This document shows, one piece after another, positions 1-64,000 of a DNA stretch of 64,000 bases. This DNA comes from Timema cristinae (Eukaryota > Arthropoda > Insecta > Phasmatodea > Timematidae): assembly GCA_039000515.1 (NCBI GenBank), contig JBCFYV010000012.1, positions 31,798,821-31,862,820 of the forward strand. Direction: 5' to 3'. The position numbers were made by a program, and so were the translations under genes. The notes beneath the pieces were generated by a model. The model was not told the origin of the DNA. It searched no databases and saw nothing but the letters and a program-made list of their open reading frames with translations. The number at the start of each line of letters is the position of its first letter. Positions within the stretch are counted from its first letter, which is position 1.

Positions 1-107
1 TTATTTAGGTAATAAAACGCACTAACGGCTGAGCTAAGGTGTCAGAATTAACCTGGCCAACTAACCATACAAGCACCAACACAAGAATTCTTGTATTAGG
101 CCTACTA

Positions 108-341
108 TTTTTAGCACCTCACCCCACTACCCGTTCTGGTTTACGCATATTATATACTAATTACACTAATGTGTTAGGGTCGAGGAAGATTGATTTCAGA
201 GGTAGTGTGTTCGTATGTTCGTGGAGGGAAAGTGAACAACTTTTTATAAACAACTCAGTGCATTAGATGGGGATTTGAACCCCGATATCCCCTTCATCGG
301 CGGTCGAGTCTATTGCGAGAGTGACGCCTTAACCAAGCGGT
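108..341 (-). repeat. SINE family B copy (tRNA-headed, diverged)
   Basis: Read on the minus strand it has a tRNA-like head with a B-box-like motif (complement of tttgaaccccgat), a central body related to 'cctaaatggttttccactc', and the shared 3' tail 'cccgaacgggtagtaagacg' in mutated form. It lacks the (AAT)n end and both boxes are decayed. Family B is defined from the intact copy at 32023-32286. Confidence 0.7.
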
Positions 342-528
342 CAGCAACCTTTTTGATATCGTAGACCATATGGGTTTAAAAACAAATTTGGTGGGCCAGT
401 TTGAAAAAAATATCGAGCAAATACTTAAACTTTATATTTCTCATTAGTAACTAACACAATATTGTTTGTTTGCTAAATCTTTTGTGGGTCAGATAAAATC
501 AGTCGGCGGGCCTTAGTTTGCCGACCTC
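342..528. mobile_element. Short hAT-like non-autonomous element
   Basis: The edges are inverted relatives: 'ggtcagcaacctttttgat' on the left and the complement of 'ggccttagtttgccgacc' on the right, both of the 'GGTCGGCAAACT' type common at hAT ends. It is about 190 bp with no coding capacity. I could not find a convincing 8-bp target duplication, so the boundaries are approximate. Confidence 0.45.
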
Positions 529-1738
529 TACCTCGAACCATTCATCCACCAAAGAGGGTTTCTTGTTAAAAAGAATATCACAACATACAAGTAATTATAT
601 TATTTTAGCCATTACCTCATACCATGCGTGGCTCTGCTAGACAGCGATTATAAACTGCCCAATGACCGCTCAGACATTAATTCAAGATATAAGGTGATGT
701 CATGGTTTTATTCTCAAACCTGACGCTACCCCGGCTTTATCGTTGGCTACATCGGGCTGTTTTTGAAAAACAAGAAGTTTTGCTGAGGAAATATCATAGT
801 TTGGAATAGAATCAACTTGACACTAACCATGTTGGTGGCTATATGGTATAAGGCATCATTCTCGCAATATATTAAAACGATATTGATGTTGGATGGGCGC
901 CGATTGAAGCGATTTTGAATTTATTGCTAATGATGCCACGCGATTGGGAGCCAATTATAGCGATATTGAAATTGTATATTGATATTTGACCCGCGATACG
1001 GCGCTAGTAAAGATTATACGAATTTATAACAAGATATTGCTCTGTGATTGAGCAGTATCTATAACGATATTGAGTTTTATGATGATGACGACACGAGTAT
1101 GCCTTACTGCGCACTTGCACACGGTTATGTGATCTGAGTATATTTGATACTTACAATTATGAAATTAGAAAGTGTGTTGATGTTTCACACGTTTAATTTA
1201 ACAGATTACTTCGTCGCTACTGAATATATGATATTAAATTATATGATTTACGGATTGTTTTTCTGTGTAGTGTTATATTATTTGTAGATTTGTGTTACTG
1301 CTGCTAAATGTATTACCGGCACTGTCGAGATTTGTTACCGACACGGTGAATAACTGTATTTGATATTTTACCGAGTTCTCTATGGATTCATACGCACACA
1401 CTGCTTATATATGACCTACCTCTTGCCTCTTGGATCCCTTGTCACCAGTGTTAAAATTAACTAATAGAAAGACTCCTGGCGACAGGTGTTGTGAAAGCTG
1501 GCTTCCTATTGGCTAGAGGGAGAGAGCGAGTCACAAGATTTCGCTAAATATTATGGAGTTGATATTTTAAAGAAAAAATAAAGTTTATGGTGCAATACAT
1601 TGAAATTACTTCTGAAAAGCGCGTGACTCTCCCTGAATGAAGTATTAAAAGGATATTTTATATACAGTATATCAAAGAAAAAAACACTTCATCCATTATT
1701 TTTTTAATATATGAGAGGGGTCCAAAACAGTATCATTA
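529..1738. other. AT-rich spacer, no gene seen
   Basis: No credible coding frame. Around 870-1080 a loosely repeated 'gcgatattga'-like word occurs several times, which suggests an old subterminal-repeat transposon fragment, but no ends could be paired. Confidence 0.5.
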
Positions 1739-1935
1739 CAATATCCGATGACGGGGAGATCGGGGTTTAAATCCCAGTCGAGTGTACTGAGGGGGTTGTT
1801 TCCTAAATGGTTTTCCACTCTTCTTCCACGAAAATGCGGATACACTTCCTCTCAATTCAACCTTAATCATCCCTAACACAGTAACGTAATTAGTACATAG
1901 GTATATGGCCCGAACGGGTAGTAGGAAGTGGTAGT
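1739..1935 (+). repeat. SINE family B copy, 5' truncated
   Basis: Begins inside the tRNA-like head ('gacggggagatcgggg'), then the body 'tttcctaaatggttttccac', 'aaatgcggatacacttcctc' and the tail 'cccgaacgggtagtagg'. The A-box part of the head is missing. Confidence 0.8.
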
Positions 1936-2016
1936 TAAAAAAACAACTTGCCATTATGTTTCAAATAATGCTACCATCCAAGCAGGTTTTTATTTTTCTA
2001 TGGCGTCAACCTGATT

Positions 2017-2240
2017 GTTTTTGTGGTAAAGTGCTTGCCTCAGGACCCGATGTACATGGGTTCAAACCCAGTCGAGGGCGACAGATTTTTCTTTCGCTCT
2101 AAAAATGTGAAGCCTCTCTTCCAATATGTTTTACGACGCTAATCTGGTGGTTGCTCTAGTCCGCAGGCCTTCCCATCATAGAAAGGTTCAGTTGTGTGGT
2201 CGCATGCGGCTCGATGAGTTGGGACACAGATAAAACAAAA
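2017..2240 (+). repeat. SINE family C copy, partial
   Basis: tRNA-like head with 'gtaaagtgcttgcctcagg' and the B-box 'gggttcaaacccagtcgag', followed by a body matching the full-length family C copy at 9983-10400 ('gattttt...aaaaatgtg'). Truncated at the 3' side. Confidence 0.65.
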
Positions 2241-2902
2241 TTACTCATAGAAAAATACAGCGAAAAAAAGTATTTTATGGGATTTGAGGGACCCGAATTA
2301 CAAATACAGTCGGAAAAAGGTCAAGATTTGGGAATAACTAATTGACCTTTAAATTTGATTGCTCGGCAAAAGTGGTCAAATACAAAGTGAACAATTTTAG
2401 AGTAACCTTTTGCAGATACAGAAATAATAAGTCCGGATCAGCTGTGAGAATGAGTTGGTGCACTATATACCACTGTACTTTCTTCTGTACCAACATCTCT
2501 ATACAAAATGACTCGAAAATTGAATAAATTTGTTGCACTAGGTGTAAATTGGTCGGCAGCAAGCTGCTTGTGAACCAGGGTGGCAACATAATATGTATAT
2601 TATTCAGAATGCAACTTATGAGTTAGGCAATCTTGGAGGAGGGGAATAACATTCTGACATTTAGTGAAAAGGGTGCATGTCACTAAAAAGTTGAGAACCA
2701 CTGTGCTAGGCTGTTTGCTTATCTTCTCCAGACAATCTCCCCTATCACGTCTTCATACTAATAATACATTTGGTCTCTAAAGAGCATTAATTATAATTTT
2801 AAAAAGTTTCTCATTTTTTTGCACCCATAGTTCACTCCTAGGACCTTACTTATTCACTTATATGTAATTTTCATGGATTATTAACAAATAAATATAAAAA
2901 AA
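2241..2902. other. Spacer with one hAT-type terminus
   Basis: No gene. At 2682-2702 the sequence 'aaaaagttgagaaccactg' is the typical right end of hAT MITEs (complement CAGTGGTTCTCAACTTTTT). The matching left end was not identified. Confidence 0.4.
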
Positions 2903-3140
2903 GTGACCTGGCGGTCTAGGGGTAAGGTGTCAGACTTCTGTGCTGGCGGCCGGGGTTCAATCCTCGGTCCCGGCACAGATTTATCTGATTACCAAACCCT
3001 TCCTTCACCTCTGACAAGACATCTTGTGAATGTGGGGAATGCCAGGCCTCCACCGTGGTTCGGATTCCACGTTAAACTGTAGGTCCTTCATTTCATCTCA
3101 CAATCACCCTACCATTACACATTAGCGTAAGTGCGTATAA
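2903..3140 (+). repeat. SINE family A copy, 5' part (split by a DNA transposon)
   Basis: Starts 'gtgacctggcggtctagg' with the A-box-like 'ggtctaggggtaagg' and B-box 'ggttcaatcctc', then the family A body up to 'gtgcgtataa'. The next bases expected in the family, 'cccgaacgggtagtaagacg', are absent here and resume at 4588. The SINE is therefore split by the element at 3141-4584, with TAA repeated at 3138-3140 and 4585-4587. Confidence 0.85.
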
Positions 3141-3251
3141 GGGTACGGCCAGACTGAGCGCGCGAGCGAGCGAGCGAGCGCGCGAGCGACTAAAATATAA
3201 AATAGAACACATTGGTTGTAATGGGGGGTGGCCACACTGGAGCGAGCGACT

Positions 3252-3305
3252 GAGCGCGCGCGCTTGAAAGATAGAACTGGTTCTATTTTTCAAGCGCGCG
3301 CGCTC
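3252..3305. repeat. Near-perfect GC-rich hairpin
   Basis: Two 26-bp arms (3252-3277, 3280-3305) with a 2-bp spacer and one mismatch. The outer half of each arm is alternating GC. It lies in the left subterminal part of the Harbinger-like element. Confidence 0.9.
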
Positions 3306-3449
3306 GACCCGGTACAGTCTAGTTTACAGGCGCTAGGCAATATTATTGTATGTTGGTTCATTGAGTGCTGGGGAAACTTCTCATTTTGACATGATATTTG
3401 ACTTTTTTCTATCAGTGATAGGTTTAACACACTTGCTATTAATGGCCCG

Positions 3450-3714
3450 GTGACCTGGCGGTCTAGGGGTAAGGAGTCAGACTTCTGTGCTGGAGGTCTG
3501 GGGCTCAATCCTCGGTCCCAGCACAGATTTATCTGATTACCAAACCCTTCCTTCACCTCTGGCAAGACATCTTGTGAATGTGGGGAAAGCCAGGCCTCCA
3601 CCGTGGTTCGGATTCCACGTTAAACTGTAGGTCCTTCATTTCATCTCACAATCACCCTACCATTACACATTAGCGTAAGTGCATATAACCCGAACGGGAA
3701 GTAAGATGCGGTGC

Positions 3715-3752
<38 letters not shown>
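3450..3752 (+). repeat. SINE family A copy, full length
   Basis: Complete copy with head 'gtgacctggcggtctagg', B-box-like 'gggctcaatcctcgg', body, tail 'cccgaacgggaagtaag' and (AAT)n to about 3751. Nested inside the 3141-4584 element, so it inserted later. Confidence 0.9.
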
Positions 3753-3924
3753 GCCTAATTTAATTGGTAAGACCATAAATAATATAATGTATATATGTAA
3801 ACCCGATATGTTAAAATACTTCAATATTATAATCAAAGTAGGCCTTTACAAATAAGAATCACCATTAGTTTGGAGAGAGTATGAAAAAACCACAACAATA
3901 AATAAGTTTTAAAAATCACCTTCA

Positions 3925-4012
3925 GTTCACTGAGCCAAGATTCGAACCTTTGCCTCCTAGTCAAAAGTTATCGAGTGCAACGCACCATTCTGCCACTGGT
4001 GCGGCAAATCTG
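3925..4012 (-). repeat. tRNA-like SINE head relic
   Basis: On the minus strand this resembles a tRNA with a B-box-like 'ggttcgaatctt' and a 'gtggcagaatgg' A-box-like region. It lacks a paired acceptor stem, so it is read as SINE debris and not a functional tRNA. Confidence 0.4.
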
Positions 4013-4176
4013 ATTTTAAAACACTTCAGTACAGTACCATACGCATTTCTCAATTTATTAATTGGATGCACTTCTACTTTTTTCTTTTTTATAAATACAC
4101 AATATTTTCTGTAAGAATTTTCGAGGAGCAGAGATGTACTAAGTGTGTTTGACAGAGACATCTTCTCTAACTAGGG

Positions 4177-4465
4177 GGGAGGGGGGGGGGCGGTGACCTA
4201 GTGGTCTAGGGGTAAGGTGTCAGACTTCTGTGCTGGCAGCCGGGGTTCAATCCTCGATCCCGGCACAGATTTATCTTATTTCCAAACCCTTCCTTCACCT
4301 CTGACAAGACATCTTGTGAATGTAGGGAATGCCAGGCCACCACCGTGGTTCGGATTCCATGTTAAACTGTAGGTCCTTCATTTCATCTCACAATAACCCT
4401 ACCATTACACATTAGCGTAAGTGCGTATAACCCGAACGGGTAGTAAGACGTGGTGCTAATAATAA
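4177..4465 (+). repeat. SINE family A copy with 11-bp target duplication
   Basis: Flanked by 'tctaactaggg' at 4166-4176 and 4466-4476. Contains a G-rich 5' run, then head 'gtgacctagtggtctagg', full body, tail and short AAT end. The duplication shows a recent retroposition event inside the Harbinger-like element. Confidence 0.92.
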
Positions 4466-4587
4466 TCTAACTAGGGTCCGCTAATTACGCGCTCGCTCGC
4501 TCGCGCGCTCGCCAGTTTGGCCACCCAGTCGCTTGCGCGCTCGCTTGCGCGCTCGCTCGCACGCTTGGCAGTCTGGCCGAACCCTAA

Positions 4588-4610
4588 CCCGAACGGGCAG
4601 TAAGACGCGG

Positions 4611-4672
<62 letters not shown>
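4588..4672 (+). repeat. 3' tail of the split SINE A (2903-3140)
   Basis: Resumes with 'cccgaacgggcagtaagacg' and ends in a long (AAT)n. Adjoining TAA at 4585-4587 pairs with TAA at 3138-3140. Confidence 0.8.
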
Positions 4673-5094
4673 CTTCAATAAATAAATAAATAGTTGGCCA
4701 ACATTTTGTTTGATTGTGTTTAAATGTAAGCCTTTTGTCTCACTCTTCTGTCTGAAAAACATGCCGAGTAAAAAGTGTAATATATCAGCGCTGGAAATCC
4801 CAACTTGACTCGGCGCGCCGTGAAGGGTAGACCAATGCATTAATTTTGTATTATTTTTTTGGTGCAATATATTTGTTGGTTCAAGGTGTATACCAATAAT
4901 TACATCTAAGTAAATTCCTTGGACATTTCAAGCGCATTTAAATCAAATTCCTTGAAGCCTTGGTCTGAAAAATTTGTATTTAGGCCTAACTTTTTGGTGA
5001 CTTTATTTAGATAGCTAATGTGTCTTTTCACACAGGTCACTTTATAGCCATAGAGTGACGATTACAGTTATTATAATTAAGTGTTACATCTTTC

Positions 5095-5535
5095 GACAGG
5101 TTCGTTGACTTGTCCAAATGGAATCCTTCACCATGTTCTATTAGCAGCTTCCTTTCTTACGACCTTAAACTTCATCCTCTTTCCTTGTTTGAGGGGATCA
5201 ATCGGTTGCATGCATGATCTTCCTGGTCCCCTTCACCCTTACATCTTGCCTTCTGTGACATCATTCAATACGCCTTTTCTAGAGTTCTTTCTTCTTAGCG
5301 TAACCTGAATAATGGTTCACTTTTCACTTAATATTCTTATGAGTTCTTAATGAGTCACCCAATCTGCCCACTTCATCATCTTTATACTCCTACAATACCA
5401 CATCTCAAAGACTTACAAATATTTATTTTCCTTTTTACCTTGGGGTCCATATCTCAAATCTAACAAAGCGATGCTGCACATGTAATAGTTCACCAGTTTC
5501 TTCCTCATCTCCAACTCCAGTTTGTTAGTCACTAG
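5095..5535 (-). pseudogene. LINE reverse-transcriptase C-terminal fragment
   Basis: Minus-strand frames, broken by stops and frameshifts, contain in order 'KKLVNYYMCSIAL', 'FEMWYCRSIKMMKWADWVTH' and 'RGPGRSCMQPID'. These match the usual C-terminal signature of arthropod non-LTR polyproteins (FEMWCYRRMLKIxWxDxVTN ... EGKxxGKRGRGRP). The endonuclease and catalytic RT motifs are absent. The fragment is old and non-functional; the clade cannot be fixed from this part. Confidence 0.65.
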
Positions 5536-5728
5536 CATCTTTTTCTTGTTGAAAGCAGCCTCAGCTATTGTCAATTATTTATAAATAAGTATTTCAAAGT
5601 GTCAGTGAAATATTGTATTAAGTAAGTCAATACTCAGTATGAGTAGATTCCAAAAGTTCTAGGCGGTCTTGTATTGAACATGTAATGTTATACGTATAGA
5701 TTTATAGACGATTTAACCATTTTAATAC

Positions 5729-6470
5729 AAGAATCAAATAGCCGAAGCTATTATTTATGCTTTTGATTGAGGAATTTTCCATCAAGATATCATATTCTGA
5801 AAATTTACACCTGGACACGGGAAAAAAACCCGGGACCTTTGGCTTAGTACGTCAATTCTCTAACCACTGAGCTATCCAGGAATCGTCCCGTGCCCAGGAT
5901 CATTCTTCACTCATATTTTAAGGCAGAGTCTATGATGGACGTGCGGAAATCATCGGTTACAAATGTGTGATTTGTTAAGATCACGAGCTATCAGATAACG
6001 CAGCCACCTTCGACACGGAGTTGGCGTCATGCTGCCACTTGTATAATTATTATAATTGTAAGGGATCGCATATTTAAGAATAAAATAGCCGAAGCTATCG
6101 TCAGACTATGATATTTTGATGGAGAATTCCTCAATAAAAAGCATAAATAATAGCTTCAGCTATTTGATTCTTAAATATGCGATCCCTTACAATTATAATA
6201 ACTGTACAAGTGGCAGCATGAAGCCAACTCCGAGTCGAAGGTGGCTGCTTTATCTGATAGCTCGTTATATTAGAAATCACACATTTGTAACCGATGATTT
6301 CCGCACGTCCATCATAGACTCTGCTTTAAAATATGAGTGAAGAATGACCCTGGTCACGGGGCGATTCCTGGATATCTCAGTGGTTAGAGCATTGGCGTAC
6401 TAGGCCAAAGGTTCCGGGTTCGATTTCCGTGTCCAGGTGTCATTTTTCAATTTTAAGAATATTCTAATAC
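5729..6470. repeat. Large foldback built from two inverted tRNA-headed SINE copies
   Basis: Arms at about 5798-6096 and 6148-6455 are inverted copies of each other at roughly 95% by eye. Each ends outward in a tRNA-like head; the right arm reads 'ctcagtggttagagca' (A box) and 'gggttcgatttcc' (B box). The loop (6097-6147) is itself an inverted copy of about 5745-5797, just outside the left arm, so a third copy of the inner segment exists. Confidence 0.85.
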
Positions 6471-7983
6471 AAGTTAATCGCCACCAATTGTCTCTCTTGT
6501 GTAAGCTTTCACTCAACTGCGGGTGTTTCCTGTGTCTCGATTTAACAGTGGCGTATCTAGAGAGAGGTAGGTGGGAGTTACCAAGGTGCCACACTTATTA
6601 GCAATATTAGCAACAATAATTTATAAGTTTCAGTAAAAAAAAAAACCTATTTTGTTTTTATTATTTTGTAACTGATATTATGTAAGAATTCAACCAAATT
6701 TTAAAGGACAGATTTCAAAGGGTCCCAATTTTTTATTTTTTGCCCTGGTTGCCATTCACCCCCATCAACCCTAATTTCATCTCTGGGCTCGAACACAGAC
6801 TCTATGGCACCCAACATAAAGCTAAGACACGGAAATCCTATGAGACACAAAATTAGTGTCCAGCCCCATGGGAAAGTTTCAATTTACTACAGTACTAGTT
6901 TAGTTGCATCGACACAAGAGTGACTTGAAAGTGGCCCGTGTGGAAGGAGCCTTAGTCACTGTACAATAACTCACTGAAAATACTCACATTTGGTTGTAGT
7001 CCACGCACAATAAAATGAAGCGGTTATAACAATCTTAGAGATCGTACTTGAAACTGTGCCAAATTAGAGACACTAGGTTGAAACACGAGGGATATAGTAG
7101 TTAAGTTATAAATATGGCAAGAAAGATTTACAAGTTACTGTATGATGTATTTACGTCATATCCACGATCTTGGCATTGAAAAATTAAGCGTAACAACAAG
7201 CCACGAGTCAACAAACCATTTATATGGTAACTTGCTCACATACGTAATTTTGTTTAATGCTGTGATGAACATACTATTTCTAAACATATTATATCAACAC
7301 ACGACTTACAAATGAGACTATTTTAAGATAGTACGCAACAATACACACACTGCCCTCGTGTCCTAGAGCGCACCGACATTTTCGTTCTAAGGAGTGTAGG
7401 GATATAAATATTAAAACCTCTCGAGAAAATTTAATTTTTTTTTTAACGAAATGAGGATAAATACAAAACTTCAACAAATATTTCAGGATGGGGTTTGAAC
7501 CATAAAACATGCCCTCGCTTATTAGCGTTTAGATATCTTCCAAATGGGTGGAAGGACAAATCCGTATAAAACTCCGTGGCGTCAACCCGCAATCGAGCCC
7601 TACCGACCAAGTGGCCGCCGTCTATTGGCGAAGATAGTGCCAACTTCTGTGGATATAGGGTGTCATGTAGTCAGCACAACGAACTCTCCAGGCGTTACTC
7701 TCAGTTTTCTAGATCATATCCACTACTTTTTCATTTTGGTAGCTCCTCATTTGTCCGCACGAGGCTGAGTAGGCCCCGTTCTAGACCCGATGCGTCAAAA
7801 AAAAAAAATCTGGAAGCGCAGGGGGTCGAACCCCGGACCTCTGTACCTGTAGACAAGAACTTTGACCACTAGAAAGACGAGCCTGTGTAAAAATAATAAA
7901 TATTAGTATCAGAAATAATCGAGACAAGATCCACTCGCCTTGTGGTCGATCACTTTAACCACATGTCCGACACCTTAAAGCTC
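6471..7983. other. AT-rich spacer, no gene seen
   Basis: No frame resembles a known protein. Near 7810-7880 there is a minus-strand tRNA-like relic ('ggggtcgaaccccggacc' complement). Open frames at 7289-7872 are short and overlap this relic. Confidence 0.5.
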
Positions 7984-8480
7984 GATTCACACGTTCGCTG
8001 AAAATAGAGAGCAGAATCTGCTTGGTTGGCGCTGTATGTTGACCCATCATGCATTGCAACGCCAACTTAAAACAGTTGATCACCAACATATTTTATGTTC
8101 TAGTATATAAACATATATTTTAGATCATTTCCCAATGAATGTTTTCAAGTTCTAACTTTGTGTCGTGGCACCAATACATCGATAAACACGCTTTCACATT
8201 AATGGATTATTTCAGATCTTCTCACAAAGGCCAACGAAGTTGTGTGCTAGCTTCTGGCATGCGTTGTCAAATGCGCATGCGCATTGATTTGAAATGGTTA
8301 GTTTTGAGATTTGATTGTTCTCCCATGCCGAACACCTCGGGAAGAGCGGGCGAAGTAGAGAATAGTTTAACTATAGCAGAACAGCTCGCACCGATTAAGC
8401 AGAAATCTTGTGATTGGCTTAGAACTCGTCACATGACCACGTTTCTGTTATGCGCTAGTTTTTCGGCGAACCTGTGAATC
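7984..8480. mobile_element. ~500-bp non-autonomous TIR element (related to 48111-48668)
   Basis: Left end 'gattcacacgttcgctgaaa' and complement of right end 'gattcacaggttcgccgaaa' are 20-bp inverted repeats with two mismatches. Internal phrases such as 'gttttgagatttgattgt' recur near 48483, so this is a dispersed family. No coding capacity: the 112-residue open frame at 8139-8477 runs into the TIR and is not protein-like. The superfamily is unknown. Confidence 0.65.
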
Positions 8481-8934
8481 CATTGTTAGCTCAGTCGGTA
8501 CCACGTCCATTTTGTAAACTAAAGTTCTCAGGCGTTGCCAACAAATAAGATTTAGTCAGTGGAATAAGAGCTTTACGTTTCACAGTAATGAGCTAATGGT
8601 CAGGCGATGATAAGCAGGGTTTTTCTGTCGCTTCACAACCCTTCTTAAAGGGATGGTAACTAATAACTCATGTTTGAATCAACGTGCTTAAGTCTTCAGT
8701 TCAATTTATCTTCTATCCAAATACCTACTACCTTAAGCTTTCAGTTAAATGTCCCAAATTAACAAATATTCCAGTATTTTTACTAGATTTTGCAAAATTC
8801 CTGTTTCCCAGTTTTTTAGAAACAACAAATTGCCTGTATTTTCTCGGCTTTCCAGGTGCGTGGCAAACCTGAACCAGTTCTCCGGACGTAATTTCATTAA
8901 TGTGAAAAGGGAAGCCCAAGCTTCGCCAATAGTA

Positions 8935-9020
8935 AATATTTCTGATGGGCCAGGAATCAAACTCGGGATCCTTGACTCAATAGACATATGCGCTACCGAT
9001 TGAGCTAAAGTGTCGGATCC
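8935..9020 (-). repeat. SINE family D head (tRNA-like)
   Basis: Minus strand carries an A-box-like 'tagctcaatcggtagcgc' and a B-box-like 'gagtttgattcctgg', followed by 'ccatcagaaatatttac'. Same head type as 62388-62580. Confidence 0.55.
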
Positions 9021-9104
9021 CTGACAAAGTTGACCATTAATTTAATAAAGGGAGATTGAATTTTAAATTATTTATCTTTCGCACCACGACTTGGCTATCT
9101 GCAT

Positions 9105-9248
9105 GTTTATATTAATTGGGTCAGGATGAGTAAGGTAGAATTTAGAGGGAATATACCCCCATTTGTGTATAGATTGTGTGGTAAACAATTTAAGGAAAAC
9201 CACCCTCTGTACACCTGGCCTAGATTCGAAGCCCTAGCCTCTCCACGA
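9105..9248 (-). repeat. SINE family B fragment
   Basis: Contains complements of the family B body ('gtagaatttagagggaatat', 'ggaaaaccaccctctgtac') and a decayed B-box region. Confidence 0.65.
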
Positions 9249-9261
9249 CCAACAAACCAGA

Positions 9262-9544
9262 TGGTCTAGGGGTAAGGTGTCGGACTTCTATGCTGGCGGC
9301 CGGGGTTCGATCCTCGGTCCCGGCACAGATTTATCTGATTTCCAAACCCTTCCTACACCTCTGACAAGACATCTTGTGAATGTGTGGAATGCCAGGTCGC
9401 CACCGTGGTTCGGATTCCACGTTAAACTGTAGGTCCTTCATTTCATCTCACAATCACCCTACCATTACACATTAGCTTAAGTGCGTATAACCCGAACGGG
9501 TAGTAAGACGCGGTGCTAATAATAATAGTAATAATAATAATAAT
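9262..9544 (+). repeat. SINE family A copy with 11-bp target duplication
   Basis: Flanked by 'aacaaaccaga' at 9251-9261 and 9545-9555. The head is shortened by about 10 bp ('tggtctaggggtaagg'), with B box 'ggttcgatcctcgg', body, tail 'cccgaacgggtagtaagacg' and AAT repeats. Confidence 0.93.
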
Positions 9545-9982
9545 AACAAACCAGACTAGATGAACTTGACTATTAGCCAACGCACCCACCAAGGCGGTTT
9601 ATAAAGAGACATGAACGGGATGTGTTTTAACAATCATCTCCAATAATCTTTATAATTTTAAAAACTATTCAATCACACTCTCTTAAACACGTTGAAATTA
9701 GCTCACCAAGAAAAGAATGTGCGTCACACTCGTGAATTTCCAATCATGCCTGGATCCCTCGGTCTAAGCGGCGGTTTTACCCAACACCGCGATCAACAAC
9801 AGTCTGGGTCTATTTCTGCCCCGTCTCGTCTCAGCTGGTACATGTGAGGAATATGGGGCACAGCTAGACCCCGCGGGTGTCTGTCATACCGCCACACGGT
9901 CTAAGCGGTAAAGATAAACCATTCCTATCTCCTTGCCATACCTAAAAGCAACCATTCAATTTATATGGCATAGCTAAGAAGT

Positions 9983-10400
9983 GTCGACCTCGGTGGGCTT
10001 TGGGTAAAGATCTTGCCTCAGGACCCATAGCTCTTGGGTTCAAACCCAACCAGGGTTAAAGGATTTTCCTTGAGTGATAAAAATCCGTAGCACAACCTCC
10101 TTCAGAGGAAAACGTAATGCCGTCGATCCCATGTCGATTGTGGATTATAAAAGAATCCTGGAAGATTCGTTAAGTTACCTTTCTTGGCAGAAATGGTAGG
10201 CCCTTTTGAGCTCACTCATAGAAATTCAGTGTGGAAGGCAACGGGGGACCACCACACTTCCTAGACTCCCCTAAGACATGTTATTTTTACCAAATGGTGC
10301 AGGCAGCACTAACCATCCAAAGAGCTGAGTGCATGCCCAGCTCCGGATGGATAAAAACCCCATCAAACCAACCTTAGGGTTGTTTTTTAAGAAGAAGAAT
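9983..10400 (+). repeat. SINE family C, full-length copy with target duplication
   Basis: Flanked by 'ctaagaagt' at 9974-9982 and 10401-10409. tRNA-like head 'ctcggtgggctttgggtaaa' with B box 'gggttcaaacccaacc', a body of about 300 bp unrelated to families A and B, and an AAG-rich tail. This copy defines the family in this window. Confidence 0.85.
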
Positions 10401-10453
10401 CTAAGAAGTAGTTGCAGCAAGCAAATAGAGTATGGTTTATCTTTACGGCTCTA

Positions 10454-11103
10454 AGGCTACGCCCAGACGAACTGTCAAAAGCCGCAGTAAAATAAAGCTG
10501 CTACAAATTGTGGGTGGCCAGACGACGGTGTTAGGGCTGCTTCTTCACACTACACTAGCAACAAGTAGCTTCTGTGTGCAGCTGTGAAAAGGAAATAAAG
10601 GTGATTAATCCTAATCCCAAATTACGTTTTGAGTGTTACTTGTTCGACGTCGGCGCCGTCTAAAATGAGAAAGAAAGTGTTGAATTCATCCCATCATTAG
10701 TAACCGGGCAACACATGGGTAATTTGTTTTACTTCATGAAAAACTGAAACTGTAACTACCCTATGAAATTCTTTTAGTATTATCGAATGTCAATTAATTA
10801 GTTTGACTATCAAATGAGTTTTTTCTTCAAAACTCAATCCATCCCAAGCATCTCCTGCTAGAACTTCCATTATGCTGCTAGGCCAACATTACAACTTCAA
10901 ATCGCTGTTTTTGTGCTCTCCACACTTTACGTCATACAGACATGGATATTTCTGTACCTCAATAATAAAGTGCTCGCTATCTACTAAATCGTTATCCATT
11001 TTGGAACAAAATTTTAAATAAAATAAAGAGAACACACGAGGAAGGAATATGACGCCGCTACACAGTACTGCATGTGTGGCCACTCTTTCGCTGTAAACTG
11101 TCA
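10454..11103. mobile_element. Second Harbinger-like end, interior degraded
   Basis: Begins 'ggctacgcccagacga' directly after TAA, with a second motif 'gggtggccagacgacgg' at about 10525. This is the same two-motif layout as the 3141-4584 element. The right end was not found; it may have been lost or displaced by the TIR element starting near 11114. Confidence 0.4.
10889..10999 (-). pseudogene. MADF-domain fragment
   Basis: From the ATG at 10997-10999 the minus frame reads MDNDLVDSEHFIIEVQKYPC then LYDVKCGEHKNSDLKL and stops. This matches the start of a MADF domain (acidic lead, FI..V...P.LYD, charged segment). MADF or Myb-like proteins occur as host regulators and as the DNA-binding ORF of PIF/Harbinger transposons; the adjacent Harbinger-like end favours the second. 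The rest of the domain is missing after the stop. Confidence 0.5.
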
Positions 11104-11734
11104 CCAGAATTAGGGGTCGTTCTTACCTTTCAGCCTCGCCACCCCGATGTAGCACCATGTAGACATTTGACCTAGCACCCCCCCCCCCTCGACCTGTGTT
11201 ACTTAGCTTTTCTCGCCAATAATGAATGTCATTATTTCATAGGGAAGTTTTGTGATAGTAAAGGAAAAATTCAGATTTAATAATTATTAAAATCCATTTT
11301 AAACCCTGATTATAAATTATTTCAGAGAGTATTATTGTTTAAACAGACATTAAGATGTCGTGCTTTAATTCATCAGGTTCATGAAGAAAAACCCTCTGCT
11401 AAATTTATGTTATGAATGCCAGGTTTGCGATCTGAGTAGTATCCAGACGGCACTACTATGTGCTGAGTGGGATGGCCCTTTTCTGTAGTGGCGCTACATA
11501 ATGATAAAGTGTTCACGTCCAATGCTTGTCGCTGGAGGAAGACATCTTTCTTAATATTTTGCACTTTTTTTTATAGTCATATGATCATCATATAGAGAAC
11601 TATTTAACAATTCTAGGCATACAACTTTTCTAAATTATGTTTTGGATTAATCTACAATTTTACTTTAATCAACTTATAAATACTACCTAGACTCATGTTT
11701 CGTTCCAACATCTATCCTGGATCCTGGCTTCACT

Positions 11735-11900
11735 CTCGAAAAAGACAAGATAGCCAATGAAGCAGAGATTGGGGTTCGAATACCTTTCAAGTGTACTCAG
11801 AGTAGCTTTTCCTAAATGGTTATATATTCACTCTCTTCCCGTTAATGAGGGTAGATTACCCCTAAAATTCTACCTCTCTCATTCCTACTCTATTAGATAA
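11735..11900 (+). repeat. SINE family B fragment
   Basis: Contains 'ggggttcgaatacctttc' (B box), 'ttttcctaaatggttatat' and 'cctaaaattctacctctc'. Faces the inverted copy at 11964-12128. Confidence 0.65.
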
Positions 11901-11963
11901 ATATAATAAAAAATATTTAGAATAACTACAATTTGACTATACCATCCTACACAATGTATACTA

Positions 11964-12128
11964 AAAAGGTAGAATTATAGAGTAAGTTTACCAGCATTTT
12001 CATGGATGGAGAGCGGGAAACCATTAAGGAAAAACAATCCTCAGTAGACCTGACTGGTAATCGAACCCATTTCCCTAACATCGGCCGTCTAGTCTACTGA
12101 GAGAATGACAATTAGACACAGCTGCCAC
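11964..12128 (-). repeat. SINE family B fragment, inverted to its neighbour
   Basis: Minus-strand family B body and head, including the complement of 'tggtaatcgaacccattt' and a 'gtagactagacggcc' head region. Forms a loose inverted pair with 11735-11900. Confidence 0.65.
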
Positions 12129-12207
12129 CGTAGCGGATGTATAATAGTTGCATTTATATACATACACACTAGATTTATCAGAAGGGAAAAGGTATAGACT
12201 TAAAACG

Positions 12208-12488
12208 GTGACCTGGTGGTCTAGGGGTAAGGTGTCAGACTTCTGTGCTGGCGGCCGGGGTTCAATCCTCGGTCCCGGCACAGATTTATCTGATTACCAA
12301 ACCCTTCCTTCACCTCTGACAAGACATCTTGTGAATGTGGGGAATGCCAGGCCGCCACCGTGGTTCGGATTCCACGTTAAACTGTAGGTCCTTCATTTCA
12401 TCTCACAATCACCCTACCATTACACATCAGCGTAAGTGCGTATAACCCGAACGGATAGTAAGACGCGGTGCTAATAATAATAATAATA
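12208..12488 (+). repeat. SINE family A copy, full length
   Basis: Head 'gtgacctggtggtctagg', B box 'ggttcaatcctcggtccc', complete body, tail 'cccgaacggatagtaagacg' and AAT repeats. One of the best-preserved copies. Confidence 0.92.
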
Positions 12489-13401
12489 TAGGCTTTAAAT
12501 ACACCTATCTTTTGAAAATAATTGATGATAAATGAAGCTTTACTTTTCATAACATGCTTCTGGTACGAAGAAATAACACTATTGATAGACTCCTCAAACT
12601 TGCCTTAAGAAAAATTCTGTACTTTTATTTCTTTCTATTTCACTAAAACCTCTTTATGAGACTCTCCCACTGCTTTTTTTTTTCTTCTGGATATTGTTTT
12701 TTTATATGCAAGCAATGAACAAGTCTCCTCTTTTTGAATAAATTATTTTTGTTTTTGTACAAACAAGCGATTATTCACGGCCTATGTAAAAGAATGTACA
12801 GTAGGCATCTAAATTATACTCAAACTTAACTATACCTATAAATTAAGGCCACTTCGACTGACCGCTGTTATCAACTAAAAGCACGTGAGGGGTTCTATAG
12901 ATTGGACAAAGTGCCGTGATTATAAACATGTCACTGTCATACGCATGAAAATATGTGTTTTCGAATGTGCTTGACGTTCGGAGTCTCGGGCAGACAATGT
13001 CACCTAAACGCATTCGAAATATTGATAAACAAAAAGTGCTAGACTTGCATTTTCAACGCCACAGATATTCGGAATTTATCTATAAGTATGTTTATCAAAG
13101 GTGACACAATAATATTATTTTTGAACATTAGAATTTGAGTATAAGATCTGTGTTACGTAACACTTTGATGTACCCCACCACTCCCCCATGTAACAGCATG
13201 TATACACTATAACTCCCCCCCACCCCCCTTCAAAGCGTTACGTGGTATATGGACGACCCCTAATGGGCTTGTCCGTCTGCGACACGGTCTTGAAATGAGT
13301 TCCACTTTCTAACTAAGCAGTAATTAAAGCGTTGTGTAGCCGGCTCCATTTGAATCTATTGGGTGAATCTTCATACTTTTAATTTCCTAAGGCGTTAGGA
13401 T
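12489..13401. other. Spacer, no gene seen
   Basis: No protein-like frame. Includes the right end of the candidate AGGGGTCGT element up to 13262. Confidence 0.5.
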
Positions 13402-13575
13402 CGTAAGAGACTTGATCGCCGGTGACGGGCAGTCTAGTTCTAATCCCAGCCGGGTGTGCTGAGGTATTCCTCACTCACACTCAACGTTAATGCCAGGACA
13501 CTTCCTCTAGATTTTATCTACCTCGTACTATCAGTGTAATTAAATGCGAATAGTCCGGAAGGCTAGTGAGACTTG
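13402..13575 (+). repeat. SINE family B fragment
   Basis: Contains 'ggtgacgggcagtctagttc', a decayed B box ('tctaatcccagccggg'), 'cacttcctctagattttat' and a tail with 'tagtccggaaggctagtgag', a mutated form of the shared 3' tail. Confidence 0.6.
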
Positions 13576-13927
13576 GAGCCCGTTATGACAAACGCTCCAA
13601 CAAAAAGACTAAAGCCGAGGTTTCCGCTTGTAGCTACTTGTGCCGGTTGATTAGAAGTGCAACAAGTGACGTGATTCACAAAGCCTAATCTGGACCTCAA
13701 CAAATTCAAGTCATCTCTTACCCTCCACAATGTACACTCCGTTTATCCTAAAAGTTAGCATACTACCTTTGGCTGATAGCACTACGGTCCTATCGTATAA
13801 GCTCTACTAACTACGGACGAGAACTAAAACTATAAAATCACTGGATTAATAAATTACGGTGTTGAATAAAACATTATTTTCCTGTCTGACAACTTTGTTC
13901 CATCAGTAGTACGTTTTTATACCGAGT

Positions 13928-14125
13928 TAATAGTTACTGGTTTAATTCCTGGTACGGGTGAAACATGTATTATTGGTGAAAAAGTCTTCCTCATCCACAG
14001 TGATAAATTGAAGGCTGGAGGATTGTGTGTTGTGTTTCTTATAGAGATATATTAGTTTACGTGCTGAGTGCTGATATAATCAGTTGATCCAAAAAGTGCA
14101 CGTTAAATGTTCCTAATTAAAAAAA
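13928..14125 (+). repeat. SINE family D fragment
   Basis: Shares 'gtattattggtgaaaaagtc', 'cacagtgataaattgaaggc' and a 3' part 'gatccaaaaagtgcacgtta' with copies at 57680-57930 and 62388-62580. Ends directly against the satellite. Confidence 0.6.
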
Positions 14126-14129
14126 CACA

Positions 14130-17100
14130 TTCCCTCTCAACTTATCCCACACATATTGCAGGAACTAATGCCCGGTGTTAAGGAATGTGGCTACGAGACT
14201 CGTTGTTCCCTCTCAATCTCAACTTATCCCACACATATTGCAGGAACTAATGCCCGTGTATAGGAATATGGCAACGAGGCTAGTTGTTCCCTTTCAATCT
14301 CAACTTATCCCACACATATTGCAGGAACTAATGCCCGGTGTTAAGGAATGTGGCTACGAGACTCGTTGTTCTCTCTCAATCTCAACTTATCCCACACACA
14401 ATCCAGGAACTAATGCCCCGTTTCAAGGAATATGGCAACGAGGCTAGTTGTTCCCTCTCAATCTCAACTTATCCCACACACATTGCAGGAACTAATGCCC
14501 CGTGTATGGGAATATGGCAACAAGGCTAGTTGTTCTCTCTCAATCTCAACTTATCCCACACACAATCCAGAAACTAATGCCCCGTTTCAAGGAATATGGC
14601 AACGAGGCTAGTTGTTCCCTCTCAATCTCAACTTATCCCACACACAATCCAGGAACTTATGCCCCGTGTCATGGAATGTGGCAACGAGGCTAGTTGTTCT
14701 CTCTCAATCTCAACTTATCCCACACACAATCCAGAAACTAATGCCCCGTGTCAAGGAATATGGCAACGAGGCTAGTTGTTCTCTCTCAATCTCAACTTAT
14801 CCCACACACAATCCAGGAACTTATGCCCCGTGTCAAGGAATATGGCAACGAGGCTAGTTGTTATCTCTCAATCTCAACTTATCCCACACACAATCCAGGA
14901 ACTTATGCCCGTGTCAAGGAATATGGCAACGAGGCTAGTTGTTCTCTCTCAATCTCAACTTATTCCACACACAATCCAGAACTAATGCCCCGTATCAAGG
15001 AATATGGCAACGAGGCTAGTTGTTCCCTCTCAATCTCAACTTATCCCACACACATTGCAGGAACTAATGCCCCGTGTCAAGGAATATGGTAACGAGGCTA
15101 GTTGTTCTCTCTCAATCTCAACTTATCCCACACACAATCCAGAAACTAATGCCCCGTGTCAAGGAATATGGCTATGAGGCTAGTTGTTCTCTCTCAACTT
15201 AACCCACACACATTGCAGGAACTAATGCCCCGTTTCAAGGAATATGGCAACGAGGCTAGTTGTTCCCTCTCAATCTCAACTTATCCCACACACAATTCAG
15301 AAACTAATGCCCCGTGTCAAGGAATATGGCAACGAGGCTAGTTGTTCCCTCTCAATCTCAAATTATCCCACACACAATCCAGAAACTAATGCCCCGTTTC
15401 AAGGAATATGGTAACGAGGCTAGTTGTTCCCTCTCAATCTCAACTTATCCCACACACAATCCAGAAACTAATGCCCTGTGTCAAGGAATATGGCTATGAG
15501 GCTAGTTGTTCCCTCTCAACTTAACCCACATACATTGCAGGAACTAATGCCCCGTTTCAAGGAATATGGCAACGAGGCTAGTTGTTCCCTCTCAATCTCA
15601 ACTTATCCCACACACAATCCAGAAACTAATGCCCCGTTTCAAGGAATATGGTAACGAGGCTAGTTGTTCCCTCTCAATCTCAACTTATCCCACATACAAT
15701 CCAGGAACTAATGCCCCGTGTCAAGGAATATGGCTATGAGGCTAGTTGTTCCCTCTCAACTTAACCCACACACATTGCAGGAACTACCCCGTATCAAGGA
15801 ATATGGCAACGAGGCTAGTTGTTCCCTCTCAATCTCAACTTATCCCACACACAATCCAGGAACTAATGCCCCGTGTCAAGGAATATGGCTATGAGGCTAG
15901 TTGTTCCCTCTCAACTTAACCCACACACATTGCAGGAACTAATGCCCCGTATCAAGGAATATGGCAACGAAGCTAGTTGTTCCCTCTCAATCTCAACTTA
16001 TCCCACACACAATCCAGGAATTAATGCCCCGTTTCAAGGAATATGGCAACGAGGCTAGTTGTTCTCTCTCAATCTCAACTTATCCCACACACAATCCAGG
16101 AAATTATGCCCCGTGTCAAGGAATATGGCAACGAGGCTAGTTGTTATCTCTCAATCTCAACTTATCCCACACACAATCCAGGAACTTATGCCCCGTGTCA
16201 AGGAATATGGCAACGAGGCTAGTTGTTCTCTCTCAATCTCAACTTATCCCACACACAATCCAGAAACTAATGCCCCGTATCAAGGAATATGGCAACGAGG
16301 CTAGTTGTTCCCTCTCAATCTCAACTTATCCCACACACATTGCAGGAACTAATGCCCCGTGTCAAGGAATATGCCAACGAGGCTAGTTGTTCTCTCTCAA
16401 TCTCAACTTATCCCACACACAATCCAGAAACTAATGCCCCGTTTCAAGGAATATGGCAACGAGGCTAGTTGTTCCCTCTCAATCTCAACTTATCCCACAC
16501 ACAATCCAGGAACTTATGCCCCGTGTCAAGGAATATGGCAACGAGGCTAGTTGTTCTCTCTCAATCTCAACTTATCCCACACACAATCCAAGAACTAATG
16601 CCCCGTTTCAAGGAATATGGCAACGAGTCTAGTTGTTCCCTCTCAATCTCAACTTATCCCACACACATTGCAGGAACTAATGCCCCGTGTCAAGGAATAT
16701 GGCAACGAGGCTAGTTGTTCTCTCTCAATCTCAACTTATCCCACACACAATCCAGAAACTAATGCCCTGTGTCAAGGAATATGGCTATGAGGCTAGTTGT
16801 TCCCTCTCAACTTAACCCACATACATTGAAGGAACTAATGCCCCGTTTCAAGGAATATGGCAACGAGGCTTGTTGTTCCCTCTCAATCTCAACTTATCCC
16901 ACACACAATCCAGAAACTAATGCCCCGTGTCAAGGAATATGGCAACGAGGCTAGTTGTTCCCTCTCAATCTCAACTTATCCCACACACAATCCAGAAACT
17001 AATGCCCCGTTTCAAGGAATATGGTAACGAGGCTAGTTGTTCCCTCTCAATCTCAACTTATCCCACACACAATCCAGAAACTAATGCCCTGTGTCAAGGA

Positions 17101-18830
17101 ATATGGCTATGAGGCTAGTTGTTCCCTCTCAACTTAACCCACATACATTGCAGGAACTAATGCCCCGTTTCAAGGAATATGGCAACGAGGCTAGTTGTTC
17201 CCTCTCAATCTCAACTTATCCCACACACATTGCAGGAACTAATGCCCCGTTTCAAGGAATATGGTAACGAGGCTAGTTGTTCCCTCTCAATCTCAACTTA
17301 TCCCACATACAATCCAGGAACTAATGCCCCGTGTCAAGGAATATGTCTATGAGGCTAGTTGTTCCCTCTCAACTTAACCCACACACATTGCAGGAACTAA
17401 TGCCCGTATCAAGGAATATGGCAACGAGGCTAGTTGTTCCCTCTCAATCTCAACTTATCCCACACACAATCCAGGAACTAATGCCCCGTGTCAAGGAATA
17501 TGGCTATGAGGCTAGTTGTTCCCTCTCAACTTAACCCACACACATTGCAGGAACTAATGCCCCGTATCAAGGAATATGGCAACGAAGCTAGTTGTTCCCT
17601 CTCAATCTCAACTTATCCCACACACAATCCAGGAATTAATGCCCCGTTTCAAGGAATATGGCAACGAGGCTAGTTGTTCCCTCTCAATCTCAACTTATCC
17701 CACACACATTGCAGTAACTAATGCCCCGTGTCAAGGAATATGGCAACGAGGCTAGTTGTTCTCTCTCAATCTCAACTTATCCCACACACTATCCAGAAAC
17801 TAATGCCCCGTGTCAAGGAATATGGCAACGAGGCTAGTTGTTCCCTCTCAATCTCAACTTATCCCACACACATTGCAGGAACTAATGCCCCGTTTCAAGG
17901 AATATGGTAACGAGGCTAGTTGTTCCCTCTCAATCTCAACTTATCCCACATACAATCCAGGAACTAATGCCCCGTGTCAAGGAATATGTCTATGAGGCTA
18001 GTTGTTCCCTCTCAACTTAACCCACACACATTGCAGGAACTAATGCCCCGTATCAAGGAATATGGCAACGAGGCTAGTTGTTCCCTCTCAATCTCAACTT
18101 ATCCCACACACAATCCAGGAACTAATGCCCCGTGTCAAGGAATATGGCTATGAGGCTAGTTGTTCCCTCTCAACTTAACCCACACACATTGCAGGAACTA
18201 ATGCCCCGTATCAAGGAATATGGCAACGAAGCTAGTTGTTCCCTCTCAATCTCAACTTATCCCACACACAATCCAGGAATTAATGCCCCGTTTCAAGGAA
18301 TATGGCAACGAGGCTAGTTGTTCCCTCTCAATCTCAACTTATCCCACACACATTGCAGTAACTAATGCCCCGTGTCAAGGAATATGGCAACGAGGCTAGT
18401 TGTTCTCTCTCAATCTCAACTTATCCCACACACTATCCAGAAACTAATGCCCCGTGTCAAGGAATATGGCAACGAGGCTAGTTGTTCCCTCTCAATCTCA
18501 ACTTATCCCACACACATTGCAGGAACTAATTCCCCGTATCAAGGAATATGGCAACGAGGCTAGTTGTTCCCTCTCAATCTCAACTTATCCCACACATATT
18601 GCAGGAACTAATACCTCGTATCAAGGAATATGGCTACGAGGCTAGTTGTTCCCTCTCAATCTCAACTTATCCCACACATATTGCAGGAACTAATGCCCGT
18701 ATCAAGGAATATGACAACGAGGCTAGATGTTCCTTCTCAACTTATCCCACACACATTGTAGGAACTAATGCCCCGTATCAAGTAATATGGCAACGAGGCT
18801 AGTTCCCTCTCTACCTATCTCATACACATT
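14130..18830. repeat. ~82-bp satellite array, about 57 units
   Basis: Unit contains 'ctcaatctcaacttatccca', 'ggaactaatgccccgtgtca' and 'aggaatatggcaacgaggct'. Most units are about 82 bp; a recurrent variant lacks 'caatct' (76 bp) and has 'ggctatgaggctag'. Edge units are more diverged ('cccggtgttaaggaatgtgg'). A 644-bp eight-unit block is repeated in tandem (for example 17488-17673 equals 18132-18317), and a longer block recurs about 1.6 kb apart (15314 and 16927). Open frames of 60-114 residues here are translations of the repeat and stop according to unit phase. Confidence 0.97.
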
Positions 18831-18937
18831 TCAGGAAGATACTCCTCGGACACGATCGTCTCGTGCCATGCAACCATTTAACTGGAGCTAATTACTGATT
18901 GATCCTTCGACCTAACCTTCACCTCCACACCTAGGTT

Positions 18938-18984
18938 AAAGTGCGTACAACCCGAACAGCTAGTAGGGCGTGATAATAATAATA
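18938..18984 (+). repeat. 47-bp severely truncated SINE tail with target duplication
   Basis: Only the shared 3' tail is present ('gtgcgtacaacccgaacag' to AAT repeats), flanked by 'acctaggtt' at 18929-18937 and 18985-18993. It is a 5'-truncated insertion, as expected of target-primed reverse transcription. Confidence 0.8.
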
Positions 18985-19324
18985 ACCTAGGTTCATAGGC
19001 AGTCCCCTAACACCTCCTCTCTAAACACTCGCTAGCCACTCGACGAGGCCCTTATAACACAATCGTGCCATTTTATCACGTACTCACTTATTTGTGGTTC
19101 AAAATAAAATAAGTACAAATATTGAAGCAAGAAAGGTAAAGTAATTTAACATTCAGATGGGAGTTTATCCTAGTATCCATCAAAGGGTATAATTCGTGGT
19201 ACGGTATTATGTAAAAATAGGTGTGCTGCTCTAGGTTAAGTTAGTTGGTTTTTTTTTTTTTTTTTGCTTCACACATTATACCGCTAAGGGCTTTTCGTCT
19301 TTAATTGCACTACTTTATTAGTGA

Positions 19325-19450
19325 TGAGGAAGATTAATCTATGTTAAATATACCCGTATTAGTATGAAGGTAGAGTGGGAAACCATTTAGGCAATACTAT
19401 CCTCATTAAGCCCTGCTAGGATTCAAACCCCGACCTCCTAATCTCAGGAA
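19325..19450 (-). repeat. SINE family B fragment
   Basis: Complement of the family B body ('gagtgggaaaccatttagg') and head ('aggattcaaaccccgacc'). Confidence 0.65.
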
Positions 19451-20104
19451 AACCAGACTAGGTGCCTGCATTTAATCTGCGAAACCAGTTAGTAAGAGGT
19501 GTAAGGTTTTAATGATATTATCTTGGAACCTAGGAGAGATGTTTATTAGATAAATCATAGTCTAAGGCGCTACTTTAGTAATCGCTAGAACCATTAACGT
19601 AATCAGTGCATCTCGTGGTCAAACTCGGCAATCGCTCTAGAGTGTGAAAGGGGAAGGGGTGAGAGGAGCGGTCTAGTATAGTCGGTACCAAATGGCAAAT
19701 GGGACATAAGTACTTCACTGGGAATAGTTGGTTTAGCACGCTTATTTGAACCAAATTTTAAAAACACTTTACGTACCCTGTATTTAAAGTTTATTAGATA
19801 TCTGTAATGTTTGTCAAAAGAGGTAAAATTATCCTACACAAAACTACTGAAAGTCCTAAACTACCGCGTCTATGTTATGTGTTGGAACTTGGAAGGTATG
19901 ATGAATAGTATTGTATAATGGATATTATAAAAGGTTTTACCATACCAGCCTTCAAAATGTCTACGAAAAATTTAGCTGATGGAAATTTATTTAATAGATA
20001 ACTACGATTAGTAAAATATTTTTTCAATCTATTTTCGGCCCTTCTTTAACCATAGTAAACATTTAATTCTAGTATAATGAAGATAACAAATGTTTCTTTA
20101 AATA
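19451..20104. other. AT-rich spacer, no gene seen
   Basis: No protein-like frame and no recognised repeat. Confidence 0.5.
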
Positions 20105-20222
20105 CTGATCCGATACTGGAGTGTGAGTACTAATATCAGTAAAAGTATTGATTAAAAATACTAGTATCAAAAGCAAAATATCGATATTAGTAAAGTATCA
20201 ATACTTTTCTCACATCCCTAAT
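20105..20222. mobile_element. hAT-like terminus with TATCGATA-type subterminal repeats
   Basis: Variants of 'agtatcgatactagt' recur within about 110 bp, and the right edge (complement 'gggatgtgagaaaagtattg') has the form of a hAT end. The partner end is not evident. Confidence 0.4.
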
Positions 20223-20320
20223 CTGAACTGGGAATTGTATTGACCGTGTGAGAGCAAAGCCTCAAATTATTATAAAATGATCAGCTCAGACTGATCGTAT
20301 GTGGCGCCCTAAGAGCTTAG

Positions 20321-21250
20321 ACCAGGGGGTAAGGAAACTTTTGGATTTGGAAGGCCACCGCATGTCACTTATCAGATCCCTCATAAGGCCACACACTTCA
20401 TGTACAGTCAATATGCTAAAATTATAAAGACTTACTTTACATAAATAATAGTTAATGTCTTTTTTAGTAACCCATAAAGGAACGAATAGTTTTTAGTCTA
20501 GCTTTTTTTTTTATTCAACAAGGACAAAATTTTGTATATATTTATTATATGTTCAGAGAAGAACGCTTTAAAAAAAATAGAACTACATAAATTATGAAAT
20601 ATTTGAAAGAATTAAATTTACAAACTAAACTAAACTCAACAGTTTTTGATTTGTGAATAAATCTGTGTGTAATAAAAATATATTAAAAATTAAAAAATTC
20701 CAAGAAGTTATATTAGATATTAAACAGGTTTGTAATTTACCATCGGTGTTTCTTTATTTAAGACCTGAGGATGATGTGGAATTACATAGAAAATATTTAG
20801 CCAAATGATGGCTGCTAACGCAGAATTACACTCTCAAGGAGAAAGGAATTACCACCAGAATCTTCAATCAGTAAACTCCAACTTTTTTAAATATTTTTAT
20901 ATCTCTTTATTAATTTTTCATACTTCACAAAGGTTCTTAAGTCAAGAATCTTCTACTATCATTCTTTATGATAAAAACTAATATTTCACATTTTCCAAAG
21001 TTGTATAACATGTAATATAACTAGCTACTTGGGAATTTTTAATATTTAATATATTTTTATTACACATTGATTGAATGACATATAATATTATTATCTTTCC
21101 TTACCAAGTTTCAAAATGTATTTCAAAAATCTCAACAGTTAATAAAACACTCCATGTTACACATAAATTGTCAGAATATACAAAAAGGCCGCATCAAACT
21201 CAAAAGGCCGCATCGAACTCAAAAGGCCACAAGTTCCCCAGCCTTGGGTT
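20321..21250. mobile_element. hAT-like non-autonomous element, ~930 bp
   Basis: Left 'ccagggggtaaggaaacttt' and complement of right 'ccaaggctggggaacttgtg' are imperfect inverted relatives of the 'CAGGGGTxGGxAACTT' hAT style. Both ends carry 'aaggcc' blocks ('ggaaggccaccgcatg' left, three 'aaaaggccgcatc'-like words right). The interior is very AT-rich with no transposase. An 8-bp duplication is not convincing. Confidence 0.5.
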
Positions 21251-21357
21251 ATAAGTCTATTATGCGACCGCCGAAGCAGTTAATATTATTGTTGTGATTA
21301 TACTAATTTTAGTAGTGTTTGTTTTTTGAAGGTTTTCAAGTTCAACACAGGGTTCCA

Positions 21358-21526
21358 CAACTTGTGAATGTGTGTAATGCCAAGCCTTCACCGTGGTTCG
21401 GATCCCAAGTTAAACTGTAGGTCCTCCATTCCATCTCACAATCACCCTACCATTACACATGAGCGTGAGTATAAACCAAACGGGTATTAAGACGCGGTGC
21501 TAATAATAATAATAATAATAATAATA

Positions 21527-21572
<46 letters not shown>
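21358..21572 (+). repeat. SINE family A copy, 5' truncated; tail hosts a hAT
   Basis: Starts in the body at 'acttgtgaatgtgtgtaatg' and runs to an extended (AAT)n at 21501-21570. The hAT element at 21573-24432 is inserted in this tail. Confidence 0.85.
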
Positions 21573-24432
21573 TAGGGGGCGGATTTATAGGCACTAAATT
21601 TTTTTTTAAAGGCAGGCAAATAAGCACTAAAAATCACAAAAATAGGAACATAAATAGACATTATAAAAGTAAAAAAGGCAATAAATAGGCACTAAAAAGA
21701 AAAAAAAATAGGCATAGCAATGCATAAAAAGGCACCAAAACACTCAACATTTTTATTATTCGCTCTTAAAATCCAGCATACACTTTCCATAAACACATAT
21801 TAATTACTATTAGAGTTAATTATCAAATACTTCTCGAGATTTTCAGGTGTAAATTTTGTTCTGTTGTCTGACAAAATGTTTTTATACTGTGAGAAACTTC
21901 TCTCGACTTCACATGAAGTCAATGGGCAAAACTTCAGACAAGCTATTTCAGGTGGGCTAAGCTTAACTTCTGAGAGTGATGTAGTTTGTCCTTTAAGATG
22001 TCCGCAATACTTGTCATCACTTTCCACCCAGGGTTTCGCTGCAATACTCTGTTAAATTTGTCAACGATGGGTGTGCCAACTGAGCCAGAAGCCTGATTCA
22101 GGTTTTCTTCTATTCCCCGCATTATCTTCACAGCTTTCACAAGAGGCAAATCCCTCGCCTCTAAAGCTGTGATTGCTCCAGGAAGATTTCCAGAATTGCT
22201 TTTTACGTATGTCAGATCCGCACTGACACTTGAGCAGGAGATAGCAGCATTTGCTTCTGTAATGGCGACAGCTTGTTCCTCGTCAAATGTTTGGACTACC
22301 TACAAGCAAAACTGTTGGCATAGCAAAACTCACCATTCTTTCAATATATTGTGTTCTACAAGTATAACCATTAAATTAATTTTTTTTTACAAAATTATGT
22401 GGACGGACAGGTGGAATCAATAAAACTAGTGGTAAACGCTCACTGCAATTTTAATTTGGAAACGCACCTAAAGATAGTGTATTGTATAATACCTTTTGAA
22501 TGTCACCCAGGTAATCTGCATAGTACAACGCACCATGAAGCCATGTACCCCAACGCGTTAACACTGGTTGTGGTGGCAAAGTTGTGTTGGGCAGCGCGGC
22601 CTTAAATGAGAAGATTCGTAATGGAGCCTTCAAAAACACTTTCGCGACTGTGGAAATAATAGCGTTAACATTTGGAAAACGTGATCTAATATCTTCTGCA
22701 ACCCTATGAACAGCATGCGCCAGACAAGTCACGTGAATTAACTTGGTGTAGAATACTTTTAAGCTCGCAGCCGCTTTCAACATGTAGGCCGCACTGTATG
22801 TCAGAAACACCAAAAACCTTTCGTCATTGTTTTCTGATGGACACAGGACACCTAATATAACCAAATTAACTTATTTATAATTATAATTTTTACAGGACTA
22901 ACACTGCGAATCATTAAATTAACACAGTATATCTTGTGCAATTACATTATATACTTACGCAAAGCATCACGAACTACTATGACAATTGTCGAGCTGTTGG
23001 TTGCCTCAAGCATTTTTGAAACAACCAAGTGAGGTTTCCCAGGACCGTATATTCTAGTTTTCCAACAACATTTGCAACATATCTGCCACAGCGGTCAGTG
23101 GTTTCATCAACAGTAGCCCAGATGTATGATTCTCCAAGATCTTTTCGGATTTTCTCAACTGTCTTAAACGAAATAAAAAGAATGTTTACTGTAAATAGTT
23201 TAAATCAATACAATTCAGTTAATATTTTTTAATGTCAGATAGATAATAACTGCTATTGTAAAAACTTACGGATAAATAGGTTGAATGCAAGTAGTGTTTC
23301 CTCAGAGTTGATTCGTCTGGTATCTTCATGTTGGTATATTTGTTGAGAAAAGCATTGAAATCTAGATTTTACAGCTTCTTCCATGGAATATTTGCAGCTA
23401 CCATCGCAGAGCATAAGTCAGCAGAAAATTGCTCTTGGGTTTTATCGGTATCGTTAACTTTAGGAAAAAATTGTTGAGATCCTGTTTTCTTTCCGGAATT
23501 CTTCATATGTATTGCAGTATTTTTGTGTTGCTCTAGGTGATACTTCTTCTCGCATTTTACTTAAATATTAAATATGGAAATTTTCACCCAGTAATATATG
23601 TGGATTCTACAAATTAACAAAATATCACCTAACAAGAGAACTAAGATTGCTTTTTTTTTCGATCGTAATGTTACGCTTTTGTAAATATTTCCACTTTGTC
23701 GTTGAAATCCTTCAATAAGAAATGAAACCTACTTTGAACAATAGCAAATAATCGTGATTTACTTTTAAACAGTAGACAATATATTTAATAAAAACCTTGA
23801 CTTTCAAAATTAATAATTTCATTTCCCCTTTAGAAAAGATAACTTACCTCTTTGGAACATGGCTGACAAAAAATTATTTTGCCACCCGTTGTGAAATTCC
23901 TATCACCACCAATCCACTGTTTGAATAATACACTTTTACACGATTTCTCTTTAGGCATTTTCTACTAGTTCAATAATTTACACTGAGTCCAATACAAAGA
24001 AATATTAATGAACAGATATGCACATCTAACAACAGCGTAATATACACAACCACTGAATGGACTGACACTGTTGTGCGCTAGAAGAAAATCTTTGTTGCCG
24101 GATTGACCAATCTGAACCTATCAGACCACTGGACACATGGGTTTTTCCTACCTATCACGAGTATCCACGTGGAATAAACTAAGGAGCGAAGGGGGAGGGG
24201 CAGCCGCAAGTATTTAGAAAGAAAAAAAGAGGGTGGAAGGAAGAGAGGGATAGAAAAAGGCACTTTAAGGCTCCCATTTGTAAAATAGGCATTAAACAGC
24301 AAATAGGCATTTATAGGCACTATAATAGTTATCACATTATCTTCGCAATCATGGAAAAAAACTTATACCTCAAAAGCCTACTTTTCAAAGCATAGGAATA
24401 AAAAAGGCATTTAGGGCAAAATGCGCTCCCTA
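21573..24432 (-). mobile_element. hAT transposon with perfect 8-bp target duplication
   Basis: Left 'tagggggcggattt' and complement of right 'tagggagcgcatttt' form an imperfect TIR. 'ataataac' flanks both sides (21565-21572 and 24433-24440), the 8-bp duplication characteristic of hAT. Both subterminal zones repeat 'taggca' words ('ataggcactaaa', 'aaataggcatttataggcac'), probable transposase-binding sites. A minus-strand five-exon transposase relic fills the middle. Its host site is a SINE tail, so it post-dates that SINE. Confidence 0.93.
21800..23958 (-). pseudogene. hAT transposase (BED-like finger and DUF659-like), five-exon pseudogene
   Basis: Five exons with GT-AG junctions are readable: 23958-23848, 23548-23270, 23162-22959, 22851-22493 and 22299-21800. 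Exon 1 starts MPKEKSCKSVLFKQW and holds CQPC; exon 2 supplies HLEQHKNTAIH, completing a BED-like C2H2 finger. Exon 3 has ATVDETTDRCGRY, the hAT first-Asp region. Exon 4 has IHVTCLAHAVHRVAEDIR and PVLTRWGTWL; exon 5 ends in the dimerisation motif SCEVERSFSQYK. Lesions: TAA at 23369-23371, a frameshift near 23045, a frameshift near 22000, and TYSAAYM where the family usually has an Asp before AAxYM. The protein is close to the CGGBP1-like hAT group and is inactive. Confidence 0.88.
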
Positions 24433-24487
24433 ATAATAACATAATGATACAAGGATTATTAATTAATTAAACCAAGAGCTGTGGGTA

Positions 24488-24670
24488 GTTTGGTTAGAGG
24501 AAGTGTACCCACATTAGCGTAGAAAGAAGGTGAGGAAAATAAAAGTAGTAAACCACAAGTGAATAGACGTATATATAGTCCATCTAGCCTGGATTTAAAC
24601 CCTGGCCTTCCTGGCAACATCTACATGGTAAAATGTGAGGCTGAATCCTTAGACCACTTGGCCACTGCTG
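24488..24670 (-). repeat. SINE family B fragment
   Basis: Complement of head ('tggatttaaaccctggcc', then 'ccacttggccactgctg') and part of the body ('agaggaagtgtacccacatt'). Confidence 0.65.
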
Positions 24671-24739
24671 TGGGCATATACTAGTAATTTTTTGCTCCAT
24701 CTCATAACACCCATTCGGGCTGTACACATTTTAAATAAG

Positions 24740-24900
24740 ATGATGGGTTAGAGATAATTAAAATATAATTTAGAGGAAATGTACCCGAATTTGAGAAGGA
24801 GATTGAGGAATCATCAAGGGAAAACCTCTCTTGACTGGGATTAGAATCCCAGCCTTCTCACCAATGGCACATCAGACTAAATGAGAATGGCATTTAGTCC
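24740..24900 (-). repeat. SINE family B fragment
   Basis: Second minus-strand family B copy in tandem orientation with the previous one ('tagaggaaatgtacccga', 'gggattagaatcccagcc'). Confidence 0.6.
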
Positions 24901-25094
24901 ACATATCCACTAAATCGGATTATTCAATATAGAACACGAAAAGAGGGGTGGGTTTTAAGGGAATTTAAATTCCCGTGGAGTGAATCATGAACAACTAAAT
25001 AGTCAAAAAATTTACCTCTATAACATCTGGTCGGGGCTAGAGCATAAAAAGTTTTCCATAAAGCGATTCTAGTTCATTTTATTTAAAACCGCCC

Positions 25095-25345
25095 TTATCG
25101 TTATGTGTCCTTTGACGCCGGTAAATCGCTCAACAAATCAAACATATGTTCGCCAGGGAGCCGGTGGATCTGAGTTATGAGACACACTGTAGCGAGCCAA
25201 GAATAATGCTGGGACCCTGCAGCCGCCATATTTGGCAATGCGCCTTGCTGCGACTCCCCTCCGGCCCGGGTAAGTAGAGAAGGGATGTGACTCAAACGCA
25301 CCCTGATCCCTTCATCACGATGACTAGGCCGTGGGGAATAGGGCA
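25095..25345 (-). other. GC-rich island with an ATGGCGGC motif, unassigned
   Basis: Clearly GC-richer than its surroundings. The minus strand holds an 81-residue open frame, with an internal ATG in 'ccaaatatggcggctgc' reading MAAAGSQHYSWLATVC and ending ASKDT. The AAATATGGCGGC word resembles a YY1-type promoter motif. Either a promoter or first exon of a host transcript, or an unrecognised element. No homologue recognised. Confidence 0.3.
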
Positions 25346-25604
25346 CAAGCTTTAAGGAACAAAGGGTTGACTTTAAAAATGACGTAGGTTAACTCGAACC
25401 AAGGCGTTGTTGTTTGTTTATGCCTGATCTCAACTTGAGTCGTACTCATTGTAAATGTGCGCAGCACTCACCCACCGGCTGGTTTCTAGAACACCACTGG
25501 AAGGGTTCTGACTGCTAAAACTCAGACAGAAAAAAGAACCATAGCTTCGGGATGTTTTTATTATCCCCCGTGTATCGTCTCCTCACCCTTCTGGACTAAC
25601 CGCA

Positions 25605-25790
25605 TGTTTACATAAATGGGGTAGCTTTAGAGTAAATGTACCCACATTAGCGTGGAGGTAAAGTGAGAAACAATTTAGTATAAAAACACCTTAGTACACC
25701 GAACTACGAATCCAACCCCTTTACCGTCATTGGAAAACTAGACAAGACTAGACTGTCACTCTGTCCACGTAGTCCACCGGTTTGAGTCTT
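25605..25790 (-). repeat. SINE family B fragment
   Basis: Complement of the family B body ('agagtaaatgtacccacat', 'gtgagaaacaatttag') and head ('tacgaatccaaccccttt', 'agactagactgtcac'). Confidence 0.65.
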
Positions 25791-26869
25791 CGAGATGTCT
25801 AGGATATTGAGTAGGTACTTTTTTAAGACTACCGGAGCACTCAGACGTATTGCATACATCCAGAAAACCCGCATTATTTTTAATGATCAGTTTGTTACTT
25901 CAAAATATGCTTCACGCCAAAATTGAGGGGGAGAGGAATAGGGTGAGTATAAATAAGCGCCTATGGATTTAAAAACCTTAAATTCAAAGATTTGTAATTT
26001 AAATTAATTTTAAAAAAAATGAATTACCTGTAACTCATTTTCAACAATGTTTCACGCAAAAATGGAGCAGTTTTGATATAAGTGAATTGTTAGAAACAAA
26101 AAATTAACCTTACTTTGAAAAAAATCGTTATTTAACATGATCACAATGATGTTTCGTTAAAGTTCGAGAGGGTTTTTGGCTTCAATATTTAATCGTTTCA
26201 CTTCCTAATCGATATTTAATGTTGTGAGAAATTAGTCAATGATAATAAAAGTAAAATGTAATTATGGCCTAGTGAGTTTTAATATTGTTAAACAAGATAT
26301 TAAAAAAAACATTAATAGTCTACATACAAACAATAAATTAAAGTATATAACATGCAATTAGGTTAAATAAGCCTTGTTAGTTTCCGTTAGCACCCAATCG
26401 GGATATATGCTTCTTGTTAGTTAAATATATACACATTAATTAATCATTATAAAAAATATTATTTGTTAGTTTTGATTATTTAATTCTTTGAAAAGCCATT
26501 TATACAGTTTTGAAATGTATTATGAAAAATTGTATATTCTAAATTAAATTATACAGAAAGAGATTAGAATAATAATATTCGATAATAAGTTATTAATTAG
26601 TTTGTTGTAATGAGAAGACTAAAAAATTAAAGTGTTGAATGATATGAATTGACTAATTTCTTATATGTACACTGAAGAAATATGTTCAGAGCTCCAATAT
26701 TTCGCCAAAACCATTTTCATAAAAAAAAATCCTCGAAAACCATAGCACTCAAAATAAAACATTTGATATTTGATGGAGGCTTAAGGGAATAAGGATTATT
26801 ACCTACTAAATAGTTTGGAAAATTTAAATTTAAATATATTTTTAGTCATAGTTATTTTTTATAGTACCT
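25791..26869. other. Very AT-rich spacer, no gene seen
   Basis: Long A/T runs, no credible coding frame, no paired repeat ends. Confidence 0.5.
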
Positions 26870-27324
26870 ACCTTATAAAAAATTTGGTTGTCTCCCAGAA
26901 ATGGCAACTTTCCCATTTCCTTGTGTGCATTACATATTGTTATTAATTGTTCATTGATACCAGTACGCTTATCTTTACCAACATTTAATTTTACATCTTG
27001 AGAGTAAGAAGCAATGGAGTGTCATTCCGGGAGGCCTTGGTTTAATTGTTGATTTTCATATAATTCTCGTTTTTTCGTAGACTCGCCACTACTGCAAGGT
27101 CTATCACTATCAAACACACTAGGGGAAATACTATCGCTATTTACGACCAAGAGTTTTCCCTGATCACACAATTTACGTTTTAAAAACTTGCAATACTCTC
27201 TTGATCCTAACTTCAAGGTTTATCTTGGGGATTTTTTTTAGATACGTGATATCCGAATTTATTACGTCTACCACGCCATTCACAATAAGCACAGTTGACG
27301 TCTTGTTTGTTCTTAAAAGTCGAC
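26869..27324 (-). pseudogene. Unrecognised small zinc-finger-like exon, broken
   Basis: From the ATG at 27322-27324 the minus strand reads MSTFKNKQDVNCAYCEW, then RRNKFGYHVSKKNP, a CxxC...H arrangement. A frameshift follows and the next frame continues LKLGSREYCKFLKRKLCDQG to GLPE, an in-frame TGA, then HSIASYSQDVK and KRTGINEQLITICNAHKEMG, ending at a good donor ('tataag|gtaggta'). The steady codon character across the breaks suggests a decayed exon, or a live exon with assembly errors. I do not recognise the family. Confidence 0.4.
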
Positions 27325-27429
27325 ATAATAAACCTTTGTTTCACTAAAACATCTAATTTTTTTATAAACATTTATCTATTGTACAATGTACAAACTTTAA
27401 TAGATCCACTAAAAACCACAATTTCATGG

Positions 27430-28419
27430 CTACACAATTATTACAATACACATGCGCAAATCGCCGTGTAATTAGGCCAGGTGACTGAATTCGAACTAAA
27501 ACAAAACATTGCTCACCCTTTCCTACCCTACACCGCCAGCCCGCCCCGCCAAACTACCAAACACCCGCAGTAGGGTAGGTGACTGATGACTCATCACTCA
27601 ATTAGGCCATTAGCCAGGTAGAGTTATTAGATTTTTCCTTTGCCCTTTATCTCAACCTCTGACTTCTTATTTAGAACTCAAAACATTATTTAGCCCCTAG
27701 AGACCGCAACTCTTTTGTGCTCACACCGACACTGCCTCACTATGGCACATACTGGTAATATCGGCTTTGAGTGTTATTGGCCTTTGTTTTTCATACAAAT
27801 GAAATTACCATATCCGAACCAGAATGTACTAAAAGCGTCAACAAAATTGTTGGACATTTCCCTGCCCCAAATATCCCCAGGACTGCTTTAATTTCCCCTC
27901 GAAACTCATTCGCGCGTTCGAACATATTTTGCACCCCTGGTCTTTTTCTCATTTGATTTGATGACTGCGTTGGCTGCCATATTTTTTTGGACGATTAGTT
28001 TCAATGTAATGCATTATATTCAGGTCCTGGTTTCAATGAGGTAGATTACACCTTTGTGAATTTAATATGACTATATCTACTTTTACTATACAGTAGTTGA
28101 CTAATTTCTCACAACATATTTTTGGATGTATCCTTATTAAAATGTAACAATGTTCTTCAAAAATCCCATCCTATAGTTAAGTCGTCGTTTTTTCCTCACT
28201 ATCACGTCGCGATAACTTACCTTCTCTATTGTCTAGTATTTGATTTATTTTTCTCCCTTTCCTTTTATTAGTTTAAAGGTTTTATTTTTATTTATGATAC
28301 TAAAGGTTGCGTTTGTGTTGACATGTTTAAAAACTCAAATAATAATAATAATAACCGTAAAGGGCACAAACGCCATTCAAATTCAGAGATACCAAGCACT
28401 TTTTTAAATAATAAAAATA
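27430..28419. other. Spacer with a local GC-rich patch (27510-27600)
   Basis: The patch contains 'cagcccgccccgcc' and an AP-1-like 'gatgactcatc' about 200-270 bp upstream of the ATG of the minus-strand broken exon, so it could be its promoter. No gene is recognised in the remainder. Confidence 0.3.
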
Positions 28420-28686
28420 ATAATAATTACCTATTATACTCAGCACCATGTCTTACTACCTTTCCGGGTTATACGCTTAAGTACCAATTACTCTAATGGG
28501 TTAAGAATTGGGAAGGTTGAATATAGAGGAAATAAACCCTCATTTACGTAGAGGGAGGATGGAAAGCCATTTAGGAAAACCATCCCCAGTTCACCCAAGC
28601 GAGATTCGAACTTCGATCTCCCCGTCCTAGGCAGTCTATCCCAACACGAAACTAGTGCGTTAGCTAACTACGCCACCGAGGCGGGT
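28420..28686 (-). repeat. SINE family B, nearly full length
   Basis: Minus-strand copy: tail complement 'cagcaccatgtcttactacc', body 'ggaaagccatttaggaaaac', B-box complement 'gagattcgaacttcgatc' and A-box complement 'gctaactacgccaccgaggc'. Confidence 0.85.
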
Positions 28687-30179
28687 CACACTTTTCAAAA
28701 GAAAGATTAAAAACCTACTTTGGTTTTCAGGAAAAAAGTGAACTAAGGAAATCCAATGGCTGTAATAAGCAATATTAAGTTGGATTGTTTTTTTCCTCTA
28801 CTTTCTCGCGATCTCTCGGAGAGAGTAGTATTGTGATTGTAAAAAAAGTCTAATTCGAGATTTTAATGAAGTATAAAAAGTTGTTTTTGCGATGCCGTCT
28901 GTCTATACCTCAGGCTAAAGTCGAAACGATTTTACCGTCCGGGCTGAAACTTGGTATATAGGGCTTTCATCAGATCCACCCCGAGTGGTTTTTGGTATCA
29001 TATATCTAACCCTAAAATTATAGTTAGTTTACTGAAGAGCAAGAAGAGATAAAATCGATTTTCTCAAAATCGCTCTAACAATTTTAGTTACTTTTGCATC
29101 CCGGCATTGCTTAACATTACAAATAAGATGGCAATTCTTGTTTTCCCATGAACATGACTTCAAGGGCACTTTACAATAGGATACATTTCCAATTTTGATA
29201 ATATATCCACAACTATTTGAGATACGAGTTAACTTATCATTGTAAAGTTGTAGTACTATTAAAATTAAAAATGTATTGATCTGAAATATTTTTTATAAAA
29301 TCAATCGTTTCTGAACTATAAGCAACCATGTATATTTTTTATGTGTTACTTAGAAATTTGAAATTGACTGTTAAGCTTTTTGGTGGACAGAGATGCTCTT
29401 TTTTTTTTGTCAATGTTTCAGTAACAGATTATATTAATATATTTATTCTCTTTAGCGGAGTGTTTCTACAACAGTGTATATTATTTCGTTCCATATATTT
29501 TACGAGTTCTAGTAAATTTATCTAGTTTAAGATTAAAGAGAAAGTCTAAGCGGTGGACCATAACATTTATTTTATATTCCAAAGAGAGAATTAGTTTGTT
29601 TGGTGGAATTTTATGGAAGTAGGGGCCTATGATGCTGACATATCATAAAATTTATTCCCGCTTCCAAAATTAGGATTCTTATTAGTACTCTTTATATAGT
29701 TGGATACCAACTTTGTGTATTTGAGAATACTTCATGTGAACTTTTGGCACATGACTTACAAACCAACATAACCTAGGTCAGCATGCCTAATAATGCACAA
29801 ACAGCCAAATGATTGTTACTTATTGGATAGCAAAATGAGCCTGTGTACTGATAATAAATCTCTTCGTAAACATTACCCGGAATCGAAGCGGGTTCCCTTG
29901 ACCACTCTAACCAGTTAGCTACAAGGTCCGGCAGGTAATGATTGCTAGCCTATGTAAGATGACAGTGAAACAGAAATAACCCAAGCCATTAAAAAACCAA
30001 AACGGCAAACCTCGCGACAAAGAGCTGTGCAGTGGTAATTATTCCTGTGGACATGAGCTATCGTTTTATATAGCCGCACTTATTGGTAAACAAACACTTC
30101 CGTGTAACAAGGGGATAAGAATGAACAAATATAATCGGCCTTTTTAAACATACTTGAACAAAATGGTTACACCGGGGGT
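28687..30179. other. AT-rich spacer, one tRNA-like relic, no gene seen
   Basis: Around 28890-29000 occurs a phrase ('gatgccgtctgtctatacct', 'gctgaaacttggtatatagg') of the type found in dispersed arthropod transposon debris. Near 29880-29935 there is a minus-strand tRNA-like relic. No coding frame is supported. Confidence 0.45.
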
Positions 30180-30370
30180 CACGAGGACTAAAGAGTCAAG
30201 CTCGCAATAGACTGGATTAACGGTGACGGCAAAGTATAGATTCTAATCTCGGTCGGGTGGTTAGATACGTGGGATTTTTCACTTTGGTGTTCACATTTTC
30301 CTTCCCGCTCAATTGGGGTGTATTTTCTCAACCAGTCCATTCAATTAAGTCGTAACCATTGTATTAAAAC
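30180..30370 (+). repeat. SINE family B fragment
   Basis: Head 'ggtgacggcaaagtatagat', B-box-like 'ttctaatctcggtcgggt', degraded body. Confidence 0.6.
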
Positions 30371-30424
30371 ATACCAATAAAAAGATATTTAATAATACTT
30401 GGGTTAAATAGTACAGTTATATAA

Positions 30425-30431
30425 AAATATA

Positions 30432-30463
<32 letters not shown>

Positions 30464-30640
30464 TTAATAATAGTAAACCACGCATCTTTGGGCATGATGG
30501 ATAAGGAGTAGATCTCATCTTGTCTGGTTTGCTGGTGAGGCAGAGGTCAAGATTCGGATATCGATTGGGGGTACTGAGAGTGTTTTTTTCCTAAATGGCT
30601 TTCATCTCTCGTTTTTGAGAACTTATTTGACGTATTTATG
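30425..30640 (+). repeat. (AAT)n tract followed by a SINE family B fragment
   Basis: AAT repeats at about 30430-30470, then a head-like region and the family B phrases 'gggggtactgagagtg' and 'ttttcctaaatggctttc'. Confidence 0.55.
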
Positions 30641-32008
30641 AAGTGTATGAGCCCTTAACAGTTTTGGAGATTTCACCTTCGGGGATCCTCGACCGTTTCC
30701 AAGCGTCATCCTCGCAACTATGCCTCTTACGCATCAATGTTTGGTTGGAAAAGTCCCAACCCCCATCGCCCAGGCTGTCCAACTTAACTTGGCAAACTAA
30801 CAAGACCATCGTGCAATGAACCGTGTGCATGTAGCACACTACAGCGGCGTGCCAACTTCGGGAAACTAAAACCAGCTAGAAAAAAACACAATACAAAAAC
30901 AATGCCTCCACGTAAGGGCTGTTCTAGATAAATAAAGAATTGGGGGACCGTAAATTCCTGCATGTACCAGTATTAAATTAAAATCATATGTAACATATAC
31001 ATACAAAATACAAGTCCCAGACACTAAATACATAAAGATTCATAAAGACTTTGGTTTGAATATTGATAAAAATCTGTCGATACGGTACACTGTTAGGATA
31101 GCATACACTTGAAACAGTCGACTTGTACTCCTGTCATGTATGGCACTAACAGAAAATAAATAGAATGCAAATTGAAATGACAGAAGCAATCAGGAAAGGA
31201 AAATGGATAAAAAAACTAATTCATGAAACGACTAAATGATAATGAATTTACATACAGATAAAGGCAAAAAATTATTTTCTGAATATCGGCTGGATGATAG
31301 TTTATTTAAAAATTGATTCTATGATTTCCAATACTAACACATTTTCATACATCTTCCATTTGATCCGTCCATTCATTTAACTCTCTTTCTAATGACAGTC
31401 TATCTTTTGCTCGTCATTGTTGATCTCAATTAAGTTTTAACCCTTTTCATGGCTTAAAAACATCTTTCACAAGCTGACGAAGAAAGAAGTAACGTTAACA
31501 AGAGTGTATGCTAGAAGTATGCAGAGGTTGGGAAAAAATTACTTACAATTTTTAGGTTATTAATAAAATATCTAAGCATACTTTGGAATTAATCTTCTCG
31601 AATGGTGAAATGTACACTTAGGGTGAGCAGCTGTCTTTACAGTGACGTGAACTTCGAACACGACCGAGACCGCAAACGCTGCTTTATTATCGACTCGAGC
31701 GAAAGTGCGAAGGAAAACATAACATGACCGTCAGCTAAAATTACTGGGATCGCATAGCATACCTATTAAACAATAGTAACCTCGTACTTTATCGTAGCAT
31801 TATACTATTTTATAAATCATCTAAATTAATAATGCATTGATTGTAATATTTTTTTTTTAATCCGGTTATATTAGGGTGTGGGCAGGGGTGCTGCCGCCGG
31901 CTCCAGCCAAGAGCCACCACTGCCTCCATGTCTTATTCAGTTATTTTATTTCTGAGATTATATTTCGTCCACATTGACTTGCAACTCACCCGGGCATTCA
32001 GCATATTT
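30641..32008. other. Spacer, no gene seen
   Basis: The minus frame at 30636-30839 (67 residues) has no recognisable motif. The rest is AT-rich without detectable repeats. Confidence 0.45.
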
Positions 32009-32022
32009 TAACTAATGAAGTA

Positions 32023-32286
32023 CCCGCCTCGGTGGCGTAGTTGGCTAACGCGCTTGTCGTGTTGAGCTCAACTGCTGAGGACGGGGAGATCGAGGTTCGA
32101 ATCTCGGTCGGGTGAACTGGGGGCGGTTTTTCCTAAATGGTTTCCACTCTCCCTCCACTCGCATAAATGCGGGTTCACTTCCTCTAATTCAACCTTCCTA
32201 ATTCATAATCCATTAGCGTAATTAGTACTTAAAGCGTATAACCCGAACGGGTAGTAAGACGCGGTGCTAAATATTATTATTATTAT
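32023..32286 (+). repeat. SINE family B, full-length reference copy with 14-bp target duplication
   Basis: Flanked by 'taactaatgaagta' at 32009-32022 and 32287-32300. The head has an exact pol III A box 'tggcgtagttgg' and B box 'ggttcgaatct' about 50 bp apart. The body contains 'tttttcctaaatggtttcc' and 'cataaatgcgggttcacttc', and the tail 'cccgaacgggtagtaagacg' ends in (ATT)n. Families A and B share this tail but have different heads and bodies, so they probably use the same partner LINE. The boxes look functional. Confidence 0.95.
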
Positions 32287-32300
32287 TAACTAATGAAGTA

Positions 32301-32465
32301 AGGACAAGAAAGGTAGAATTTAGATTAAGTGTATCTGCATTTGGGTGCAGGGATAGTGGAAAACCATTTAGGGAAAAATATTCTTAATACACCCGTCCGG
32401 GATTCAAGCCTCAAAATCACTTTGCCAGAAGAAATTGACTCCTAGTCCGCTTGTCCAACGATTCG
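32301..32465 (-). repeat. SINE family B fragment
   Basis: Complement of the family B body ('ggaaaaccatttagggaaaa') and B-box region ('cgggattcaagcctc'). It is duplicated, with many small indels, at about 32960-33120. Confidence 0.65.
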
Positions 32466-32609
32466 GACTATACTGTATCATTATTGTTATATTGTAAATG
32501 TCTTTACTTAAAAGGACGACCCCATATGGTATAGTAAGGTAGCAGTCAAAACTCTTTTTAATTTGCACGTTTATCACCAGGATCATTTCTTACTTAATAT
32601 AAGAGGTAA

Positions 32610-32760
32610 GAATGGCATGGGTAAATTAGCGAAAATGTATCCATATTAGGGTGGAGAGAAGATGGGGAAAAGTCACAGTAGAAACTGCATGCGGAACCGC
32701 GCCTCCATTCTCGTAGTTCCCGATCAGGATGCGAACCCTGATCTCCATATCATTACGCTT
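32610..32760 (-). repeat. SINE family B fragment
   Basis: Complement of the body ('gcgaaaatgtatccatatta') and head ('atgcgaaccctgatctcc'). Confidence 0.55.
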
Positions 32761-32804
32761 CTTATGCATTAAATTATAAACTATACATAGTCAATATTTT
32801 TTCC

Positions 32805-33209
32805 AAAAAGGGTTTCCACCTCCCCCACTCGCATAAATGCGGGTTCACTTCCTCTAATTAAACCCTTCCTTTTTCATAATCCATTAGGAAATTAGTCTTA
32901 AAGCGTATAACCCGAACGGGTGAAGCCCGGGGTGCAAAATATTATTTTTTTAAATTTTTAACTAATAAAGTAAAGGACAAGAAAGGTAAAATTTTAGATT
33001 AAGGTATCTGCATTTGGGTGCGGGGATAGTGGAAAACCATTTAGGGAAAAATATTTTTAAATACCCCGTCCGGGATTAAGCCTCAAAATCACTTTGCCAG
33101 AAGAAATTGATCCTATCCGCTTGTCCAACGATTTTGGACTATACTGATCATTATTGTTTTTATTGTAAATGTCTTTCTTAAAAGGACGACCCCCTATGGT
33201 ATAGTAAGG
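32805..33209. other. Error-rich near-copy of 32140-32550 beside an assembly gap
   Basis: The order and content of 32140-32550 are repeated (SINE B 3' half, target duplication, inverted SINE fragment, flank to 'tatggtatagtaagg') but with many single-base losses and homopolymer changes, for example 'cctcccccactcg' for 'ctccctccactcg' and 'gggtgaagcccggggtgc' for 'gggtagtaagacgcggtgc'. This pattern fits unpolished long-read sequence, not an evolutionary duplication. Confidence 0.8.
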
Positions 33210-33309
33210 NNNNNNNNNNNNNNNNNNNNNNNNNNNNNNNNNNNNNNNNNNNNNNNNNNNNNNNNNNNNNNNNNNNNNNNNNNNNNNNNNNNNNNNNNNN
33301 NNNNNNNNN
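33210..33309. other. Assembly gap (100 N)
   Basis: Exactly 100 N, the conventional placeholder for a gap of unknown size. Confidence 1.
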
Positions 33310-34950
33310 TTTTCCGGAAACAAATTGAAATAATTTTTCTATTTTTTTTGCGGAAATTTTTTTTTGTATTTTTCCCTTAATGACTTCCATAGATGTTTTA
33401 TTTAATTTAAAATTATTCATATTACTGTTATTTTTTCAGGCATTTTAAAAAAGAACCGCAGCATTTTCTAAGCTTTTTTAAGATATGTTCCTAACATTTC
33501 AAAAAATCTAATTTTACTAAACAAGTTTTCAGAAAAAAAATCGTTACGATCTTCTAAGTTTTTTTTAGAAAATTTTAAAATTGGAAGATGTGATGTCAAT
33601 CATAGTTAAATTATTTTGAGAATTTTGAAGTTTATGAAAAGCTGCTTTGGCTTGAAACCCGAGAAGTTGTCTTAAAAGTCTGATTGAAATTTAGTTCGAA
33701 TAAAATCATAATTCTGTGTGCATTTCTGTTTATAGCTTTTCATTAGATTATGTTTATTTCATTAATATTTCAAATGGTTTTATAAAATTTGAACAATATT
33801 GAAAAAAGGGAAGCGTTTGATTTTACTCTTCATCAGTTTCAAAAATTTTTTTCGATCAATTTTGGGCGTTGTCTTTTTTGGCCAGGGAAATTCAAAATTT
33901 TCTGCAGGGATAAAAATTTATAATTCTCTTGAGAGAAGGAGATAGTAAAATAAGTCGCATGTGTGCATGTCACAATAGCTAAACCCATTTTAAGGACAGC
34001 TCAGTTCAAGTAAAAATTACCCCCAAAATTGGGAATTTCAAGGTCCCACGGAGAACGTTAAATTTTAGCTCAGAAATCTGGACGTGCCGCAAAAGTCGGG
34101 ACGTCTGACAACATTGAAAGTGATTAAGATATGATTCTTTTTACCTTTTTTCAGCTCAATTTGGAATTTAAGCACTTTTTTTAAGGTGCACTTCCACAGG
34201 GCTATTTTAACCTAACGTTCAAAACGCGGCAGTTTTAAGCGGTAAGAACACCTACAAAGGAAGTAAAATAGAGGGAGTTTTTTCTTCCACCAGCATCTCT
34301 CAGTTATAGGCTTACACTGAAAGTTTGTACCGTCAACTTCCGGAAACATCCACAAACGACTGTTAACAGTTTGACGTCGCACGCGCGTTAAGGCGCTAGA
34401 ACAGTATATCTTACATTCATAAACGCCAAAAACCAATTTGGTTTATAGCATTACTGGGTTCTGCTTTCCGGCAGTAGGAAATCAAACGGGGGGGAGAGGA
34501 AAATACAATTGGCAATACAATCTTTGTGTTGTGCCCCCCCTCTTAATAAATTACAACAGTTGATTCACAATGATCCATGCTACGGTCCTATACCAGTTAG
34601 GGCCTACTTTTTGTTTTCCGGGCATTTAGGTCTTGATGATAACAATATGAGAATTTTTGGACTTTTCAGAGTGGAAAATGTCAACTTTTAAACTTTGTTA
34701 ATAAGTCCATACATGTATTAAAGGTAATGTAAAATAGTTTTGTGAGCCTTCCAATAAACACCAAACTCGTATAGTGGTAAAGGTTTTGTCAATATTTACC
34801 TAAGCACAACACCTTATAGGCAATATCTCAGCTACACAACACCGTATAGGCAGTTCAGCACAACACTCGCCACGCGTGATTTGGTTATGCCTACGTTCCT
34901 ACGGCCAACAGTCGTAACACCATTGGTTACGTTGGTGCTGTCCGCGTATT
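33310..34950. other. Spacer after the gap, probably error-prone; no gene seen
   Basis: The first several hundred bases are rich in A/T homopolymers and resemble the noisy sequence left of the gap. Two weak open frames (34212-34436 minus, 34509-34691 plus) show no motif. Frames here should not be trusted. Confidence 0.5.
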
Positions 34951-35203
34951 TTTAGCACCGCGTCTTATTGTCTGCTTTGTTTGTACGCCTATGTACTAGA
35001 GTAGTTATACTATTTGGTTAGTGTTGATGAAGGTATAATTTAGAGGAAGTGTACACATATTAACGTGGAGGGAGAGTGGAAAATTACTTTGGAAAAACCA
35101 CCCTCTGTACACCCGACCGGGACTCTAAACCCGATCTTCCTGTCATCGGCAGTCTAGTCCAACACGCGAGTGACACCTTAGACCATGCAGCCACCGAAGC
35201 TGG
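34951..35203 (-). repeat. SINE family B, nearly full length
   Basis: Tail complement 'agcaccgcgtcttattgtc', body 'ggagggagagtggaaaatta', B-box complement decayed ('gggactctaaacccgatc') and head 'ccatgcagccaccgaagc'. Confidence 0.8.
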
Positions 35204-35536
35204 TCTGTCCGCACACCATTAAACGATCGTGTAGTTTTAAAAAAATTTTGTACCCTTCAAGCAGGCGAACACTGTGGCGTATCTCATCACCTAGGAAGAT
35301 TATTCCCTGAGTCCCTCCCCCCCCAACCCCCTTTTTATACCAAATAATAAAGAAATGAGCCGATGCGATGCGTTACGGACAGGTGTACGCAAAACTTTTG
35401 GATGGGTCTGTATTCATGCCTAACGAATAATTAATAACAATTAGTGCATAGCATACAGTGCACAATTCATAGTAAAAATACAACGGTTTACTATGCTACC
35501 TTAGTGATTGAAGTAGTATTTAAATTGATCGCTACC

Positions 35537-35632
35537 CGCTTCAGTGGCCGTATGGTCTAAGGTGCTACTCTCGCAATAGAATAGATTGCCAAAGATGGGT
35601 AGATCGAGGTTAAATCCCAGTCGGTTATATAC
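35537..35632 (+). repeat. SINE family B head fragment
   Basis: 'gcttcagtggccgtatggtc' with the 3' end of the head 'cgaggttaaatcccagtcgg'. The body is missing; it abuts the inverted family A copy. Confidence 0.6.
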
Positions 35633-35647
35633 TCGCTTCGCGGCCCT

Positions 35648-35822
35648 TATTATTATTATTATTATTATTATTAGCACCGCGTCTTACTACCCGTTCGGGT
35701 TATACGCACTTACGCTAATGTGTAATGGTAGGGTGATTGTGAGATGAAATGAAGGACCTACAGTTTAACGTGGAATCCGAACCACGGTGGAGACCTGGCA
35801 TTCCCCACATTCACAAGATGTC
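35648..35822 (-). repeat. SINE family A, tail half, minus strand
   Basis: (TTA)n then 'agcaccgcgtcttactaccc' through 'ccacattcacaagatgtcc'. It is cut where family A normally continues to its tRNA head. Its last 62 bp lie within the 200-bp tandem duplication. Confidence 0.85.
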
Positions 35823-36160
35823 CTTGTTATTCTTTTATTTTCTACTTTCTACCAGATAATTGAGAATCGACCTTATTGACTGGTATGTTTTACATGTTAT
35901 TTCTATTTAAAACACTTAATCGCGTAGAGCTCATTTTTCAAAAACAGTATCAGATTGCTACAGTTTAACGTGGAATCCGAACCACGGTGGAGGCCTGGTA
36001 TTCCCCACATTCACAAGATGTCCTTGTTATTCTTTTATTTTCTACTTTCTACCAGATAATTGAGAATCGACCTTATTGACTGGTATGTTTTACATGTTAT
36101 TTCTATTTAAAACACTTAATCGCGTAGAGCTCATTTTTCAAAAACAGTATCAGATTGCTA
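35761..36160. repeat. 200-bp direct tandem duplication
   Basis: 35761-35960 and 35961-36160 are near-identical (two visible differences: gagacctggcat against gaggcctggtat). The unit joins 62 bp of SINE A to 138 bp of unique sequence ending 'gtatcagattgcta'. Confidence 0.95.
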
Positions 36161-37435
36161 CGTAAAAATGACTTTGATGATTTAAATTTTTATTCACATG
36201 CGTTTTCAATACAAATATATTTGTTGTTAAGAACAACATCGAAAAGCTTGCTTACTAGGCAAATCACATTTCGAATTCTTTTTAAAAGCAGGCTAAGGCA
36301 AAAAAAAAAAAAAATTCTTTCGGTGATCCTATCCCCAAAATCACAAATAATAAATTAAAATAAGTAACAAAATAGAAAATATACAAATAAACCTTAATAT
36401 TTACTATGCGTTGATGATCCTAATCATCCTATAGTATAATCTAAAGTTTGTTTGCTTCTAATATATGTATAGTTAATCTACTATTAGATGTACGGTATTT
36501 AAAATAAAATAACACTACAATAACATAATATAGAACCTGCATTCCAAACAACATTTTCTAAACCAATCGCCATTATGTTATGTTCATTTTTAATGTCACA
36601 TAAATTGTAATTGTAGTAAAACAGATCACTAAATAAATTACACAATTACAAGAGTTTCTCATTGTACGTCAAATAAGTTTTAGTATTGGTATTCAAGTTT
36701 AACATAATGTTTGTTGGACAACTAATTTTGCCCAAATTACATAACATTTCACTATAAAATATTAAATAACATTTTTGCTTTCTTTTTTTATCAACTATAT
36801 AAAACATCTTAAAACTCATACTTTTGTATTGACTGTACATTAGTCAGGCAACATGAAACCCAGATGAAACCTGAAGATTATGTAGCTGTATGTCGATTGT
36901 CAATGTCAGTGCCGACAGGAAGAGCTTATGTTAGGCCTTTAAGTATCGAATTCCATTGCAAGCCGCCAAACACCCGAGTAATTAGTTTCCTTCCAACCGA
37001 TACTCATGGGACTATTCGAGTAAATACTAAATACCCAATACTCATAAATACCCAATACTCAATACTCGATACTCGATTGTACTCGCCTACTCGGACAGCA
37101 GCTAAATACTAGGTTTGACCGTGGTTGGAAAGTGAAAAAATATCGGTCCATCAAAACACTGTGAATACATGTCACAGTGAAAAATCACTAGTATTAATCA
37201 CCGATATTTTAAAATCACAGTCACTGTATTCACTGATATAGTAAAATCACTGTTTTGCCTGTATCTACTAAATAAAGTAACAATTCTAAGCTTTAACTCA
37301 ATGATACGAAACAATGTGACCGTCAAAGAGCAACTATCGCACTCGACAAATACGAGTAAAGTGAAACATTAAATTAAGAAATTTCACTCGCTAATCGCGC
37401 GTAGGTTCACTCGCAGTGAGTAAATTCACTCAGTG
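36161..37435. other. AT-rich spacer with short direct repeats
   Basis: At 37010-37080 'aatactcgatactcgat' and 'atacccaatactca' words recur. At 37140-37260 'aaaatcac'/'tcactgt' words recur. Both resemble subterminal repeats of DNA transposons. No gene. Confidence 0.45.
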
Positions 37436-37439
37436 TAAC

Positions 37440-37560
37440 AAAATGCATTTGAAAAGAAGAATAGTGAGAAATCATGGAAAGGGAGGTGGGGGCAAACACC
37501 TGAGTACACACACTCACAATACGAACCCCGACCTCTCATATCATAGCACAACCAGACAAG
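37440..37560 (-). repeat. SINE family B fragment, highly diverged
   Basis: Complement of the B-box region ('acgaaccccgacctctc') and 'tagtgagaaatcatgg' body relic. Confidence 0.45.
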
Positions 37561-38019
37561 AAAAAAACTGGCGCCTTCTTATGATTTTCCACTAGTGTGT
37601 GTGGGTTGTAACCTTATCCCTCCCCCCTCCATCAACTTCACGTGATGACGACGGAAGACCATCAAGCACCCGGGCACGACGACTGCTCTCCCCCCTGCGG
37701 CTGTTGTCATTTCGCTAACACGAGGACCTCTATATTTGGTAATAACGCACAAACATACCAATGACTACATATGGGAAGCGAGGTCAACACTTGCCATTTT
37801 TAAGTGTCACGTATTTTAAACAAAAAAAATATTATGGATACGAATTTGGAAGAAAGGATCTGTGAACTGGATTTGTTTACTGTTGGTCCCGTGACATTGG
37901 TCCAGTTGTCCATGAAAACCGATGTGGATTCCGTTCGAAGTAAAGTTCCTCGACTTATTTTTAGTAGTAATTCTAACAGCAAGGTTAAATACCCACACCG
38001 ATGTTCACACGGTCATAGT

Positions 38020-38164
38020 TGTCATTCTCTCAATAGACTAGATTGCCTTTGGCGAGGAGGTCGAGATTATATAATACCAGCCGGAAGCATCGGGGATGTT
38101 TTTTACCCAAGTCATTTATCGCCGTGATCATCCCATCCCCTATATCCGCAAATAGGAGTGAAAT

Positions 38165-38199
<35 letters not shown>
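38020..38199 (+). repeat. SINE family B head fragment and poly(A) tract
   Basis: Head 'ctctcaatagactagattgc', 'ggcgaggaggtcgagatta', then 'ataggagtgaaatttct' and a run of 31 A (38169-38199). The 107-residue frame at 37804-38127 reads through this and is not accepted as a gene. Confidence 0.5.
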
Positions 38200-38200
<1 letters not shown>

Positions 38201-38613
38201 CCTTCTTCTTGCTTATTTCTAAAGCAAACCGTTAATAACCTCAGTGTTAAAAGTAAGAATTAAAACCACTAAATTTAATCTGACTTGGAAGAATAAGATT
38301 CAGTCCCTGATCACATAATCTGGGAGGTTATATTACCACAATGTGATCTTTTATCTTATCCCAAGGCGAATACTAGTGCATTTTCTTGAATTTAATACAT
38401 ATAATCATGTTCCTCTAGATTGGATAGTTCTAGTCTCTAATAACCTAGCTAGAATTTAACACTTAAAATACTAATGTTACGGTCACAAGACCTTGAGCCC
38501 GGCCTGTTCAAACTCTCACCCTATATTCAACTGTCTTTAGCACGCCATTTCCCGCAACTCATTAAGGTTATTCGAACACCAAAATTGTATTGGATAATTT
38601 TAACAAGTGTATA

Positions 38614-39036
38614 ATTATAAGCTATACATAGTGAAACAATGATTTAAAACCAGTACACTTCACCAGTTATAATTGGTCAAACTTGCCATTTAATGATTTT
38701 TGCGCACCACAGTAATGTATGGGTCTGAAATTTAGTGTAACCAGGCATACGGTGTTTATTATTACATATTTATAATATTAATATAGGCCTATCATTATAA
38801 AAAATAGTATATATTAATAATGTTTAATTGAATTGATTATAAAAGGAATATTATAAATATTTCATTCGCTACACCTCATATGAATGTCTGGTTATATAAA
38901 ATTTTAGACCCACATATTAACTACTTTTTTACCTTAACAATGGCATGCATAAAGCACAAAATAGCAAGGTTGATCACTTATAACTGGTGAACTGTAATGA
39001 TTTGAAGCCATTGATTCACTATTAAAGCTTATAATC
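38614..39036. mobile_element. ~420-bp foldback MITE
   Basis: The two halves pair over about 150 bp each. The left carries 'ttcaccagttataattggtc' and 'gggtctgaaatttagtgtaa'; the right carries their near-complements ('cacttataactggtgaac', 'tatataaaattttagaccc'). The outermost paired words are 'ttataagct...atagtgaa' and 'ttcactattaaagcttataa'. There is no coding capacity. Confidence 0.75.
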
Positions 39037-40394
39037 TATACTAAAATTATTAAGAGGAAAGATTTGTTTTATTGTTTGTAATGGATAAACTTAAAAAAAC
39101 TACTGGACTGATTTTAAAAATTCTTTCACCAATATAAAGCTACATTATCAGCGAGTAACATAGGCTATTTTGAAAATTTAATTTATTCCTCATAAAAATG
39201 TCGATAGTATATTATATAGTCGTTGGAAAAAAAAGTTGTTGAAGGGAAAGTGGGGTTGGTGAAGGGGGCTGGGGGTAGGGGTGAGGAAAGATATGAAAAT
39301 AGGAGGGAGGATAAAAAGAGGGAGGGGGTTATACAGTGATGGTAGGACTGTATTTTTTTTAAAAATAAGTAAAAAGTTTTGTTTTTATATTGACATGATG
39401 GATGATTCTAAGCTTTGTTTTACAGGATTCTTTACAATATTTTTTACGGGGAAGGGGGCTAGTTAACTATACACTTGTAAAAATTATCCAAAAACATTTT
39501 GATGGGTGAATGGCCTTAAAATAGATTCATCCCCCCTTACCAAGTCCTCTCTTCCCCTTGAGTCATTAGCGCTCCAGCCATTTGGAAGTGTGTCGTACTT
39601 TATCGGGAAGTTCCTTATCTGGCTCGCAGATGGTAATCAATTAGTTGATTGAGGCTACTGCTAACGACGAACTTTGTCAATTTATCTCCCAATTATAACT
39701 GTAGTATTGATCAAACTCTCAGCACAGTGCAATCTCGGAACAAATTATGGATATTATATTGATCTAGCTCGTTTTCACTTCTGAGGAATATAATTTCATC
39801 CGTGGAAAAAGGTACAGGAAGTAGAAATAGGAACATGTGAAAAGTGAAACAATCGTACATACTTTCTCTTAAAGTATATTATAGCTTGGATGGAACTATA
39901 TTTTCAAACTTTCTCAACCTATAATCAAACTGCCAATAGGTAAGTTTTCCTCAGAAAAACAAACAAAATATTTTTGTAACTATATGAAACACACTTTAAT
40001 ATATAAACCTTTGAACAAAATCGTTAAGAGCTATTCAAAAAATATATAAAATGTTCTAAAAACCAGTTAAATGTAAACTACCCCAACTTCTTTTTTTATA
40101 GAAAAACAAAGACATATTATAGGTAAGTTGAACAAAACTTTAAAAATGTTTAAAAAAAATCGGCCATTAGTAAACTACCCTTAATTTTAGAGGTAGAGTT
40201 AAAATTACGATATCTCCTCAAGGTATGGCCATCTTAATATTAAGTTTGAATGAAATCCATCAAACCATTTCGGCTATAGACTAGGTGCAGACGGACGGAC
40301 AGAAGGGACAGACAGGCTATTGTAAAATACTGAGTTCGGGAGCATATACAACATCAAGGTCCATCCCAATCTTGAAGTAAAAAATGTTTGCGAT
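39037..40394. other. AT-rich spacer with dispersed-repeat debris, no gene seen
   Basis: 39037-39180 contains 'attaagaggaaagatttgtt' and 'actactggactgattttaaa', and 40190-40340 contains 'ggtgcagacggacggacag'. These phrases are common in arthropod repeat debris. Confidence 0.4.
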
Positions 40395-40625
40395 CATAAG
40401 ACAATGGGGACTAAGACGTCAGTCTCGTCTGGTATGGTATGCCAGTAACGGAGCAGGTTGAGACACAAATCCCTGCAGGATTTACTGAGGTTTTTCCTAT
40501 ATTGTTTCCCACTCTCTTTCTGCACAAATTCGTATCTATTTCCTCTAAAAATTACCTTCCTAATCCCTAATAAATTATAGTCATTAATGCATGCGTATAC
40601 CTCGAAGAAGTACAATAAGAAAAAA
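40395..40625 (+). repeat. SINE family B, diverged
   Basis: 'gagacacaaatccctgcagg', 'ttttcctatattgtttcccac', 'tctatttcctctaaaaatta' and a degraded tail. Confidence 0.55.
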
Positions 40626-40978
40626 AACACTTCTTTTTTTTTGCAATGGGTGTAACTAGCACGTTAAATTAATATAGACAGGAAGAGAAATAAGCCGGTT
40701 TTTTTTTACAGCAGTTTGATTTCTTAAATGTCAAGAATCTAACAAGGAGTCACTAACTCAGTTATGTTAGGTCTAAATATTCAACTAGGGCCTACACCAT
40801 ACACCGGATGGCGCATAAAGTGTTGACACATTTAGTAGTACTATATATTTACTATTTTTGATACTAAATGAGTCAAATTAAACTTTAAATAGCAACAAAA
40901 GTTTGACAATTTTCTGCAGTTCCTTGATTTTTTTTTAACAATGTCCTGAAGACGGCCACCATTACATGTAACACATTG

Positions 40979-41215
40979 TTAAAGTTCTTTAACCAGCATC
41001 ATAATTATTTCGTTTAAGTTCCTGAATTGTTCTTGGGTGAGTCGCGTGAGATGACTCTCTATAGCATTCCCCACAAGAAAATGTCTGGAGCTGTTGAGTT
41101 TGGTGAACGTGGTGGTCAGACGATGTCCGGAGGTACCCAGGAAACATTTTGAGAAAAACCTCCATTGATGTTCGGAATGTGTTGGCCGTTGCCCATCTTG
41201 CTGGAATGACATACC
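40979..41215 (-). pseudogene. Mariner/IS630-type transposase fragment
   Basis: The minus frame begins MSFQQDGQRPTHSEHQWRFF, matching the FQQDGAPPH block around the second catalytic Asp. Further on, in a shifted frame, PPRSPNSTAPDIFLWGML corresponds to the PPRSPDLTPxDFFLWG block with the third catalytic Asp. About 75 residues remain with at least one frameshift; no TIRs were found. A dead relic. Confidence 0.7.
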
Positions 41216-41968
41216 CTTACAGTAGGTTCATACCTTGCGGTTTACCGAGACGTTTTTCTTGTGTGATTTTCACTGGCATATGCAACGATATAGTATGTTT
41301 CTCACTATACGGTAAAACCCAATGCAGTAAAGAAAACCGAATCGTTTATATTTGCTGTCGTGAGTTGTCACTGAAAACTGTATGCGGCGTACGGTAAAAA
41401 AAAATAAACCGAACCGGTCGCAGTGGCTATAGTATCTAAACGAAAGAATTCACATAGCTCAGTTTTTTATACCATACGCCGCCCGCGCACAGTATGCGGT
41501 GGGAGGGGGTAGGTCAGGCAGTCGCTGCACTTGCTTATCGAAACTTTAACTTCATATGATGCCTTGACAACATATATCACGCTCGATCTTTGGTTCTACC
41601 TACACTAACAAGAGCACTGGAGAAAATTTGACACTAAGACGAGTTAGGAAGAAAGTTTTTTTTAGTGAATAGTAGCGAAAAAAAAATAGCTTTTTTCAAC
41701 GGTAACAAACTTAGGTTTTGGCACAGATTGTTGTAATTTACATGAACGGAACGTTCCATGTCCCTTAAAAGCTGTTTTTGCAATTGAAGCGTAGGCCGTA
41801 ACAACGTTGTAAGCGACAAAATTTTGAAAGTGAGATTTTCATGTAACAAGGTTGTATATGATGCTCTGCGTCCGTTAGTAAGAAAAGATCTCTCATTATT
41901 GGGCTGGTTATACGAGAAAAATGGTGGTGAAATGTTGGCAATCCTGATCTTGGCTGTAACAAGGTTTT

Positions 41969-44222
41969 ATGTACGCCAAAATGGTCGACAGATGTAATGT
42001 CACTCTTACACCATGTGCTCAAAAACATGAAAATCGGGGTAAAAAGAGGAAGAAAAATGTTAGTGAATGGAAGCAAACTATTCGAAAAAGAAATAGGGAT
42101 GCAGGGAAAGAGTATGTGAGTTCCAGAAATGTACAGAAGCCTGCATTATCAACACCAAATGAGGTACGTAAAACAACGTTGTATGTGATTGTGGAATAAC
42201 CTATGAGACTTTCGTGGTGGGTACTGTGTAGTGCCACAAATAAGTAGGGCTGGGCGGGATCCTAAATGGGCGGGAAAATATCGAGAGTTGTAAATGAGGG
42301 GGGGGGGGGAGTTTCCAACTTAAGCCTGTCTATTGTTAGTGAGCCAGACAGAGGGGTTTTAAACTAAAGAACCTTTAAAGGAGTTTTACATCCAAAGAAC
42401 TTTTGAGGGGTTTTAAACCTAGAGAACATTTAATTTAAAGGGGTCCCAAACCTAGCTAACTTTTAAGGGGTCTAAGCTTTTTTTTTAAAAGTCTCACTAC
42501 ACGAGCTCATTGATTAATATACATTTAATAACTCAAATTTGGCATAGATGGCTAAATATTTTTTCATAAATTTAATACGGCACAAATATATGTTTCAGGG
42601 CCGAATTTGCGCTTGCAATAAAGGCTGTTTTGCAAATGAAGTGAGTGCTCAGGAAAAGAAGGACTTATTCGCGAAGTTTCGCTCAATGGACTACAATGCA
42701 CAAACGTCATTTCTAGCCAATAATGTTGTTGAAGTTGTAGAACCAAAAAGGCGGAGAGTAGTAGAAGAAGCAGTATCCCGACGTCAGTGCACGGTTCTTT
42801 ACTGGCTAAAACATGGCATGGGAAAAGTTCGAGTTTGTAAAAAAAAACGTTTGCGACACATTTCAAGTAACTCCTAGACGTCTTCAGTTACTTGTTGATA
42901 AAATCAAGAGCAATACAGAATTAGTTGATAAGCGAGGAGTTCACCATAACCGGCCTCGTAGTGTTGCTGATAGAGTTAAGGACTTAATACACCAACACAT
43001 AGAATCATTTCCAAAGCAAGAAAGTCATTATAGTAGGGAAAAGAGCTCTAAAGACTGCCTTCCTTCGGAGTTAAATCTAAAATTAATGCACAAACTATTT
43101 ACAGAAAAATTTCCTGAATGCAATATTTCACTACGAACATACTCTGATGTATTCCACAGTGATTACAAGCTACGGTTTGGGTTTCCTCGTTCTGACACAT
43201 GTGTAACATGTGATAAGCTCTATGTTAAATTATGCGCATGTGAGGACGAGAAAGAAAGACAGCGCATATTGATAGAAAGTGAACTGCATCACAGGAAAGC
43301 AGAATCTGCTTATAGAAGTTTACAAGAAGATACCAATTTAGCAAAAACAAACCCTCAGTTACATGTTTTGTTTACAGATTTGCAACAGGTCTTGTTTTGT
43401 CCCACTTTGACACACTCATCAGTGTTTTACCAGAGACAATACTCTTCTTACAACTATTGTGTTCACGATGCGGCCACCCAAAACGCTACGATGATGTTAT
43501 GGCATGAATCGATAGGACATAGAGGATCCTGCGAGATAGCATCATGTCTCTTAAAGTATGTAAAGGACAACTTTCAACTATTAGAAGAAGGGTCAGAGCG
43601 AAAACTGGTTGTTTGGTCGGACCGGTGTGTGGGGCAAAATAACAACTACAGAATGCTTGTAATGTTTCAAATCTTAATTTTGTCCAAATACTTTACTCAA
43701 ATTGACCAAAAGTTTTTAACAAGTGGACATAGTTTCCTACCCTGTGACAGGGATTTCTCGCTTATAGAAAAGAGCAAGAAGAGAACAACTATAAATGTGC
43801 CTTTTGACTGGGTAGAAATGATAGTTAACTCACGGCCCAGTAAGCCATTTATGGTTACTCTAATGGAAAGAGAAGATTTCAAAGATTTCACGCCAAACGA
43901 AAAATGTCTGAGGAAAGACTCCTCACTGAAAATAACAGACGTCATGTGGCTACAGATGTCGAATGATGACCCTACTGCAATTCGAGTAAGGAAGTCTCAC
44001 AATGTTCTTCAGCCTTGGATGGCACATTCATTGTGCAAACCCAAGAAAGGAAGGCATGTCCAGAATATTCTTCCGCCATTGTGTGACATTGATCTTTTAA
44101 AGGCAGTTTATCCTATGCCACTTCCTATAAAAGAAGCAAAGAAGAAAGATCTAATGGAAATGTGCCAGTTTCTTTCACCAGAGCACCGAAAGTTCTATAC
44201 AGATCTGTTAGTTGCAACATAA
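41969..44222 (+). CDS. Probable transposase, DUF7869-like protein (two exons, one frameshift)
   Basis: Exon 1 41969-42163 (65 codons; an in-frame TAA lies just upstream, fixing the ATG) ends at GAG|gtacgt. Exon 2 42599-44222 follows 'tgtttcag'. Both junctions are phase 0, removing a 435-bp intron. Exon 1 gives a basic segment (NVSEWKQTIRKRNRDAGKEY). Exon 2 starts GRICACNKGCFANEVS, a Cys cluster. Within the long downstream frame (numbered from 42813) come CVTCDKL (Cys130/133), FTDLQQ (Asp189), WHESIGHRGSCEIASC (230-245), WSDRCVGQNNN (Asp270) and HSFLPCDRDFSLIEK (306-320). This order matches the arthropod family annotated as uncharacterised DUF7869-containing proteins. The spaced Asp/Glu residues suggest an RNase H-like DDE/D core (inference). 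The A9 run at 42839-42847 puts the two exon-2 parts out of frame by one base. Confidence 0.8.
42353..42475. repeat. Imperfect minisatellite inside the intron
   Basis: About four units of 27-33 bp built on 'ggggttttaaacctagagaa' and 'cttttaaggggt'. Lies within the intron of the putative transposase gene, just after a G-run (~42299-42309). Confidence 0.7.
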
Positions 44223-44868
44223 AGTGTTTAGTGTCCATGCAGATGCTACAAAAGTGCCGACACAAACAAGTGTAGTAATAGGCTGTTAGTGTTATTACTA
44301 TGTATATGTAAGTAATATGCATTATTTAATTTTTGACTAAAGCAAGGAGGATTAACACCATGAGTGGGATAATAGAGCATTTTAAAATTACATGTATCCA
44401 AATATTAGACACTGTAAAAGTTATGCCAACAAATTAAACAATATGTTTTAAGCTATACATGTATTTAGTTTGTATTCATATATAATTAAGTAATGTAGTT
44501 TTAAGTTACTCTACACTAATTATAATACTCAAATGTTTTTAAATCATAAAATCTTCAATCCGTAAAGCGTTACAATTTTACTTCTTAGTGCACTACTCTT
44601 TCAAACAATAGGTTTTCGTGTAACAACGTTGTATGTCACTGTACATATAACGTTGTTACATTGCTAATTGCTTTTTTTTGTTGAAAACTCACACATACTG
44701 AAACATACTAACGTAGAACACCTATATAATGACTTATGTATGTGTAATAACTTGCCAAGGATACTTATAAAATGTAGCATTAAATTTGGTCTCCATATTA
44801 GTTTTTCATTGTTTCCCAAAAGTTTTCAAAATGTCGCTTACAACGTTGTTACGGCCTACGCTTCAATT

Positions 44869-45618
44869 ATTCACCGCTGTAGGCAGAAGGTGTCTACACT
44901 CCTTTGGTCTTCTTTTTTGCAACCAAATAAAAGCGAAAACACTTAGAATGCAGCTCTTTAACACTATTTTAAAATCTCGTGAACTTGGTTTGGACTTTGC
45001 TCCATCTAAAGTGCTAATTTAGTTTGAAGAGGTTAGTCATCAAGTTCTAGGTTTCATCTAGGCCAAAGTTGATGTAGTAAAATCCAACAATTAGGCCTAA
45101 CTGGAAAATAAAAGGCTACAGATTCTGAAAAAGGACAATTGTTTCGGGCTATTATTCCTGAATCCTGATTTACTGATGGCCTCATGGCGATCTCTCTCGA
45201 GTTTGATAGACTAACAAGCTTTACTGACTACATTTTAGAAACGTACGTAACAGAACATGTAAAATTTCCATCCCACGTCTAGGCAGATCAATCTCTCGCT
45301 GCACCAGGCACTACAAATTGCTGCGAATATTTACATTCCAAAATAAATTGAATGCCATCTTCAGAACACCCGGACATTTTTCAGTCTGTAAAAATGTTGA
45401 AAAACGTACAGTACAATGCTACAAATATTTACCAGTGAACAAAAAGTGGACAGTCAGCGTTAAATGCAAAGTTATAAAATATATAGCCTTTTCGATTATT
45501 ATTATTATTACCAGGAAAATTACATGATATTCTCATTTTTATGAACTAAATTCTAAAAAACACGATATCTTGTTTAGTTTGATTTGTCATAATACTCATA
45601 TAAATAAGAGAGTTAAGA
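44869..45618. other. Spacer, no gene seen
   Basis: The open frame at 44786-45022 overlaps the right TIR and has no motif; no repeats recognised. Confidence 0.45.
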
Positions 45619-45629
45619 ACAGATCATAA

Positions 45630-45893
45630 GTAGGTGACCTGGCGGTCTAGGGGTAAGGTGTCAGACTTCTATGCTGGCGGCCGGGGTTCAATCCTCAGTC
45701 CCGGCACAGATTTATCTGATTACCAAACCCTTCCTTCACCTCTGACAAGACATCTTGTGAATGTGGGGAATGCCAGGCCTCCACCGTGGAATTTCACGTT
45801 AAACTGTAGGTCCTCTATTCCATCTCACAATCACCCTACCATTACACAATAGCGTAAGTGCATATAAACCGAACGGGTAGTAAGACGCGGTGC

Positions 45894-45930
<37 letters not shown>

Positions 45931-45931
45931 C
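45630..45931 (+). repeat. SINE family A, full length with imperfect target duplication
   Basis: Head 'gtgacctggcggtctagg', B box 'ggttcaatcctcagtccc', complete body with a small deletion near 'ccaccgtggaatttcac', tail and (AAT)n. Flanks 'acagatcataa' (45619-45629) and 'acaggtcataa' (45932-45942) match at 10 of 11. Confidence 0.92.
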
Positions 45932-45942
45932 ACAGGTCATAA

Positions 45943-46917
45943 TTTATATTATTGAATTATACCTTAAAGTTAACTTTTAAATAAAACAGGAACTCAATTC
46001 ATTTATCAAACTTTTGATAGAGGGAGTCACTTGAGATGCAGCCAAATTATCTCATCCCTCCTTGGTATTCCTAGATATTTCATCCCTCCCAGTTCCTCGT
46101 CATTGAGGTACTTGACGTGCATTTTTTTTAAACACAGGGATTTATCAGTTAAAAACTTACAAACAAAATGAGTCTATAGCGACAAAACTCAATCCTTGCA
46201 CCGAATATTGCAATACCCAAATGATAAAATGCACTGTACCACGGCCGTCTTTAGTGACAGGCAACACCGTTTGTAGTGACGTCATGGGTCCTAGCAATCT
46301 GTTTCTTATGGAGAATTGTGGGAATATGATTGTTGAACAAAGTGGCTTTTACGTATCTCATTTGAATAAAAGTATTTTAAAGGCGGGAAAAATACAAAAA
46401 AAGGACATTCAAATAAGAATTATAAATTAATATTTGGTAATTATGGATGATATTACTGAACACGACCGTGCCTGTACACATGCAAATACGGTATTAAAAA
46501 TTTTCGGTAGCACCTGGGATTGAATTGGGGTTGAAATAATAAAATATTCAGCAAATGTTCATTTATATTTTTAAATCATTGAACTATAAGCGAAGGAGAG
46601 ATATAGTATTAAATCTATGGTAGGTGCGTAAGTATGTTCAAGAGCTAGTAGAAGGTGCTTTACTGCAATGCCTTAGCTGAAAATCACTAATATCAACCTA
46701 TCCAGAAATAATAATAATTTGCCAAAAGTGACAACACAGCATATGATATTTAAGATCATATGATTTGGCCGACGGGTTACATGAAAGTAGCTAGATCTGG
46801 TAGCTTTGCTAGCTGTCACTTACCTACACTCCTGCCATAGAGGGTATATTTGTAAAGGTTTTTATTATAATATTGAAGTAGTAACATACCTGATATACAA
46901 CAGATCAGGGAACCAAA
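45943..46917. other. Spacer, no gene seen
   Basis: No recognised repeat or protein-like frame. Confidence 0.45.
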
Positions 46918-47092
46918 CGTTAGTGACAAATTCAACCACCAAGCGCTTTAGTCGATACGTGAGAGTATTAATGTTTTATTATAGCTCATTTGATAATGTT
47001 TCAAGTTTTAACATCTTCAGTATAAATTTCATTGAAGTGTAAACTTTAAAGCATGGAATATGTAGATTAAAATCGCTCCATTTAAATAGTTG
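46918..47092. repeat. Unclassified dispersed repeat, copy 1
   Basis: Shares 'attcaaccaccaagcg' with 'tagtcgatacgtga', and a 3' part ending 'ccatttaaatag', with 49200-49400 in the same order. Non-coding, AT-rich, ends not defined. Confidence 0.6.
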
Positions 47093-47354
47093 ACTCACTC
47101 TCGACCTAGCTGACATGTTTAGGTACTGGTATTTTTTGCGTTTATGTGACGTAAAATCTTATTCTCCCACGCCATCAACGAGTTGTAATTTGTCTACACA
47201 ATAAGTGTGTGTGTGTTGTTGTTAGCTTGTTTGTATACAGCTTCAGTTTTAAAACACATATTTATTCAAATAGTTCCTAGCCAATAGCTAACTTGACATT
47301 TATAATATTAAATGAAAGCATTTGTAGTTTTGTACTGAAACTCTGCTCATTTGA

Positions 47355-47985
47355 TTGTTTTATAACTCTGTTAAAAACTTATTTTCTACCAGTCTGTTCA
47401 TAACTGGTTCTCCTACAACTCTGTTAATATCTGTTTATTCTACAACTTCGTTAATATCGGTTTATTCTACAAATTTGTTAATATCTGTTTATTCTACAAC
47501 TCCGTTAATATCTGCTTGTTCAACTTTGTTAATATCGGTTTATTCTACAACTTCGTTAATATTTGCTTGTTCAACTCTGTTAATATCGGTTTATTCTACA
47601 ACTCCGTTAATATCTGCTTGTTCAACTCTGTTAATATCGGTTTATTCTACAACTTCGTTAATATCTGCTTGTTCAACTCTGTTAATATAGGTTTATTCTA
47701 CAACTTCGTTAATATCTGCTTGTTCAACTCTGTTAATATCGGTTTATTCTACAACTTCGTTAATATTTGCTTGTTCAACTCTGTTAATATAGGTTTATTC
47801 TACAACTTCGTTAATATCTGCTTGTTCAACTCTGTTAATATAGGTTCATTCTACAATTTCGTTAATATCTGCTTGTTCAACTCTGTTAATATCGGTTTAT
47901 TCTACAACTTCGTTAGTATGTTTGTTCTACAACTCTGTTAATATCGGTTTATTCTACAACTCTGTTCATATATGTTTGTCTTACA
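47355..47985. repeat. 51-bp satellite of two related half-units
   Basis: Unit made of a 27-bp half ('tctgttaatatcggttta' + 'ttctacaac') and a 24-bp half ('ttcgttaatatctgcttg' + 'ttcaac'). About 10-12 units, more irregular at both ends. Because 51 is a multiple of three, frames stay open for 111-141 residues with a 17-residue repeat; that is a by-product of the period. Confidence 0.95.
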
Positions 47986-48110
47986 AGTTTGTTCATGTTT
48001 GCCAGTCCCGCAGTGACATACTCTGTTCTGCCGAAGACAAATGCCAATCCACCCAGCCAGGATACTAAAGCTGAACTCCCTATCCCGTTAACGACGACAA
48101 CTAGAGTGTA

Positions 48111-48668
48111 GTGGTTTAAACCACGCGTCCACCGTTTGCGAGACGGCCCCTTAGCAAAATAAATGTAAAGGTTCTGACTAGACTAAAACTAGAGCAGAAT
48201 CAATATGAATGACGCAGAAAGGTATGTTGACGGATGATGCTTTGCAACACAAACTAGAAACAGCGGTTTTATTTTCTTCTGGATAAACAGATCTTTAAGA
48301 ATGATATCGAAATTGATGTTTTCAAATTATTGTATTGTTCTGTGAAACAAATCATAACAGAACAAGAACGACACACGTGCTTTCCACTAAACGAGTTGTT
48401 TTAAATCATTTCACAACAGCAGATGCAGCTGTCTTCTAGCATTTTACTTTGTAAGTGCATGCACACTGATTAGATATGTTGGTTTTGAGATTTGATTGTG
48501 TCTCCCAAGCTGATGTTTTCACTTAGAAAAAAGTAAGTTGAAGTTGTTTTAAGTCGCATCGAGCGGAAAACGCTGATGAGGTTGAAATCTTAAGATTAGT
48601 TCAAAGCTCGTCACGTGATTACTTCTCTTCTCGGCTCCTGTTTTATGGCGAAAGTGTGAATCCATAGT
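48111..48668. mobile_element. ~550-bp non-autonomous TIR element, relative of 7984-8480
   Basis: Right end 'ggcgaaagtgtgaatcc' matches the right end of the 8-kb copy; internal 'gttttgagatttgattgtg' and 'aaagctcgtcacgtgatta' correspond to its 'gttttgagatttgattgttc' and 'agaactcgtcacatgacca'. The left end is more eroded ('ccgtttgcgagacgg'). Confidence 0.55.
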
Positions 48669-48829
48669 AAGACAGAAAGTCTGATTCTGACTCAGGTTTC
48701 AATCAGCGCCTCGGTTCACTGTTTTATTTACACATTGCGGTTTCCAATATATTTTTCCAAGCGAATAATGGTGCAAGCCTTTAAAAATTCATATTTCTCA
48801 TCCTGTTCCCTCAGATAAAATCAACTATG

Positions 48830-49060
48830 AGGTCACCCGCCCCAGTGGGCACGCAGATAATTTCAACAGTCTCGTAGTCGCACTACATGGTTTTCCGGTG
48901 AGAGTGGAGGTCAGTTTTCGAATCCTGGTTGGCTGTAATGAAGAGGTTTTTCCCATATGTTTTCTCACTATTCCTTCACATAAATGAGGGTATATTTCCC
49001 CTAAACTTCTCCTTTTCTCTACCCTATCCTTAGTATTAATATACGGATATATCGGAAACG
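48830..49060 (+). repeat. SINE family B
   Basis: Head 'acccgccccagtgggc', 'gtttttcccatatgttttctc', 'cataaatgagggtatatttc', 'cctaaacttctccttttctc'; tail eroded. Confidence 0.65.
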
Positions 49061-49199
49061 GAGCCCAAAAACTCAACAGCCAAGAAGTCATCGATAGCCA
49101 ATACTCGAGTAGAAGAACATAGGGAATATAGTGGTTGTAGGTTAAAATCTCAGATCATGTATTCGTAAATACTTTTATTATAATACAAAAGATTCAATT

Positions 49200-49400
49200 T
49201 TAATGACACATTCAACCACCAAGCACTGTAGTCGATATGTGATCGTGAGTAGATATCTGTAATCACTGTTATTGCTTTACTGTGACTCAATTGATAAAAA
49301 AAAATAGTGCTAACGTCCTTAGAATAAATTAAACCTTGGTGAAAACTTTAAAACCTGGCATGTCTCGATTGCGTTCGTGCCATTTAAATAAATAGATGTT
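49200..49400. repeat. Unclassified dispersed repeat, copy 2
   Basis: See copy at 46918-47092; shares 'acattcaaccaccaagca' and 'tagtcgatatgtga', then 'gccatttaaataa' in the same order. Confidence 0.6.
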
Positions 49401-49724
49401 ATTTTGTCTGTAGACAATAAAAATATAGTTTTCTGTATAATTTTCATCTCACCAATTAAATGGAAAATGAGCACCACAGAAAATCCGGGCTTATGGCCGC
49501 TCGGTATAGCTCCCCCACGGGGGGAAGATGGGGAGAGGGTGGGGGTACGTGGTGCTGGCGGGTTATGAACCCATTAATCACCACTAACGACGGCCTCTCT
49601 TACACAGAGAACAAGCTCCTCGGCGAGTTTGGGAACAAGTAGGAAGTACTAAAATGGCCTACTGCACCGCAGCGATGAAAAGGTTGCGGGCCGCGTTTAA
49701 GGGTCAGTTTCATAATCAGATTAA

Positions 49725-50314
49725 GGTGCGTTGCCCAAGCTGCGAGAGCTGACTGCGGCTGGAGTCGCAGTCTAGGCGCATGCGCAGTTGAGTTTGGTCT
49801 GCAGCACGTGTTCCAGCAATGGTGGAGTGAGCAGTGCTTGCAGCTAGAGCCGTGCTAGAGTTGTAGTAACATTGCGTATTCGTTATTGAATTTCGTGTTG
49901 AACAACTTAAAGTGTTAAAACAACGAAAACTGGAGGGGCTAGTGACCCCTTCGCAGTATGTTGTGGGGAGTTAGTATCTCAACATCCATTCGTATAAGAT
50001 TTTAAACATCCGAAGTACAAGGACATATATACGAGTGTTCACATTCTATGTTTTCATTCTGCATTACAACCACGTTACAATTATTTCGTCGTAATCTTCT
50101 TCCTCCCTCAAAATACTCAAAAAGGTTCTTCTGTCACTCGGATCACTCGTACTCTCATCCATCTCTACATCAACTGGCGATTGCGGCTGGAGTAACGTCT
50201 TGGAAAACCCCCTCAGACTGCCGCATGTGGTTTGTGTCGCTACGGTCTGTTGTGGTGTAGCCGCGATACTCTAGCCGTAGTCGCAGTTAACTGTCGCAGC
50301 TTGGACAACGCACC
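49725..50314. mobile_element. 590-bp TTAA-flanked non-autonomous element
   Basis: TTAA lies at 49721-49724 and 50315-50318. TIRs start 'ggtgcgttgcccaagctgcg' (left) and, on the complement, 'ggtgcgttgtccaagctgcg' (right), and pair for about 40 bp with a few mismatches. TTAA duplication is typical of piggyBac and Kolobok elements; no transposase is present. Inserted in the first, inverted unit of the outer element. Confidence 0.88.
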
Positions 50315-50342
50315 TTAAAATAAATATGCCTCGAGTGTGACG

Positions 50343-50470
50343 CTATACTAAATACAGGATTACTCCTACCTAGACCAAAACGGAATGGGCCAGTTTCATA
50401 TGCGACTAAGTATGTACTAACTGGCCCATTTCATTTTGGTCTAGGTAGGAAACTTCTTGTATTTAGTATA
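50343..50470. repeat. Palindromic junction unit of the 91-bp array
   Basis: Arms of about 52 bp: 'tatactaaatacaggatt' through 'gggccagtt' and its inverted copy 'aactggccca' through 'tgtatttagtata'. This is the point where array orientation flips. Confidence 0.85.
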
Positions 50471-51386
50471 TCGCTGCACTTGAGGCGTACTAAGTCTGAC
50501 TGTGAAACTGGCCCATTACATTCTGATCTAGGTAGGAGTCTTCTTGTATTTAGTTATTATATCGCCGCACTTGAGGCGTACTAAATCTGACTATGAAACT
50601 GGCCCATTACATTCTGATCTAGGTAGGAGTCTTCTTGTATTTAGTTATTATATCACCGCACTTGAGGCGTACTAAGTCCGACTATGAAACTGGCCCATTA
50701 CGTTCTGGTCTAAGTAGGAGACTTCTTGTATTTAGTTATTATATCACCGCACTTGAGGCGTACTAAGTCCGACTATGAAACTGGCCCATTACATTCTGAT
50801 CTAGGTAGGAGACTTCTTGTATTTAGTTATTATATCGCTGCACTTGAGGCGTACTAAGTCTGACTATGAAACTGGCCCATTACATTTTGGTCTAGGTAGG
50901 AGACTTCTTGTATTTAGTATATCACCACACTTGAGGCGTACTAAGTCTGACTATGAAACTGGCCCATTACATTCTGATCTAGGTAGGAGACTTCTTGTAT
51001 TTAGTTATTATATCGCTGCACTTGAGGCGTACTAAGTCTGACTATGAAACTGGCCCATTACATTTTGGTCTAGGTAGGAGACTTCTTGTATTTAGTTATT
51101 ATATCACCGCACTTGAGGCGTACTAAGTCCGACTATGAAACTGGCCCATTACATTCTGATCTAGGTAGGAGTCTTCTTGTATTTAGTTATTATATCGCTG
51201 CACTTGAGGCGTACTAAGTCCGACTATGAAACTGGTCCATTACGTTCTGGTCTAGGTAGGAGACTTCTTGTATTTAGTTATTATATCGCTGCACTTGAGG
51301 CGTACTAAGTCTGACTATGAAACTGGCCCATTACATTTTGGTCTAGGTAGGTGTAGTCTTGTATTTTGTTAGTATAGCGCCGCACT
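50384..51386. repeat. ~91-bp tandem array, about 11 units
   Basis: Unit contains 'gcacttgaggcgtactaagt', 'tgaaactggcccattacatt' and 'ctaggtaggagacttcttgt', with 'ttagttattatatcgc' or a 4-bp-shorter form at the unit join. The array stops at 51386 because of the hAT insertion, and its next bases resume at 54337. Confidence 0.95.
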
Positions 51387-54326
51387 CAGGCCCCCACATC
51401 GGCACTCTGGGCCCCAGTACCAGGTTAGTTAATGGGTCCCCATTAAGTATTCTCGTTAGCAGTCTTTCATATGTCATAAATATAGCTACTAAATTAACTT
51501 GTACTTTAGGTGAGCTTAAAATTTAAAAAAATAGTATATTTGAGCTGTGTTTTTATTTTGTACACAAAATAAAAACATGTGTATGAGAGAAAATCAATGT
51601 TCTTAAGTTGTAAACATTTTAATAAACGAATAGAAAAGAACAACACACTAAATCAATTTCACGAGTTGTGTTCATAAACGTGGGTAATCCATAAAAAAAA
51701 AAGATGTAGTTGACGTTCGTAAGTTTTGTAACTGACTCACTGACTTAAATGTTACATTTTTCTGGCTTTCCTGTTTGCGAATTCATTTATGACTTCTGTA
51801 AAGTCCAAAGTAGAGGCCAAGCCATGTTATATATCCAGTGTGGACAGCGAATTAGATCGTTTCTGGCTCAATGATGGTCTTTGCCAGGTCTTCAACACAT
51901 TGCCAAGTTTACTGAAGCCTCTTTCTGTTGGTGCAACATTAAGGGGAAGGTACAAAAAATACGGACGGCAATACCAACATTCATGAATATTGGTTCCAAA
52001 TGTTTCTTAAATATTAAATTTAGGTAATTTCTAAGGGCCAACTTCAATCTTATATCAAAACACAATGGAAGGAATATGCTTCAAATGCACAATTTCATCA
52101 CATAAAACATTTGTTAAGTCACTTCGCCTTCAGTTCTTTCTCATCTAAAGAATTATACGTCAAAACTAGACTGAAAAGTTAAGAGAAAGAAATTGCTGCC
52201 TTAAATCTGTCTTCTAATTTCTGTAAAAGGAAATCTAACACTCTGTAAACTACACATGTTTTGAACTTATATTTTGCAGTCAATTGTTGGTCTGCTTCTG
52301 GTATTGCTACAGTGTGTAGAGAATTCCTTTTGGGGGGGGGGGGGGGGAATTGGTGGCATTTCCATTTCTCGTGCGACTAAACGTCACTCTTGTAGAATAT
52401 CTGCCCATAAATCTCTCAACTTTTGCATTTCCTGCTGTAGGTCTTTTATGAGATTGACTTAAACCTCAAGATATGTTCCTTGAGCTTGAATAATATCACT
52501 TCATTCATCAAATAAAGACTGAAATTTATGCCAAAATACTACCATAACAATTCCCTCAAAAGAAGAAAAATATTTCTTCAAGCCCAAAACGGTGCTGTAT
52601 ATTTTTGTTTGTAGGGTTGTTGATATTTCTTGCAGTACGTAATCCAGTGCTTTGAGTATACCTGAGTAGTGCTTCACTATGGGGAGAACAGCTTCTACAC
52701 GCTCACTACATCTAGTTTCATTTTTTTTAAAGATAGTGGCACATTTTTAAAAAATGTTCCATCCTGCAGGACTATGTGAAAAAAATCATAATTTCCACAT
52801 TGCCGAAAAATGTCACAATTTCTGCGCATTTTTATCAGCATTGACACCAACACAATTTAATGAATGCACACCACATGGAGAAAAGAGTGTTTGGTTATTT
52901 GTCTCCAAAACTCTCGTTTTAACTCCTTTCACTTTACCACACATGTTAGCACCTTTGTCGTAGCCTTGCACCCGATAGTCTTCAAGTGGGATTCAATTTC
53001 TTTCAAGTGCTGAAGATACTTCGGTAATGATATCGTCACCAGTTTTTGCATTAAAGTCTAATAACTCGATGAATCGTTTGCAAATTCCGACTTTGCTTGT
53101 TTATTTATTTTTGGAAATATATCTTAGAATAAAAACATGTTGTTATTAGTGGGAAACATCAGGTGTTGCATCAATTATTAATCCTCTTGTTTTTCTTCTA
53201 GAGTGGCGTTCAAAACCTTTTTACCACCGAGAGAAATATATTCATTATGACCTCTCTAGGGTAAATAGTGTGCATGACTGTTCATGCTTTTTAGTCGTAA
53301 TTGAAGGTGCTTCACTTTAGCCAAATGTTCACGAGTTATCTCGTCATATTTTCCAAACAATTCTAAAGTTCCCAAAAATTTCCATAACGAGTATCTCCTA
53401 TTTCTGTGCTATCCCCTTGAAAAGGCAAACCTCTTGATGCTGAGAATACTGTAGCATCAGTAGCCTTCGCAAAATAGCTTTCCACTTATCAGCTTCACGT
53501 ACAATCTGTTTTTGGGTATCACTATCTATTCCTTTACAAATTAAGGATTGTTGTAATGGTTTCCAGTTACAATAACAATTACTGTGCTCGGCGTTGTTTT
53601 CATGAGCAGGATACTGATTATAAAACTTTTCCCATGGGGACTTATTTGGAGAAAATCCTTCATTTTTGTCAAAACAAAAGGTTCAGTAGTGTTTTCTTGG
53701 AACAAAATACATGAAAGAAAGTGAAGTGTGTTTCTTGAAGTACTCCAAACTAGCCAATCACGGGGATATTTTTTATGTTGTAAATATATTTTGAACTAAG
53801 TAATTAATCAGAATATGGTTTTCCAGTAACATCTTTTGGAACTTTATTAAATAATTTCACAAATTTTTCATTTTTATAAAAATAAGACACAATTTTCTGC
53901 CGGACAGCGTTACTAATAGTATTAGTCCATATGCCAGGATCTTTTAAGTCCAGAATATCTAATTGAATACTTTCCTGATGTTTTGTAAGAGTTTCACCAC
54001 TAGTTTTAAACAATGTAAGCTAAATATAAACCTGCCTGGGTTGAGAATGACAGCACGACTATCATCACCATTATCTTACAATAATTTATTTTTACAGTTG
54101 AAAGATTGTAGATGTAAGGGTTATTTTCTAAAGTCATTTAATTTGCTTCCAAACAATAAACAGTCAATTTTGCACGAAATTAGTTTCAAATATGTAGACT
54201 ATAGTGTTAGGGGAAAAAGTTTTTAAATCTTAGATTATAATAATTATACACACCAACACAGCCCCCCTCCCCAGTTCTCTGGGCCCCGGTATCATGGTAC
54301 CTGGCATGGGGGGGAGGAGGGGGGGG
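51387..54326 (-). mobile_element. ~2.9-kb hAT element (ZMYM1/DUF4371 type) inserted in the array
   Basis: 'gcgccgcact' occurs at 51377-51386 and 54327-54336; an 8-bp hAT duplication 'gccgcact' is contained in it. The array phrase broken on the left is completed on the right ('tgaggcgtactaag'). Left end 'caggcccccacatcgg'; both subterminal regions contain 'ctctgggcccc'. The transposase relic is on the minus strand. Confidence 0.85.
51828..54030 (-). pseudogene. hAT transposase relic, ZMYM1-like with TTF-type finger and DUF4371
   Basis: Minus strand, N to C: 'ILDLKDPGIWTNTISNAVRQ' (53804-54013), 'RDWLVWSTSRNTLHFLSCIL' (~53710, TTF-type region), 'EADKWKAILRRLLMLQ' (~53490), 'FLGTLELFGKYDEITREHL' (~53350), 'VQGYDKGANMCGKVKGV' with 'CGVHSLN' (~52960-52850), and 'NVAPTERGFSKLGNVLKTW' near 51940-51880, the C-terminal hAT dimerisation motif. 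The order is that of the ZMYM1-like transposase family. Several stops and frameshifts make it inactive. The Asp of GYDKGANM, a probable catalytic residue, is retained. Confidence 0.82.
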
Positions 54327-54393
54327 GCGCCGCACTTGAGGCGTACTAAGTCTGACTACTAAACAGGCCCTGAACGGCAGGCGCTTAAGGTAC

Positions 54394-54990
54394 GATGTAC
54401 AGGAACGCGAGTTGAGGACAATATTTTTGCAGTTTTCATAGAAAAATTATGTAAATTTTGGAAAAATAAATAAATTGATAGTTATGTGAATACGTTTAGT
54501 TTAACTTTCTATGCAAAGTAATATCAACAGTTGTTGAATATTTTTCATGAACATTGTATAAATTAATGGTAAACTTTTTAAGAGAAGAGAAAGAGTTCTC
54601 AACAAATTCCAGGATGACCATGGTAAGCTGAGATTACTATGTAGAAAATTAAACTAAATATATCTAGTGACTTAATCAAAAAATCCAAAATAATTACTCC
54701 AATAGAAAAATAGTTTAATTGTCTAGTGATCTCAACAGTTTTTGAATATATTATAGTTATATATTATAATTCGACAAGAACCCTTTTAAATTAAGAAACA
54801 ATGCTATAAAATTCTAATACACGCTTGAAAAATATTCAAAAACTGTTTGGATTACTTTTTGAAGAAAATTAAACACTATGTTTCTACAAGTGAAATCTTT
54901 TATTTATTTTGCCGAAAGAAACTTTTTGCTATAAAAATCTGCAAAAATACTGCCCTTAATTCGCAATCCCTACCATCTTACATTAACTAG
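54394..54990. mobile_element. Foldback MITE, copy 1 of a two-member family
   Basis: Left 'ggaacgcgagttgaggaca' with 'atatttttgcagtttt', and complement of right 'gggattgcgaattaagggc' with 'gtatttttgcagattttt'. Internal 'caacagttgttgaatatt' and its near-complement show a long imperfect foldback. Related to 61512-61876. Confidence 0.65.
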
Positions 54991-55079
54991 CGTCCCCCAG
55001 GTCACTTTAAAGACGCCATTTAACTTACTTGAACGGAAATATTCTCACACTGCGGTATCGTATTATATTATACCACTAT

Positions 55080-55430
55080 AAAGCCACATAGCTGACTCAC
55101 TCACCGACATTAATGTTTACCCACTTCCAGATGAGCTAGAAACTTGAAATTTGGCAAACTTATAGATTCTAGCCTGTAACTAACGGGAAAATTCCAAAAG
55201 TTAAAAATTTTAATTTCTGACCCCCGAAAAAAATTAAAAATGGTGTAGCAACTTTAAATTCAGTGCGGGCTTTTCTTTGGGGGTCTCGTGTGGCTAAACG
55301 GTAAGACCTATCAAAAAAGAGCTCTGTAATTACATTAGTTTACGTCCACTTGCAAAGAAAACCTATAGCGGGATTGGGGGCGGAGCCCCAAACGAGAAAA
55401 GCTTGTTTGTTATAAATTTATAATAATGGC
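55080..55430. other. Dispersed repeat debris
   Basis: Contains 'ctgactcactcaccgacatt', 'gaaacttgaaatttggcaa' and 'gattgggggcggagcccc', phrases typical of repeated arthropod non-coding elements. No gene. Confidence 0.4.
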
Positions 55431-55676
55431 AGTTCTTAAGCATCAATTCAAAACCATAACAACAATCCTCAATTATCTTGGAACGTTCTGTTATGGCCAT
55501 GTTAAAAATAACTTTGTTTGAGAAAAGCTTGATCTATGTTTCTTACCAGTTGCATGAATCTCAGAGCCGCGACATTTTGCGTAAAACGTGGTTAGAAATC
55601 AGATACATTCCCATTGTCATATTTTTTTAATTATAAAACTCAGGATTAAATAAAGTTTTTTTTATTTCTTATGGAA

Positions 55677-56126
55677 CAGGCCTGGGAAAATTTTTGGGCT
55701 AAAGAGCTGTTTTGATAATGCAATTATAAAAATGGGCCAGCGGGTAAAATACGATTTTTCAGTAGAAGCAATTTATTGTTTGAAAAAGTACATAATATAC
55801 AACATTTTAAAAGAATACAATATATATACAAACGAGTTAAAATATTCTCAAATAAAATATAAGTTTATGAATACAATTTTTTTCATATCGTTCATCATAT
55901 ATTTATAATGTAATGTGTAAATTAGGTGGTTGAGATTCTAAAAACTGCTTATAAATGCTCATGGCGTGGTTTATTGACATTGTATAAGCATCCATAAGAA
56001 GATATTTTTTTAATCCTGGTATTTTTAATAATTCTTTTTAGATAAATAATTAGACTACAGTTGCGGGCCGCATAGAAATACGTGAAGGACCGCATGCGAC
56101 CGCGGACCATAATTTGCCCTGGGATG
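55677..56126. mobile_element. hAT-like non-autonomous element
   Basis: Left 'caggcctgggaaaattttt' and complement of right 'catcccagggcaaattatgg' are imperfect inverted ends of hAT style; 'ggaccgcatgcgaccgcgg' sits just inside the right end. No transposase and no clear duplication. Confidence 0.5.
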
Positions 56127-56285
56127 CTACAAAGACATCTTTCGACTCAATTCTGGCGTGAACCATACTTACTTAAATAGTTTTATGAGGTTTTATTAGT
56201 GTTAGTATTTGTTTTATTATTTATTGTGATTATATTTAGCATCCCCCCCCCTTTCAAATGCTAGTAGCTATGACAGTGGTCTTAC

Positions 56286-56412
56286 CATTGCGACACGACT
56301 GGGTGGAACGGCAAGAACTGTAACATGAGGCGGCGGACGATTCCTGCACAATGTGATGATGGTCCCTGGTTCCTGTGACACAGTCTGCATTGTTCCTCGT
56401 GCACAATGGGAC
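56286..56412 (-). other. Candidate isolated exon (127 bp, GC-rich)
   Basis: On the minus strand a pyrimidine-rich tract ends 'cctcttctaaag' before the exon, and 'gcaatg|gtaag' ends it. All three frames are open. One reads TMQTVSQEPGTIITLCRNRP then PPHVTVLAVPPSRVAM, the most protein-like; another is Cys-rich (LCTRNNADCV ... CYSSCRSTQSC). It is GC-rich in an AT-rich background with no SINE similarity. It may be a host exon of a large minus-strand gene; the family is not recognised. Confidence 0.35.
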
Positions 56413-57527
56413 CTTTAGAAGAGGATAGAGGGAGGGGGGGGGTGTAACCTAGGACCGCCCACACATTACTCACACACCTATACCGGCTCCGCGGTTAGCA
56501 TGACTGCCACAGTTATGTTTTATTGTGTTTAATTAGTACAATTCAGAGATGCACCCAAGGTGAAATGGAAGGAAAACTGGGCGATTGTCCCCCTCCCCTA
56601 AGATTGCAAACAGTTCTAAAAAAACCTCTAAACGTGGTAAGAACTACAATAATATAGAACATTGAAGATGTTTTGAATGCAAGAGATACATTTTAAGATC
56701 AAGCTTACTACTTGATATAAAATACATTAAAAGGTCCCCCCACACCCCGCGTTGATTCCTATAAGGAAAAAGTATATACGAATAATAGTTTCAATAAGTT
56801 CTTGGAGCAAAGTAAATAGAAACATAGATCTTATCTTCCTCTAATAAAAAGTCTTTATTTAACAGGATCACAAAATACATTTCTCAGATAAGTGAGAATT
56901 TTTATTGTTTTGGAAGCTTCAGAACTTCCATTCCAATCAGAAACACTCCAGTGTGAGATTTCCGTTCAATTAGGTGGCGCCCTTAAGGTACACTTAAATT
57001 AGTAAACTAATTTTTCTTTCTTTTATTTTGCTCTTCATACAAAAGTTAGCAAAGTATTTACTGTACATCACTCGATCAGCAAATTGTTTATTTTATGATT
57101 GATCTCAGCATACCTTATCACTAGAGCCCTCCCTGCATGGATATAAATTGAATACAAGCACGAAATGCAAACACTGAGGATAGAGTCACAAACAATTTAA
57201 TTCAAATTCATTCGTGTTATTATAAAATACTTGCGAAGACAGTATATTATATTATTTATATGGTAGCAACAAATCTATATATACTAATAAAATGAAGAGT
57301 TTGACTATCATGAGCGTTACGCGATATCTACATCACGCAGAGGCCTGATATTTTAAATTAATAGCCCCTGTGCATAAACATGTTCACCACAAAGCCGGAA
57401 TTTTAAAATTTGGATTGTATATATGTTTTTTAATTAATTAAAAACTGGGTCAGAAGAAATAAAATAAAGAGATTTTTTTTCTGTTTGTTTGAAGCAAATA
57501 AAAACGTTGCCTATCGTAAAATTGTAG

Positions 57528-57558
<31 letters not shown>

Positions 57559-57679
57559 TATTATCACATTTTATAGAAGATTCGTGAGAGTTGACCCGTA
57601 TATTCTGTATCATTGCCTCCTTTACTCAAGTTTCCCAGGAGCTCCTTAAGATATTTATTTATTTAGATATGGGATCGTC
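56413..57679. other. AT-rich spacer, no gene seen
   Basis: Includes a dispersed-repeat phrase at 57270-57420 ('tatatatactaataaaatg', 'atctacatcacgcagaggcc') and (AAT)n at 57535-57555. Confidence 0.45.
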
Positions 57680-57930
57680 CGATACCTTAGCTCAGTTAGT
57701 GGCACGCCCACTTATACTGAATTAAGGGTTCCGGGTTCGTTTACTGTCATGGCCTGAAATGTATTATTTGGTGAAATCGGGGCTTCCTCTTTCTCAGTGA
57801 TGAATTGACGAATCGGGGACTGGGGGTAGTGTCTGTTCTAAAATTCAGTTAGTTTGTAAGTTGTGTGCTGATGTAAAGAGTTAGTTCATAAAATGGGCGT
57901 TAAATATCTTAGTGTTTTCATCAATCGCTC
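57680..57930 (+). repeat. SINE family D
   Basis: tRNA-like head with A box 'cttagctcagttagtggcac' and B box 'gggttcgtttactgtca', then the body 'tattatttggtgaaatcggg', 'tcagtgatgaattgacgaat' and a 3' part 'gttcataaaatgggcgtta'. Confidence 0.75.
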
Positions 57931-59329
57931 GTTACATACCCAAAATTAATAATAATATTTATTGGATCGTTCTAATAGCCATACTAAGTAATTCTTGGCA
58001 CGGTTTACGTGCTTTTTCCAGTGACCGTTTCATCGCCATTTTAATATTTCTCAAAAGATATTGATATCTATATTAACATTAAAAAAATCGCTTAATTGTT
58101 TGGAATACCAGTAAATAAAATGCTATAAGATTCAAACTACAGTAAATAGTCAATTTTAAAGAAAAGACAAGAGGGTCTAGATTACAAAAAAAAAATTGTT
58201 TAACCTATTATTGTATTTAAAATGGGACTGATGAATTTAGACGACATTTTATAAACAATACTATACTATATTGATGTACTGTACGCTGTCAGTTTTTAAA
58301 TTCCGTTTCATATTAAATATGAAAATGAATCTTATCTATAAAAATAATTTCGTAAGTTGAGTTAGACTATAGAAAAAATAAATGGTTCTACACAATAATT
58401 GTGTATTTTTCATAATTATAGACTATTATAGTTTGGAGCAAAATGTTCAAAAACCAGCTATCATTAAACTACCATAAAAACTATCTAAAAAAACAAGTAT
58501 ATAGCGTTATTTATCATGTAAAATACTCCACTATTAACCATTTTGAAAGAAATCGTTATAGACACTTTTGAGAAATCTTGAATTTATTGAAACGTCAATA
58601 TCCAACGCAATCTCGAGGTAGAAAATGTTTAGGATTACAATAATTTCTCCATTTGAAAAAAACTACAATGAAAAGTTGAGATGATAAGTCAACTACGTAT
58701 CATTGGATGATTACATATTTTCTATTGACTATGAGTTGTCCAATATCATTGTGAGTTAATAACAAACTGTAATATGCCAAGGTCATTTCAGATCAATAAC
58801 CACATAATAATTATATTAAAATCTGCTCTATCATTAAATTAGTTTAGCTAACTCAACTTTCATATTAGTCATGAAAGCAAACACAAAACAATTTCCAAGA
58901 GACATATTTTCTCGTAATAAATTGTTGGATGATTATAGAGAAGAAAGAGGCAGGGATGAAACCTCTTTCTTAACCACACAACAACAAAAAATAACCACTA
59001 AGTGTCGGTAGTGATAAATAGATAGAAGGTAATCATCCCAAGTGGAACCACAAGGTGAAATTCCTTACCCTTGCTCTACAATACCTTGTTTATTTCAGTC
59101 CATTTAAGGATCGAAGGACGCCATCAAGTCTATTCACGGCAATTACCAAGATGGACTAGAGCGCTGATAATCTAGAGTTGGGCGGCCATTACTAGGATGA
59201 ACCAATAAGAGCATCATTAGAACATCGAAACGCGAAATTGAGAACGATGCTTTAAAATCTTTTACGATGATTAAATTCTTGATTCAAAGTTAATTCGATA
59301 TTGTGACACCTTAACAAATATAAAGTTTT
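57931..59329. other. AT-rich spacer, no gene seen
   Basis: No credible frame or paired repeat ends. Confidence 0.45.
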
Positions 59330-59530
59330 TTTGCACAAAGTCTTACTACCCATCCGTAATTAACTAAACTAATTGAGAATATATGAAGACGGTAGACTTT
59401 AGAGGAAATGTTGAGGGAGAGGGAGAAGTAATTTAGAAAAAAACCTGTTTGGGATTCGATCAATGACCTCCCTGTTATCAACAAACCATACTAGACGAGG
59501 TTTATGTTTAGTCCACGTGCCCACCGATGA
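59330..59530 (-). repeat. SINE family B
   Basis: Tail complement 'gtcttactacccatccgta', body and head relics; inverted relative to the copy at 59590-59782. Confidence 0.65.
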
Positions 59531-59589
59531 GAATATTAAAGTAACTAATGTTAACAATAAATACAAAATCACTTGTTTTTAATTGGTGT

Positions 59590-59782
59590 ATCTAAGCGTA
59601 CCAGACGGCGCGCGGACAGGAACGCTAGCATCCCAGTAGGGTGCATTGAGGTGTTTTTTTTACCCCTAAATAGAATCCCTCTCTTCCTCCACATAAATGC
59701 GGATACGTTTCTTCTAAATTACACCTTCCTAATCCCCACTCCATCTGTTCAAACTGCCCGGAAGGGGAGAAAGACGCAATGA
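59590..59782 (+). repeat. SINE family B
   Basis: 'cctctcttcctccacataaa', 'tgcggatacgtttcttctaa' and the degraded tail 'gcccggaaggggagaaagac'. Confidence 0.65.
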
Positions 59783-59998
59783 ACAGATAAAATGTGAGCC
59801 TATATATAGCGCACTGGTAAATGTAGTGTGTGATGTTTATATGGCCGTCTTGCCTACGTAATCAGGTGATTTAACAGTCGCTTTAATCTCTCACACAGAT
59901 TAGAAACACCTTGCACAACTAGGTTTACAGCCGACTCGATTAGTTTAGCTTTCCAGGCGGCCACAATAAAACTAACGTGTACAACGTACACTCTAAAC

Positions 59999-60343
59999 CA
60001 GGGGTCGGCAAAAGGTCGGTCTCGCAGCAATTTTCAGCCGATCGTATAAGAAAACTAAACACTATGACCCTAACTATAGTACAGCTTATAGGATAGGGTC
60101 ATAGTGTAATCCGTCAAGGTAAGTCTGCTACCTTACATGGTAAACGGAGCGTACATTTAATTTATTTTATGTATTTTCTATAAAGGCAGAGACAATTATT
60201 GGAGGAAAATTTGAATTTAAGGAATAAGTATTAAAAGTATTTAAAAAAAGGATTAAATGTTGAGTGGGGAAACGAGGGGTAATCGTGGGACCTTTGATAA
60301 ATGTGAAAGTCGATCGGGACCCCGAAAATGTTGCCAACCCCTG
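59999..60343. mobile_element. 345-bp hAT MITE with perfect 8-bp target duplication
   Basis: Left 'caggggtcggcaaaagg' and complement of right 'caggggttggcaacattttc' are the TIRs; 'ctctaaac' flanks at 59991-59998 and 60344-60351. It is non-coding, with an internal 'actatgaccctaactatag' palindromic patch. Confidence 0.93.
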
Positions 60344-60351
60344 CTCTAAAC

Positions 60352-60480
60352 CATTGGTATTCAACCTATTTTTCTCGCGTACCCCCCAAATATAATCTTT
60401 CTTAAACTTGGTACTCCCAAAGTTGTTGGTGCATGAAGCATGCTATACGTAGGCCCTATATTCTATAATCTACATCCAAA
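60352..60480. mobile_element. Left end of another hAT-like element
   Basis: 'cattggtattcaacctattt' then 'tcgcgtaccccccaaatat' is a mutated 'CAGTGGTTCTCAACCTTTTT' hAT terminus. It lies next to the target site of the 59999-60343 MITE. The right end was not located. Confidence 0.4.
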
Positions 60481-60694
60481 AATCAATTAAATAAAAAACA
60501 TCCAAAATAATATATTAAATTATTTATTTATGTGCGTATTTAACATGTACTTTCTGAACCGAATGATTATATCAGCATGCGAGAATTTCTATGAGCAATA
60601 GCGAAAGGGCCTACCAATTTTGGCGGGAAACGTATTTTCACACAACTTCCAAAGTTCTTTACATGCCACAATCTACATGGGACCGACGACTATA

Positions 60695-60835
60695 ATTACC
60701 CTCCAAAGGAAGTTGTGATATAGATTTTTATCGCTCAAGGAAAATCCGTTGATCCCGGCTGGGTTTGAAGCCATGAGCATCGGGTCCCAAGGCGAGCACT
60801 TTACCCCAAGACCACCGAGGTCGACAAATATATTA
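60695..60835 (-). repeat. SINE family C fragment
   Basis: Complement of the family C head ('gctgggtttgaagccatg', 'cgggtcccaaggcgagcac', 'accccaagaccaccgaggtc') and the start of the body. Confidence 0.75.
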
Positions 60836-61511
60836 AATAGTACATTATAAATGAGAATTATAAATGAGCATATAAATATATATTTTAAATTTTACATATC
60901 CCTAAGGTGTATTCGCGTACGCTAGATTGAATACTAGTGATCTATACAAACGGATCATATAAGCACAGCACTTACAAACAAGCTTAATCTATGAGAGCAC
61001 AACCCTATATTATAACCTTAACACCTAGATATATACAAATTGAATATGAGGATGGACCAGTACACAAATAGTAAGCATATTTCTTAGAAAAACTCGGAAT
61101 CTAGGATTAAATTAATAGATGGGAGATGGTGTGAGACTTTACCAGAGCATTCCCTTAGATATACCCTTAACAATATGATATAAAACCAAAATATTGTCGT
61201 TCTTAAATGAAAAAGTTCACTGACATAGATTGCAATAAATCTATAGTTAGTATAGTTCAACGTTTGTTTGAAAAGATGAGTTTTCAAAGTTGGACCAGTC
61301 CCGGGAGTCTTTAGGCTCGCTAAGACCTGCCTTGGGGCGAGAACGGAACCCCGGACCACGGGCCATAGTGCCTATAGTTTGACTCTCACGGCGCAATTAT
61401 ATCTGGTAATTAATTATCCATGAACATACAGATTAATTAAATACCACTTCCCAAAAGACATGGACAAGATATCACTTCTAGTTAATTATTGTTTTCATTA
61501 AGGTGGAGATA
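60836..61511. other. AT-rich spacer with a tRNA-like relic
   Basis: At 61310-61400 there is a minus-strand tRNA-like relic ('cggaaccccggaccacggg', 'ctctcacggcgc'). No gene. Confidence 0.45.
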
Positions 61512-61876
61512 TAGGGAACGCGAGAAAAGGTTAGAGTTTTTGGAGTTTTTATGACAAAACTTTGTTTGGCCAAAATAAATAAAATATTGCTTTAGTACAA
61601 ACATAGAGTTTAATTTTCTTCACATGGTGATATCAACGGTTGTTGAATATCTGTCATGAGCATACCGGCATTAGATGATAAACTTTTTAAATGAGGAGAA
61701 AAAGCTTTTATTACATTTCAGGACACGCTTTACAGATATTAAAAAACTGTTGAGGTCACCGTGTGAAGAAAATTAAACTTTATATTTATAATAGAGCCAT
61801 CTTTGATTTATTTTGGCCAAAAAATGTTTAGTATAAAAATCGCTAAAACCCTCCATCTTTTCTCGCGTCCCCTTCC
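61512..61876. mobile_element. Foldback MITE, copy 2
   Basis: Left 'gggaacgcgagaaaaggtta' and complement of right 'ggggacgcgagaaaagatgg', continuing inward for about 40 bp. Inner arms also pair ('agtttaattttcttcacatg' against 'gtgtgaagaaaattaaactt'). Same family as 54394-54990. Confidence 0.75.
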
Positions 61877-62002
61877 CCCTACTTTATGGGCGTCGATACC
61901 CCTCAATCGTCACACATCCAAGTTAATACACTATAGATGGTGGGATTATAGTAGGAAGAAACCTTTTTAGAAAATACAGGCTTTTTGCGGTCACCATTGA
62001 AA

Positions 62003-62004
<2 letters not shown>

Positions 62005-62057
<53 letters not shown>

Positions 62058-62322
62058 GCACCGCGTCTTACTACCCGTTCGGGTTATAAGCACTTACGCT
62101 AATGTGTAATTGTAGGGTGATTGTGAGATGAAATGAAGGACCTACAGTTTAACGTGGAATAAGAACCACGGTGGCGACCTGGTATTCCACACATTCACAA
62201 GGTGTCTTGTCAGAGGTGTAGGAAGGGTTTGGAAATCAGATAAATCTGTGCCGGGACCGAGGATCGAACCCCGGCCGCCAGCATAGAAGTCTGACACCTT
62301 ACCCCTAGACCACCAGGTCACC
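62005..62322 (-). repeat. SINE family A, full length with 13-bp target duplication
   Basis: Flanked by 'caccattgaaaat' at 61992-62004 and 62323-62335. (ATT)n, tail complement 'agcaccgcgtcttactaccc', body, B-box complement 'gaggatcgaaccccgg' and head complement 'ccctagaccaccaggtcac'. Confidence 0.95.
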
Positions 62323-62345
62323 CACCATTGAAAATAGTTTACTAA

Positions 62346-62383
<38 letters not shown>
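62346..62383. repeat. (ATT)n microsatellite
   Basis: About 12 uninterrupted ATT units, probably the tail of an eroded SINE. Confidence 0.9.
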
Positions 62384-62387
<4 letters not shown>

Positions 62388-62580
62388 CAGCACCTTAACT
62401 CAGTCGGTAGAGTGTCAGTCTACCGAGTTAAAGAGTCCCGAGTTCGATTTCTGGCGTGGCTGAAAATTGTATCATTGGTGAGATGTGTTTTTACCCTTTC
62501 ACAGTGATAAATTAACGGCTGGGGACTGGATGTTGTGCCTGTCCTAGTCTTAAGTTAGATTATAAGGCATATGTAGCTAA
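62388..62580 (+). repeat. SINE family D, best-preserved head
   Basis: Head 'ccttaactcagtcggtagag' (A box) and 'cgagttcgatttctggc' (B box), then 'gtatcattggtgagatgtg', 'cagtgataaattaacggctg' and 'gtcctagtcttaagttag'. Defines family D here. Confidence 0.8.
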
Positions 62581-62742
62581 GACAGGCCTAGCAATGCGGC
62601 AATGGAAAATATATGACTTGAATAAAAAACTGACCCAGGCCACAGGCTGGGAACATAAATGGTGTAAGATAAAGTTGGCCCAATAACTTAATAGAGCACT
62701 CCGATATTTATACCCGATTGTTAACTTTATATATTATTTATT

Positions 62743-62943
62743 TCAACAATTATATTTCTGTGTTAGGTAATTTCCAAACCACTCACAAATATGACTTATG
62801 ATACCAATTTTATCAAGCGATTCTATTAAAAATATCTTTATCCAGCGCTTTCGACATGTCACCCGAGAATGCAAGTGTTCTATGTCCAATTTTTCACTTT
62901 TGTGTAAAAGAGCATTGAAGTTTGACATTGTGTATAAAACCAA
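62743..62943 (-). pseudogene. LINE reverse-transcriptase fragment (SKAFD / EWFxSYL region)
   Basis: One minus frame reads GDMSKALDKDIFNRI (RT 'DxSKAFD' block). The continuing frame reads SLDKIGIISHICEWFGNYLT, matching the 'LxxxGIxGxxxxWFxSYLxxR' block that follows in non-LTR reverse transcriptases. A frameshift separates the two. The YxDD box is not seen. Confidence 0.7.
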
Positions 62944-63734
62944 TGTTACTAGATGACGATTCGAGTTGATATCTTCTTAAGTAATTATATAGTAGTCTCA
63001 ATTTAACCGCAGGTGAATCATATGCATTCTAAATAAACGTAAACACCAAATATCTCAAATTTAAAAAGTTTGGAGATAGAACACTTGCATTCTCGGTGTG
63101 TTTATTTATTTATTACTTAGTTACCAGCAGTTTCTAAACGTCAGTAATGTATACTTGCTATTTTAAACTTTATATTTTATTTGTGTATGAAGTGTTTTTG
63201 TAAATACACTCTGGAGTCTCAACTTGGATAGTATATTGAAAAAAAATACCAGTCAAATTGAAAAATAGGTGTTTGAGGACAAGTAGTTTTTGAAAACATT
63301 TAGATAGGACAGCTTTATTTAAACTGATAATCTGGATACGAGTTCAATTCCCGTGTACAGGCCGTCATTTTTTACTTAATTAAATTATGGTTAATATTTA
63401 ATAATAGTATAAAAATATTCCTACACGCATTTATTCCTGGGAGATTTCGTAAATATTATACACATTTAGAAACAATTTTGCTAATTTATAAATAGAAAAT
63501 ATCGTCAAAATAATTATAGCCTTCGAAATAAACGGCTTTTAAAATATTTTACTCAGATTTATTTAACTCTTATTCATAAACCAGAGTGTAGTGTATAAAT
63601 GTAGCATACTTGGATGCTTTTCTTTTAATTTTAATTATTTACCATACAAGGAAAAAATACATTTACTGCATTCACATTATTGTAATGGTTTGTCCTTAAT
63701 AACCCCAAAATAACTCTAAATATCTTCTAGAATA
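62944..63734. other. AT-rich spacer with one tRNA-like relic
   Basis: At 63325-63375 'ggatacgagttcaattccc' and 'gtgtacaggccgtcattttt' resemble a SINE head related to the 5729-6470 foldback. No gene. Confidence 0.45.
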
Positions 63735-64000
63735 GTAATTATTTTCATGACCACCAGCGGTTAAAGAGAGGGAGGGCTTTGCCGCTTTGCCCTATCTCTC
63801 GCCCGCCCTCTGAGTGAACCCCGCCCCCTCCCAAGTCAGAGTCTGCCACGCTATCCGTGCGGCCGGTCCTGTGGGTGGAGAATGAAGCCGGGGAGGAAGA
63901 TGCTAATGTTATGATCCAGCAGTTCGGGCAAGAGCTGATCAATTCTGAGGTCATGGTCTGTGTGGGCACACCGTAGGACTTGCCCTACCCACTGCACCAC
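63735..64000. other. GC-rich island at the window edge, unassigned
   Basis: Abrupt switch to high GC. The minus strand has a 74-residue open frame and an acceptor-like 'ttctccacccacag' before 'gaccggcc'; the plus strand also has an open stretch (WVENEAGEEDANVMIQQFGQ). Neither is recognised. It could be an exon or an unrelated repeat continuing past the window. Confidence 0.3.

Follow-up and report, generated by a model that had tools for sequence, protein, structure and literature searches.

What kind of gene is enclosed by the inverted repeats of this locus? In the insect Timema cristinae, the 64-kb stretch of contig JBCFYV010000012.1 analysed here (hereafter the window) contains only one open reading frame (ORF) of at least 150 aa. 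This 469-aa ORF lies between perfect 37-bp inverted repeats at 41782–41818 and 44832–44868. The ORF could encode a transposase, be carried as a passenger by an element that another transposase mobilizes, or belong to a host gene family caught between repeats that arose by chance. We consider it very probable that the feature belongs to a terminal inverted repeat (TIR) DNA transposon family, the two-exon gene of which encodes a DUF7869 transposase with a DDD triad. In every feature tested, the element conforms to TIR transposons that carry a DDE/D-type transposase. The coordinates of its parts are given in Table 1.

Table 1. Parts of the transposon copy, in positions of the window
Feature	Position	Strand	Evidence
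Transposon, 3,079 bp	41786..44864	+	Same terminal base pairs in 13 genomic copies
Left copy of target duplication, AATT	41782..41785	.	AATT present once in empty paralogues of another copy's site
Right copy of target duplication, AATT	44865..44868	.	As for left copy
Left TIR, 33 bp	41786..41818	+	38 genomic matches (≤3 mismatches), control 0
GTAACAACGTTGTA motif within left TIR	41798..41811	+	Window motif search
GTAACAACGTTGTA copy, subterminal, 1 mismatch	41843..41856	+	
GTAACAACGTTGTA copy, subterminal, 2 mismatches	41956..41969	+	
Exon 1 of transposase gene, start codon uncertain	41969..42163	+	tblastn with P0003 residues 14–59; donor in 8/8 copies
Intron, GT..AG, predicted	42164..42598	+	Donor in 8/8, acceptor in 7/8 aligned copies
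GTAACAACGTTGTA copy, 2 mismatches	42170..42183	+	
Exon 2; CxCx3C motif near start; frame change in A-run 42839–42847	42599..44222	+	
469-aa ORF, catalytic part of DUF7869 protein	42813..44222	+	
D189 codon, probable first catalytic Asp	43377..43379	+	Invariance; end of first strand of core
D270 codon, probable second catalytic Asp	43620..43622	+	Invariance; model
D312 codon, probable third catalytic Asp	43746..43748	+	Invariance; model
GTAACAACGTTGTA copy, subterminal, right end	44620..44633	+	
GTAACAACGTTGTA copy, subterminal, right end, 1 mismatch	44646..44659	-	
Right TIR, 33 bp	44832..44864	-	38 genomic matches (≤3 mismatches), control 0
GTAACAACGTTGTA motif within right TIR	44839..44852	-	

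Ends, copies and empty sites

The outer four bases of the 37-bp repeats, AATT, are self-complementary, and a single copy therefore leaves two options, i.e., that these bases belong to the ends or that they are a target duplication. Among duplication lengths of 1–12 bp, 4 bp was the only one consistent with the copies found in the genome. With the outer AATT thus assigned to the target duplication, the element proper spans 41786–44864 and has ends of 33 bp. Hence, the sequence-only reading of the window was right about the perfect 37-bp repeats and their AATT edges, but its '37-bp ends' included the duplication.

The 1.29-Gb assembly (7,605 contigs) has at least 96 matches to the protein, and the best 20 of these 96 loci were fetched and read. 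As had been anticipated for a transposon, other copies of the gene are flanked by inverted repeats, which was the case in 18 of the 20 loci, 13 having the ends of this element and five those of sister subfamilies; the other two (L045 and L047) are truncated. The 13 copies, which are 2,665 to 3,101 bp long and occupy 10 distinct sites, share identical terminal base pairs and, without exception, are flanked by AATT at either end, the duplication never extending further. When eight copies were compared in full, seven showed pairwise identities of 98.7–99.8 % and the eighth 95.9–96.3 %. L038 and L039 have common flanks, and L041, L043 and L044 have a common right flank as well as 20 common left bases; such copies, found either on separate contigs or as two copies within a single contig, reflect segmental duplication or haplotypes that the assembly left unmerged.

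A search with the 33-bp end (Table 1), the control for which was the reversed sequence, points to the same arrangement. Thirty of the 38 matches form 15 facing pairs, 2.6–3.5 kb in length, each around a listed DUF7869 match, and of the eight unpaired ends, four adjoin a listed DUF7869 match and four do not. Among these 38 matches (≤3 mismatches), no facing pair was as short as would be expected of MITE derivatives, the shortest measuring 2.6 kb.

Empty sites were sought by joining the flanks of all 10 sites, including that of the window, around one AATT. All 40 scored matches covered the junction of a single copy, L037, with no scored match for the other nine sites. The paralogues of the L037 site, 30 of 30 fetched, lack the element and read gaplessly through a single AATT, which means that insertion of the element at this place created a 4-bp duplication. 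The 4-bp duplication proposed from the window itself is thereby upheld, both by AATT in 13 of 13 copies and by the empty sites. The host of the L037 copy is a repeat that, in frame, presumably resembles a Copia-type reverse transcriptase.

These results also bear on the notion of a host gene family lying between chance inverted repeats. DUF7869 proteins are indeed annotated as ordinary uncharacterized genes in several animals; however, the longest perfect inverted repeat reached by chance was 20 bp (surrounding 3.7 kb shuffled 200 times with dinucleotides preserved), and the recurrence of identical ends with AATT edges in 13 copies (10 distinct sites), along with the empty sites, refutes this explanation, to which we accord next to no probability.

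Beyond this element, the genome contains three further DUF7869 subfamilies, represented by L046 (54 % identity), by L048 and L049 from a single site (49 %), and by L050 and L051 (48–49 %). Their members have inverted ends of their own, 30–35 bp long including the matching edge bases, and the elements start with GA. The edges are AAAT/AAAT in L046, AATT/AATT in L048 and L049, and ATTT/ATTT in L050, while those of L051 are mismatched (ATTT/AATT). Since AAAT and ATTT are not palindromic, they represent genuine duplications. Between subfamilies, divergence is lowest at codon position 2 (0.26–0.31) and highest at position 3 (0.61–0.65); in the two close pairs compared, there was no excess at position 3. 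Near-identical copies and open frames in two subfamilies suggest recent movement. Genome matches of 32–39 % identity belong to more distant DUF7869 subfamilies, and several of them are stop-free within the match.

Near the ends lies a repeated 14-bp motif, GTAACAACGTTGTA, all seven matches of which within the 64-kb window (≤2 mismatches) fall inside the element. The motif is a possible transposase-binding site. The ends of L046 and L048 contain AACAAC/GGTTGTAAC sequences that are related to it.

The gene, its predicted fold and the probable catalytic residues

P0003, a full-length relative from the beetle Diabrotica, aligns to the element in two blocks, one per exon (upstream and downstream), which supports a two-exon gene whose spliced product would be approximately 600 aa long. 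An earlier suggestion, that one spliced ORF fills the interior, is supported as to splicing, given P0003 and the conserved donor and acceptor, but not as to the reading frame of the window copy, which is shifted. Because the frame changes within the A-run at 42839–42847, the 469-aa ORF of the window lacks the N-terminal part of the protein. The A-run length that shifts the frame of the window copy recurs in three others nearly identical to it; the presence of this length in all four (L032–L035), which are at different sites, implies that defective copies may have spread with the protein of others. In L037, L038 and L039, the frame is open across the A-run for 557–558 aa with no stop.

The window protein matches Pfam PF25273 (DUF7869) with an E value of 2.7e-11 and 43.9 bits, the curated cut-off being 26. 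Of the three Asp residues of an integrase-like core, the last two lie within this match, which covers residues 224–391. The same profile is matched by all 58 animal-type and all 44 bacterial-type sequences scanned. The Pfam entry gives no function for the domain. By sequence, the window protein had no PDB match at an E value of 10. In structure, its predicted model (pLDDT 91.5) is matched by both mariner transposases and retroviral integrases, and more generally, the predicted models contain an RNase H-type core for which the ranked structure lists are filled by transposases and integrases. Matches to compact integrase structures had an rmsd of 2.7–3.3 over 122–140 residues. Foldseek scores were weak, with IstA and TnsB appearing among the first matches at low TM-scores, and the best match within a viral structure library was an IS4-type transposase (E 1.1e-3). 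The absence of a family from these ranked lists excludes no family.

The catalytic set that had been put forward, i.e., Asp189, Asp270 and an acidic residue at 312–319, is well matched by conservation and can now be narrowed. D189, D270 and D312 are invariant in 99 and in 14 sequences, and their equivalents are invariant in 44. In the predicted core, D189 ends strand 1, D270 follows strand 4 and D312 starts the following helix. At the place of E319, bacterial relatives have K, R or other residues but retain D312, making D189-D270-D312 the most likely triad, as judged from sequence conservation. E319 as the third catalytic residue is ruled out by its lack of conservation in those relatives. Overall, the shared ends, the copies, the duplication, the predicted fold and the invariant triad agree with the DDE/D-type transposase family that the sequence-only reading had proposed, the RNase H-type core having been predicted as expected of such a family, and there is good support for DUF7869 being a transposase.

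Relatives in bacteria and animals

Relatives of the window protein have been annotated as uncharacterized in fish, beetles, flies, a bug, a wasp and others, in keeping with the initial remark that such proteins are usually so listed. In the literature covered, outside of which lie most subscription journals, DUF7869, PF25273 and LOC126888407 were unmentioned. The gene model P0117, from Callosobruchus chinensis, has a Pfam PF13359 transposase domain fused to a partial DUF7869-like protein and is probably the result of nested transposons merged by annotation.

In GTDB genomes, one scan recovered 11 loci, the hosts of which include Thiomargarita, Desulfobacterales, Nitrospirales and Legionellales. 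All seven bacterial proteins tested match DUF7869 (E 5e-14 to 4e-25), and when the profiles of 99 animal-type and 44 bacterial-type sequences were compared, the probability was 99.8 % over 504 columns. In six of the 11 loci, inverted ends of 30–61 bp surround the ORF; the six called TIRs have inverted-repeat scores of 24–52, versus 9–15 for the second-best repeats or the best repeats of TIR-less loci. Four of the six have ATGGGG..CCCCAT ends, and several contain a related inner stretch, e.g., AAAACCTACCTT. The inner bacterial ends of L001, L003, L007 and L009, from differently named organisms, finish with GGTGAA, which is a candidate for a conserved binding site. Only AT is repeated at the edges of L001, L004, L008 and L009, AATT is repeated in L007, and L003 has no clear edge repeat. 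Among the loci without TIRs, L005 has an ORF of 661 aa with a left flank of only 325 bases, the ORF of L006 begins at the contig edge, and L002, L010 and L011 have partial ORFs. Joining the flanks of the bacterial elements restored no convincing host gene. The end of the left flank of L009 resembles, presumably, an IS3-type integrase by motif. On the strength of their sequences, the bacterial DUF7869 loci with TIRs appear to be insertion-sequence-like elements. The seven bacterial proteins and the window protein had at most matches below cut-off to unrelated models in NCBIfam. About 20 of 120 listed relatives (781 found) carry a name, which is in every case 'hypothetical protein'. Searches of IMG/VR contigs with the window protein, alignment A1, the 21-base end and the bacterial alignment A5 gave no relative, nor did phage and plasmid records.

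With these loci at hand, the idea that another transposase mobilizes the ends, with DUF7869 in a passenger or regulatory role, can be weighed. It is in line with the frame-shifting A-run shared by the window copy and three near-identical ones, i.e., copies without an intact gene that may have moved. However, the element has no other long ORF, DUF7869 is enclosed by four sets of TIRs in the genome as well as by those of six bacterial loci, and the protein combines a predicted integrase-type fold with an invariant Asp triad, such that we regard the passenger explanation as very improbable.

With transposition as its probable function, DUF7869 is no longer a Pfam domain without any assigned role, and the candidate triad, the target site and the end sequences are now named. 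Uncharacterized DUF7869 gene models may need transposon masking. The bacterial elements constitute a prokaryotic counterpart to the animal DUF7869 transposons; in the available passages of PMC10045372, such counterparts are reported for only some eukaryotic superfamilies.

Superfamily, proposed mechanism and other features of the window

Which superfamily the element belongs to is a question distinct from its nature as a transposon. Sola has been described with bacterial members, and to our knowledge, neither TIR length nor transposase length is a defining feature of Sola2. There is an even chance that the element belongs to Sola2 as Repbase uses the term, in which case the Sola2 transposase would be what Pfam calls DUF7869, and the superfamily would not be new. 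Besides the bacterial members of Sola, the target sites and host range speak for this. According to the passages seen of PMC3627910, Sola2 duplications are AT-rich 4-bp AWWT, or ATAT, AAAT and ATTT, with AWWT given for Dictyostelium Sola2 and AT-rich sites for Polysphondylium, and in the sources as far as available, Sola elements are on record from bivalves, insect MITEs and an ostracod. Compared by description only, the present element is like Sola2 in having TIRs, a transposase gene and AATT, AAAT and ATTT duplications that fit AWWT; against this, the Sola2 elements quoted in PMC3627910 have TIRs of 12–21 bp and a transposase of 888 aa, unlike the 33-bp TIRs and the approximately 600 aa found here. 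The passages of PMC3627910, PMC10294476, PMC4455052, PMC12477816, PMC5199201, PMC7998251, PMC10045372 and PMC9587614 that were available contain no Sola protein or end sequence. Judged by descriptions, Sola2 membership is plausible but unproven.

Other known groups fit less well. A distant branch of ISAzo13/Zator is very improbable; PF07592 is weakly matched by eight of 44 bacterial-type members (E ≤0.1, best E 0.0019), but the displayed score (L003) is 14.5 bits, under the cut-off of 26.9, the window protein has no PF07592 match, and the duplications given in the passages seen of PMC10045372 are of 3 bp, versus 4 bp here. Tc1/mariner elements, whose transposases include Mos1 and Metnase/SETMAR and for which the same passages give TA duplications in general, were rejected on this point, the duplication here being AATT; as noted, the window protein lacks a PDB sequence match. 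Kolobok and piggyBac, described in the parts of the sources available as having TTAA-specific 4-bp duplications, were rejected in view of AATT, AAAT and ATTT (AWWT), and the C/DxxH motif described there for Kolobok is absent between D270 and D312 of the window protein. The catalytic core fold, as predicted, is shared with retroviral integrases, IstA of IS21 and TnsB of Tn7; however, the terminal parts differ, the triad is DDD rather than the DDE of retroviral integrases, and the protein is located in a TIR element.

It is also possible, though on the doubtful side, that DUF7869 constitutes a DDD transposase superfamily of its own, comprising animal elements with 4-bp AWWT duplications and an uncatalogued bacterial insertion-sequence family, mostly with ATGGGG..CCCCAT ends. 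If so, the superfamily has so far been overlooked behind the labels 'uncharacterized' and 'hypothetical'.

Whatever the superfamily, a transposition cycle can be proposed for the DUF7869 transposon. The N-terminal Cys and helical segments would bind the 33-bp ends and the GTAACAACGTTGTA sites, and the N-terminal part together with the repeated sites may pair both ends of the element. The RNase H-type domain would then cut and join DNA by means of D189-D270-D312. The element would be cut out and pasted, rather than copied, with insertion at AATT (AWWT in sister subfamilies) across a 4-bp stagger, the repair of which would produce the duplicated AATT. The window copy, with its shifted frame, would need the protein of another copy.

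Elsewhere in the window, a tandem array of approximately 4.7 kb (14130–18837) has a period of approximately 82 bp and copies that are approximately 90 % alike, and two other arrays, at 47361–47993 and 50419–51386, consist of units of roughly 52 and 91 bp. Another repeat, dispersed over both strands and at most approximately 300 bp long, with copies 86–98 % alike, is present in at least nine places in the 64 kb (2897, 3449, 4191, 9256, 12206, 21357, 35647, 45633 and 62021) and is possibly a SINE or other short element. Finally, ARAGORN identified a tRNA-Ser with anticodon ACT at 6367–6438, which is perhaps a tRNA-derived repeat.
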